From Chloroflexota bacterium (GTDB lineage Bacteria > Chloroflexota > Anaerolineae > DUEN01), in the NCBI GenBank assembly GCA_013152435.1, contig JAADGJ010000082.1, positions 1 through 46,393 of the forward strand: 46,393 nt of DNA, written 5' to 3'. Positions 1 to 46,393 of this stretch are shown here, piece after piece (position 1 is the stretch's first letter; every line of letters starts with the position of its first letter). A model generated the notes under the pieces. That model ran no database searches. It saw only the letters and a list, made by a program, of their open reading frames with translations, and was not told the origin of the DNA. A program made the position numbers and the translations under genes.

Positions 1-40
1 TTACTTTCTCTACTTTACCCAAGGCGTTCCCTTTTGACTA

Positions 41-127
41 GTCCCTTCTCCAAAAAGCCAAACTTCAGGGAGGGGCGGAGCCCCTCCGAGCCTCCAGCGA
101 TGGCATTCCTCAAACACGCTCTCAGAG
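41..127 (-). repeat. Partial copy F of the structured intergenic repeat
   Basis: Read on the minus strand, the sequence starting at 127 matches the left inverted end of the other copies (CTCTGAGAGCGTGT, then GAGGAATGCC). It is followed by the first stem-loop: GGAGGGGC at 80-87 pairs with its complement at 69-76 around a 3-nt loop. The match to the full-length copies is lost after this hairpin, so the copy is truncated or diverged. It lies just past the glgX stop codon. A T-rich run follows the hairpin on the minus strand, so it may also end glgX transcription. Nothing else is recognised in 1-162. Confidence 0.6.
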
Positions 128-162
128 CCTCCGCATTGCTCGTCTTCCCGGGGCGCCACCGA

Positions 163-2301
163 TTATGCCCGGGCGATCAGAATCACACTGGAGCGGCACG
201 ATACCCGGTAAGCCTCCTGCGAGTCGAGAAGAGGTTCCTCGCCCTCCTCATGCAGATCGTGGGGGCAAGGCCGGGATGTATCCACAGCCAGATGCCAGCG
301 GCCGCCCCGTGGCGGTGGGGGCAGGACGAAGCTTGTAGCGTTCTCGTCCGCATTGAACATCAGATATAGGTCCTCTTCCTCCTCTCCCAGGATCAGGCAG
401 GCCAGCCGCTTTTCTCGGGGGTCTGACCAATTAGGTGGCTCCCCCATCGGGCTGAACCAGCGGATATCGGCCTCCGTGTAGAATTCCTCCCGTCGCAAAA
501 CGGGATGCGCGCGGCGGAAGGCGATCATCCCCCGCGTGAAGCGATAGATCTCCTGATGCCGCTGCAGGAATGACCAGTCGTACCAGCTGATTTCGTTGTC
601 CTGGCAGTACGCGTTGTTGTTGCCTCGCTGGGTGCGCCGAAACTCATCCCCGCCCAGCAACATCGGGACGCCGCGTGAGATGAACAGCGTGAGCAGGAAG
701 TTCTTGATCTGTCGCCTGCGCACGGCGTCGATCGTCGGGTCGTCCGTCTCGCCCTCTACCCCGTGGTTCTCGCTGTAATTCTCCTCGGCGCCGTCCCGGT
801 TCCCCTCCCCGTTGGCCTCGTTGTGTTTCCGGCGATAGCTCACCAGGTCATTCAGGGTGAACCCGTCGTGGCAGGTGATGAAGTTGATGCTGCACTCGGG
901 CCCCTTGCCCGATTGCTGATAGATGTCGGCGCTGCCGCAGATGCGGCTGGCGAAAAGGCCGATCATCCCCTCATCTCCTCGCCAGAAGCGCCGCACTTCA
1001 TCTCGATAGCGTCCGTTCCACTCCGCCCAGCGGCGCTCGGAGAAGCTACCCACCTGGTAGGCGCCGGCCGCATCCCATGCCTCGGCGATGATCTTGGCAT
1101 CGCGCAGGATCGGGTCCTCCGCGATGCGCTCCAGGAGGGGGGCATTGGCCTGTAGGTTCCCCTGTTCGTCCCGGCCCAGCACAGAGGCCAGGTCGAAGCG
1201 GAATCCGTCCACGTGCATCTCCGTGACCCAGTATCGCAACACGCTCAGGATGAAATCTCGCACGACGGGATGATTGCCGTTGATGGTATTGCCCGTGCCG
1301 GTGTAATCCCTGTAGAATCTCCGGTCCTCTTCCAGCATGTAGAAGATGGCGTTGTCCACGCCGCGCAGGCAGAGCGTGGGGCCCATCTCGTTCCCCTCCG
1401 CCGTGTGATTGAGCACCACATCCAGGATGACCTCGATACCTGCCCGGTGTAGGGCCTTCACCATCTCTTTGAACTCCAGCTTCTGCTGGCCCAATCCGCC
1501 GGCGCTGGCGTAGGAGGCCTTGGGGGCCTGAAAGGCCGCCGGGTTATAGCCCCAGTAGTTCCGCAGCCGCTCGCCGGTGAGCGGGTTGGTGCGTGATAGC
1601 TCATGCTCGTTGAATTCCTGTACGGGCATCAGCTCCACGGCGGTAATGCCCAGATCCCGCAGGTAGGGGATCTTCTCGATCAGTCCCCGATACGTGCCGG
1701 GATGTTGCACGCCGGAGCTGGGGTGGATGGTGAACCCTCGCACGTGGGTCTCGTAGATCAACGTCTCCGACCACGGATGGCGTGGCGGACGGTCCTCCTC
1801 CCAGTCGAAGTGCTCGTGAGTGAACACGCACTTGGGCATGGCCCCCGCGTCATCCACCTGGGAGGGCGACAGGTCTTGCTGTGGAGAGGCGGGATCGTAG
1901 CCCAGGGCGGGCGTGAAGTCCCAATGGGCGATGTGCGTGATCGCGGTGGCGAAGGGGTCCAGGAGCAGCTTGTGGACGTTGAACCGATGCCCACTCTGGG
2001 GAGCGTAAGGCCCGTCGACCCGATATCCGTACAGCTGTCCGGGGCGGATCCCGCGCACCCAGACATGCCAGATGTCCCCTGTGCGATGGCGAACGGGATC
2101 CAGGTAGATCTCGCGGCTGGGAGCGTCGTCTCCAGGGCGCTCGAAGAGTTCCAGGTAGACGTGGGTGGCATGGCGGCTGAAGAGGGCGAAGTTCACCCCG
2201 TCTCCCAGCCGGTGAGCTCCCAGAGGCAGGGGGATTCCCACCCGGACCTCGCCGGTTTCGGAGATCTCGTGCAGGTATTCGGAGAGGGCTCGTTCGTTCA
2301 C
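163..2301 (-). CDS. glgX: Glycogen debranching enzyme GlgX (isoamylase-type, GH13)
   Basis: This cytosolic enzyme hydrolyses alpha-1,6 branches of glycogen or limit dextrin. It is 712 aa, a normal length for GlgX/TreX. A CBM48-like N-terminal domain (about 15-110) precedes a GH13 barrel with all four conserved regions: DVVLNH near 294-299, FRFD with nucleophile D370, AEAWD with acid/base E407, and CHDG with H478-D479. The start is GTG at 2301, supported by AAGGGGAG about 6 nt upstream; the next gene starts upstream on the same strand with a 33-nt gap. No glycogen synthase or phosphorylase gene is nearby, so it stands apart from the usual glg cluster. The family assignment is firm; the exact physiological glucan is not known. 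Confidence 0.95.
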   Translation of the reverse strand: MNERALSEYLHEISETGEVRVGIPLPLGAHRLGDGVNFALFSRHATHVYLELFERPGDDAPSREIYLDPVRHRTGDIWHVWVRGIRPGQLYGYRVDGPYAPQSGHRFNVHKLLLDPFATAITHIAHWDFTPALGYDPASPQQDLSPSQVDDAGAMPKCVFTHEHFDWEEDRPPRHPWSETLIYETHVRGFTIHPSSGVQHPGTYRGLIEKIPYLRDLGITAVELMPVQEFNEHELSRTNPLTGERLRNYWGYNPAAFQAPKASYASAGGLGQQKLEFKEMVKALHRAGIEVILDVVLNHTAEGNEMGPTLCLRGVDNAIFYMLEEDRRFYRDYTGTGNTINGNHPVVRDFILSVLRYWVTEMHVDGFRFDLASVLGRDEQGNLQANAPLLERIAEDPILRDAKIIAEAWDAAGAYQVGSFSERRWAEWNGRYRDEVRRFWRGDEGMIGLFASRICGSADIYQQSGKGPECSINFITCHDGFTLNDLVSYRRKHNEANGEGNRDGAEENYSENHGVEGETDDPTIDAVRRRQIKNFLLTLFISRGVPMLLGGDEFRRTQRGNNNAYCQDNEISWYDWSFLQRHQEIYRFTRGMIAFRRAHPVLRREEFYTEADIRWFSPMGEPPNWSDPREKRLACLILGEEEEDLYLMFNADENATSFVLPPPPRGGRWHLAVDTSRPCPHDLHEEGEEPLLDSQEAYRVSCRSSVILIARA

Positions 2302-2334
2302 TTTATGCTCCCCTTAAGGAGGATCGATCTCAGC

Positions 2335-3576
2335 TTATGAGCCGAGCAATGCGATGAAGTCCGTTGCCAGCGCGACGAGGATGGTGAGGATCGCCACCCA
2401 GTTCGCCCATCGTGGGTTCCGGGCCGGGCCGACGATCCGCTCATCGTTGGAAAGCACCAGCAGCATGAGCATGAGGATGGGCAGAAGGACGCCGTCCAAT
2501 ACCTGGCTGTAGAAGAGGGCGTCCGCCGGGCGGAAGTTGGGCCACAGGGAGATCAGCCCCCCGCCGATCAGGCTGCCCGCCAGCACGATGTAGAAGCCGC
2601 GAGCGTGCGCAACCCGAGCGCCCAGGCCCTCCGGCCAGCCGAACAGCTCGGCTACGGCGTAGGCGGTAGAGCCTGCGAGTACGGGCAGGGCCAACAGCCC
2701 GGCGCCCAGCAGCCCCACGACGAAGGCGGCCTCTCCCCATCGCCCCAGGGGGGCCAGCGCCCTCGCCGCATCGGCTACGCTCTCTATCCGTCCGCCCGTG
2801 GCGTGGATCGTGGCCGCCGCGGCCACGATGATAAAGAAGGCGATCAGGTTGCTGTAGAGCATGCCCACCCAGGCGTTTGCATCTTCACGAGAGGCCTGGA
2901 TTGTGATCCCCTGATGCAGCTCTTCTACCTCCTCTCCCGCTTGCCAGAAGAGCATATAGGGGGAGATGGTGGTGCCCAACAGGCCCAGTGCAGCAACCAG
3001 CCAAACCCGTCGTGGCACGACGTGTGGGAGTAGGGTGGCCTGGGCCACAGTCCCCCAGTCCGGCCGCGCGAGGAAAGCCGCTATGACGTAGGTCAGCAGG
3101 ACGGCGGTCAGCGCCGTGAGGATCTTCTTCACCTGGAGGTATCCCTTGTGCAGGATCAAGAGCAGGACCAGCAGTATGCCAGGGACGAAGATCTCCCAGC
3201 GGATGCCGGTGAGCATCGCCAGCACGGCGGCCACGCCGGCCGTATCCGCCGCGATGGTGGCGACGTTGGCGATCACCAGCAGTAGCACGACGAGGAAACT
3301 CACGGCCCGTCCGTAACGTCTCTCGATGATGGCCGCCAGGCCGTCATTGGCCGCCAGGGCGATGCGAGCGGCCATGCTGTTGGCGGCGGCCAGCATGGGT
3401 GTGGAGAGCACCAGGAGCCACAGCTGGCTGAGGCCGGTGCTGGCTCCCACCATCGTGTAGGTCAGCACGCCGGCCGGATCGTCTCCCGCCCCGCCGGTGA
3501 TGAGCGCCGGCAGTGCCCCACGGGCCAGGGTGGCCACTTGGGCTCTCCGCTCGCGCAATCGGTGGCGATTGGCCAT
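2335..3576 (-). CDS. Divergent Nramp-like divalent metal/ion transporter
   Basis: A 413-aa polytopic inner-membrane protein with about eleven hydrophobic segments and the Nramp overall plan. The canonical first-helix motif DPGN is replaced by DPAG (D33-G36), and the sixth-helix MPH motif by ISPY (204-207), followed by MLFWQAGEEVEEL. These are the residues that bind the metal in classical Mn/Fe Nramp proteins, so substrate and ion coupling should not be assumed. This DPAG/SPY form is a recognisable bacterial Nramp-like branch. ATG start at 3576 with GGAGAGAG just upstream. It lies in a same-strand run with glgX downstream and a PrsW-type protease upstream. Family confidence is high, substrate confidence low. 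Confidence 0.85.
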   Translation of the reverse strand: MANRHRLRERRAQVATLARGALPALITGGAGDDPAGVLTYTMVGASTGLSQLWLLVLSTPMLAAANSMAARIALAANDGLAAIIERRYGRAVSFLVVLLLVIANVATIAADTAGVAAVLAMLTGIRWEIFVPGILLVLLLILHKGYLQVKKILTALTAVLLTYVIAAFLARPDWGTVAQATLLPHVVPRRVWLVAALGLLGTTISPYMLFWQAGEEVEELHQGITIQASREDANAWVGMLYSNLIAFFIIVAAAATIHATGGRIESVADAARALAPLGRWGEAAFVVGLLGAGLLALPVLAGSTAYAVAELFGWPEGLGARVAHARGFYIVLAGSLIGGGLISLWPNFRPADALFYSQVLDGVLLPILMLMLLVLSNDERIVGPARNPRWANWVAILTILVALATDFIALLGS

Positions 3577-3619
3577 GTCTCTCTCCGGACGTTTCCTTGG
3601 TCTATGAGCTGCTGAGCTC

Positions 3620-4471
3620 TCAGGAACTGGCGACCGGCTGGCCCTGGGCTGTGGCCATCCGCTTGGCCTCGTTCCATCGCCGCCAGAGGATGAAGAGGCC
3701 GATCCCGCCCACGATGGACTGTGCGATGAAGAAATCGAGGCCGGGAAGCGGGAGTACGGCCATCAGCGTGGGCAGCCCATCCCACAGCCCATGCAGGGCG
3801 GAGACGGTCAGGTAAGCCCCTAGCACCTTCCGGTTGACGCGGAAGCGTCCGCCTTTGCTTTCACGGAACAGGACGCCGGCCAGAATGGCCGTCCAGGTGC
3901 CGTGGCCCACCGGCGAGAGCAGCCCGCGCAATAGAGTCACGATGACGGTTATGGAGAGGTTGCCCCCGCTGCGGAGGAAGGCGCTGAAGGCATACCCGCT
4001 GCTCTCAAGCGCTGCAAACCCCATGCCGGCGGCGGCGCCGATGATGATCCCATCCAGCTCCGAGCCGTGCCGCCGGCGTCGTGCGATCACCAACACCCCC
4101 AGGATCTTGGCGAACTCCTCGATCAGGCCGACGGTGAAGGCCGTGAACAGGTCGAGGCGTCGGATGAAGAGGGGCTCCAGCAGTGCCGCCGCGAAGACCC
4201 CCAGGACCCCGCCGTAGAAGAAGCTCATGGCTGTCGTCGGCAGGGTGATCTGGCTGAGGTGCCGGCGCTCATAGAAGAAGGCCACGTAGGTCACGGGGAC
4301 CATGAAGCTGCCCAGCATGACCACGGTCGGGAAGAGGTTGGGGTTCCCGGTCAGGCCCAGGACCAGGACACCCAGGATGTAGAACAGCAGGCCGATCAGC
4401 AGCACACGCCACCATGCGTTCGTGCGCCGGGGTAGGTGTTGCGTCGTTTGTCGTAACGATCCCTGGACCAC
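3620..4471 (-). CDS. PrsW-family intramembrane metalloprotease
   Basis: A membrane protein of 283 aa with about seven to eight hydrophobic segments. All hallmark motifs of the PrsW (M82) family are visible: EEFAK at 118-122, FAALE at 152-156, H190 in HGTW, and HGLWD at 227-231. In Bacillus, PrsW cuts an anti-sigma factor at site 1 under stress; no anti-sigma factor is seen here, so the substrate is unknown. The open frame extends further upstream, but that part overlaps the 104-aa gene in another frame. The GTG at 4471 has GGAGAGGAG about 7 nt before it and is the likely start. It is 34 nt downstream of the 104-aa gene, which suggests co-transcription. Confidence 0.82.
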   Translation of the reverse strand: MVQGSLRQTTQHLPRRTNAWWRVLLIGLLFYILGVLVLGLTGNPNLFPTVVMLGSFMVPVTYVAFFYERRHLSQITLPTTAMSFFYGGVLGVFAAALLEPLFIRRLDLFTAFTVGLIEEFAKILGVLVIARRRRHGSELDGIIIGAAAGMGFAALESSGYAFSAFLRSGGNLSITVIVTLLRGLLSPVGHGTWTAILAGVLFRESKGGRFRVNRKVLGAYLTVSALHGLWDGLPTLMAVLPLPGLDFFIAQSIVGGIGLFILWRRWNEAKRMATAQGQPVASS

Positions 4472-4505
4472 GGTTCGGCTCCTCTCCTGCAGGTTCAAAT
4501 GGACG

Positions 4506-4820
4506 TCAGGAGGCCCGCTTTCGGCCGGCCAGCCCGTTCCAATCGGCCTTTGCCCTTTCCCACGCCTCACGCACGTGCTTCTTGATCTTCTCCCACTCTC
4601 CCTGGTGGCTGTGCGCCTCTCGCCAGGCGCGTTCCAGGTCCTCCTCGACCTCCTCCCAGGTTTCGCCGGGATATTCATCGGCCAGGGCGTGGTTCCAGCC
4701 GAACTGCAGGGCCGGCCTGACCTCATCGAAGGGATCTTGATAGATCATCCCGCTGTATGGATCCGGATAGATGGATCGGAAGGCCTTTTCGGTCGCCTCG
4801 TCCCAGTAGTCGTGCTTCAT
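4506..4820 (-). CDS. Acidic 104-aa protein, unknown function
   Basis: No family is recognised. The product is 104 aa, rich in Trp, Glu and Lys, with no signal peptide or membrane segment. The middle (about 52-95) looks like long amphipathic helices with regularly spaced Trp, Glu and Arg. The ATG at 4820 is preceded by GAAAGGAG, a strong ribosome binding site, and the gene sits 56 nt after the P-type ATPase and 34 nt before the PrsW-like gene on the same strand. That spacing suggests a small soluble partner of one of the membrane proteins. This is an inference from position only. Confidence 0.75.
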   Translation of the reverse strand: MKHDYWDEATEKAFRSIYPDPYSGMIYQDPFDEVRPALQFGWNHALADEYPGETWEEVEEDLERAWREAHSHQGEWEKIKKHVREAWERAKADWNGLAGRKRAS

Positions 4821-4876
4821 GGTGTCGCTCCTTTCTCGGTTGTTGTTGCTCCAATGGCCCCGTGGCTGGCGCTCTC

Positions 4877-7369
4877 TCAGTGTTCCAACAGGCTGGGTTG
4901 GTGCAGGTCGAAGATCCGGTAGGCGGCCAGTTTGATCCGGTCGTTCACCAGGAACCAGGCCAGCGCATATCCCCAGACTACCAGCGCCCAGTGCCACCCG
5001 ATGGGGGCCATGAAGATTCCGTAGGTGGCGATCAACGTCGCCACGAGTTGCGTCCCCGCCACCGCGCCCAGCAGGATGGGGGCGGGCCGGATGGACCAGA
5101 AGGGGCGCCGGGTGCGGGTGACGAAGATGGTGAGGTGCCCTGCCACGGACAGCTTCAGGTACATCAGGGACTGGATCGTCGGCCGGTCGAGGTGGAACAC
5201 GCGCTCGCCCAGGTAGAAGAGGCCGAAGGAGGCGAACACCCCGGCGATGCCCAGGACCGTGGCGATCCCCAACACGATGGGCATATTCCATGCCTCGGGT
5301 TGGTCGGAGTAGTGGACGTGATCGTAGGCGATGGACAGGATGGCGCCATCGTTCAGTAGTGCCAACAGGACGATCATCACCGCCGTGACCGGGTAGAAGT
5401 TGAAGACCAGGATGGATAAGGTCATGAACAGCAGAACCCGGATCGTCTCGGCAATGCGGTAGATGGCGTAACTGTTCATGCGTTGGAAGATCTTGCGGCT
5501 CTCCTTGACCGCATCGATGATGACGGAGAGTCCGGGCGTCAGCAGCACGATGTCCGCCGCAGCCCGGGCGGCGTCCGTGGCGTCCGAGACGGCGATGCCG
5601 GCATCCGCCTTTTTCAGCGCCGGCGCGTCGTTCACCCCATCGCCGGTCATGCCCACGATGTGCCCATGCTGTTGTAACACATCCACGATGTGGTACTTGT
5701 GCTCAGGAAAGACCTGTGCAAACCCATCGGCCTGCTCGATGGCCTCGGAGAGCTGCCCGGTCTCGTGGAACCGTGCTTTCGCGAAGAGGCTGGCGTCCAG
5801 GATGTTGGCGCCCAGGCCCAGCTGCCGGGCGATCTCTTTGGCGATAGCGATCTGATCCCCGGTCACCATCTTCACCTTGATCCCCATCTTCTCGGCGGTT
5901 TCGATGGTGGCTTGTGAGTCCTTGCGGGGTGGGTCATACAGGGGCAACACGCCCAGGAATTGCCATTGGCCGCTCTCGTCCGTGCGGGCCACGCCCAGGG
6001 AGCGGAATCCACGGGTGGCGAACTCGTTCACCGCCTGTTCGACCTGGAGTTTCACCCGGGCCGCGTTGGCGGATAGGGCCAGGATCACCTGGGGCGCCCC
6101 CTTGGTCACCTGAAACGTCTTCCCGTCCGGCCCCTTCACGGTGGCCTCCGTTCGCTTGTGGACGGGATCGAAGGGGCGGAAGTGGATCACATGGTATTTG
6201 CTCAGCTGTTGCGGGTCCTTTAGGCCGCCAAGGACAGCCAGATCGATGGTATCCTGGTCCTCCGCCCGGGAGGCCAGCGCCGCGTAGAAGATCACCTGGT
6301 CCGGGCTTTCCCCTTCCACACAGTATGGGTCGCCCAGCGTCAGCTTGTTCTCCGTCAGTGTGCCGGTCTTATCGGAGCACAGGATGTCGATACCGGCCAA
6401 CTCCTCGATGGCGGCCAGGTGGCTGACGATGGCCTGCTTCCGAGCCAGCAGCCTGGCTCCGACGGCCATGGTGACCGATAGGACGGCGGGCATGGCCACG
6501 GGCACCGCGGCCACGGTCAACACCAGGGCGAACTGCAGCGTGGTGAGCATGTTGTCGCCTCGGAATAGGGCGACCGAGAGGATCAGGATCACCAGCGCCA
6601 GGGCCAGCACGATCAGGTAATCGCCGATCTTCAGGACGGCGCGCTGGAAGTGGCTGACGGTGTGGGCGGTTTCCACCAAATGGGCCGTTTTGCCGAAGTA
6701 GGTGTCCTTTCCGGTGGCGTAGACCAGAGCGTCGATCTCTCCCTGTTTGATAATCGAGCCGGAGTAGACGCTGTCCCCCGGCTTGTGCGTGACGGGGAGG
6801 GACTCGCCGGTGAGGGCGGACTGATCCACGGTGATTGGGTCGCCCTCTAGCAGGCGGACGTCGGCGGGCACGATGTCGCCGATGCGCAGCCGGATGATGT
6901 CACCAGGCACGAGTTCCGGCGCCGGGATCGTCGTCCATGTGCCATCTCGTTTCACCCGGGCCTTCAGCGCCAGCTTCTCCTTGAGCGCCGCGATGGCGTT
7001 CCCGGCCTGGTACTCCTCCCAGAAGCCCACGACGGCGTTCATCAACAGGAGGGCCAGGATGATGCCGAAGTCCTCCCAATGATGCACCAGTGCGGACAGG
7101 ACGGCGGCGATCTCGATCATCCAGGGGATCGGCCCCCAGAAGTAGGAAAGGAACTTCAGGATAGGGTTGCCCTTCTCCTCGGGAAGCTCGTTGTAGCCGT
7201 ATTGGGTAAGCCGGCGCTGTGCCTCCGCCTGGCTGAGGCCATCCGTTGAGGCGTTGAGGCGTGCCAGCAGCTCCTCCAGTGATAAGGCTGCGGCTTGGTC
7301 GCCGGCCATGTGGGACATGTCGGCCGAGGACGCCGACGAGTCCTGCTTTTGTTTGCTCTTCTCCATCAT
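4877..7369 (-). CDS. P-type ATPase, plasma-membrane H+-ATPase type (P3A)
   Basis: An 830-aa ATP-driven proton-efflux pump of the P3A class, related to the fungal/plant Pma1 family and its archaeal homologues. The TGES actuator loop is at 187-190 and the phosphorylated aspartate is D333 in CSDKTGTLTE. The nucleotide/hinge motifs TGDQIA and GDGVNDAPALKKAD are present, as is the P3A-type LLNDGAILSIAYD in a late membrane helix. The N-terminal cytosolic segment lacks heavy-metal-binding CXXC motifs, which argues against a P1B pump. Start at the first of two ATGs after GGAGAAGGAG. It may help keep cytosolic pH or membrane potential. The neighbours (PRC-barrel, HEAT, PrsW, Nramp-like) give the block a stress and envelope flavour. 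Confidence 0.92.
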   Translation of the reverse strand: MMEKSKQKQDSSASSADMSHMAGDQAAALSLEELLARLNASTDGLSQAEAQRRLTQYGYNELPEEKGNPILKFLSYFWGPIPWMIEIAAVLSALVHHWEDFGIILALLLMNAVVGFWEEYQAGNAIAALKEKLALKARVKRDGTWTTIPAPELVPGDIIRLRIGDIVPADVRLLEGDPITVDQSALTGESLPVTHKPGDSVYSGSIIKQGEIDALVYATGKDTYFGKTAHLVETAHTVSHFQRAVLKIGDYLIVLALALVILILSVALFRGDNMLTTLQFALVLTVAAVPVAMPAVLSVTMAVGARLLARKQAIVSHLAAIEELAGIDILCSDKTGTLTENKLTLGDPYCVEGESPDQVIFYAALASRAEDQDTIDLAVLGGLKDPQQLSKYHVIHFRPFDPVHKRTEATVKGPDGKTFQVTKGAPQVILALSANAARVKLQVEQAVNEFATRGFRSLGVARTDESGQWQFLGVLPLYDPPRKDSQATIETAEKMGIKVKMVTGDQIAIAKEIARQLGLGANILDASLFAKARFHETGQLSEAIEQADGFAQVFPEHKYHIVDVLQQHGHIVGMTGDGVNDAPALKKADAGIAVSDATDAARAAADIVLLTPGLSVIIDAVKESRKIFQRMNSYAIYRIAETIRVLLFMTLSILVFNFYPVTAVMIVLLALLNDGAILSIAYDHVHYSDQPEAWNMPIVLGIATVLGIAGVFASFGLFYLGERVFHLDRPTIQSLMYLKLSVAGHLTIFVTRTRRPFWSIRPAPILLGAVAGTQLVATLIATYGIFMAPIGWHWALVVWGYALAWFLVNDRIKLAAYRIFDLHQPSLLEH

Positions 7370-7460
7370 CGCTCCTTCTCCTCATGAACCGGTTGATGGG
7401 ACATCATGGATATGACCTCCCGTTTCGCCGACGCACCGGATGTGCCCCGAGAGCGATCCC

Positions 7461-8063
7461 TCATCTTCTGCGGATCGGGATCGTCGGCAGCGCTTCAATG
7501 CTTCGCTTGTCTAACTTCAGGTAGACGGTGTCCTCCTCTATGCGGTCGATGGCCGAGACGGGGATGGTCACGTCCCTCTGCCCCCAGAGGTGACCCTCCC
7601 GTAGCACGAGATGGGTGATGTGGCCGTTCGCCGGGTCGACCAGGAACTCATCGATGCGCCCCACGCGTCCGTCGGTGGCCTCCACGTGGTCTCCCCGGTG
7701 CACGGCCAGCTCGCCCGGGGGGATATGTTCGGTCTCCAGCCGCACGGTCAGGTCCTCCGGGACGACATAGGGCCACATCAGATACGGCCCGCCCGTGTAC
7801 TCGGGCGCCTCCGCACGGATGAACTGCGTCTCGATGAAGGGATCCATGGCGGATAGCTCCTGAGCGGTGCAGCGCAGTCGTACCAGGCGAGGGGTGGACT
7901 CCACCACCTCGTCGATGCTGACTAGGCGCTCCGTATGCGGGAACCGCTTCTCCTTCACCACCAGGTGGGTGATCTCCCAATTGGTGGGGTTCACGATCAC
8001 ACTGGTCACATGGCCGCAAGGGCCATCAACGCAATGCACTTCTGCATTCACTGGGATGTCCAT
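7461..8063 (-). CDS. Double PRC-barrel domain protein
   Basis: A soluble 200-aa protein with two related beta-rich halves, about 1-75 and 112-192. Each half has the PRC-barrel pattern: a polar strand, a VDGxxGxV/TDGRVGRI turn, a VNP/VDPANG loop with ITHLVV or ITHLVL, and an IPVSAID-like end. PRC barrels occur in RimM and in photosynthetic reaction-centre H subunits; stand-alone copies are often stress-linked. The ATG at 8063 follows AGGAGATC at a normal distance. A CTTAAG direct repeat lies about 90 bp upstream, overlapping the -35 of a possible promoter. Function and partner are unknown. Confidence 0.85.
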   Translation of the reverse strand: MDIPVNAEVHCVDGPCGHVTSVIVNPTNWEITHLVVKEKRFPHTERLVSIDEVVESTPRLVRLRCTAQELSAMDPFIETQFIRAEAPEYTGGPYLMWPYVVPEDLTVRLETEHIPPGELAVHRGDHVEATDGRVGRIDEFLVDPANGHITHLVLREGHLWGQRDVTIPVSAIDRIEEDTVYLKLDKRSIEALPTIPIRRR

Positions 8064-8139
8064 CGTCGTGATCTCCTGTCGTGAAATGGGTAACAGCCTA
8101 CCTCATGATAACCGTGCCGGGGTGCCCCGTCTTTATGCC

Positions 8140-8170
8140 CGTATAAAGGCTGGCTTAAGAGAACTTAAAG
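8140..8170 (-). promoter_or_regulatory. Candidate promoter with CTTAA direct repeat, upstream of PRC-barrel gene
   Basis: CTTAAG at 8154-8159 and CTTAAAG at 8164-8170 lie 10 bp apart, on one face of the helix. On the minus strand a possible -10, TATACG, lies at 8140-8145, so the repeat overlaps the -35 region. This is typical of activation by OmpR-family regulators. A second, better site with the same core lies at 9565-9581. The regulator is not proven. Confidence 0.45.
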
Positions 8171-8198
8171 AAGTGCCTGTTCGTGTGGCTGACAACAA

Positions 8199-8259
8199 AA
8201 CACTCGCCCTACATATTGTTGCTTGCGTCGATGGTATCGCAATATGTAGGGCGAGTGTT
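8199..8259. repeat. Perfect 20-bp inverted repeat with 21-nt loop
   Basis: The arm at 8199-8218 (AACACTCGCCCTACATATTG) is the exact reverse complement of 8240-8259. The 21-nt loop has no obvious structure. It lies between the HEAT-repeat gene end and the PRC-barrel promoter, so it could end transcription from the HEAT gene. No clean T-run follows on the minus strand. The CGCCCTAC core resembles the palindrome at 15672-15707. Confidence 0.85.
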
Positions 8260-8307
8260 CGTGCGTGAGCGCAAAGGCCGGGCTGGCCTTGAGGATCCTC
8301 GGCCCTC

Positions 8308-8859
8308 TCAATGGCCGTCGCCGGCCTTCTCCCCTGTGTTCAGGTCCGCAGATTGCGCCAGCCTGCGCAGGACGGTGTCCACGGCCTCCGGGATCTCCGT
8401 GGTCGGGTCGATGCTCTCTAACGCCTTCAACACCGGCGCCACCTCGTCTCGATAGCCCATTTCGGATAGGGCGTGGAGCACGTGATGGGTCCCGTCCCGT
8501 AGCCAGGCCGATTGGGGATGCTCCGCCAGGGTTTGCAGCAAGGGGGGGAGCCCGGCGAGCCCGATGGCGATCAGCCCCTCGGCGGCCAGCCAGCGGGTGC
8601 CGCCGTTTTCATCCTCCAGGGCCTTCACCAATGCCGATGCCGCCGTCGGGTCGGCGATCTCTTTCAAGGCCTTGGTGGCCTCCCAACGCATGTGGTCGTT
8701 GGGAGCCGAGAGCGCCGCAATCAAAGGGGCTACCGCCGGCTTCCCCAGTGCGACCAGGGCTTCCCGCGCTTCCTCACGCGCCCAGCCGTCATCATCGGCC
8801 AGGGTCCTGATCAACGTATGTACGTCCTTCTTGCCTTCCTGACTCAATCGTTCAAACAT
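8308..8859 (-). CDS. HEAT-repeat protein
   Basis: A soluble 183-aa all-helical protein made of HEAT/PBS-lyase-type repeats of about 30 aa, for example AREEAREALVALGKPAVAPL, MRWEATKALKEIADPTAASAL and RWLAAEGLIAIGLAGLPPLL. Such repeats form a curved solenoid used for protein binding; nothing indicates enzymatic activity. ATG start at 8859 with a GGGAGG-like site. It is preceded on the same strand by the small Cys4 gene (135-nt gap) and followed by a long inverted repeat. The partner is unknown. Confidence 0.85.
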   Translation of the reverse strand: MFERLSQEGKKDVHTLIRTLADDDGWAREEAREALVALGKPAVAPLIAALSAPNDHMRWEATKALKEIADPTAASALVKALEDENGGTRWLAAEGLIAIGLAGLPPLLQTLAEHPQSAWLRDGTHHVLHALSEMGYRDEVAPVLKALESIDPTTEIPEAVDTVLRRLAQSADLNTGEKAGDGH

Positions 8860-8994
8860 GCTTCCTCCCTTGTCCCCTTTCCCGTGACCGGAATGTGCTC
8901 CGGCGTCCTCGTCCCCTGCGCGATCAGCGCAGGGTGCAGCCTGCTTCTTCGGCTATATGTGGTCGTTGTGGTCTGCGGATCTCATCTGCGTGCG

Positions 8995-9180
8995 TCAGGC
9001 TCTGGCCACCCCAGGCGGCAGGGCGCAGGTCCATCGCTTGGGATGCCACCAGGGCGCCCGACAGTACAGGTGGGTCGTTTGGGCCAGATGGTCGTGTTCC
9101 TTGTCCAGGAAACGACAGTGTGCGCACTTGTCCGGGATGGGTGGATTTGATGTGGTTTGCTGTTCGTTCTGCTCTGCCAT
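8995..9180 (-). CDS. Small Cys4 protein, possible zinc ribbon
   Basis: A 61-aa protein with four cysteines spaced CX2C-X17-C-X11-C, plus several His and Trp residues near the third cysteine (APWWHPKRW). This could bind zinc or an iron-sulfur cluster, but no named family is recognised. The open frame extends upstream by 23 codons. The internal ATG at 9180 is preferred because GGAGGGAATC stands directly before it. It lies 65 nt downstream of the small membrane protein on the same strand. Confidence 0.65.
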   Translation of the reverse strand: MAEQNEQQTTSNPPIPDKCAHCRFLDKEHDHLAQTTHLYCRAPWWHPKRWTCALPPGVARA

Positions 9181-9245
9181 GATTCCCTCCGTGAGATTTC
9201 CCGGGGTGTTCCCCCGTTGTCCTGCGGGCCGATTGGGTTTCGCCC

Positions 9246-9458
9246 TCAAAGGTCGGTGATCAACAACACATAGGTTACGAACACTCCCAGAGCGAAGGCG
9301 GCCAGCACCAACAGCCCCAGGAGGATATCGTCACGCGGCTTGACCAGGGTGTCGCTGGTGTCGTGGCCCTGGACCCGGAAGAAGCCCCAGGCGATGAAGC
9401 TAAGCAACAGCCCTACCAGGATGCTGAGTAGAAGGGGTGCTGCGTGCACAGATGGCAT
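9246..9458 (-). CDS. Small two-helix membrane protein
   Basis: A 70-aa protein with two clear hydrophobic helices (about 8-28 and 46-67) joined by a short polar loop containing HDTSDT and KPRDD. No family is recognised. It is the first gene of the minus-strand block and has the longest upstream region, with three CTTAAG boxes at 9482, 9565 and 9576. ATG at 9458 with AAGGACT upstream. It might be a membrane anchor or stress peptide; this is a guess from size and position. Confidence 0.65.
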   Translation of the reverse strand: MPSVHAAPLLLSILVGLLLSFIAWGFFRVQGHDTSDTLVKPRDDILLGLLVLAAFALGVFVTYVLLITDL

Positions 9459-9481
9459 GGAATGAGTCCTTACAATGAATT

Positions 9482-9581
9482 CTTAAGCGAACGGGGGAGC
9501 GTTGCCTCGCTTATTAGCATGGCTCAGAAGAGCCCAAACGTCCTTATGGGAATCTGACGGGGACCTTAAGCGAACCTTAAG
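9482..9581 (-). promoter_or_regulatory. CTTAAG box cluster (candidate response-regulator sites)
   Basis: The 11-mer CTTAAGCGAAC occurs exactly at 9482-9492 and 9565-9575, 83 bp apart (about eight helical turns). At 9563-9581 the octamer ACCTTAAG occurs twice with an 11-bp period. Direct repeats with 10-11 bp spacing are the usual target form of OmpR-family regulators, and one such regulator is encoded at 11356-12057. Caveat: the last CTTAAG overlaps the left end of repeat copy A. Confidence 0.5.
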
Positions 9582-9842
9582 AATGTATCTGAGAAACGCC
9601 GTTGCTTCTGCCGTGGGGAGGCCCGGAGGAGCGGGGCCCCTCCGGAAAAAGCCCTTCTTCTGCCTTCAACCTGCCTGGCCTCGGCCTGAGCCCTTTGGAA
9701 AGGGCCGAGAAAGGCAGGTGCAGGCAGGAAAAAAGAGGTTTCCGTGGAGGGGAGATCCCCTCCACGCCATTCCCTGTGGAGCTGGTCGTTGAGGGAGACC
9801 CCTCAGACACCGTGCCGGTAAATTTTCAGACCGCTCTAAGAT
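9575..9842 (+). repeat. Full-length copy A of the structured intergenic repeat
   Basis: A non-coding element of about 268 bp. The left end (CTTAAGAATGTATCTGAGAA, from 9576) and the reverse complement of the right end (CTTAGAGCGGTCTGAAAA) are related inverted repeats. Between them lie four stem-loops: 9623-9645 (7 bp), 9671-9717 (CTGCCT/AGGCAG plus inner CTCGGCC/GGCCGAG), 9744-9765 (9-bp perfect stem GTGGAGGGG with 4-nt loop), and 9790-9805 (TGAGGG/CCCTCA). The element fills most of the gap 9459-9904. Short frames crossing it are not credible genes. Confidence 0.85.
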
Positions 9843-9904
9843 TCTGCGAGCGCGGAGGAGCGGCAGGTGAGGGAACTTATTCGTGGAGGCGCATGGGGAG
9901 ATGG

Positions 9905-11356
9905 CTATGTCGGGGTCTGATCATCATCAGGGGTATCCTCTGCTGGGCTGAGGGGCAGCCAGAGGGTGAAGCGGCTGCCCTGGCCGGGGGCGCTGTCCAC
10001 CTCCAGCCGGCCGCCGTGGGCGGTGATCAGGTCCCGCGCGATGCTCAGTCCCAATCCCATGCCTTGTGGGAAGCGGGCGTGGGTATGGCTGCGGTAGAAG
10101 GGGGTGAAGATATGCTCCAGTTCCTCCGGCGGGATGCCAGGTCCGGTGTCGCTTACCCGGATCCATATGCTCCCATCCTCGACGCCGGAGTGAACGGCGA
10201 TGGTGCCCCCGGGGGGCGTGTATTTGATGGCGTTGCTGAGCAGGTTCCCCAGCGCCTGGGCCAGCCGATCGGGATCGGCCTCCACGACGGGCAGCTCGGC
10301 CGGCATCCGATCCTCCCAGCGGAGCCCTTTCTCCTGGGCGGCCGCCTTCCAGGGAGATAGCGCCTGGGGAAGCCACTCGCTCAGGGCGATCGGGCGGCGA
10401 TCCAGCTCCAGGGTGCCCACCACCTGATCGTGGAGCAGGGCCAGATCGTCCAGCAGGCGTTGCAGGTGATTCAGCTCGCCCTCCATGCCCGTCAACAGGT
10501 CATGCCGCAGGGCAGGGTCCTGATCTGCGCCCCTGAGCAGCGCCTGGATGGCCGAGTGGAGAGCGCCCAATGGGCGTCCCAGCTCGTGTATGAGGTTGGA
10601 CAGCAGCCGGTGGCGGATCTCCTCCAGGGTGCGCAGGCGCTCCACCAGCGTGTTGAAGGCGTGAACCAGCAGGCGGATCTCCTGTGGTCCCTGTTCGGGG
10701 AGCGGGGTGGTCCGCTGTCCGGCGGCCAGCTGGTAGACGGCCTGGGTCACGTTCCTCAAGGGGCGCTCCAGGTTTAGGGCCAGGATCCATCCGATGATGG
10801 CGCCCAGAAGGAGCCCTGCCGCCAGCACCATGACGACGAGGGAACGCATGCGCAGGAATCGCTCGTAGACGGAGGCCAGATGGTAGGTCAGGCGTATGGC
10901 TCCGACGACCTGTTGATCTGGGCCCGGGACGGGGACCAGGACGTCGGCTATCTCCGCACGAAGGTGGCGACTGTATGAGGTCCGCACGTTGATCTCGCCC
11001 GATAGGACGTCGGACAGGCCGGGCAGGTCGATGGGTTGCCCGAGCGATTCCGTATCGGCGGGGTCGCTGGAGGCCAACAGGCGCCCGCTTCGATCCAACA
11101 GCATCAGCCGTGCCTTCACCCGGGAGCTGATGCGATCTACGAACTTCTGCGCCTCCGCCGGGTCGTCCCAGAGGTTCGGCTGTGCGGCGGCCAGCTCGGC
11201 GATCAGGACCGCCTGGCCGGCCAGTTCGCCGGAGAGGTTGGCCAGGACGATTTGCGTTTCCAGGGTGTAGATGAGCGCGATGCCCATGATGGGGATGAGG
11301 ACGAGCAGGGGAAGCACATGGCTGAGGATGAACCGCTGGCGTAATGTGCGTAGCAT
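9905..11356 (-). CDS. Sensor histidine kinase
   Basis: The membrane sensor of a two-component pair, 483 aa. A first membrane helix (about 9-31) and a second (about 172-195) enclose an extracytoplasmic sensing region. A HAMP linker follows (about 195-245), then a HisKA box with phospho-acceptor H257 in LIHELGRPLG, and an HATPase_c domain with N box NLLSNAIKYTP, G1 box DTGPGIP, an F box, and G2 box GMGLGLSIARDL. Its ATG overlaps the regulator's TGA by one base (TGATG), so the two are translationally coupled. The signal is unknown. Adjacent CTTAAG-containing upstream regions are candidate targets of the pair. Confidence 0.93.
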   Translation of the reverse strand: MLRTLRQRFILSHVLPLLVLIPIMGIALIYTLETQIVLANLSGELAGQAVLIAELAAAQPNLWDDPAEAQKFVDRISSRVKARLMLLDRSGRLLASSDPADTESLGQPIDLPGLSDVLSGEINVRTSYSRHLRAEIADVLVPVPGPDQQVVGAIRLTYHLASVYERFLRMRSLVVMVLAAGLLLGAIIGWILALNLERPLRNVTQAVYQLAAGQRTTPLPEQGPQEIRLLVHAFNTLVERLRTLEEIRHRLLSNLIHELGRPLGALHSAIQALLRGADQDPALRHDLLTGMEGELNHLQRLLDDLALLHDQVVGTLELDRRPIALSEWLPQALSPWKAAAQEKGLRWEDRMPAELPVVEADPDRLAQALGNLLSNAIKYTPPGGTIAVHSGVEDGSIWIRVSDTGPGIPPEELEHIFTPFYRSHTHARFPQGMGLGLSIARDLITAHGGRLEVDSAPGQGSRFTLWLPLSPAEDTPDDDQTPT

Positions 11357-12057
11357 CAGGCCTCCTGCGGCTCCAGTTTATAGCCCACCCCTCGTATCGT
11401 GAGGATACGGCGAGGATGGTTGGGCGTCTCCTCGAGCTTCTCCCGCAACCAGCGAATGTGCACGTAGACCACCTGGGATTCCCCCGCGTACTCGGACCCC
11501 CACACACGGGCCAGGAGATCGTCCACGGAGACTACGTGGCCGGCCTCCAGCGCCAGGGTGTACAGCAGATCGAACTCACGGGGGGAGAGATCGACGGGGC
11601 GGCCCGCCACCGTGACCGTGTGGGCGGCCGGATCGATCTCCAGGTCCCCAACCACGAGCGGCGCCGGCTCCCGGGGCGGAGATTCCGATGAGCGGGCCCG
11701 GCGCAGGACGGCTTTGATGCGCGCCAGAAGCACATCCAGATCGAAGGGCTTGGTGATGTAGTCGTCGGCCCCCAGCTCCAGGCCCAGCACTTCATCCAGC
11801 TCACGCCGACGTGCGGTGAGGAAGATCACCGGGATGCCGAGGTGCTCCTGGAAATGTCGCAGGGCCTCCAGGCCATCCATGCCCGGCAGCCCGATGTCCA
11901 GAAGGACCAGGTCCGGTGGGGTACGATGGGCGAGGGCCAACGCATCCTCCGCGCTGGCGGCTGTGCTGACCTGATAACCGGCCTGCTCCAGGTTGAAGGC
12001 CAGGCTTTGGCGCAGGAGCGCGTCGTCATCTACCAACAGGATATGGGCAGGTGGCAT
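11356..12057 (-). CDS. OmpR/PhoB-family response regulator
   Basis: A 233-aa transcription factor with an N-terminal receiver domain (acidic pocket D10-D12, phospho-acceptor D54 in LVLLDIGLPGMDG) and a C-terminal winged helix (about 130-230, with VDLSPREFDLL and RGVGYKL). The open frame runs further upstream, but the ATG at 12057 has GGAGAAG close before it and gives the canonical protein start MPPAHILLVDD. It is followed without a gap by the kinase. The likely promoter is at 12100-12128. Family rules predict binding as a dimer to direct repeats about 11 bp apart. Confidence 0.95.
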   Translation of the reverse strand: MPPAHILLVDDDALLRQSLAFNLEQAGYQVSTAASAEDALALAHRTPPDLVLLDIGLPGMDGLEALRHFQEHLGIPVIFLTARRRELDEVLGLELGADDYITKPFDLDVLLARIKAVLRRARSSESPPREPAPLVVGDLEIDPAAHTVTVAGRPVDLSPREFDLLYTLALEAGHVVSVDDLLARVWGSEYAGESQVVYVHIRWLREKLEETPNHPRRILTIRGVGYKLEPQEA

Positions 12058-12099
12058 GGTCTTCTCCGGGCATGCGTGGCGGGGAATGCCGGTAAACCA

Positions 12100-12128
12100 A
12101 GTATACCATGATCCCGGCGAACCCCCAA
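12100..12128 (-). promoter_or_regulatory. Promoter of the two-component operon
   Basis: On the minus strand, -35 TTGGGG (12123-12128), a 17-bp spacer and -10 TATACT (12100-12105), preceded by TGG as an extended -10. The predicted mRNA leader is about 35 nt. Confidence 0.6.
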
Positions 12129-12353
12129 TAGCGGATCGCTCGGGGGACGTATATCCTGTTCGTGTGGGGATACGACGAGGAGGCTTTGGGGACACGACCT
12201 CTCAGTGGAAACCCTCTCGTTTCGACTTCACGATCGGTGTTGACGACCGACCTGATCCCGTGCATCATTAGGGCGAGGGACGGGTGGGTGAGGGATAGGC
12301 TGGCTATCACGCCTCTGTCGAGATTCCGCTATCTTGCGGGGAGGATAGGGCGA

Positions 12354-14534
12354 ATGCGTGGTGCCCTGGCTGCCGTTGGCTTTACGTCGACCGTCGCCCA
12401 GATCGTGTTGATGCGGGAGCTCTTCGCTACCTTCTATGGCAATGAGCTGCTCTTTGGGATCGTGCTCATGGCCTGGCTGGCGTGGGGGGCGGTCGGAGCA
12501 TGGGGGCTGGCCCGGTGGGTGGCGCGCCGCTGGAGAGGGATCGAGGCGTTTGCGGCGGGGATGGCGTTCGCTGCGGTGTTGTTCCCGGCGCAGATCGCAT
12601 GGGTGCGTGATGTGCGGGCCTTGCTCGGGGTCACGCCGGGCGCCTTCGTGGAGTTCGGCCCGATGGTGGCCGCCGTGATCCTGATCGTGGCTCCCTTGTG
12701 CCTGGTGACGGGCTCGCTGTTCACGTTGGGGGCGCGGTGGATCATCGAAAGAGGCGGATCAGCGGGCCGATCCTATGCCTGGGAGAGCATCGGTTCGGTC
12801 GTCGGCGGGGCGCTCTTCAGCTTCCTCTTCATCCGTTGGCTCGATCCCTTTCAGACCGCTTTGCTCGTCGGCGCCGTCAACCTGACCGTGGCGATGACTC
12901 TGCTTGCCTCTCATCTCCCCGGTCTCTCCCATCCATTGCGCCGCCTTATCCCGTTGGCCGTCCTCGCCGTCTTGATTGTCGTGGCTCTCTCCCTGGGGCC
13001 CGTGCTGCACGATGCCACCCTTCGCTGGCAATGGCCCGATCTGGCCTTCGCCGCGGATTCTCCCTACGGCCGTCTCATCATCCAGGCTCGGGACGGGCAG
13101 CGGATCTTCTTCCAGAATGGCTTGCTGTCCTTTGAAACCCAAAGCACGTTTCCGGAGGAGGTCATCCATTTCCCCCTGCTCGCCCATCCCAATCCTCAAA
13201 GCGTTCTGCTCATTGGGGGAGGGGTAGCCGGAGACCTGCGCGAGGCCCTCAAGCATCCCATCGACGAGGCGGTCTACGTGGAGTTGGATCCGCTGTTGAT
13301 CGAGGCTGCTCGGAGATATCTGCCCTCTGAAGACGCCGCCGTTCTGGAGGATCCCCGGGTGATCTTGGCCCTGACCGATGGCCGGCTGTACGTGAAGACC
13401 ACTCCTCGGGCCTTTGACGTGGTGATCCTGGATCTGCCCGAGCCGTCCACCGGCACTCTGAACCGCTTCTATACGCTCGAGTTCTTTGAGGAGGTGCGCC
13501 GAATCCTGGCCCCGGGCGGCATCTTCGCCCTGGGGCTTCCCTCGGCGGAGAACTATTGGAGCCCGGAGCTGGCCCGGCGCAATGGGAGCATCTTTTGGAC
13601 GTTGCGGGCGGTCTTCCCGGAGGTGGTGGTGTTGCCCGGCGAGCACAATTTCTTCCTCGCCTCGGGGGCCCCGCTGCCGACGGATCCGGGCCTTCTGGTC
13701 TCCCGGCTGGCCGCTCGTGGGATCGAGACGCGCTGGGTGACGCCGGCCTACATCGAGTACATCTTCACCACCGATCGATTCCTGCAGGTGCGACGGGAGT
13801 TAGAGTCGACGCAGGGGGTGCGGGTCAACAGGGATCTGGTTCCGATCTGTTATTACTATGATTTGGCGCTGTGGCTTTCTCTGTTTTACCCGAGCCTGCG
13901 CGGGATCTTCGAGAGCGCGGGGGTGGTCAATCTGGGGTGGGTGATCATCCCCCTGGCGTTGGTCGTGGGATTGGCCCGTTGGCGGCGCGGGTGGGCGGTC
14001 CCAATCGCCGTGGCCGGCGTCGGGCTGGTGGAGATGGTATTGGAGGTGGTGATCCTGTTTACCTTCCAGGTGTTGCACGGCTACGTGTACGCCGAGATCA
14101 GCCTGATCGTGATGGCGTTCATGGCCGGACTGGCGCTCGGGGCCGAGGCGGGGCACCGGCTGGTATTGCGATGGCGCTCCACGGAGGCGGGGGAGAGGGC
14201 TTTCAGACGAGCGTTTATGATGACCCAGCTGGCCATGGCCGTTTACGGCGGCGTTCTCCTGGGACTCCTCTCCTGGATGCCCCCTGTGCCCGTCCTCTTC
14301 CCGCTGCTGGCTTTGTGGGCGGGCGGGATTGGGGGGATCTCCTTCCCGTTCGCCGTGGCGCTCATGCGAGGGAGGGCAAGTCACGCGGTGGGCGTGTTAT
14401 ACGGGGCCGACCTGTTGGGCGGATGCTTGGGCGCGCTGCTGGGGGTGGTGCTCTTCGTGCCGGTGCTCGGCATTCCCCGCACTTGCGTTGTGATCGTGTG
14501 GATAGCGCTGGCCGGTTGGGCGGCCTTGTGGTGA
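12354..14534 (+). CDS. Membrane protein with spermidine-synthase-like methyltransferase-fold domain
   Basis: A 726-aa fusion. About six hydrophobic segments come first (residues 1-220), then a soluble SpeE-like Rossmann domain (about 240-480), then about six more membrane segments (520-726). The nucleotide-binding loop VLLIGGGVAGD is at 284-294, followed by VYVELDP and DVVILDLPEPS. Classical spermidine synthase has GGGDG in the loop; here it is GGGVAGD, so putrescine aminopropyl transfer is doubtful. Proteins of this layout are common in environmental bacteria and usually lack an assigned reaction. The frame begins earlier, but the ATG at 12354 with GGGGAGGAT upstream is preferred. A weak promoter (TTGACG at 12240) is possible. 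Confidence 0.8.
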   Translation: MRGALAAVGFTSTVAQIVLMRELFATFYGNELLFGIVLMAWLAWGAVGAWGLARWVARRWRGIEAFAAGMAFAAVLFPAQIAWVRDVRALLGVTPGAFVEFGPMVAAVILIVAPLCLVTGSLFTLGARWIIERGGSAGRSYAWESIGSVVGGALFSFLFIRWLDPFQTALLVGAVNLTVAMTLLASHLPGLSHPLRRLIPLAVLAVLIVVALSLGPVLHDATLRWQWPDLAFAADSPYGRLIIQARDGQRIFFQNGLLSFETQSTFPEEVIHFPLLAHPNPQSVLLIGGGVAGDLREALKHPIDEAVYVELDPLLIEAARRYLPSEDAAVLEDPRVILALTDGRLYVKTTPRAFDVVILDLPEPSTGTLNRFYTLEFFEEVRRILAPGGIFALGLPSAENYWSPELARRNGSIFWTLRAVFPEVVVLPGEHNFFLASGAPLPTDPGLLVSRLAARGIETRWVTPAYIEYIFTTDRFLQVRRELESTQGVRVNRDLVPICYYYDLALWLSLFYPSLRGIFESAGVVNLGWVIIPLALVVGLARWRRGWAVPIAVAGVGLVEMVLEVVILFTFQVLHGYVYAEISLIVMAFMAGLALGAEAGHRLVLRWRSTEAGERAFRRAFMMTQLAMAVYGGVLLGLLSWMPPVPVLFPLLALWAGGIGGISFPFAVALMRGRASHAVGVLYGADLLGGCLGALLGVVLFVPVLGIPRTCVVIVWIALAGWAALW

Positions 14535-14570
14535 AAAGCTGACAGGTCATGTTGGAGATGTCCAGCTCGC

Positions 14571-14599
14571 TTGACAGCTTTCGAGGGGTTGTCTAGGAT
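14571..14599 (+). promoter_or_regulatory. Promoter of the aldo/keto reductase gene
   Basis: Perfect -35 TTGACA (14571-14576), 17-bp spacer, -10 TAGGAT (14594-14599). The start codon at 14646 leaves a leader of about 40 nt carrying AAAGGAGGT. This is the strongest consensus promoter in the window. Confidence 0.75.
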
Positions 14600-14645
14600 A
14601 GGGGAGAGTTCCCGCCGGATTCTTTCACGCAAAGGAGGTCTATGG

Positions 14646-15626
14646 ATGGAGTACCGGACATTGGGGCGAACGGGGGTGCAGGTTTCCTGCCTGTGTATGG
14701 GCACGATGTCGTTTGGGGCGGAGGCGGACGAGGAGACCTCGGCGGCGATGTTCCATCGCTGCCGTGAGCTCGGCATCAACTTCTTCGATACGGCGAACGT
14801 GTACGCTGGCGGCCGCTCCGAGGAGATCCTAGGCCGGCTGATCCGGGATTGCCGTGAGGAGATCGTGCTGGCGTCGAAGGTGTATTTCCCGGTCGGTGAG
14901 GATGTGAACGCCAGAGGACTTTCCCGGCGCCATATCATGCTGGCCGTCGAGGCGAGTTTGAAGCGGCTGGGGACCGATTGGATCGACGTGTATTACGTGC
15001 ATCATGACGATCCGGGGACGCCCATGGAGGAGACGTTGCGGGCGTTGGATGACCTGGTGCGCCAGGGAAAGATCTTGTATCCGGCGGTGAGCAATTGGGC
15101 TGCGTGGCAGATCGCCAAAGCGCTGGGCATCTCCGAGCGGGAGGGGCTGGCGAAGTTCGTGTGCATCCAGCCCATGTACAATCTGGTCAAGCGCCAGGCG
15201 GAGGTGGAGATCCTGCCGCTGGCCCAATCGGAGCAGTTGGGTGTGGTGCCCTATAGCCCGCTGGGCGGTGGCCTGTTGACCGGCAAGTATGGCACGAAGC
15301 AGCGCCCGAAGCAGGGCCGGTTGGTGGAAAACCCCATGTACCAGAAGCGGTACGGCGACCCGATCTATTACGAGATCGCCGAGCGCTTCGTGGCGCATGC
15401 CCGGGAGCGGGGCGTGCACCCGGTTTCGTTGGCGGTTGCCTGGGTGATGTCACATCCGGCCGTCACGGCGCCCATCATTGGCGCCCGCAACCTGGAGCAG
15501 CTGGAGCCGTCGCTGAAGGCGCTGGAGGTGCCCATGACGCCCGAATGGCGGGCGGAGATCTCCGCTCTTTCCATCGAGCCTCCTCCGGCCACGGACCGCA
15601 CTGAGGAGAAGAGCCAGGCGTCCTGA
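14646..15626 (+). CDS. Aldo/keto reductase
   Basis: A 326-aa cytosolic NAD(P)H-dependent oxidoreductase with the AKR barrel. The catalytic tetrad is visible: D48 (NFFDTAN), Y53 (VYAGGRSEE), K78 (LASKVY) and H119 (YYVHHDD). The cofactor end is marked by PIIGARNLEQLEPSL. It resembles the YajO / glyceraldehyde-3-phosphate reductase branch of AKRs that act on sugar-like or small carbonyl compounds; the substrate is not predictable. The ATG at 14646 is chosen because AAAGGAGGT stands 6 nt before it. It appears monocistronic, ending at a strong palindrome at 15672. Confidence 0.92.
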   Translation: MEYRTLGRTGVQVSCLCMGTMSFGAEADEETSAAMFHRCRELGINFFDTANVYAGGRSEEILGRLIRDCREEIVLASKVYFPVGEDVNARGLSRRHIMLAVEASLKRLGTDWIDVYYVHHDDPGTPMEETLRALDDLVRQGKILYPAVSNWAAWQIAKALGISEREGLAKFVCIQPMYNLVKRQAEVEILPLAQSEQLGVVPYSPLGGGLLTGKYGTKQRPKQGRLVENPMYQKRYGDPIYYEIAERFVAHARERGVHPVSLAVAWVMSHPAVTAPIIGARNLEQLEPSLKALEVPMTPEWRAEISALSIEPPPATDRTEEKSQAS

Positions 15627-15671
15627 TCAGGTGTGAACAGCGAGAAGATGGCGTCTGGCCTTGCGAAACGA

Positions 15672-15707
15672 ACGGTAGGGGACGCACAACCGTGCGTCCC
15701 CTACCGT
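15672..15707. terminator. 16-bp palindrome, likely bidirectional terminator or dispersed repeat
   Basis: The arm 15672-15687 (ACGGTAGGGGACGCAC) pairs perfectly with 15692-15707 around a 4-nt loop. A GTTTTCG run follows on the plus strand and CGAAAC precedes it. It lies between the converging aldo/keto reductase and nitroreductase genes. GTAGGGG-centred palindromes like this are often dispersed in Chloroflexota genomes. Confidence 0.75.
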
Positions 15708-15753
15708 GTTTTCGTGCCTTTTGAAGGGGAGAATCCTGGCGTGTGGTCGTGCG

Positions 15754-16263
15754 TCACCACCGTTCGTATTTCACCAGCTCGGATAACGGCTTACGCTCCT
15801 TGGGCCGCGGGGAGTCGGCTGGATATCCCAGCGGCGTGAGCGCGATGGGTTCCACGTCGTCGGGCAGGCCCAGCACCTCTCGAGCTGCGTCGGGATCGAA
15901 CGCTGCGATCCAACAGGTTCCCAGCCCGACGTTTGTGGCGGCCAGCACCAGGTGGTCCATGACGATGGCGACATCCACATCGGTATAACGTTTGCCATCC
16001 CTGCGCACCCACCCCTCGGCGGGCACAGCGCAGGCGCAGATGACCAGCGGCGCCTGCACGAACCAATCTCGATCGTAGATGCGCTTGAGTTCCGCCTCCC
16101 GGCCGGATGTGTGGATCACGATGAGGCGGAAAGGCTGCCGGTTGGCCGCCGTCGGTGCCAGTCGGGCGGCCTCCAGGACCTGTTGCAGCTTCTCTTCCTC
16201 CACCGGGTCAGGCTTGTAGGCCCGCACGCTGTAGCGCCTGGCGATCAGTTCTGTGAATTCCAC
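15754..16263 (-). CDS. Nitroreductase-family FMN oxidoreductase
   Basis: A 169-aa protein of the nitroreductase fold, which uses FMN and NAD(P)H as a dimer. The N-terminal RRYSVRAY (9-16) and APTAANRQPFRLIVI are the FMN phosphate-contact elements. A mid-region GLGTCWIAAFDPDAAREVLG and the C-terminal LTPLGYPADSPRPKERKPL are typical of the short nitroreductase branch. The start is GTG at 16263, with GGAGGAGGAAG about 6 nt upstream. The physiological substrate is unknown. It is separated by 34 nt from the PfkB kinase gene on the same strand, so it may be the last gene of the ppa-PfkB unit. Confidence 0.88.
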   Translation of the reverse strand: MEFTELIARRYSVRAYKPDPVEEEKLQQVLEAARLAPTAANRQPFRLIVIHTSGREAELKRIYDRDWFVQAPLVICACAVPAEGWVRRDGKRYTDVDVAIVMDHLVLAATNVGLGTCWIAAFDPDAAREVLGLPDDVEPIALTPLGYPADSPRPKERKPLSELVKYERW

Positions 16264-16297
16264 GATGCTTCCTCCTCCTCGTTGCTCGTGTCCGGTG

Positions 16298-17179
16298 CTA
16301 TCCCGAATCCTCCGCCGCGTTTGCCAGGTATGCCTCGATATCGGCCAGGGTGCCGTGGAATGGCCCCGGGCGCTCCATCTTCAGCGACGTGACAGCCGCT
16401 GCAAAGCGAAGCGCCTCGCCTGGGGGCGCTGACAGCCGCCTGGCGACGTAGGTGGCGAAGCAGGTATCCCCTCGCCCCGTGCGGCCCTCCAGCGAGCGGG
16501 GCCGGAAGGGGGCCTCGTAGAATTTGCCATCGGCGTAGAGCAGGGCCCCATCGGCACGGGTGAGGAGCAGCTCTCGGGGCCCGTATCGGGCCAGCTCCAC
16601 CAGCGCCTGCCGGGGATCATCCTGCCCCGTGAGCACCTCTGCCTCGGCCTGATCCAGCTTGAGCACATCGACCAGCGCCAACCCTCGCTCCTTTTCCGGC
16701 CAGTCGATGGAGACCAGGTCGTCGCCTCGGGGCACACGCACAAACCCCTGGACGTCCAGGGCCACGGTGCCACGGCCGACGAGCTTTTCGAGCAGATCCA
16801 GGCTCACCTCTCCAGCGATGATGGGGCCGACCAGCCACACCCGGGCCTTCACGTCGGGGATATCCTCCGGGCGGAAGGGGCCGGCGAACCCCAGCGGACG
16901 GCAGAGTCGTCGGTCCATGTCGGGGGTCAGGTATGTGTTTTCGATGCCGGATGTCTCCGGCGCCGGCGTGGCATAGACCTCCACGCCGGCCTCTCGCACC
17001 TCCTCCAGCCGGGGGAAGTCATCCGGATGCAGGCGGGTGATGATGGCGACCCGATAGCCCAGCCGGGCCAGGGCGACGGCGCCGTAATAGACGGAACCCC
17101 CGGATGAGATCTGCACCTGGGATCCAACGACGATCTTATCCTTGGCGAAGTGGCCGATGAACACCACATCGTAGCTCAT
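16298..17179 (-). CDS. PfkB-family carbohydrate/nucleoside kinase
   Basis: A ribokinase-fold kinase of 293 aa. The substrate-binding signature SSGGSVYYGAVALARLGYRV is near the N terminus, and the anion hole with catalytic Asp is at GRTGRGDTCFATYVARRL near 245-260. It transfers ATP phosphate to a sugar, nucleoside or polyol hydroxyl; the exact substrate is not clear. Two in-frame ATGs stand at 17185 and 17179. The second is chosen because AGGAG lies 6 nt before it. The gene starts 9 nt after ppa, so the kinase and pyrophosphatase are almost certainly co-transcribed. Confidence 0.88.
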   Translation of the reverse strand: MSYDVVFIGHFAKDKIVVGSQVQISSGGSVYYGAVALARLGYRVAIITRLHPDDFPRLEEVREAGVEVYATPAPETSGIENTYLTPDMDRRLCRPLGFAGPFRPEDIPDVKARVWLVGPIIAGEVSLDLLEKLVGRGTVALDVQGFVRVPRGDDLVSIDWPEKERGLALVDVLKLDQAEAEVLTGQDDPRQALVELARYGPRELLLTRADGALLYADGKFYEAPFRPRSLEGRTGRGDTCFATYVARRLSAPPGEALRFAAAVTSLKMERPGPFHGTLADIEAYLANAAEDSG

Positions 17180-17188
17180 GCGCATCTC

Positions 17189-17734
17189 CTATCGCATGGT
17201 TCGCAGCGTCTGGACGTACATCTGGATCGCCCGCTCGATCTCCGCATGGGCGCGCTGGAGCCCCTCCCATCCCAGCGGCTTGACCTCGACCTGCTCCAGG
17301 TCCTTGTAGACGCTGAAGAAATGCGCCACCTCATCCAGGAAGTGGGAGGGAAGGTCTTCGAGCGAATGGTAGCCGTCGAACAGGGGATCCGTGTGGGGTA
17401 CGGCCAGGATCTTGTCATCCAGCTTGCCGCGATCCTCCAGATGAAAGATGCCCAGTGGTCGGGCCTCGATGACGCAGCCGGAGAAGGTCGGCTCGTTGGT
17501 CATCACCAGGACATCCAGTGGATCGCCGTCGTCGTGCAACGTGCGGGGGATGAAGCCATAGTCCCCTGGGTAGTGAAGGGATGAGTATAACACCCGATCC
17601 AGTTTGATGAATCCGCCTTGTTCGTCGTATTCATACTTGTTCCGTGAGCGCCGGGGGATCTCCACGACGACGTAGATCACGTTGGGCACGTCCGGCCCTG
17701 GCGGTAGCTCTCGCCACAGGTTCATAACGGGCAT
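17189..17734 (-). CDS. ppa: Inorganic pyrophosphatase (family I)
   Basis: A soluble 181-aa enzyme that splits pyrophosphate to phosphate and pulls biosynthetic reactions forward. The family I signature DDGDPLDVLV is at 68-77, with metal ligands D69, D71 and D74. The upstream elements EIPRRSRNKYEYD and YPGDYGFIPRTL are intact. ATG at 17734 with GAAGGGAG about 10 nt upstream; a second Met three codons in is also possible. Its promoter overlaps the rodA stop region, and the leader of about 130 nt contains a small hairpin (TCGCCT/AGGCGA). Confidence 0.95.
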   Translation of the reverse strand: MPVMNLWRELPPGPDVPNVIYVVVEIPRRSRNKYEYDEQGGFIKLDRVLYSSLHYPGDYGFIPRTLHDDGDPLDVLVMTNEPTFSGCVIEARPLGIFHLEDRGKLDDKILAVPHTDPLFDGYHSLEDLPSHFLDEVAHFFSVYKDLEQVEVKPLGWEGLQRAHAEIERAIQMYVQTLRTMR

Positions 17735-17871
17735 AGTGCGGTATCTCCCTTCGCTCCGCTTATGACGGTGAATTCACGTTCGTCTTCCGGGGGATGTGAC
17801 GCCGCGTCGCCTGGGAGCGCGCTCGGTGCCTGAGCGTTCGCCTCCGACAGGCGATGGGGCCGATCACGGGA

Positions 17872-17900
17872 ATTATACAATGAACACTTCCGCTTGCGAA
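17872..17900 (-). promoter_or_regulatory. Promoter of ppa
   Basis: On the minus strand, -35 TTCGCA (17895-17900), 17-bp spacer, perfect -10 TATAAT (17872-17877). The long leader to 17734 holds one short hairpin and no recognised riboswitch. Confidence 0.65.
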
Positions 17901-17902
17901 GA

Positions 17903-18997
17903 TCAGAACTCGATCTTACGGCGGTGGAGGGCGACGCTCTCGGCCAGCCCGATGGCCATGAGCATGGTGATGAGGGAGCTTCCGCCGTAGCTGACGAATG
18001 GCAGAGGGATGCCGGTCACCGGCATCAGCCGGAGGTTCATTCCGATGTTCACCACGCTTTGGAAGAAGATCAGCGTGGCGACCCCTACGGCGATGGACCG
18101 GCCCAGCGGATCACGGGCGCGCTCCGCGATGCGAATCAGGCGGAGCAACAGGACGAGGAAGAGGAACATCAGGAGGACGGCGCCCACGAAGCCAAGCTCC
18201 TCGGCGATCACGGAGAAGATGAAGTCGGTGTGGCGCACCATGAGGAAGTGTAGCTGGCTTTGCGTCCCCTGTCCGTATCCCTTTCCGAGCCATCCCCCTG
18301 AGCCGATGCTGATCAGCGCCTGATAGACGTTGTAGCTTCCGGCTGGATCGCTCTCCGGGTACAAAAAGAGGAGGACCCGGTCCCGCATGTAGTCCTCCAG
18401 GGACATCCACACGACCGGGACGGCAGCGATCCCCATGGCCCCCAGGGCTGCCACGTGGAACAGGCGCATTCCGCTCATCAGGATCATGATGCTCCCGATG
18501 GCGGCCACCGAGATGGCCGTACCCAGATCTGGCTCCAGGTAGATGAGGACGACGGGGGGCGCCAGCAGGAGCAGCGCCAGGATCACGTAGAGAAGCCGTC
18601 TCATCTGTGCCTCGTGGTCGGCCAGGAAACGTGCCATGACCAGGATGATGAGGACTTTGCTGAACTCCGATGGCTGTAGGGGGATGATGCCCAGGTCGAT
18701 CCAACGCTGCGCGCCTCCCATGGTCACCCCGATGGCGTCCACGGCCAGCAGGAGGCCGACCAACACCAGGTAGATGGGCTTCTGCAGGCTACATAGGATC
18801 CGGTAGTCGATCAGGGCCAGCGTCAGCATGATGCCCAGCCCGGCGATGCCGTAGATGAGCTGGCGGCGTGGGAGGTCCTGCAGGTTGGTCGAGTTCATGG
18901 TGGTGGATCGGATCATGGCCACGCCGTAGGTCATCAACAGCAACACGACCACCAGCAGGATGAAGTCGAAGTCACGCCACATCCGCCTTTCGTTCAT
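17903..18997 (-). CDS. rodA: RodA, SEDS-family peptidoglycan glycosyltransferase
   Basis: A polytopic membrane protein of 364 aa with about ten helices; it polymerises lipid II into glycan strands for side-wall growth. SEDS landmarks are visible: GGAQRWIDLG with the LQPSEFSKVLIIL helix, PDLGTA in YLEPDLGTAIS, and the C-terminal GIPLPFVSYGGSS. The ATG overlaps the mrdA stop by 4 nt (ATGA), so it is coupled to its partner transpeptidase. Together with MreBCD it forms the elongasome. It is the last gene of the rod-shape operon. Confidence 0.95.
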   Translation of the reverse strand: MNERRMWRDFDFILLVVVLLLMTYGVAMIRSTTMNSTNLQDLPRRQLIYGIAGLGIMLTLALIDYRILCSLQKPIYLVLVGLLLAVDAIGVTMGGAQRWIDLGIIPLQPSEFSKVLIILVMARFLADHEAQMRRLLYVILALLLLAPPVVLIYLEPDLGTAISVAAIGSIMILMSGMRLFHVAALGAMGIAAVPVVWMSLEDYMRDRVLLFLYPESDPAGSYNVYQALISIGSGGWLGKGYGQGTQSQLHFLMVRHTDFIFSVIAEELGFVGAVLLMFLFLVLLLRLIRIAERARDPLGRSIAVGVATLIFFQSVVNIGMNLRLMPVTGIPLPFVSYGGSSLITMLMAIGLAESVALHRRKIEF

Positions 18998-21006
18998 GGC
19001 CTGCGCCCTCCTGCCGGCGTTTGCGGCGTGGCCTCTGGCTCGACGGGGCCGCCGGGGACCGAGGGGTAAAAGTAGGCACGCAGGATCTCGGCTGCCACCG
19101 GCGCGGCGATCTCGGAGCCCTCGCCGCCGTCCTCGACGAACACGACTACGGCGATCTCGGGGTCCTGATATGGGGCAAAGGCCGTAAACCAGGCGTGGGT
19201 GGGCAGATTCCCCTTCTCATCTCGCTCGCCGGGGAACTCGGCCGTGCCCGTCTTCCCGGCCACCTCCAGCCCGGGGACGTCGCCCAGGTGGCCCGTCCCG
19301 CCTGGCCAGTGTACGGCGCCGTACATCCCCTGTCGCACGATCTCCAGGTTCTCCGGGGAGATGGGGAGCTGTCGGATCAGGTACGGCTGGAACTCACGCA
19401 CAACACGCCCGTCGGCATCGGTGATCCGGTATACAAGCTGCGGTCGGTACAGATAGCCTCCGTTGGCGACCGCCGCGGTCGCGTTCAGGATCTGCAGGGG
19501 GGTGGCCAGCACGAACCCCTGGCCGATGGCCATGTTGTACGTATCGCCCGTGACCCATGTCTCGGCCAGGGTGATGCGCTTCCAGCGGGCGTCCGGCACC
19601 AGCCCCGGGTTCTCGGCCGGCAGATCGATGCCCGACAGCTCTCCCAGGCCGAACTCCCGGGTGTAGTAGGCGAGCAGAGGTTCGCCCAGGCCCCGGAACT
19701 CCTTGTATCCCCCGGCCACGACGTAGAAGAATACATCGCAGGAGACGGCCAGGGCGGCGGTGACGTTGACGTCTCCATGGCCCCGCCCGTATTTGTAGAT
19801 CCAGCAGTAGAAGGGCTGGGCCTGGGAGGGATCGTCCGGGAAGTACTGGTTGGGGAGCCACAGGATCCCCTCGTCGTGCACCTTCGTTTTCGGGGTGATA
19901 ATCCCCTCCTCCAGGGCGGCGGCGGCGGGGATGATCTTGAACGTGGACCCGGGCGGGTAGAGCCCGCTGATGGCGTGGTTCACCAGGGGGCGGGCGGGAT
20001 CGTTCAACAGCGCCGTGTAGTCCTCCATGCTGATGCCCCGGGCGAACAGGTTGTTATCGTACGAGGGGAGGCTGACCATCCCCAGGATCTCCCCCGTCTT
20101 GGGGTTCATGGCGATGGCGACCCCCGATCTGGATCCGGCTTTCTCCAGCCCCTTGCGTAACGCGGCCTCCATGGCCGTCTGCAGCGCCAGATCGATGGTC
20201 AGCGTCAGGTTGTGCCCGGGCACCGGCGGAGAGACCTCGGCGACCGTACGGATCTCCCGGCCGAAGACGTCCACCTCGATGTATCGGCTGCCGGCCCGCC
20301 CACGGAGCTCGGACTCATAAGTGTACTCCAGCCCGGCCAGCCCCACCAGGTCGTTAGGGTTGTACCCCTTTTCCTTGTAGGCTTCCGCCTCCGCTTCTGG
20401 GATAGGCCCCATGTATCCCAGGATGTGGGCGGTCAGCGATCCGGCGATGTACTCCCGGACCGGCTCGACGATGAGGTGCACGCCCGGGAGCACGTGGCGC
20501 ATCTCCTCGATCTGGAAGGCCAGATCCCGGTCCACCTGCGTGGCGACAGGGATTGGGCGGTAGGCGCTGCCCCATCGGGCGCGCTCCACGTATTCGTGCA
20601 TCTCCTGTTCGCTGAGCAGCAGCCGAAAGCGAGGGAGCGCGTTGCCGATGGGAGGGATCTGCTGATTCTCGCGAGTGGGCTTGGCCGGCGCGCCCAGCAT
20701 CTCCGCCAGGCGGTGGATCACGGCAGAGGCCTCCTCCTCGTCATCGGGCAGATCGGCAGGGACGATGGCGACGGCGAAGGAGGGGCGATTGCGCACCAGC
20801 ATGTGGCCGTTGCGATCGTACATCACGCCGCGGGGGCCGGGCACCGTCACCTGGCGGAACCGGTTGCGATCGGCCAGGACGCGGTACATGGCGCCCTGAT
20901 CGATCTGCAGCCGCCATAGCTGTCCCGCCATCACCAGGAACGCCGTGATGATGGCGACCCGATAGAGGACCAGCCGCAGCAGCGGCGCTGAGCGCTCCCG
21001 GTTCAT
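18994..21006 (-). CDS. mrdA: Penicillin-binding protein 2 (peptidoglycan transpeptidase)
   Basis: A 670-aa membrane-anchored class B PBP that cross-links side-wall peptidoglycan with RodA. One N-terminal helix (about 12-32) is followed by the pedestal domain (about 55-250) and the transpeptidase domain. Active-site motifs are SxxK at S354-K357 (STFK), SxD at S422-D424 (in place of the usual SxN), and KTG at 585-587. The C-terminal extension is short and Pro-rich. Start ATG at 21006, 4 nt after the mreD stop. Confidence 0.95.
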   Translation of the reverse strand: MNRERSAPLLRLVLYRVAIITAFLVMAGQLWRLQIDQGAMYRVLADRNRFRQVTVPGPRGVMYDRNGHMLVRNRPSFAVAIVPADLPDDEEEASAVIHRLAEMLGAPAKPTRENQQIPPIGNALPRFRLLLSEQEMHEYVERARWGSAYRPIPVATQVDRDLAFQIEEMRHVLPGVHLIVEPVREYIAGSLTAHILGYMGPIPEAEAEAYKEKGYNPNDLVGLAGLEYTYESELRGRAGSRYIEVDVFGREIRTVAEVSPPVPGHNLTLTIDLALQTAMEAALRKGLEKAGSRSGVAIAMNPKTGEILGMVSLPSYDNNLFARGISMEDYTALLNDPARPLVNHAISGLYPPGSTFKIIPAAAALEEGIITPKTKVHDEGILWLPNQYFPDDPSQAQPFYCWIYKYGRGHGDVNVTAALAVSCDVFFYVVAGGYKEFRGLGEPLLAYYTREFGLGELSGIDLPAENPGLVPDARWKRITLAETWVTGDTYNMAIGQGFVLATPLQILNATAAVANGGYLYRPQLVYRITDADGRVVREFQPYLIRQLPISPENLEIVRQGMYGAVHWPGGTGHLGDVPGLEVAGKTGTAEFPGERDEKGNLPTHAWFTAFAPYQDPEIAVVVFVEDGGEGSEIAAPVAAEILRAYFYPSVPGGPVEPEATPQTPAGGRRP

Positions 21007-21010
21007 GGCC

Positions 21011-21511
21011 TCACCACTCCAATTGCTCCCGCCCGGTCACCCGGTGGAGCCATCGCATGATGGGGAATACGATAGGCGTGAGCAGGCTGGTGTAGAGCGC
21101 CGTCGGGATGATGATGCGCCACAGCGCGGCCGTGGTGGCGGCCGGGTGATTCCCAAGGCGCAGAAAGGACAGATAGAGCGTGCCATGCAGCAGGCTGGCT
21201 CCGGCGATCATGAGGATCACCAGCACGATGTGCTCCTGAAAGAGGCCGGATTCCAGCAGGCTGACCAGGAAGGCGGTGATGACGAGGGTGAGCGGGGAGA
21301 GGCCGAACGGCCCGCCGGAGAGCAGGTCGATCCAGATGCCGCCGATGAAGGCCCAGGTCAATCCCTCCGTCATGCCGCGCAGGAGGGCCCAGCTCATCAC
21401 GGTGAGCAGGACCAGGTCCGGGTGGACGTTCAACAGGGGGAAGCGCGGCAACAGGGTGGACTGCAATATGGCTAGGATGCCCAGCAGAGGGATGAACAAC
21501 AAAGGCGTCAT
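21011..21511 (-). CDS. mreD: Rod shape-determining protein MreD
   Basis: A 166-aa integral membrane protein with about five helices, the normal size for MreD. It is poorly conserved in sequence; recognition rests on the helix pattern, the motif VHPDLVLLTVMSWALLRG and position between mreC and mrdA. It links MreC to the PBP2-RodA complex. ATG at 21511, 18 nt downstream of the mreC stop. Confidence 0.88.
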   Translation of the reverse strand: MTPLLFIPLLGILAILQSTLLPRFPLLNVHPDLVLLTVMSWALLRGMTEGLTWAFIGGIWIDLLSGGPFGLSPLTLVITAFLVSLLESGLFQEHIVLVILMIAGASLLHGTLYLSFLRLGNHPAATTAALWRIIIPTALYTSLLTPIVFPIMRWLHRVTGREQLEW

Positions 21512-21529
21512 GGGTAGCCTCGGGTCCGA

Positions 21530-22438
21530 CTATCGGTTGGGAAGGTCTTCGATCCCCTCGATGGGGACGAAGTTGGTGATCACCAGCACCTGCTCGATCT
21601 GGTTGAAGTCCACGGATGGGCGCACGATGGCCTTCTGGAACATCTCATAATCGCGCTGGTGCACGGCCGTGATCTGTCCGATGACCAGATTGCGTGGGAA
21701 GTGGCCGCCCAACCCTGAGGTGATCACGATCTCGCCGGGGGTCACGACGGCATCCTGGGGGATGTAATTCATGATCAGCCCGCCTCCCGCCTGTCCCTCC
21801 ACCAGCCCGGTCAGGCGTGAGCTCTGGATCAGCGCGTTCACCGCGCTGGCCGGATCGGTGAGCAGCAAGACCTGGCTGGTCGTGTTGTTCACCCGGCTGA
21901 TGCGTCCCACCAGGCCTCGCTCGGTGACGACGGGCATACCCTCCCGGATGCCGTGCTCCCGGCCCAGGTTGATCAATAGGTAGTTGGATAGGTTTGTGGG
22001 ATCGCGCCCGATCACCCGGGCGACGATCTCCGCCCCACGGAACTCCAGGAAGGGATGCTTCTGGGCGAAGTGCAGGAGCTTCCGCAGGTTGGCGTTTTCC
22101 GCCTCCAGCTCCTTGAGCTGTACGTTTTCGATGATCAGTTGGTTGACGCGGGCTTCCAGCTCCGCGTTGCGCTGGCGCAGGGTCCGCAGGTCGCGCACGG
22201 TCGTCACAATGCCGCCGATCTGATCCGCCGCGTCGCTGATCCCCTCTTGCGCCGGAGCCAGCCCTTGGAGGACGATGTCCTGAGCTGGCTCCAGATACCC
22301 TGTAGCATATAGTCCCATGGTAAGGAGGCAGAGGATGACGAACCCGCCCAACCAGGCTAGGCGATTTCGAGGTCTCTTGACATAAACGCTCTTTTCCGTC
22401 CAGGCCAACGGTTGTTGGAGGGGACGATTGCGCATCAT
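21530..22438 (-). CDS. mreC: Rod shape-determining protein MreC
   Basis: A 302-aa bitopic protein of the elongasome scaffold. A cytosolic tail rich in Arg/Lys leads to a helix at about 28-48, then a coiled coil (about 70-115, with RTLRQRNAELEARVNQ and LKELEAENANLRKLL). The extracytoplasmic beta-barrel domain contains GREHGIREGMPVVTERGLVGRI and VVTPGEIVITSGLGG, the MreC signature. ATG at 22438, with a second Met directly after; AAGAG lies upstream. A hairpin at 22451-22476 sits immediately before the start and separates it from mreB. Confidence 0.94.
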   Translation of the reverse strand: MMRNRPLQQPLAWTEKSVYVKRPRNRLAWLGGFVILCLLTMGLYATGYLEPAQDIVLQGLAPAQEGISDAADQIGGIVTTVRDLRTLRQRNAELEARVNQLIIENVQLKELEAENANLRKLLHFAQKHPFLEFRGAEIVARVIGRDPTNLSNYLLINLGREHGIREGMPVVTERGLVGRISRVNNTTSQVLLLTDPASAVNALIQSSRLTGLVEGQAGGGLIMNYIPQDAVVTPGEIVITSGLGGHFPRNLVIGQITAVHQRDYEMFQKAIVRPSVDFNQIEQVLVITNFVPIEGIEDLPNR

Positions 22439-22450
22439 GAGCTCTTTTCA

Positions 22451-22476
22451 CCCCTGATGGCGACTTGCCATCGGGG
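22451..22476 (-). promoter_or_regulatory. Stem-loop just before mreC
   Basis: CCCC-T-GATGGC (22451-22461) pairs with GCCATC-GGGG (22467-22476) with one bulge and a 5-nt loop. It lies about 13 nt before the mreC start in the mreB-mreC gap, where it could act as a processing or attenuation signal. No T-run follows, so it is not a classic terminator. Confidence 0.5.
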
Positions 22477-22546
22477 ACTTCCACGTGCTGCCGTTCGAGC
22501 AGCCGGCGTGGTATCGAGGGGCATCCCCGGTTTTCCGCTCCTCGTG

Positions 22547-23611
22547 CTAGTGAATGGTGCTCCCTCGCTGCAGGCTGGTCAGAGTCTCTCGATAGTATTC
22601 CGGGCGCTCCAGGATCATCCCGGCCCCACGGGCCACGCAGGTCAGCGGATCCTCGGCCACGTAGACCCGCATCTTCGTCTCCTCGCTCAGCCGGACGTCC
22701 AGGTTGCGGAGCAGGGCGCCGCCTCCTGCCAGGACGATGCCGTGCTCCATGAGGTCGGCTACCAGCTCGGGAGGTGTCTCGTCGATGGTCTCTCGCACGG
22801 TGTCCACGATCACGGAGACGGAGTTGCTCAGCGCCTCCCGGATCTCCACACTGGAGACGTCGATCGCCTCCGGGAGCCCGGTGACCAGGTTTCGCCCCCG
22901 CAACGTGATGATCTCCTCCTGTTCCAGCGGGTAGGCGGAGCCGACGGCGATCTTCGCCTGCTCGGCCATGCGCTGCCCGATGAGGAGGTTGTACTTCTGG
23001 CGGGCGTAGTCGATGATGTCCTGGTCCATCTCGTCCCCGGCGACGCGGATGGACCGGGCGACCACGATGCCGCCCAGGGCGATGACGGCCACCTCGGTGG
23101 TGCCACCGCCGATGTCCACGATCATGCTGCCGATGGACTCCGTGACCGGGAGTCCGGCGCCGATGGCGGCGGCCATGGGCTCCTCCACCAGCCCGGCCTC
23201 ACGCGCCCCGGCGCTGATGGCCGCGTCATGCACGGCACGCTTCTCCACCTCCGTGACGCCGCTGGGGATGCCGATGACCACTCGCGGCCGTGGGATGCTC
23301 AGCAGATTTTGATCATGGACCTTGTGAATGAAATAGTGGAGCATCTGCTCCGTGACGTCGAAGTCGGAGATCACGCCGTCCTGCAGAGGGCGGATCGCCA
23401 CGATGTGCGCCGGCGTGCGCCCGACCATCTCCTTCGCCTCGGCCCCAATGGCGACCACGCGGTTCTTCTTGCGGGTGTCGATGGCCACCACCGAGGGTTC
23501 GTTGATGATGATCCCCTGTCCTTTGACATGAACCAGCGTGTTTGCGGTTCCCAAGTCAATGCCGATGTCCAGTGAGAACAACCCGAGCAGCCAGTTAAGC
23601 GGGTTAAACAC
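22547..23611 (-). CDS. mreB: Rod shape-determining protein MreB
   Basis: The bacterial actin that guides side-wall synthesis, 354 aa. The phosphate 1 loop DIGIDLGTANTLV, phosphate 2 loop MIVDIGGGTTEVAVIALGG and adenosine motif GIVLAGGGALLRNLD are intact. An amphipathic N-terminal segment (MFNPLNWLLGLF) should bind the membrane directly. The start is GTG at 23611 with GGAAGAGGAAA upstream. It leads the operon mreB-mreC-mreD-mrdA-rodA and is divergent from tilS. Confidence 0.97.
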   Translation of the reverse strand: MFNPLNWLLGLFSLDIGIDLGTANTLVHVKGQGIIINEPSVVAIDTRKKNRVVAIGAEAKEMVGRTPAHIVAIRPLQDGVISDFDVTEQMLHYFIHKVHDQNLLSIPRPRVVIGIPSGVTEVEKRAVHDAAISAGAREAGLVEEPMAAAIGAGLPVTESIGSMIVDIGGGTTEVAVIALGGIVVARSIRVAGDEMDQDIIDYARQKYNLLIGQRMAEQAKIAVGSAYPLEQEEIITLRGRNLVTGLPEAIDVSSVEIREALSNSVSVIVDTVRETIDETPPELVADLMEHGIVLAGGGALLRNLDVRLSEETKMRVYVAEDPLTCVARGAGMILERPEYYRETLTSLQRGSTIH

Positions 23612-23701
23612 GCGTTTCCTCTTCCTTAAGCATGATCACCCCCGGTGATAGTGGGGCGCGGACACACAGGGCGGATAGCAACCGGCCGCGTGCCATCTGA
23701 G

Positions 23702-23730
23702 ATTATACCATATGACTGTGAGGCCCAAAA
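23702..23730 (-). promoter_or_regulatory. Promoter of the mre operon
   Basis: On the minus strand, -10 TATAAT (23702-23707) preceded by TGG (extended -10), 17-bp spacer and a weak -35 TTTTGG (23725-23730). The leader is about 85 nt and includes a short ATCACC/GGTGAT dyad near 23635-23650. Confidence 0.65.
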
Positions 23731-23811
23731 AGACGTGGGGGTGACGCGCAGGCGCTGATCGCCCCACGCATCGCCCGTTTGGTAGCATATTCCGAGGGGG
23801 TGCTGTTGCTG

Positions 23812-23820
23812 TGGTATAAT
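23812..23820 (+). promoter_or_regulatory. Extended -10 of tilS, predicting a leaderless mRNA
   Basis: TGG plus perfect TATAAT at 23815-23820. The tilS ATG begins at 23827, where transcription is expected to start. There is no good -35 and no Shine-Dalgarno sequence before this ATG. This supports leaderless translation. Confidence 0.6.
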
Positions 23821-23826
23821 GGCAAC

Positions 23827-25329
23827 ATGGATGTCGTGCGGACGGTCCTGGAGACAATCGAGCGAGAATCGTTGATGGCCCCTGGCGATACCGTGGTCGT
23901 CGGCGTGTCTGGGGGGCCGGATTCGCTCTGTCTGCTGCACGTCCTGCGCTCGCTGGCGCCGAATCTGGGGATTCGCCTGGTGGTCGCCCATCTGCATCAT
24001 GGGTTGCGCGGCGCCGAGGCGGACGCCGACGCCGAGTTCGTGCGCCGGATCGCCGCCGAGTGGGACCTTCCGTGCGAGATCGGCCACGCAGATGTGCCCG
24101 CCCTGTCTCAGCGCTACCGGATCGCCGTGGAGGAGACGGCCCGCCGCGCCCGATATGCCTTCCTGGGGCAGGTTGCCCAGCGGATGGGCGCCCCCGTGGT
24201 GGCCGTGGCGCACAACGCGGATGACCAGACGGAGACGGTGCTCATGCACTTCCTTCGCGGGGCCGGGATCTCCGGCCTGCGCGGCATGTTGTATAAGACG
24301 CGTTGGGGAGAGTATCGCCTGTTGGAGCCGCTGGAGCGAGCGCTGGGCGGTCAGCCTACATCTCCTGTGGAGGGCGAGCATCCCCGCTGGCTGGTGCGGC
24401 CGCTGCTGGACGTTCCCCGGGCGGATGTGGAGGCGTACTGTGCCGCTCATGGGCTCACGCCGCGCTTCGATCGCTCCAACCTGGACACCACATATTACCG
24501 CAATCGGCTGCGTCACGAGCTGTTGCCGCTGTTGGAGACCTATAACCCGGGTGTGCGTCAGGTCATCCGGCGCTCAGCGGCGGTGATGGCGGACGACTAC
24601 GAGATATTACGTGCTGCCCTGAACGACGCATGGGCGCGCGTGGAACGGCCATCGCCGGCGGGCGGCATCGCGTTCGACCTGGTGAAGTGGCGCGCCCTGC
24701 CTCGAGGGCTACAGCGGGCCACGCTGCGGGAGGCGGTACACCGCCTGCGCCGGACGTTGCGGGACATCAACTTCGTGCACATCGAGCAGGCGCTGCGCGT
24801 GGCTCGATCCGGCGAGACCGGCGATCGGGCGACGCTGCCCCGGGGGCTGATGTTGCGGGTGGACTACGATCGCATCGAGATCGCCGATGAGGAGGCCACC
24901 CCACAGCTGCCCGGCCCCCAGGTACGGGAGCCTCGCCCGCTGACCTGTCCGGGGATCACGCCGCTGGATGAGGGCTGGGAGATCGAGGCTCGGCGTCTCC
25001 CCGTCGAGGAGCTGCCATCCGGGTGGCGAGAGAACCCGGACCCCTGGCAGGCGTGGCTGGACGCGGACGCACTGGGGGAATCGCCCGTGGTGCGCCCACG
25101 GCGTCCGGGCGATCGATTCCAGCCGCTGGGGATGGGAGGCAAATGGGTGAAGCTGAACGAGTTCATGATCAACGTCAAGCTGCCGGCCGCCCTGCGGTCG
25201 AGGTGGCCGTTGGTGGAAGGGGTGCAGGGCATCGCCTGGGTGGTGGGCTATCGGGTGGATGAGCGGGCGAAGATTTGCCCCTCGACGCGGCATGTGGTGC
25301 ACCTGGTCTGTCGGGAGGCCGGGGCGTGA
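23827..25329 (+). CDS. tilS: tRNA(Ile)-lysidine synthetase TilS
   Basis: This enzyme attaches lysine to C34 of the CAU-anticodon tRNA-Ile using ATP, so that AUA is read correctly. It is 500 aa. The N-terminal PP-loop SGGPDS is at 28-33, with HLHHGLRG and AHNADDQTETVLM further on. The C-terminal TilS domain holds VVRPRRPGDRFQPLG and WVVGYRVDERAKI. An earlier in-frame Met at 23779 would place the -10 box inside the gene, so the ATG at 23827 is chosen. It starts a tightly packed operon; its stop overlaps the next GTG (GTGA). Confidence 0.94.
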   Translation: MDVVRTVLETIERESLMAPGDTVVVGVSGGPDSLCLLHVLRSLAPNLGIRLVVAHLHHGLRGAEADADAEFVRRIAAEWDLPCEIGHADVPALSQRYRIAVEETARRARYAFLGQVAQRMGAPVVAVAHNADDQTETVLMHFLRGAGISGLRGMLYKTRWGEYRLLEPLERALGGQPTSPVEGEHPRWLVRPLLDVPRADVEAYCAAHGLTPRFDRSNLDTTYYRNRLRHELLPLLETYNPGVRQVIRRSAAVMADDYEILRAALNDAWARVERPSPAGGIAFDLVKWRALPRGLQRATLREAVHRLRRTLRDINFVHIEQALRVARSGETGDRATLPRGLMLRVDYDRIEIADEEATPQLPGPQVREPRPLTCPGITPLDEGWEIEARRLPVEELPSGWRENPDPWQAWLDADALGESPVVRPRRPGDRFQPLGMGGKWVKLNEFMINVKLPAALRSRWPLVEGVQGIAWVVGYRVDERAKICPSTRHVVHLVCREAGA

Positions 25330-26543
25330 GCTCTCCCGCTGCAGGTAATGGGAGGCTGCCCCGGGTCGTGCTGAAGCCCGGCAAGGAGCGCCCGGTGCAT
25401 TTCCGGCATCCCTGGCTGTTCTCCGGCGCCATCCAGAGCATCGATGACGCGGCCCGGGATGGCGAGGTCGTGGAGGTGGTCGACGCGCGTGGGGACCGGC
25501 TGGCGCGAGGGTTCCTCAATCGCCGCTCGCAGATCGTCGTCCGGCTGCTGACCTGGGATCCGGACGAGGAGATCGATCGGGCGTTCTGGAGGCGACGGCT
25601 GGAGCGGGCGATCCAAGGCCGTGCGGACCTGGCCGCCGATTCGCAGACGGACGCCTACCGTCTGGTCTTCAGCGAGAGCGACGGGATCCCCGGCCTGGTG
25701 GTGGATCACTATGCCGGCTGGCTGGTGGTTCAGTTCTCCTCCCGGGGTGTCGAGGCGGTGCGAGACACGCTGGTGGCGTTGTTGGAGGAGCTGCTCCAGC
25801 CGGCGGGGATCTACGAGCGGGTCGATCCGACCGCCCGGCGCCGGGAGGGGTTGGGGCTATCCGAGGGAGTGCTCGTCGGCCAGGAGCCGCCGGAGCTGGT
25901 CGAGATTCGAGAGGCGGGATACCGGTTTCTCGTCGATCTGCGTCGTGGGCAGAAAACCGGCTTCTATTTGGATCAGCGGGAGAATCGGGGCGTTGTGGGC
26001 GGGATCTGTCGTGGAGCCCGGGTCCTCAACGCCTTCTCCTATACGGGGGCGTTCGCCGTCTATGCCCTGGCCGGCGGCGCGACCTCCGTGGTGAATATCG
26101 ACACCTCCTATGAAGCCCTGGAGCTGGCCGAGCGGAACCTGTCCCTCAACGGCTTTTCTGACGATCGGTACGAGCTGATCCAAGGGGACGTGTTCCAGAT
26201 CCTGCGGGATTACCGTGCGGCGGGGGAGCAATTCGACGTCATCGTATTGGATCCACCCAAGTTCGCCACCACGCGAGGGCAGGTGGCGTCGGCCGCACGG
26301 GGATACAAGGATATCAATCTCTCGGCGATGCGTTTGCTGCGGCCCGGGGGATTGCTGGCGACGTTCTCATGCTCGGGTCTGATCTCGTCGGATCTGTTTC
26401 AGAAGATCGTGTTCGGGGCGGCGATCGACGCCCGACGAGATGTACAGGTCATCGGGCGCTTGGCGCAGGGATCGGATCATCCGGTCCTGTTGAGCTTTCC
26501 GGAGTCGGAGTATCTGAAGGGGCTGCTATGTCGGGTGTGGTGA
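25326..26543 (+). CDS. RlmI-like class I SAM-dependent rRNA methyltransferase
   Basis: A 405-aa protein with an N-terminal PUA domain (about 12-90, VVLKPGKERPVHFRHPWLFS) and a C-terminal Rossmann methyltransferase. The SAM loop is NAFSYTGAFAVYALAGGATS, and the catalytic-region motif is VIVLDPPKFATTRG, followed by FSCSGLIS near the end. These match the RlmI/YccW family, which makes 5-methylcytosine in 23S rRNA; the exact target here is not proven. GTG start overlapping the tilS stop, with GGAGG 7 nt upstream. Confidence 0.9.
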   Translation: MSSPAAGNGRLPRVVLKPGKERPVHFRHPWLFSGAIQSIDDAARDGEVVEVVDARGDRLARGFLNRRSQIVVRLLTWDPDEEIDRAFWRRRLERAIQGRADLAADSQTDAYRLVFSESDGIPGLVVDHYAGWLVVQFSSRGVEAVRDTLVALLEELLQPAGIYERVDPTARRREGLGLSEGVLVGQEPPELVEIREAGYRFLVDLRRGQKTGFYLDQRENRGVVGGICRGARVLNAFSYTGAFAVYALAGGATSVVNIDTSYEALELAERNLSLNGFSDDRYELIQGDVFQILRDYRAAGEQFDVIVLDPPKFATTRGQVASAARGYKDINLSAMRLLRPGGLLATFSCSGLISSDLFQKIVFGAAIDARRDVQVIGRLAQGSDHPVLLSFPESEYLKGLLCRVW

Positions 26544-27019
26544 GCGATCGGATGGGCGGAAGGCGTATGCGGGCGTATGATCTCGGCGTGGGGGCGGCTG
26601 TGGTGCGGGATGGCCGTGTGCTCCTGGTGCGGGAGGCGGCCGGGCCTCACGCGGGGACGTGGAGCTTCCCGAAAGGGGTGGTGGAGCCGGGCGAGACGGC
26701 GGACGAGGCGGCGCTGCGGGAGCTGCGTGAGGAGGCAGGGCTGGACGGCCGTGTGGTCGGCGTGGTGGGGTTGCGCACCCGCTCCCGACCCGGGTTCTCC
26801 TCCATCTTCGTCGTCTTCCGGGTCGAGGCCGATGGTGAGCCCAGGCCGGATCGACAGGAGGTCAGCCAGGCCCGTTTCTTCTCGCCGGATGAGTTGCTTG
26901 CTCTGGAGCCCATTTTCCCGCTGACCCGGACGCTGGCGCTCCGGGCGTTGAACGGACATGTGCCCCTGCACGAGCTGGAATGCCCTTCTTCAGGATCGGA
27001 TTATAAGGTGTTCGCATGA
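26528..27019 (+). CDS. Nudix hydrolase
   Basis: A 163-aa pyrophosphohydrolase with an exact Nudix box, GVVEPGETADEAALRELREE followed by AGL, around residues 56-78. The fold start AYDLGVGAAVVRDGRVLLV is clear. Possible substrates include damaged nucleotides, ADP-ribose or dinucleotide polyphosphates; the sequence does not decide. The ATG at 26528 (AAGGGG upstream) overlaps the methyltransferase by 16 nt. A GTG at 26540 with a GTGA overlap is an alternative start. Its stop overlaps the next gene by 4 nt. Confidence 0.92.
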   Translation: MSGVVSDRMGGRRMRAYDLGVGAAVVRDGRVLLVREAAGPHAGTWSFPKGVVEPGETADEAALRELREEAGLDGRVVGVVGLRTRSRPGFSSIFVVFRVEADGEPRPDRQEVSQARFFSPDELLALEPIFPLTRTLALRALNGHVPLHELECPSSGSDYKVFA

Positions 27020-27627
27020 CGGGAAAACGACGCAGCCTGTACGAAAGACGGGCCTCTTACTGGGCGGAGGATCTGGAGGACCGCACGTTCGAGATGGCCG
27101 TGCGGGAGCAGCTTGATCTGTTGGGGTGGGACTACGAGGATCACACGAAGGCGTTGCATCGGCCCGATTTCCTGATTCACACCCGGGTGCGTGGCGAGGT
27201 GGTGCGCGTGGCGCTGGAGGTGAAGGAGAAGCGGCAGCGTTATCGCCCGCGCTGGGCCGAGCTGGCGGGGATCGATGAGCGCCATCTGTTGGTTCAGGAC
27301 GAGGTATCCGCCCGCCTGCTGCTGGCCTACGCCCCCAGGGCCTTCCTGTTGTTCTGGGATCACACGGATCCCGATCAGCCGTATGTGCTCTACTCCATCA
27401 TCGACCTCTTTTGTATCCCCCGGCGACGTGTCCGCCGTCCGATCCGGCGCCAGGAGGCGAGGTTCAAGGCGAAATGGCTTCTGGACCGGCGGCACGGTCG
27501 TTCGTTTGCCCGGCTGCGGGATGTGTTCGCCCACCTGAAGAATGCTCTGGCTCGGGACCTGGACGATGATCTGCGGCGCATTGACATCCATGGCGATTTC
27601 GTCGGCGAGACCATCGAGACGCTGTGA
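27016..27627 (+). CDS. Putative PD-(D/E)XK-fold protein
   Basis: A 203-aa soluble protein, not matched to a named family. An N-terminal helix with E26 is followed by RPDFLI (D51) and VALEVKEK (E68, K70). This D...ExK spacing with hydrophobic strands is the core of PD-(D/E)XK nucleases. The C-terminal half is rich in Arg and Lys (IPRRRVRRPIRRQEARFKAK), which would suit nucleic-acid binding. It is coupled to the Nudix gene (ATGA overlap) at the end of the tilS operon, suggesting a role in RNA or DNA quality control. The fold call is by eye only. Confidence 0.6.
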   Translation: MTGKRRSLYERRASYWAEDLEDRTFEMAVREQLDLLGWDYEDHTKALHRPDFLIHTRVRGEVVRVALEVKEKRQRYRPRWAELAGIDERHLLVQDEVSARLLLAYAPRAFLLFWDHTDPDQPYVLYSIIDLFCIPRRRVRRPIRRQEARFKAKWLLDRRHGRSFARLRDVFAHLKNALARDLDDDLRRIDIHGDFVGETIETL

Positions 27628-27669
27628 GCAGAGGGGGATCGCGTCGCGCGTCCCCCCTGGCGGCGTGTT

Positions 27670-27699
27670 TTGCCTCCCTCTCCCCGAGTGTGGTAAAAT
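27670..27699 (+). promoter_or_regulatory. Promoter of hpt
   Basis: -35 TTGCCT (27670-27675), 18-bp spacer, extended -10 TGG-TAAAAT (27694-27699). The leader to 27873 is about 165 nt, with a hairpin near 27744-27765 (GCCGTCAG against CTGGCGGC). No known riboswitch class is recognised in it. Confidence 0.6.
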
Positions 27700-27872
27700 G
27701 GCGCCGCAAGGGGTCGTTGACATGATTCATTGCCTACCGGAGCGCCGTCAGTATCGTGCTGGCGGCTTCTTCTCTTACGGCTTGGTGCTGGGAAGCCCGG
27801 CCGGGTCGTTCCCTCCAGATTCATCCCCGGCATCCTCGCAGGCGGGGCGATAGGAGTGGGAGAAAGGCGCTC

Positions 27873-28433
27873 ATGACGAATCATCAACTCCTGGATGATG
27901 TGGCGCGCGTGTTGATCTCGGAGGAGGAGCTCCAAGCTCGCATCGCGGAACTGGGTGAGCAGATCAGCCGTGACTACAAAGGGCGGGCGCTGTTGCTCAT
28001 CGCCGTGTTGAAAGGGAGCGTGCTCTTTATGGCAGATCTCATGCGCGCCATTCATATCCCTCACGCGATCGATTTCATGGCGACGTCCAGTTATGGCAGC
28101 GGCACGGAGTCCAGCGGCGTGGTCCGTATCCTGAAGGACCTGGATGAACCCATCGAGGGGAAGGACGTCCTGGTGGTAGAGGACATCATCGATACCGGGC
28201 GAACGCTGGATTACCTGCTGCGCATCCTGGAGGAGCGCAACCCGGCCTCGCTGCGGGTTTGTACCCTGCTGGATAAGCGGGAACGGCGGGAGGTCGATGT
28301 CCCCGTTCACTATGTGGGGTTCACCATCCCCAACGAGTTCGTGATCGGGTACGGCCTGGATTATGCTCAGATCTATCGGAACCTGCCGTTCATTGGCGTG
28401 CTGAAGCCGGAGGTGTATTCGCGTGGTCCATAA
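27873..28433 (+). CDS. hpt: Hypoxanthine phosphoribosyltransferase
   Basis: A cytosolic 186-aa purine salvage enzyme that joins hypoxanthine or guanine to PRPP. The PRPP loop [11 protein letters not shown] is at 101-111, the pyrophosphate loop [12 protein letters not shown] near 45-56, and the C-terminal [20 protein letters not shown] is typical of the HPRT group. An open frame continues upstream, but the ATG at 27873 with GAGAAAGG before it gives the standard length. Its end overlaps the LysM/M23 gene by 11 nt, so both are expressed together; in many bacteria hpt is instead next to tilS and ftsH. Confidence 0.93.
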
Positions 28434-29655
28434 GGGCTGGTGGGGTGGCCTTCTCGTCCTGGCGTTGTTCCTGTGCCTGGCGCCGGCCGTGGCCGCCTCC
28501 TCGGGCGAGACCTACATCGTCCGTCCGGGCGACACGCTGATTCGAATCGCCTCTCGCTACCAGGTCTCCGTGGAGGAGCTGGCCCGGGCGAATCGCTTGA
28601 GTGATCCCGACCTGATCGTGGTGGGGCAGCGGTTGATCATCCCGGGGACGGCCAGCTCCCCGATGGTTCCGATCAGCGGGACGCTGCCGTACCGCGTGCA
28701 GCCAGGGGACACCTTGTCCATCCTGGCGCAGCGCTTTGGCACCACGGTCGAGGCCATCTCTGAGGCCAACGGCCTGGAAGATCCCGATCTGATCGTGGTG
28801 GGGCAGCTGCTCTCCGTGCCTACAGTGCTCGCCGACGAGGCGCCTCTCCTGCCCAAGGGGCCGATCACGGCGGTTCGTGTGGATCCGGCCGTGGCGGAAC
28901 AGGGGCAGACGTTGTTCGTGCGGGTGCGGCTGGCCACGTCGTCTGCGCTGACGGTGACGTTTGAGGGGGCGCCCGTGCTCATGGTCGCCGACGAGGATGG
29001 ATACTGGGGGGTGGCCCCTGTCGGCGCTCTGATGGCGCCGGGGCGCAAATCCCTGCGAGTGCGCGTGGCGTCAGGCGGAGAGGTGACCGAGATCGAGTGG
29101 CCGGTGTGGATCGTGCAGGGGGACTATGACGTGCAGCACGTGGTTCTGCCCCCGGCCAAAGGCGATCTCCTGGACCCTCAGAAGCTGCGGGCGGAGCGGG
29201 AGAAGCTGGCCGAGGTCTGGGCGGACACGGTGGATCGGCCGTTGTGGGAGGGACCGTTCGTGACGCCTCTGCCACCCCGCTTTGTCACGTCGTCTCCCTT
29301 CGGCACGCGGCGCTCCTACAATGGCGGCCCGGTGAGCAGCTATCATGAGGGACACGACTTTGCCGCTCCGGAGGGCACGCCCGTGGTCGCCCCGGCCGCC
29401 GGACGCGTGGTCCTCGCCGAGCCGTTGGCCGTGCGGGGGAACGCGGTGGCCATCGATCACGGCCTGGGCGTGCACACCGGCTATTGGCACCTGTCGAGCA
29501 TCGATGTGAAGCCGGGCCAGAGGGTGCAGGTGGGGGACGTGATCGGCCGGGTGGGCACGACCGGGCTCTCCACCGGGGCGCATCTGCATTGGGAGCTGCG
29601 TATCGGCGATGTCCCCGTGGATCCCCTGACGTGGACGCGACGGTCCTTCCCCTGA
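28423..29655 (+). CDS. Secreted LysM-M23 peptidase
   Basis: A 410-aa exported cell-wall protein. A signal peptide (about 1-25, ending VAAS) precedes two LysM domains (about 30-74 and 89-133) that bind glycan, then a beta-rich linker domain (145-240), and a C-terminal M23/LytM endopeptidase. Zinc ligands H311, D312-region and H387-x-H389 (HLHWEL) are present, so it should be active on peptide cross-links. GTG start at 28423 inside the hpt end. It likely works with the nearby rod-shape genes in wall remodelling. Confidence 0.92.
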
Positions 29656-29750
29656 GAGGTACCCTCCACATCTCCTCATTATGGAGTTGGTGGTTGAGGG
29701 AGCCCCTCAGGCGCCTTGCCGGCAGATTTTCGGACACGCTCTTAAAGAAA
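29656..29750 (+). repeat. Right half (copy C) of the structured intergenic repeat
   Basis: This copy has only the last part of the element: the 3' arm of stem 3 (ACCCTCCAC), stem 4 (TGAGGG-agc-CCCTCA), GCCGGCAGATTTTCGG and the right inverted end ACACGCTCTTAAAG. It abuts the rplY terminator directly. Confidence 0.75.
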
Positions 29751-29774
29751 AGGCCTGCGCACGTGCGCAGGCCT
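29744..29774 (-). terminator. Rho-independent terminator of rplY
   Basis: Perfect 24-bp palindrome at 29751-29774 (AGGCCTGCGCAC and its complement). On the minus strand it is followed by TTTCTTTAAG. Confidence 0.85.
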
Positions 29775-29797
29775 GACTCGTTGGCTCCGGAGGCGGA

Positions 29798-30490
29798 TCA
29801 CTCTTCCTCGGATTCCTCCGCCTCTTCCTCCTCTTCCTCGGCGGCTTTGCCCTTGCCGATGACCTCAGGTTCCGTGATGGCAGGCTCCTCGACGATCTCT
29901 TCCTCTTCGCCCACCTCGGAGGCCACGGCACGGGACATGACGACGCTCACGACCGTTTCGTTCGGATCGGAGACGATCTCCACCCCATCAGGCACGGATA
30001 GGTCAGATACCAGGATGGATTGGCCGGCGTCGGCAAGGCCGGAGATGTCCACCTCGATGGATTCCGGGATATCGGCCGGGAGACATTCCACCTCGACGGT
30101 GCTCATGTTCTGCACCAGGATGGCGCCCAGGGTTGTGGCCGGGGCCTCGCCCACGATGTGCACGGGCACTTCGGCGCGTAGCTTCTCCGTCATGGTCACA
30201 CGGTAGAAGTCCACGTGGAGGAGGTGGCGCCGGACCGGATGGCGTTGTACCTCTCGCACGAGGACGGCGTCACTGGTGGCGCCGTTGCCATCCTGGATCC
30301 GAAGCGTAACCAGCTGCGTGTATCCGGCCTGCCGCAGGGCGCGCTCCATGTCATGCTCGTTCACCTGGATCGCCTGTGAGGGCTTGTTCGCCCCGTAGAC
30401 GACCGCCGGGATCCATCCCTGGGCCCGTAATCGCTTCACCTTCCGTCCCGTAACCGAGCGTGGTTGCGCATTCAATTCCACAGTTGCCAT
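29798..30490 (-). CDS. rplY: Ribosomal protein L25, CTC type
   Basis: A 230-aa 50S subunit protein binding 5S rRNA. The N-terminal L25 domain (about 1-92, with RAQGWIPAVVYG and HLLHVDFYRV) is followed by the TL5/CTC C-terminal domain (about 95-185, with VPVHIVGEAP and VDISGLADAGQSILV). A long acidic tail of mostly Glu ends the protein; it is longer than in the short gamma-proteobacterial L25. ATG at 30490 with TAGGAG upstream. It has its own strong promoter and terminator. Confidence 0.95.
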   Translation of the reverse strand: MATVELNAQPRSVTGRKVKRLRAQGWIPAVVYGANKPSQAIQVNEHDMERALRQAGYTQLVTLRIQDGNGATSDAVLVREVQRHPVRRHLLHVDFYRVTMTEKLRAEVPVHIVGEAPATTLGAILVQNMSTVEVECLPADIPESIEVDISGLADAGQSILVSDLSVPDGVEIVSDPNETVVSVVMSRAVASEVGEEEEIVEEPAITEPEVIGKGKAAEEEEEEAEESEEE

Positions 30491-30588
30491 ATCCTAAACT
30501 CCTACCTGGCGCCAAAGGCTCTCGTGTATGCCTCCACTGGGCCTGGGCCCGGTGCATGGATTGCGCCGTGGTTTGTGTGCATACATAA

Positions 30589-30650
30589 CCCCCCGCAATC
30601 GCAGGGGGCATACGCAAAGGGATTCTACAAGAGGTTTCCTCTTTCGTCAA
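30589..30650 (-). promoter_or_regulatory. rplY promoter and 5'-end stem-loop
   Basis: On the minus strand, -35 TTGACG (30645-30650), 17-bp spacer, -10 TAGAAT (30622-30627). The spacer is a dyad (AAGAGG/CCTCTT, 30629-30643) that could be an operator. The -35 overlaps the stop of the upstream SARP gene. A stem (CCCCCGC/GCaGGGGG, 30589-30608) lies within about 6 nt of the expected mRNA start and could protect the transcript or bind L25. Confidence 0.65.
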
Positions 30651-33600
30651 GAAATGGAAGCGGGGCGGTACACCTTTCTGGCGATCACATCTTCCAGTTT
30701 GCTGTTCCTTCCTCGCTCCTGTGCGGCGGTTGCCGCCTCGGGCGATAATCGGGCGGACAGGCGGTTGAGGAGATCCTGGGCCTTCTCCCTTGTGCGGGTT
30801 TCGGTGGCGGGGTGTTGCAGGGCGAAGGCCAGGTTCTCGATGGCCCTTTCCGCCTCCCCCTCCTCCGCCAGGAGCCATGCGGATTCGACCAGCACATCCA
30901 TGACCATGAAAAGCGATGGGATCTGAGCGGAGATCTCCAGCGCCTCCTGGAAATATCGTCCGGCCGCCTGCCTGTTCCCCATCGCCCGGGCGACGCTGCC
31001 CATGGTGTTGAGGACGATGGCGACCCCCAGCTGCTCCCCGATCTCCCGACGTAGGGCCAGGCTTTCTTGAAGTAGACGTTGGGCCTCCTCGTATTCGCCC
31101 TGGTGGTAGGCCATGTCTCCCAGGTTGCCCAGGGTGAGGGCCACCCCCCACTGATCGCCGTTCTCCCGAAAGATGTCCAGGCTCTCCTGGTAGAACCGCT
31201 TCGCTTCGTCATACGCCTCCTGGCAGTGGGCGACCAGGGCCAGATTCTGGAGGGCTCGGGCGATCCCTCGGCGATATCCGATCGCTCGACAGATTGCCAG
31301 GCTCTCCTGGCTGAGCTGTCGGGCCTCCTCGTATGCTCCCAGGGTGCGCTCTGCGATGCCCAGGTTGTTGAGCAGTACGGCCATCCGGCGTTGGTCGCCG
31401 AGCGCCCGATACAGGGAGAGGCTTCTCCGGAAGAGCCTTTTCTCCTCTTCGTAGTCCCCTTGCAGCCCGGCGACGACGCCCAGGTTATTCAAGGCGAGGG
31501 CCATCTCCCGTCGGCTGCCCACCTTCCGAGCGATCGCAAGGCCTTCCTCCAGGAGTTCTTGCGCCCTCCGATAGCGGCCAAGGTAGTAAGTGAGTATGCC
31601 CTGTCGTATCAGGAGACGCCCCAGCGTTTTTCGGTCGGAATCCAGGTGATGTGCCTCCTTCAGCGAGTCCACCGTCCTCCTGATCATCTCCTCGCCTTCC
31701 CGGAACCGGCTACGCATCTCATAGAAGAGGTACAAGGACTCCAGCATCCGGTCGATCTCTGCGATCTTCCCCTGGGTGATCGCCCAGGTCCATCCCGCCC
31801 GTATGTTCTCGATCTCCTCGCTGATCTCTTCCAGGGCTTCCTCTCGCTCCGCGTTGCCCAAAGAGGCTTCTCTCTGGTGAAGGAAGGCGGCGTAATAAGC
31901 GCAATGGCGGTCTTGGGTTTCGGACCTCTCCTGAGGGACCTGTTGGAGCTTTTCCTCCGCGTATTGACGCAGCAGATCGTGCATCTCGTATCGCCCGTCC
32001 ACCCCTTTGCGCAGGAGGGACTTTTCCTCCAACGCGGCGAGCAAGGCGGGAGAGGCGTCTGCGACGAACCCTGCCGCTTCCTGCCGGAATCCCCCTCGGA
32101 AGACGGACAATTTCCTGAGCGTCCGCCTTTCCTCCTTTGAGAGCATCCGCCAGGAGTAGTCGAACGTGGCTCTCAGGCTATGGTGACGTTCAGGCATGTC
32201 TTGTAGGGGAGTGGTCAGGAAGTCCAGATTGCGCTTGATCTCTCGGGCGATGGTGGCGCAGGGGAACTTCCGCACCCACGCGGCAGCCAGCTCGATCCCC
32301 AAAGGCATCCCCTCCACCGATCGGCAGATGGATATGACGGAGGTCTTTTCTCGCTCGAGGGAGAAGCGTGGATGGGTTCGGAGGGCGATCTGCAGAAACA
32401 GCTGCACGGCCCCACAGGCTCTCAGGTCCTGGAGAGGGCTTTCGCCGTTCTCCGGGATTCTTAGGCCCTCGACCTCGAAGATCCACTCCCATCGCAGGTG
32501 TAACCGCTCCCGGGAGGTGACCAGGAGCTTTACCTCCGGGGCGTTTTCCAGGATCTCCACGAGGAGATCTGCGCCCTCTCGCAGGTGCTCAAAGCCATCT
32601 AGGAGGAGCAGCATCTCCCTATCACGCAGATAGCGCAGGAGCTGGGTCTTGGGCTCCTCCTGGCTATGTACGGGAGGGGACAGGGCGTCCAGAATCGCAG
32701 AGGCCAGGAGGGTCGCTGTGGGGACGGGGGCCAGCGGGACGAAACAGATGCCATGGAGGAAATGGTCGCTGTTCTGGGCGGCCGCCCGGAGGGCCAGGCG
32801 GGTTTTGCCGATCCCCCCGGGTCCGGTCAGCGTGAGGAGGCGGCACTCCGGGTTGGCCAACAGGTGGCGGATCTCTTGCAGTTCCCTCTCTCGGCCGACG
32901 AAAGGGGTGGGTTGCGGTGGCAGGTTATGGCGTCGCGTCGTCCTCGCCGTCCGGATGCGCTTGTACAGGGCGATGGTCTCCGGGGATGGCTCCACGTTCA
33001 GCTCTTCCGCCAGGATGCGGCGGCAGCTCTCGAATTGGGCCAGGGCTGCATTGTACTGACCGGTGCGGGCCAGGAGCAGCATCTTCTGTCGATGCGCCTC
33101 CTCCCGCCATGGGTCCAGGGCCACCAGGCGAGAGGCGAAGTCGAGGGCCGTGCGATATTCGCCTTGTTGCATGTGGTGGGTGACCAGCTGGTCTAAAGCC
33201 CAGGTGATCCGTTGATGCCAGCGCTCTCGTTCGATGGCCAGCCATGCTTCAAAGTCGGGGCAGTTGGCCGGAGACAGGCCTGCCAGCAATTCCCCTCGGT
33301 ACAACGCCACCGCAGCGGCCAGCGAGCCCGGATCTCCCTGATCCATCAGCGCATGGAATTGGTCCACATCCAGTTGGTGCTCAGGCGTGCGTCGGAACTG
33401 GACCATGTGTCGGTCGGCCTGAAGGGAATCAGGCAGGAGGGAGGTCAGGTTATTCAGCGCCCGGCGCAGGTTGCTCCTCCCCCGAGCTTCTGGTCTATCG
33501 CCCCAGAAGAGGGCCGCTAAGTGGCTGCGGGGAATGGGGTGGGAGTGCAAGGCCAGGTAGCAGAGCAGTGCCAGGGCTTTTTGGGATTCGAAGCCGTGTA

Positions 33601-33661
33601 CGGGCTTGCCATCCTGTTCCACCTGCACAGGTCCCAGGACACGCAGGCGGATCACGCTCAC
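30647..33661 (-). CDS. SARP/AfsR-type regulator with NTPase and TPR domains
   Basis: A large 1004-aa transcriptional regulator. An N-terminal winged helix (about 1-95, LRVLGPVQVEQDGKPV) and a BTAD helical domain (about 98-240) make the DNA-binding SARP part. An NB-ARC-like ATPase follows, with Walker A GPGGIGKT at 280-287 and the Walker B-like LLLLDGFEHL near 355. A helical linker leads to about seven TPR repeats (roughly 680-985, for example LNNLGVVAGLQGDYEEEKRL). This is the STAND design: the TPRs sense a partner and ATP switches the DNA-binding head. GTG start at 33661 with ACGGAGGAAAAAG upstream. Targets are unknown; a direct repeat at 33694-33715 suggests autoregulation. Confidence 0.92.
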   Translation of the reverse strand: MSVIRLRVLGPVQVEQDGKPVHGFESQKALALLCYLALHSHPIPRSHLAALFWGDRPEARGRSNLRRALNNLTSLLPDSLQADRHMVQFRRTPEHQLDVDQFHALMDQGDPGSLAAAVALYRGELLAGLSPANCPDFEAWLAIERERWHQRITWALDQLVTHHMQQGEYRTALDFASRLVALDPWREEAHRQKMLLLARTGQYNAALAQFESCRRILAEELNVEPSPETIALYKRIRTARTTRRHNLPPQPTPFVGRERELQEIRHLLANPECRLLTLTGPGGIGKTRLALRAAAQNSDHFLHGICFVPLAPVPTATLLASAILDALSPPVHSQEEPKTQLLRYLRDREMLLLLDGFEHLREGADLLVEILENAPEVKLLVTSRERLHLRWEWIFEVEGLRIPENGESPLQDLRACGAVQLFLQIALRTHPRFSLEREKTSVISICRSVEGMPLGIELAAAWVRKFPCATIAREIKRNLDFLTTPLQDMPERHHSLRATFDYSWRMLSKEERRTLRKLSVFRGGFRQEAAGFVADASPALLAALEEKSLLRKGVDGRYEMHDLLRQYAEEKLQQVPQERSETQDRHCAYYAAFLHQREASLGNAEREEALEEISEEIENIRAGWTWAITQGKIAEIDRMLESLYLFYEMRSRFREGEEMIRRTVDSLKEAHHLDSDRKTLGRLLIRQGILTYYLGRYRRAQELLEEGLAIARKVGSRREMALALNNLGVVAGLQGDYEEEKRLFRRSLSLYRALGDQRRMAVLLNNLGIAERTLGAYEEARQLSQESLAICRAIGYRRGIARALQNLALVAHCQEAYDEAKRFYQESLDIFRENGDQWGVALTLGNLGDMAYHQGEYEEAQRLLQESLALRREIGEQLGVAIVLNTMGSVARAMGNRQAAGRYFQEALEISAQIPSLFMVMDVLVESAWLLAEEGEAERAIENLAFALQHPATETRTREKAQDLLNRLSARLSPEAATAAQERGRNSKLEDVIARKVYRPASIS

Positions 33662-33693
33662 CGCTTTTTCCTCCGTGATGATCGTGAAGGCGG

Positions 33694-33715
33694 TTTGTGA
33701 ACGATTTGCGAACGG
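33694..33715. promoter_or_regulatory. Tandem 11-bp direct repeat before the SARP gene
   Basis: TTTGTGAACGA (33694-33704) is followed directly by TTTGCGAACGG (33705-33715), 9 of 11 bases identical. Exact 11-bp periodicity is the known form of SARP operators. It lies downstream of the -10, between the expected mRNA start and the GTG, so binding would repress. Confidence 0.55.
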
Positions 33716-33727
33716 CTATGTGGTTAC

Positions 33728-33756
33728 ACTATAGCATCGGTAGCACGAGGGGGCAA
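33728..33756 (-). promoter_or_regulatory. Promoter of the SARP gene
   Basis: On the minus strand, -35 TTGCCC (33751-33756), 17-bp spacer, extended -10 TGC-TATAGT (33728-33733). The leader is about 60 nt. Confidence 0.65.
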
Positions 33757-33793
33757 AGATCGCTCCAGGGATCGTATCTCCTTTCGCTATTTC

Positions 33794-34035
33794 TCAGACA
33801 CGCTCTCGGAGTGTGTCTGAAAAATGCTGTTGCTTCTGCTGGGGGGAGCCCCTCCGGAAAAAGCCCTTCTTTTGCCCTCGACTTGCCTGGCCTCGGCCTG
33901 GGTCCTGCGGAAAGGGCCGAGAGAGGCAGGTACAGACCGGAAAAGTGGGGTTTCCGTGGAGGGGAGGACCCCTCCACACCTCCTCCTGTGGGGCTGGTAG
34001 CTGAGGGAGACCCCTCAAAACATCTTGCCGGTCAA
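33794..34035 (+). repeat. Copy B of the structured intergenic repeat, with a doubled end
   Basis: The left end (GAGTGTGTCTGAAAAATGC, from 33810) is preceded by an inverted copy of the same end: TCAGACAC (33794-33801) faces GTGTCTGA (33813-33820). The four stems follow: GGGG-gga-GCCCC near 33841, stem 2 at 33884-33929, stem 3 at 33956-33977 (9 bp), and stem 4 at 34002-34017. The right end is weak and runs into the ribosome binding site of the 80-aa gene. Confidence 0.82.
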
Positions 34036-34052
34036 CTCAGAGGAAGGGGCGA

Positions 34053-34295
34053 ATGCACCCGGGGAAGGGACGGCGTTATCGATCCTACCTATTGCGCTGT
34101 TGGCAGGAGGAGGCCAGGCCGGGGAGGGCTCCGGTCTGGCGCTTCGCTTTGTTGGAGGTGGGAAGGGAGTGGCGCCGATGGGGGTTTGGCGACCTGGAGG
34201 CGTTGATGGCCTTTCTGCGCTCGGAGGTGATGGGAGAGGGTGAGGAGGGGCCGGGCGGCGACAGCGCGTCGCCTGTGGAGGGATTTGAGCCGTGA
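34053..34295 (+). CDS. Small 80-aa protein, YLLRCWQEE type
   Basis: A short soluble protein whose core reads RYRSYLLRCWQEEARPGRAP, then VWRFALLEVGREWRRWGF and DLEALMAFLRSEV. From memory, short proteins with a YLLR-W-E start, a VWR strand and a GF..L..L..FL end are frequent in Chloroflexota, with no known function. The ATG at 34053 has GAGGAAGGGG about 4 nt upstream, and the sense frame fits the fold pattern. It lies directly after repeat copy B. The gene call is moderate, as GC-rich shadow frames of similar size overlap it. Confidence 0.55.
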   Translation: MHPGKGRRYRSYLLRCWQEEARPGRAPVWRFALLEVGREWRRWGFGDLEALMAFLRSEVMGEGEEGPGGDSASPVEGFEP

Positions 34296-34454
34296 TAAAG
34301 GCCCAGGGAGACGGGGCTGGATGCCGTATTCGTTCATGGAAGGGTGGTGGAAGGGCTGCTGTTGAACGGTTCCCTTGTGTTGTATGAGGATGGGGCTGTC
34401 TGCAAGCGTATCCTCTTCTCACATGCCAAGCTATGTATCAAGGAGGAGAAAACC

Positions 34455-36869
34455 ATGGTGAGGAGAATGCTCGTTTGCTTGGGGGTATTGTCGGTCATCT
34501 TGGGGGCTCTGGTGGCCGTGTGGGTTTTGGCCCCCTCCGCTCAGGCGCAGGGAGGGGGATGGACGTGGATCAACCCGCTTCCGCAAGGGAATCGTCTGCA
34601 AGGAGTCGATGGGAGTGGGCCGAATGATATTTTCGCCGTGGGGGATGTGGGGACGATTGTGCACTACGATGGAAGCACCTGGGATGTGATGTCCAACGTG
34701 CCCACGACGTCCGATCTCAATGATGTGCTGGTGTATGATCCATCCAACGTCTTTGCCGTGGGGGATAATGGGACCATTTTGCGATATGATGGCAGCACCT
34801 GGAGTGAGATGCCCAGCCCGGTCACCAAGAATCTGCAGGGGATCTGGGGGGATAGCATCACAAACACCTATGCCGTGGGCTTTAGAGGAACGATTTTGCA
34901 CTTTGATGGCACCAGCTGGGTTACGATGACCAGTGGCACGTCTTTTGACCTGTATGGTGTATGGGGTGATCAAGACGTGTACGCCGTGGGAGATAACGGT
35001 ACGATCCTTCGCTACGACGGCACCAGTTGGAGTGATTTTTCTGATGCCAGCGTCTCCGCCTCTGTGACCCTGTATGGTATCTGGGGTACCGGCCCCAATG
35101 ATATCTATGTTGTAGGAGAGGATTTCGATCCATGGGTGGGAGGCGACGAGCGTATTTACCATTACGATGGCACAGGATGGAGTGAGGTCTACACCAGTAG
35201 GGACGCGTTCTTCGATATATGGGGAACGGGACCTAGTGATGTTTACGTCGCTGCCGAGAGAGGGAATGTTTACCATTATGATGGTAGCAGTTGGTCGCAG
35301 CTCAGTGGGCCGAACACGCGAGATGACCTCTTCGGCATCTGGGGGAGTAGCGCAAGCAATATGTATGTCGTCGGCGAGAACGGTGCAATCCATCATTATG
35401 ATGGGAGCGCCTGGACGCCTATCAGACAGGGGCCGACCACCTTGTTCGAGAGTATGTGGGGTAGTGGAGCGGATGATATCTTTGTGGTAGGTAATCGTGG
35501 TTACATTTACCATTTCGACGGCAGCGCTTGGGGGGCGATGGCCTCGGGCACATCGGTGTGGCTCGAGGATGTGTGGGGCACGGGGCCTAACGATGTGTAT
35601 GCGGTGGGATACGAGGGCACGATTCTCCACTACGATGGCTCCGGGTGGACGTCTATGTCCAGCGGTACGGCCTTTGATTTGATGGGTATCTGGGGGAGCG
35701 GAGGCAATGACATTTACGCCGTGGGGGGAGGAGGCATTGGCCAGACGATTGTGCACTATGATGGGGTTTCTTGGAGCACCGTCTATACGCGGGATGTAGG
35801 ATCCTGGCTCACGGATGTGTGGGGCTCTGGTCCTGATGATGTCTTTGTGGTGGGATGGTACGGGACGATCTTGCATTATGATGGCTCCACCTGGACCTCC
35901 ATGACCGGTGGCACGAGCGATAGCCTACATGGCGTATGGGGATCCGGCCCCAACGATGTGTTCGCGGTGGGGTCGAGTGGTACGATCCTCCACTATGATG
36001 GTAGTACTTGGATGACCATGACCTCGGGCACGACGGAGTCACTTATGGATGTGTGGGGGACGGGCCCCAATGACGTCTACGCGGTCGGATGGAACGGTTC
36101 GCTTCTTCACTATGATGGTTCCTCGTGGAGCCAGCTGATAAGCGGCACCTCGAATGACCTGGAAGGTGTCTGGGGAGACGGGGCAGGCTCCCTTTATCTG
36201 GTGGGATGGAATGGGACCATTTTGCGGCATAGCGGCGAGTTCATTGCTGCTCCGACGCCTACATCGACGGCTACTCTCGCGTCAACTCCAACTCCCACGC
36301 CGACCTCAACCCCTACGCCGAGTCCGACCCCCACGCCGACCCCAACTCCCACGCTTACGCCGACGTCCACGCCCACTGGACAGGTGGGCCAGGTGGCCGG
36401 TTGGGTCTTCATCGACACCAATGGCGATGGCCATCGTGATCCGTATCCCCCGGCCAATGAGACGACAGGGGTCCCTGGAGTTCTCTTGACGCTGCGAGAT
36501 CCGAACGGCGGCGTAGTGATGCAGGTGCGCAATACGAATCCGAGTGGCTGGTATCAGTTCGATAACGTGGACCCCGGCGCATATGTGGTAGAGGAGGAGC
36601 AGCCGGCTGGGTATGTCAGCACCAGCCCGGATCGGGTGCAGGTGCAGGTGGTGGCGGGACAGCAGCACATTGTGAACTTCGGGGAGCAGCCGTTCACGCT
36701 GACGCCGACATTCACGCCGACTCCGACGGTGACCCCGACGCCGACGGTTACACCGACATCGACGATAACCCCATCCCCGACGGCGACGAGTACCCCGCCC
36801 TTGCCGACCCCGACCCCCACTCCGACGGTGAGGCTGTGGGAGCAATATCTGCCGTTGATCCTGCGATAG
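34455..36869 (+). CDS. Secreted repeat protein: 14 propeller-like repeats, SdrD-B-like domain, YLPLILR tail
   Basis: An exported protein of 804 aa. A signal peptide (1-31, ending SAQA) is followed by fourteen repeats of about 40-44 aa. The repeat pattern is L.GIWGTGPNDVYAVG, then GTILHYDGSTW, then SGT; the last copy is degenerate (ILRHSG). Fourteen would suit two seven-bladed beta-propellers. A Thr/Pro linker (about 600-640), an SdrD-B/Cna-B-like domain (VFIDTNGDGHRD to AGYVSTSPDR), a second Thr/Pro linker, and the end EQYLPLILR follow. The DNA of the repeats is visibly less GC-rich than its neighbours. The ATG at 34455 follows AAGGAGGAG. A cell-surface binding role is inferred. Confidence 0.85.
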   Translation: MVRRMLVCLGVLSVILGALVAVWVLAPSAQAQGGGWTWINPLPQGNRLQGVDGSGPNDIFAVGDVGTIVHYDGSTWDVMSNVPTTSDLNDVLVYDPSNVFAVGDNGTILRYDGSTWSEMPSPVTKNLQGIWGDSITNTYAVGFRGTILHFDGTSWVTMTSGTSFDLYGVWGDQDVYAVGDNGTILRYDGTSWSDFSDASVSASVTLYGIWGTGPNDIYVVGEDFDPWVGGDERIYHYDGTGWSEVYTSRDAFFDIWGTGPSDVYVAAERGNVYHYDGSSWSQLSGPNTRDDLFGIWGSSASNMYVVGENGAIHHYDGSAWTPIRQGPTTLFESMWGSGADDIFVVGNRGYIYHFDGSAWGAMASGTSVWLEDVWGTGPNDVYAVGYEGTILHYDGSGWTSMSSGTAFDLMGIWGSGGNDIYAVGGGGIGQTIVHYDGVSWSTVYTRDVGSWLTDVWGSGPDDVFVVGWYGTILHYDGSTWTSMTGGTSDSLHGVWGSGPNDVFAVGSSGTILHYDGSTWMTMTSGTTESLMDVWGTGPNDVYAVGWNGSLLHYDGSSWSQLISGTSNDLEGVWGDGAGSLYLVGWNGTILRHSGEFIAAPTPTSTATLASTPTPTPTSTPTPSPTPTPTPTPTLTPTSTPTGQVGQVAGWVFIDTNGDGHRDPYPPANETTGVPGVLLTLRDPNGGVVMQVRNTNPSGWYQFDNVDPGAYVVEEEQPAGYVSTSPDRVQVQVVAGQQHIVNFGEQPFTLTPTFTPTPTVTPTPTVTPTSTITPSPTATSTPPLPTPTPTPTVRLWEQYLPLILR
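34590..36230 (+). repeat. Intragenic tandem repeats (about 130 bp units)
   Basis: Diverged units encode the propeller-like repeats. Many share near-identical stretches such as GGCACGATTCTCCACTACGATGG. Units near 35570-36140 are most alike, which suggests recent duplication. Unequal recombination could change repeat number. Confidence 0.75.
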
Positions 36870-36932
36870 GGGATCCGGCGAAGGGGATGGACAGTGCTAC
36901 TGTGAGCGCACATATCTGACGGGGATAAACGC

Positions 36933-36965
36933 GAGGCCCTTGGGGTAAGAACCCCTGAGGGCCTC
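36933..36965 (+). terminator. Stem-loop after the repeat-protein gene
   Basis: GAGGCCCT-T-GGGGT pairs with ACCCC-TG-AGGGCCTC around AAGA. Only a weak T-rich stretch (CGTGGTCGTTT) follows. It lies 63 nt after the stop. The rest of the gap 36870-37231 holds the next gene's promoter and leader. Confidence 0.65.
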
Positions 36966-37090
36966 GTGGTCGTTTGGCCGATCTTACAGGCTTCGCGGAG
37001 CCGCCAACGCGGCCTCGTGGTCTCCCTGCTTCAGTCAAACTGTCCGGCAGGCGGGACTTTGAAAAGGCCTCGTGCGATGGTGTGTCGAAA

Positions 37091-37119
37091 TTGACCGGGG
37101 TATCGTTTTGCAGTATCCT
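37091..37119 (+). promoter_or_regulatory. Promoter of the DHDPS/NAL-family gene
   Basis: -35 TTGACC (37091-37096), 17-bp spacer, -10 TATCCT (37114-37119). The leader to 37232 is about 105 nt, with no recognised riboswitch. Confidence 0.6.
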
Positions 37120-37231
37120 GTCCCCGGGATCGTGAACGTCGTTTCATGCTCCGTTATGGCGAGTCATTGTGGCTCCCGCTCAGGCCAAGGGCTGACTCAT
37201 CTCCAGAACATCGCTGCAAGGAGGTTATGCA

Positions 37232-38155
37232 ATGCAAGTACTGTTGGAAAAGCTGGGCCGGGTCTTGCTTCCTCTGTTGACCCCCTTCGATGGGGAGGAT
37301 CAGCTCAACGTGCAAGCCCTGGCGGCTCTGGTGGATTATGTGATCGAGCAGGATTATGCGGATTCCCTGATTGTGGCAGGGACCACCGGGGAGTTCTATG
37401 CCCTCTCCTTTGAGGAGCGGATTCGGGCCTTTGAGGTGGTCAAGGAGGCGAATGCGGGACGGTTGCCTTTGATCGCCGGGACCGGTGCCGCCACCACCCG
37501 GGAGGCCATCGCCTACACGCGCAAGGCCGAAGCGCTCGGATACGACTGTGCGATGGTGGTCTCCCCGTATTATCAGAAGGCTACCCAGGAGGGGCTGTAT
37601 TTGCATTTCAAGGCCGTGGCGGAGGCCACAAAACTCCCGGTGATGCTCTACAACATCCCGCTGTTCACCGGGGTCAACATTGACTCCAGGACGTTGGGGC
37701 GCCTCGTGCGCGATGTGCCGAACATCCTGGGCATTAAGGAGGAGGCGGGGATCAACCCTACCCAGACGACGTTGTTCAAGATGGTCGTGCCAGAGGAGTT
37801 CACCATCTATTGTGGTGACGACACGATGGTGCTCCAAACCTTCCCTCAGGGGGCTGTGGGCGTGGTCAGTGGCGGCTCCCACGTTGTGGGTGATCTGATG
37901 AAGCAGATGATCCAGCGTTACATCGAGGGGGATGTGGAAGGCGCCTCCGATATCTATCTGAAGATGTTCCCCTTCTTCCACTCGTTAACCCCCGGCGATC
38001 GCGTCAATCCCATTCCCGTCTTGAAGATCGTTGTCTCCCGAACCTCCGGAATCGATCTGGGCGCGCCGCGCTTGCCCTCCCTGGGGGCTACGGAGGAGGA
38101 GCTGGTCGGGATCAAGGCTGCGCTTCAGCCGTTGGGCAAGTGGCCGAGCGAATAG
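37232..38155 (+). CDS. DHDPS/N-acetylneuraminate lyase family protein
   Basis: A 307-aa class I aldolase-fold lyase or synthase. The Schiff-base lysine is K169 in ILGIKEEAG, the catalytic Tyr is Y140 in LYNIPLFTG, and the carboxylate-binding loop is TTGE (51-54). These are shared by DapA, NanA, keto-deoxy-sugar aldolases and related enzymes, so pyruvate chemistry is likely but the second substrate is open. ATG at 37232 with AAGGAGG 7 nt upstream. It is followed after 81 nt by a sialidase-like BNR protein, which favours a sugar-acid role over lysine synthesis. Confidence 0.88.
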   Translation: MQVLLEKLGRVLLPLLTPFDGEDQLNVQALAALVDYVIEQDYADSLIVAGTTGEFYALSFEERIRAFEVVKEANAGRLPLIAGTGAATTREAIAYTRKAEALGYDCAMVVSPYYQKATQEGLYLHFKAVAEATKLPVMLYNIPLFTGVNIDSRTLGRLVRDVPNILGIKEEAGINPTQTTLFKMVVPEEFTIYCGDDTMVLQTFPQGAVGVVSGGSHVVGDLMKQMIQRYIEGDVEGASDIYLKMFPFFHSLTPGDRVNPIPVLKIVVSRTSGIDLGAPRLPSLGATEEELVGIKAALQPLGKWPSE

Positions 38156-38186
38156 GCGAAGGATGTGCGGATGTGCGGTCTGGGGA

Positions 38187-38205
38187 ATCCAGGCGTAGCC
38201 TGGAT
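38187..38205 (+). other. Perfect 8-bp stem-loop between the lyase and BNR genes
   Basis: ATCCAGGC (38187-38194) and GCCTGGAT (38198-38205) enclose a GTA loop. No T-run follows, so it may be an mRNA stability or processing element within the operon. Confidence 0.6.
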
Positions 38206-38236
38206 ATATCGGGACTCGCCTGAGCGGGGAGGGTAG

Positions 38237-39265
38237 ATGCCTCAATCGGAGCCCATCTTCGAAGCCATCCCGGGGGCGCCATCCTGCCATGCCTCCACCC
38301 TTGTCGCGTTGCCCGACGGCCGGCTGCTGGCGGCCTGGTTCGCCGGCACCCATGAGGGACATCCCGACGTGGCTATCTGGCTGTCCCGATATGATGGCGT
38401 GGGATGGAGCCCGCCGATCAAGGTGGCGGACGCCCTGGACGTCCCGTTGTGGAATCCCGTCTTGTTTCTGGATGGCGAGGACGTGGTTTGGCTTTTCTAC
38501 AAGGTGGGGCCGACCGTCCCCGCCTGGACGGGGGCATACGTACGGTCGTTCGATGGGGGGGAGACCTGGACCGATCCCGTCTTCCTCCCGGCGGGCCTGC
38601 TGGGCCCGGCCAAGAACAAGCCCATCCTGCTCAGCAATGGCGACATCCTCTGTGGCACTTCTCAGGAGGCGTGGCGGTCCTGGGCGTGTTGGGTGGAGAT
38701 CGTCCGGGAGGCGGGACGGTCCTGGGTGAGGTACGGCCCTCTGGTGGCGCCCGGATACGATGGCGGCGGGGACGATCGGGTCAGCGCCGTGTGGGACGCG
38801 TCGGCCGGGGAACTGCGGTTGCCCCAGGAGCATCATGGCATCATCCAGCCGACGGTATGGGAGTATGCCCCCGGCCGGCTGAAGATGTTAATGCGCTCCA
38901 CCCGGGCGGTGGGCTTCGTATGCTCCGCCACGTCTGACGATTACGGACGCACCTGGTCGGAGGTGACGCTCACGGGCATCCCTCACCCCAATAGCGGGCT
39001 GGATGCCGTCCGTCTGGCGGATGGACGGATCATCCTGGCCTGCAATCCGACCCACCAGGGGCGCACTCCGCTTTCCCTGCTGATGTCGGAGGATAACGGC
39101 GAGACCTGGCCCTGGCGGAAGGACATCGAGACGGGGGCCGGGGAGTATTCCTATCCATCCGTCATCCAGGGCCCCGATGGGCGTGTGCACATGGTGTATA
39201 CCCATCAGCGGGAGCGCATCGCCCATCTGGCCTTCTTCCCTGACGAACTGGCCTGGGAGAGCTGA
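38237..39265 (+). CDS. BNR/Asp-box sialidase-like protein
   Basis: A 342-aa six-bladed-propeller protein of the BNR_2 type. Three Asp boxes are visible: SFDGGETW, SDDYGRTW and SEDNGETW. The start region HASTLVALPDGRLLAAWFAG is typical of this branch and stands where true sialidases have RIP; a proven sialidase function is therefore not supported. There is no signal peptide, so it works in the cytosol on imported sugars or oligosaccharides. ATG at 38237 with GGGGAGG upstream; probable operon with the lyase gene. Confidence 0.82.
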   Translation: MPQSEPIFEAIPGAPSCHASTLVALPDGRLLAAWFAGTHEGHPDVAIWLSRYDGVGWSPPIKVADALDVPLWNPVLFLDGEDVVWLFYKVGPTVPAWTGAYVRSFDGGETWTDPVFLPAGLLGPAKNKPILLSNGDILCGTSQEAWRSWACWVEIVREAGRSWVRYGPLVAPGYDGGGDDRVSAVWDASAGELRLPQEHHGIIQPTVWEYAPGRLKMLMRSTRAVGFVCSATSDDYGRTWSEVTLTGIPHPNSGLDAVRLADGRIILACNPTHQGRTPLSLLMSEDNGETWPWRKDIETGAGEYSYPSVIQGPDGRVHMVYTHQRERIAHLAFFPDELAWES

Positions 39266-39448
39266 AGGGGGCTCGCTCATTGGGCCTCTCGGCGGCGATT
39301 TGAGGACTGCCGCCGGCGAGCCCCATCTGTTCATGCGCTCAGAGATCCCAGGGAAATCCATCGGGGGCCGGGACGCTCAAAAGGTCCCGGCTCCTGCTCT
39401 TTTGTGCGTTCAGCTTTTGCCTCCATGGCCCTGCACGATCCCTGGCTT

Positions 39449-39690
39449 GGGTAGTGTATCTTTTTCGGTGGAAATACAGCAGGGAGCTTTGAGGGGCGCA
39501 GCCCCTCAAAAGAAACCTCCCGGTTTCCGCCCCTCACCTGCCTTGCCCGGCCTTGCCCACCCGAATCAGGCCGGGAAAGGACAGGTGCAAAGCGGAAAAA
39601 GAGGATGTTTTGGCGGAGGGAGGTCCCTCCGCACCCCTCCCCTGTGGGCTTGCGATGGGCCTCGCGGAATTTCCACCATTCACTACCCTG
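39449..39690 (+). repeat. Variant copy D of the structured intergenic repeat
   Basis: It has the same stem order as copies A and B: stem 1 at 39488-39510 (10 bp), stem 2 at 39535-39587 (CACCTG/CAGGTG with inner CCCGGCC/GGCCGGG), and stem 3 at 39613-39632 (GCGGAGGG/CCCTCCGC). The ends differ from the other copies: GGTAGTGTAT...GGTGGAAAT on the left and its inverted form near 39668-39687. Stem 4 is missing. It fills most of the gap 39266-39772. Confidence 0.75.
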
Positions 39691-39702
39691 GCTTGTCCCC
39701 TT

Positions 39703-39731
39703 TTGCTCCTCGCGAGGCGTTGTGGTACGAT
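39703..39731 (+). promoter_or_regulatory. Promoter of the polysaccharide operon
   Basis: -35 TTGCTC (39703-39708), 17-bp spacer, extended -10 TGG-TACGAT (39726-39731). It starts right after repeat copy D. The leader is about 35 nt. Confidence 0.6.
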
Positions 39732-39772
39732 GATGCGTCGTTTCCAGGGAATGAGGAAGGGGGCTTCCGTTC

Positions 39773-42700
39773 GTGGCTCATCGGGTGTCTTCACGAGGGA
39801 GATCGGCCCGGCAGGTCGTCGGCCTGGTCGTCCTGGCGGGATTGTTGCTGGCGATCGCCTTTGTGAATTGGCGATCTCGCCCTGCGCCCCCTCCACCGGC
39901 CGTCCGTTTGCCGGGTTATGCGGATATCGGCGTAAACGTCGCCCTGGAACAGTATGATCCGGACGCCCTGCCCCTTGTCCTGGACCGCTTGCAGTCCGCG
40001 GGGATCTCCTGGCTGCGTCAGCGCTTCCCCTGGGATCAGATCGAGCCCTCTCTGGGACGGTTTCAGTGGGAGACCTGGGACCGCATCATTGAGGCCGCCT
40101 CCGCTCGGGGATTCCGCCTCATCGCCGTGCTGGATCGTTCCCCCGCCTGGGCCAGAAGCCCGGTGGACGCCGAGAACCCCTTCGCCCCTCCGCATGAGCG
40201 TGCGGATTACGGCCGCTTCGTCGCCGCATTTGTGGACCGCTATCGGGACCGCGTCGACGTCTATCAGATCTGGGATGAGCCGAACATCGCCCCGCATTGG
40301 GGCGCGCGCGCCATCGATCCGGTGGAGTATCTGGGATTGCTACGGGAGGGATACTACCAGGTCAAGGCGCGTGACCCCGACGCGTGGGTGGTGTTGGCCG
40401 CCCTGGCCCCTAACGACGAGCCGGGGGGCGCCAACCTGAGCGATCTGACCTTCCTGGACCGGATCTATGCCCTGGGGGGGAGCGCCTGGTTCGATGCAGT
40501 GGCGGCCGAGCCATACGGGTTCGACGCTCCTCCCGACGGCGACGAGGGCTTCGGACGCGCTCGGGCGCTGCGGGCCATCATGGAGCGCCATGGCGATCGA
40601 TCGACGCCCTTGTGGGCCGTCGCGTTCGGGTGGAATGCGTTGCCTGCTGGCTGGCGGGGACGTCCTTCCATTTGGGGACAGGTGGACGAGGCCACACAGG
40701 CGGCCTACCTGCGACAGGCGGTGATGCGAGCCCGTCGGGAGTGGCCCTGGATGGGGCCCATGCTATGGGCTACGTTGCAGCCGCCCGTCCCCGAGGACGA
40801 TCCGTGGTGGGGATTCGCCCTGTGGGAGCCCGATGGCTCGTCGCGGGCGGCGTGGGATGCGTTGGCGGAGGTGTCGGGGCCGCCCGAACGGGTGGGGCTG
40901 GGCACGCATCGGCCGGACCATCCGGCGCTGCGTTACCAGGGGGAATGGCGCGTGACCCCCATGGCGGCGGATATCGGCCGGACGGGTGATCGGCTGGTGA
41001 TCCCCTTCTGGGGGCGGGGGATCGCACTGCAGGTGCGGCGTGGCCCGTATTGGGCTTACCTGACGGTGGAGATCGATGGGCAACCCGCTCCCGAGTTGCC
41101 TCGCGATCCCCAGGGACGGGCCTACCTGGTCCTCTATGGCCCGGAGCCGCGTTCGGAGGTCGTGAACCTGGCCGTGGACCTGCCCCTGGGGGAGCACCAG
41201 GCGGTGATTGAGGCCACCGGCGGCTGGGGCCAGTGGGCGTTGGAGCGGGTGATCGTACAAGGGCAGGCGCCGCCTGCCTGGGCGTGGATTCGGCATATCC
41301 TGGGCGTGCTGTCGATCCTGCTGGGGATCGCGTTGCTTCGATCGTGGCGATGGGAGGATGCCCGGGCCACATGGGCCGCCTTGAGGGCGCTGTCCGAGCG
41401 CCTGGACACGTGGGCACGCCGTGTGCCGAACCACGTGCAGATGGCCCTCGTTGTATCCCTGGGAGCCCTCGTGGCGCTGGCGCCCATCGGCCCTGTGCGT
41501 TTGGCGGCCTTTCTGGCTCTGGCCGCCGCCCTGTGGTTTCGGCCGGATTTGCTCCCGCTCCTGGTGATGTTGTACCTCCCCTTCTATCTGCGGCCGTTGG
41601 TTCTGGCCGGGCGGGCGTTTCGCGCGCCGGAGCTGGTCGTGTGGTTGGGCCTGGCGATCCTGTTGGGGCGTTGGCTGGTGGGGTGGGCGGCTGGGCGTTC
41701 TCCCCAGCGTCCCTCTGGTGGCCCGTTTGATGTCTTGATCGCAGCTTTCGTGTTCGTCGCCGCTCTGGCGACGTTGGCCGCGCAGGAGCGGGGCGTGGCG
41801 TTACGCGAGCTGCGGGTCGTCATCGTTGAGGCGGCGCTGTTCTATTGGATTCTGACCCGAGGGCCTGCCGTGGTGGGTCGCCGCTTTTCCCCGTGGCTCA
41901 CCGTGGACGCGTTCGTCCTCGGCGCGATGCTGGTCAGCCTGATCGGCGTCGGGCAGTATGTGACCGGGGCTGGTGTGATCACGGCTGAGGGCGTGTGGCG
42001 AGTGCGGGCCCTATACGGCTCACCGAACAACCTGGCGTTGTACCTGGACCGGGCCATCCCGGTGATGCTGGGCGTGGCGGCGTTCGGGCGAGATCGGCGG
42101 CGCTGGCTGTACGGGACGGCCGCGATCCCCTCCCTCGCCGCCTGCTTCCTGACCTTCAGCAAAGGGGCTTTGCTGCTAGGCGTGCCCGCGGCGCTGGTCG
42201 TGATCGCCGGCCTCGGCGTGTGGATGGCTCGACGGTCGGGGCGGATCTGGCGACGCCCGGTGTGGATCGCCTTGTCCGTGTTGGTCATCATGGGGGTGGC
42301 GCTGGTGCCCTTTTTGCATACGGAACGGTTCGCCCGCTCGTTGGACTTTCAGAGTGGCACCGGCTTCTTTCGGTTGCGGCTATGGCAGAGCGCTTGGCGG
42401 ATGGCGCTGGACCACCCCTGGTTGGGGGTGGGGCCGGACAACTTCCTCTATCAATATCGCAACCGGTACGTGTTGCCGGATGCCTGGGCGGAGTTGAACC
42501 TGTCTCACCCGCACAATATTGTGTTGGACCTGTGGACGCGCTTGGGGATCCCGGGATTGGCGGTGGGGCTCGCCCTGTTCGGTCAGGCGGCCGTGGTGTC
42601 GTTACGGCTGTTGCGGCAGTGCTCCGCCGACGAGCGGGCGTTGGTGGTGGGGTTGCTGGCCAGCCTGGCGGCCACGGTGGCGCATGGCCTGATCGATAAC

Positions 42701-42790
42701 TCGATCTTCCTGGTGGATTTGAGCTTTGTGTGGATGATGACCCTGGGGCTGCTGGCCGGGCTGTGGCGCGAACGGTCGATGGCCTCTTGA
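39773..42790 (+). CDS. Glycosidase-like domain fused to O-antigen ligase (Wzy_C)
   Basis: A 1005-aa membrane protein with two parts. After an N-terminal anchor (about 14-32), residues 50-370 form a GH39/GH5-like barrel with IWDEPNI (acid/base candidate E169). At the usual nucleophile site TEFGW it has AVAFGW (A284), so hydrolysis is unlikely. A beta-sandwich (about 385-495) follows. The C-terminal half has about twelve helices and the O-antigen-ligase loop ([52 protein letters not shown]). The ligase part should transfer a lipid-linked glycan; the dead barrel may bind the glycan. GTG start at 39773 with AGGAAGGGGG upstream. The epimerase gene starts 21 nt later. Confidence 0.85.
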
Positions 42791-42811
42791 GCAATTCGTG
42801 AGGAGGAAGGT

Positions 42812-43750
42812 ATGCGGATCCTGGTGACGGGCGGAGCTGGGTTCATCGGCTCACACCTATGCGATCGACTGCTGGCCGATGGGCATTCGGTCATCGCGAT
42901 GGATAATCTGATCACCGGCAACACGGACAACATCGCCCACCTGGTGGGGCGGGATGATTTCCTCTTCATCAAGCACGATGTGACGAACTACATCTACATC
43001 GATGGGCCGGTGGATGCCGTATTGCACTTCGCCTCTCCGGCCAGCCCTATCGATTACATGCAGTTGCCGATTCAGACGTTGAAGGTGGGCGCGCTGGGGA
43101 CCCACAAGGCGTTGGGGCTGGCTCGCGCCAAGGGGGCCCGTTTCCTGTTGGCGTCCACCTCTGAGGTGTATGGCGATCCGTTGGTCCATCCGCAGCCGGA
43201 GACCTATTGGGGCAACGTGAACCCCATCGGCCCGCGCGGCGTGTACGATGAGGCCAAGCGCTTCGCCGAGGCCATGGCCATGGCGTATCATCGGGTGCAC
43301 GGTGTGGAGACTCGCATCGTGCGCATCTTCAACACGTACGGCCCCCGGATGCGGCTGGACGACGGCCGGGTGGTGCCCAACTTCATCGGTCAGGCGCTGC
43401 GCGGTCAGCCTTTGACCGTGTATGGCGATGGTTCACAGACCCGCTCCTTCTGTTACGTGGATGATCTGGTGGAGGGGATCGTGCGGCTGTTGCACTCCGA
43501 TGAAGTGGAGCCGGTGAACCTGGGCAATCCGCAGGAGATGAGCATCCTGGATTTCGCTCAGCTGATCAACCGGATGACCGGCAATGAGGCGGGGATCGTC
43601 TTCAAACCTCTGCCCAAGGACGATCCACGCGTGCGGCGACCGGATATCACCAAGGCCCGACGGGTGCTGGGGTGGGAGCCTCAGATCTCCCTGGAGGAGG
43701 GGCTGGCGCGCACCATCGAATACTTTCGGGCGAAGGTGTCCGCCGGTTGA
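42812..43750 (+). CDS. UDP-glucuronate decarboxylase-type NAD-dependent epimerase
   Basis: A 312-aa extended short-chain dehydrogenase making UDP-xylose or a similar nucleotide sugar. The NAD loop GGAGFIG is at 7-13, the TSEVYGDP motif at 116-123 carries E118 (the UXS-type acidic residue), and Y145-K149 (YDEAK) form the catalytic pair. [11 protein letters not shown] and [13 protein letters not shown] match the UXS branch closely. ATG at 42812 with AGGAGGAAGG upstream. It would supply a sugar donor for the glycan ligated by the preceding protein. Confidence 0.92.
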
Positions 43751-43868
43751 CCTTCCTCGGCGAGGACGTGGTTACGAGTCGGGATGACCGGAGGCGCTCT
43801 ACTGGTCTGTGAGAGCCGTCCTGCGCCGTCGCCTGTGGCGGCGCCAAGCTGTCAGGGGGGAGGTATCG

Positions 43869-46286
43869 ATGGAGAGCCCAGTATACAAGGATGCGACGCG
43901 ACCGATTCCCGAGCGCGTGGAGGGTCTCCTCCGGCGGATGACGCTGGAGGAGAAGGTGGCCCAGTTGGGGGCTCATTGGTCTTATGCCTTCATCGGGTCA
44001 AAGGTGCCCGATCCGGAGAAGATGAGGCGACTGATCGGGCGGGGAATCGGACAGATCACCCGGGTGGGAGGCGCGCTCAACGTATCTCCGGAGCGGTCTG
44101 CCCGGATCGCCAACGAGATCCAGCGCTTCCTGGTGGAGGAGACGCGTTTGGGGATTCCGGCCCTTATCCATGAGGAGTGCCTGGCCGGTTATATGGCACG
44201 GGGCGCCACTGTCTTCCCGCAGATCATCGGTCTGGCGGCCACCTGGGATCCAGGCCTGGTCGAGCGCATGGCGACCGTGATCCGAGAGCAGATGCTGGCC
44301 GTGGGGGGACGGCAGGGGTTGTCGCCGGTGCTGGATGTCGCCCGTGACCCGCGGTGGGGGCGCACCGAGGAGACGTATGGCGAGGACCCGTATCTGGTGT
44401 CACGCATGGGGAGCGCCTACGTGAGGGGATTGCAGGGCGATGACCTGCGGGCGGGCGTCATCGCGACGGGGAAGCACTTCGTGGGGTATAGCGCCTCCGA
44501 GGGCGGCATGAACTGGGCGCCCGCGCATATCCCGCCGCGTGAGCTGTACGAGGTGTTCGCCCGTCCCTTTGAAGCGGCGATTCGCACGGCCGGGTTGGCC
44601 TCCATCATGAACGCTTACAACGAGCTGGACGGCGTGCCCTGTGGCGCCTCTCGGGAGATCCTCACCGATCTGCTGCGAGATCGGCTTGGGTTCCGAGGGC
44701 TTGTCGTGTCCGACTACCGGACCATTCCCACCCTGGCCGACTACCACCATCTCACGGTCGATATCCGGGAAGCGGCCGCCCAGGCGCTGGAGGCGGGCTT
44801 GGATGTGGAGCTACCCGAGGTGGAGGGGTACGGTGAGCCGCTGCTGGAGGCGATTCGTGGGGGCAGGATCGGCGAGGAGATGTTGGACCTGGCCGTCCGC
44901 CGTGTGTTGGAGGCCAAATTCCGGCTGGGCCTCTTCGAGAATCCTTATGCGGATGTGGACCGGATTCCGGAGGTATATGGCCGACCCGAGCACGAGCGGC
45001 TGGCCCAGGAGATCGCGGTCAAGTCGATCGTCCTCCTTAAGAATGAGGATCGATTGTTGCCGCTGAGCAAGGGCTTGAAGACGATCGCCGTCATCGGCCC
45101 CAATGCGGATAGCGTGCGCAATCTGTTCGGCGATTACGCCTATCCCACGCATATCGAGCGGCTCATAGAGAAGGTGCAGGAGGGTGATGAGAGCGCTTTC
45201 CCCATCACCGATGCGGTGGCGCGTCGCGGCCTGGAGGAGATGTTCCGGGATCTGGTGGGGGATGAGAACTCGGAGTCCTTCATCCGGCATACGTACGGCG
45301 CCAAGAGCGTGTTGGAGGCCATTCGGGAGACCGTTGGGGATGGCACCGAGGTGTTGTATGCTCGTGGATGTGGGGTGATGGATGCGTCCACAGAGGGCTT
45401 TGCCGAGGCGGTCGAGATCGCTCGGAGGGCGGATGTGGCCATCCTGATCCTGGGTGGGCGATCGGGGTTGGATGTGAAGTCCACCAGCGGTGAGGCGCGT
45501 GACCGGACAGATCTGGGGCTGCCGGGCGTGCAGCAGCCGTTGTTGGAGGCGGTGTGCGCGACGGGGACGCCGGTCGTGCTCGTATTGGTGGATGGCCGGC
45601 CGCTGGCCATCCGGTGGGCGGCCGAGCATGTCCCGGCCATCCTGCACGCCTGGGTGCCGGGGCAAGGCGGTGGGATTGCCGTGGCCCGGGTGTTGTTCGG
45701 CGATGCCGTCCCCGGAGGAAAGCTGCCCATCTCGGTCCCCCGCAGCGTGGGACAGGTCCCGGTCTATCACTACCACAAGCCGTCCGGTGGGCAGTCCCGC
45801 TGGCTGGGGGACTACGTGGAGGAGAGCTCGAAGCCGCTGTTCCCCTTCGGCTTTGGCCTGAGCTACACGGAGTTCGAGTACAGCGATCTGCGCCTGAGCC
45901 GCGCGCGGGTGGATAGTCGGGGGAGCATCGATATCTCCGTGCGCGTGCGGAATGTGGGAAGTTTCGCCGGCGACGAGGTCGTGCAGCTATACGTGCGTGA
46001 TCGAGAGGCGGATGTCACCCGGCCCGTCCAGGAGTTGGTGGGCTTCCATCGAGTCCACCTGAGGCCGGGGGAGGGCTGTACGGTGACCTTCACTTTGTAC
46101 ATGAGCCAGCTGGCCTTCCTCAACCGGGCCATGCAGCTGGTCGTGGAGCCCGGGAACGTCGATGTGATGGTGGGGAACTCTTCCGAGGACATCCGGCTGC
46201 GAGGTGAATTTGAGATCATCGGCGATCGGGTGGAGGTGGGCGGTGATCGGGCCTTCTTCTCCGACGTCCGGGTAACCGCTGGATGA
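43869..46286 (+). CDS. GH3 family glycoside hydrolase
   Basis: An 805-aa exo-acting beta-glycosidase. A GH3 barrel (about 20-370) carries the nucleophile D282 in GLVVSDYRTIP and the substrate loop GKHFVGYS. An alpha/beta sandwich domain (about 400-650, KSIVLLKNEDRLLPL and TSGEARDRTDLGLPG) and a C-terminal fibronectin-III-like domain (about 690-780) follow. It resembles beta-glucosidase/beta-xylosidase members; the exact sugar is not clear. No signal peptide is seen, so it is probably cytosolic. The frame extends upstream, but the ATG at 43869 with GGGGGAGGT is preferred. It lies 118 nt after the epimerase gene, probably in the same unit. Confidence 0.93.
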   Translation: MESPVYKDATRPIPERVEGLLRRMTLEEKVAQLGAHWSYAFIGSKVPDPEKMRRLIGRGIGQITRVGGALNVSPERSARIANEIQRFLVEETRLGIPALIHEECLAGYMARGATVFPQIIGLAATWDPGLVERMATVIREQMLAVGGRQGLSPVLDVARDPRWGRTEETYGEDPYLVSRMGSAYVRGLQGDDLRAGVIATGKHFVGYSASEGGMNWAPAHIPPRELYEVFARPFEAAIRTAGLASIMNAYNELDGVPCGASREILTDLLRDRLGFRGLVVSDYRTIPTLADYHHLTVDIREAAAQALEAGLDVELPEVEGYGEPLLEAIRGGRIGEEMLDLAVRRVLEAKFRLGLFENPYADVDRIPEVYGRPEHERLAQEIAVKSIVLLKNEDRLLPLSKGLKTIAVIGPNADSVRNLFGDYAYPTHIERLIEKVQEGDESAFPITDAVARRGLEEMFRDLVGDENSESFIRHTYGAKSVLEAIRETVGDGTEVLYARGCGVMDASTEGFAEAVEIARRADVAILILGGRSGLDVKSTSGEARDRTDLGLPGVQQPLLEAVCATGTPVVLVLVDGRPLAIRWAAEHVPAILHAWVPGQGGGIAVARVLFGDAVPGGKLPISVPRSVGQVPVYHYHKPSGGQSRWLGDYVEESSKPLFPFGFGLSYTEFEYSDLRLSRARVDSRGSIDISVRVRNVGSFAGDEVVQLYVRDREADVTRPVQELVGFHRVHLRPGEGCTVTFTLYMSQLAFLNRAMQLVVEPGNVDVMVGNSSEDIRLRGEFEIIGDRVEVGGDRAFFSDVRVTAG

Positions 46287-46325
46287 CCTCGGATGAAACG
46301 GCCCGGCACGTGTGATGTGATGTAT

Positions 46326-46393
46326 CTTTGAGAGAGTGTCTGAGAAATGCCGTTGCTTCTGCTGTGGGGAGGCCCGGAGGGGCTCCGCCCCTC
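46326..46393 (+). repeat. Left end (copy E) of the structured intergenic repeat, cut by the window
   Basis: The left end CTTTGAGAGAGTGTCTGAGA, then AATGCCGTTGCTTCTGC, matches copy A. Stem 1 (GAGGGGC-tcc-GCCCCTC, 46377-46393) closes at the last base of the window. The rest of the element lies outside. Confidence 0.8.

What the first reader, a model, noticed from the sequence alone, without database searches (positions are those of the whole stretch)
39488..39632. Compensatory base changes keep the stems of the repeat
Stem 2 inner arms read CTCGGCC/GGCCGAG in copies A and B but CCCGGCC/GGCCGGG in copy D. Stem 3 reads GTGGAG/CTCCAC in A and B but GCGGAG/CTCCGC in D. In both cases a T-A pair became C-G with both partners changed. 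Stem 1 loops vary (tcc, gca, gga) while stems stay. That pattern suggests selection on folded RNA or cruciform DNA rather than chance GC richness. Only a few copies are visible here, so this is suggestive.
Basis: seen in the sequence. Interest (0 to 1): 0.75.

Follow-up and report, generated by a model that had tools for sequence, protein, structure and literature searches.

The report
Shared hairpin core in mobile repeats
The matched base changes are real, but they separate families of small jumping DNA elements that share a three-hairpin core, and the copies show no sign of an RNA kept by selection; a DNA-copying error that mends hairpins explains most of the pattern.

Summary
Copy D is a 238-bp MITE-like element (39450-39687) with terminal inverted repeats and a perfect 8-bp target duplication. 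Copies A and B belong to a different MITE family with other ends and a 3-bp TNA duplication. A third family (E, at least 40 copies) duplicates a ~20-bp palindrome. These families, plus shells in three related genomes, carry a homologous 157-159-bp core of three hairpins. The compensatory changes lie between these lineages: outer pairs of hairpins 1 and 3 covary across 13 cores (0 of 2000 shuffles).

Within families the signal vanishes. Across 68 A copies, stem changes give G-T and A-C mismatches equally (261 vs 253), and same-branch compensations are at chance (19 vs 12.9±3.6). E shows the same; D has a weak excess (8 vs 3.1±1.7). SRP RNA, run through the same test, gives 22 vs 3.9. So RNA-level selection on copies is not supported. 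Loops recur as exact reverse complements (combined p≈3e-6), the footprint of template switching at DNA hairpins. I favour template switching, plus inheritance from well-paired founders. The unexpected part is one structured core inside several unrelated transposon shells.

The parts
39442..39449 (.). left copy of the 8-bp target duplication CTGGCTTG of copy D
   Evidence: exact match to 39688-39695
39450..39687 (+). D-family MITE-like element (copy D), 238 bp; ends GGTAGTGTATC... and ...CACTACC; the right inverted repeat has a small internal deletion relative to the family
   Evidence: family alignment; ends and duplication
39482..39641 (+). core of copy D: closing stem GGGAG/CTCCC around three hairpins
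   Evidence: covariance-model match 39482-39640, 109.6 bits
39488..39510 (+). hairpin 1 of D: TTTGAGGGGC-GCA-GCCCCTCAAA
   Evidence: sequence
39523..39598 (+). hairpin 2 of D, inner arms CCCGGCC 39546-39552 and GGCCGGG 39569-39575
   Evidence: consensus fold
39613..39632 (+). hairpin 3 of D: GCGGAGGG-AGGT-CCCTCCGC
39688..39695 (.). right copy of the 8-bp target duplication CTGGCTTG
9581..9836 (+). A-family element (copy A), ends GAATGTATCTGA / TCAGACCGCTC, flanked by TAA at 9578-9580 and 9837-9839; core 9615-9773
33809..34026 (+). A-family element (copy B), hairpin-1 5' arm deleted, right end degraded; core 33842-33985
46332..46393 (+). left part of a further A-family element, cut by the window end

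Best explanation
The repeats are non-autonomous, MITE-like elements of several families, each with its own ends and target duplication, around one homologous core of about 159 bp made of three GC-rich hairpins. Shown: the families, their ends and duplications, the shared core, covariation between lineages, its absence within the two large families, and reciprocal loop inversions. Inferred: the hairpins extrude in single-stranded or cruciform DNA; replication template switching between arms rewrites one arm from the other and flips loops; well-paired copies that then amplify found new families, so compensatory differences appear between families. After insertion most copies decay almost neutrally. 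The core was exchanged between shells by recombination, nested insertion or template switching among hundreds of copies.
For: Families: A has a TNA 3-bp duplication at CTNAG (33 of 67 exact, control 9.7); D has 8 bp, exact in the window copy; E duplicates a different ~20-bp palindrome in most copies with both flanks readable. Core homology between all four consensuses: best-orientation scores 57-108 against at most 34 in palindrome-preserving shuffles. The core occurs in four related genomes (own genus, own family, another family of the class) among 396 searched, with a weak fifth match. None of 80 loci from other phyla bearing the A-type end has the core. Between-lineage covariation. Within families: WC->GU 261 vs WC->AC 253; core only A 92/94, E 40/45, D 33/35. 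Positive control SRP RNA: compensations 22 vs null 3.9±1.8, WC->AC 14 vs null 27.9. Loop inversions: A hairpin 1 GGA 18:TCC 7; A hairpin 3 AGAT 7:ATCT 4; E hairpin 1 AAG 10:CTT 6; E hairpin 3 TACC 4:GGTA 2 and GGCA 3:TGCC 2; combined p 2.7e-6. The E core matches D better in reverse (77 vs 30). PMC8794818 describes multiple compensatory changes and loop inversion as footprints of template switching. 87 of 91 elements lie between genes.
Against: Compensations within the D family exceed the null (8 vs 3.1±1.7, 2 of 200). Stem columns differ less than unpaired ones in A (8.1% vs 14.2%), which leaves room for some constraint or a composition effect. Elements favour the strand of tandem neighbours (32:16). 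No transposase with these ends was found in the draft genome. Single template-switch events were not reconstructed base by base.
Confidence: 0.62

Rival explanations
1. The core is a structured RNA (for example an RNase III target or regulatory RNA) and selection keeps it folded in each copy.
For: Very stable folds (about -100 kcal/mol per core); covariation between lineages; slight same-strand preference; RNase III processing is known for Correia elements (PMC10969869).
Against: No G-U bias and no excess compensation in A and E with a working positive control; no Rfam match in the window; 20 of 65 A copies lack a hairpin arm; gene contexts match background.
Confidence: 0.1
2. Selection acts on DNA hairpins of source copies only, because the structure helps transposition (single-strand or cruciform recognition, or protection of the element).
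For: Family consensuses are well paired while copies decay; the core recurs in shells with different ends.
Against: Copies lacking hairpin 1 are common; ordinary DDE transposases need only the terminal repeats (general knowledge); the shells use different insertion signatures, so one transposase requirement is unlikely.
Confidence: 0.22
3. The apparent compensation is common descent alone: one or two tract replacements, with no continuing process.
For: Changes come in short tracts (TTT/AAA against CCG/CGG in hairpin 1) and the between-lineage test counts lineages that are not independent.
Against: At least four different well-paired outer-pair types in hairpin 1 and several in hairpin 3 across lineages, and repeated loop inversions in three families.
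Confidence: 0.06

Closest known systems
Bacterial MITEs (Correia/NEMIS, ERIC, RUP, QMITE2)
   Same: Short, non-coding, intergenic, multicopy, inverted ends, target duplication, strong predicted hairpins (PMC2229807, PMC10969869)
   Different: Here one homologous structured core sits in several families with unrelated ends and different duplication lengths; I found no report of this in the library searched
Template-switch evolution of hairpins (Monttinen and Loytynoja 2022, PMC8794818)
   Same: Multi-base compensation and reciprocal loop inversion
   Different: Described in functional RNA genes; here in decaying mobile DNA
GTAG-type REPs (PMC3733652)
   Same: Palindromes beginning GTAGGGGC resemble the sequences duplicated around some E copies; known in Chloroflexi
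   Different: The elements themselves are not REPs; no RAYT gene was sought
TIMEs and other mosaic miniature elements (PMC4133298, title and abstract only)
   Same: Mosaic non-autonomous elements
   Different: Tn3-derived and without a shared hairpin core, as far as the abstract shows

Membership tests
MITE (miniature inverted-repeat element) | terminal inverted repeats | tested here: met
   A, D and E ends
MITE (miniature inverted-repeat element) | target site duplication | tested here: met
   A 3 bp, D 8 bp; E about 20 bp, read by eye
MITE (miniature inverted-repeat element) | short, multicopy, no transposase inside | tested here: met
   about 240-260 bp; 91 elements above 60 bits in 1.15 Mb
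MITE (miniature inverted-repeat element) | autonomous partner with the same ends | tested here: inconclusive
   none found in the draft genome by PF01609, PF13340, PF05598, PF00872; repeats are poorly assembled in drafts
IS5 family, IS1031 group (A shell) | 3-bp TNA duplication | tested here: met
   TGA, TTA, TAA, TCA dominate; the link to IS1031 is from memory
IS5 family, IS1031 group (A shell) | matching transposase | tested here: inconclusive
   one IS5-like gene at C67 has other ends; the weaker match at C12 belongs to an IS with other ends beside an A copy
IS256 family (D shell) | 8-bp duplication and matching transposase | tested here: inconclusive
   8 bp met; the single PF00872 match has no D-type end nearby
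Structured regulatory RNA | match to a described family | tested here: not met
   no Rfam match at gathering score in the window
Structured regulatory RNA | pairing maintained in each copy with G-U intermediates | tested here: not met
   against control
REP/REPIN | 20-40-bp palindrome with GTAG/CGTC tag and RAYT transposase | tested here: not met
   element and core far longer and without the tag; RAYT not tested

The most novel reading that the evidence does not exclude
The three-hairpin core is a mobile module in its own right: it passes between unrelated transposon shells, borrows their transposases, and keeps its palindromes through template switching.
Probability: 0.25. Interest if true: 0.75.

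Novelty: new variant of a known kind. Interest (0 to 1): 0.5.

Why it matters
Compensatory base changes are usually read as proof of a functional RNA. Here they are plain between families yet absent where selection on individual copies would show, while loop inversions reveal a copying mechanism. The several hundred copies estimated in one genome make a natural test of whether template switching alone can imitate RNA covariation. The shared core in unrelated shells also shows that such elements can be assembled from modules.

Tried and rejected
RNAalifold on the A alignment gave a poor fold, so the consensus fold was used. A covariance-model alignment put D and E hairpins out of register, so hairpins were registered on their GAGG/CCTC arms instead. 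First SRP control with a wrong predicted fold was redone with the known hairpin. Parent transposases: four Pfam families, none with these ends. Terminator or promoter role: orientation of neighbouring genes matches background.

Full report
What is there. The window is contig C82 of a 4.97-Mb draft genome of 149 contigs. The finding's interval lies inside a 238-bp element, 39450-39687, flanked by a perfect 8-bp direct repeat, CTGGCTTG. Its ends are an inverted repeat of the type GGTAGTGTATCC...GGTGGAAAT, shared by some 20 full-length copies and about 40 matches in all. Copies A (9581-9836) and B (33809-34026) belong to another, larger family with ends GAGYGTGTCTGA...TCAGACACRCTC and a 3-bp TNA duplication within CTNAG: 33 of 67 copies have identical 3-bp flanks against 9.7 in shuffled pairings. 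In 1.15 Mb of fetched contigs there are 91 elements scoring above 60 bits, which would extrapolate to roughly 390 in the genome (inference).

A shared core. A and D have unrelated ends but a collinear core, closed by GGGGAG/CTCCCC and holding three hairpins. A third family, E, with at least 40 copies, has ends CCCATTGGTATCAAGTTAAGC, and in most copies where both flanks can be read they are direct repeats of a ~20-bp palindrome that differs from copy to copy. A fourth shell, F, carries the core once in the sample. The four core consensuses are 159, 159, 159 and 157 bp long, and all six comparisons exceed palindrome-preserving shuffles in their better orientation (57-108 against at most 34). E fits D better when reversed (77 against 30), so the core can sit in either orientation. 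A covariance model of the core found strong matches in 4 of 396 genomes of the class (the own genome, the other genome of the genus, one from another genus of the family, one from a different family) and one weak match in a fifth; some of these carry F-like or further ends. The A-type end with its CTNAG target occurs in many phyla and in archaea, often as small inverted-repeat elements, but none of 80 such loci contains the core. So shell and core have separate histories.

Is the compensation real? Between lineages, yes. With hairpins registered on their constant GAGG/CCTC arms, the five outward pairs of hairpin 1 are standard in 44 of 65 cells against 32.4 in shuffles, with 0 of 2000 reaching it; for hairpin 3 the paired cells are weaker (37 of 60, 9 of 2000) but both-side changes exceed all shuffles. 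The 13 lineages are not independent, so this supports the pattern rather than giving a clean probability.

Is it selection on RNA? Within families the answer is no, as far as this test goes. Substitutions were placed on a tree of 68 A copies: 261 turned a Watson-Crick pair into G-T and 253 into A-C, and on 19 occasions one branch changed both partners to a new Watson-Crick pair against 12.9±3.6 when events are shuffled over branches. An RNA fold on the given strand would tolerate G-U and avoid A-C. Restricted to the core, the ratios are 92:94 (A), 40:45 (E) and 33:35 (D); compensations are at chance in A and E and modestly raised in D (8 against 3.1±1.7). The same pipeline on the small SRP RNA of 30 genomes of the class gave 22 compensations against 3.9±1.8 and a depletion of A-C changes, 14 against 27.9. 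That control covers more divergent sequences than the repeats and its helices were partly set by hand, so it shows power, not equal power.

What else could make matched arms? Loops of hairpins 1 and 3 recur as exact reverse complements in three families: GGA/TCC, AGAT/ATCT, GCA/TGC, AAG/CTT, TACC/GGTA, GGCA/TGCC; combined p is about 3e-6 under a null that keeps distances from the commonest loop. An identical or nearly identical deletion of the hairpin-1 5' arm occurs in 20 of 65 A copies and is scattered over the tree as if at random (17 changes, 17.2 when shuffled), which fits recurrence or conversion, though the tree is star-like. Template switching between inverted arms is known to give multi-base compensation and loop inversion (PMC8794818). 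I therefore take DNA hairpins and template switching, with founder copies inherited by new families, as the most likely source of the compensatory differences; that step is inferred, not observed.

Where the elements sit. 87 of 91 overlap predicted genes by less than a quarter of their length, against 10.7% of random stretches, and the mix of tandem, divergent and convergent neighbours equals that of all gaps (crude gene calls). A 32:16 preference for the strand of tandem neighbours is weak and unexplained.

Limits. Copy numbers are lower bounds because the tools score only the best candidates. No autonomous partner was found. The family links IS1031-like and IS256-like rest on duplication length and memory of typical ends. 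No transcript data exist here.

Noticed in passing
L295-L324 (E-family loci): E copies are flanked by direct repeats of ~20-bp palindromes, some starting GTAGGGGC like GTAG-type REPs; the palindrome differs from copy to copy, which suggests a hairpin-targeting insertion system.
   Followed up: partly
window 33809-34026 and 19 other A copies: The same ~16-bp loss of the hairpin-1 5' arm, between GGAG repeats, recurs in 20 of 65 A copies without tracking the tree.
   Followed up: partly
L146-L225: The A-type end TTCAGACACGCTCTNAG occurs in Lachnospiraceae, Verrucomicrobia, Gammaproteobacteria, Methanosarcina and others, often as 80-280-bp inverted pairs with no transposase between them: a cross-phylum MITE end.
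   Followed up: partly
window 33790-33808: TTTCTCAGACACGCTC just upstream of copy B looks like the right end of another A element, leaving two ends 3 bp apart.
   Followed up: no
window 64-122 (-) and 29645-29734 (+): Short remnants of A-type ends.
   Followed up: no
L124 (G000:C12) 884-2337: An IS with ends CTCGACTTTGTACG inserted directly beside an A element, apparently flanked by CTAAG on both sides.
   Followed up: no
L115 15090-15445 (G000:C37): An E element inserted inside a hairpin of an A-like core, a nested chimera that shows one way cores and shells could mix.
   Followed up: no
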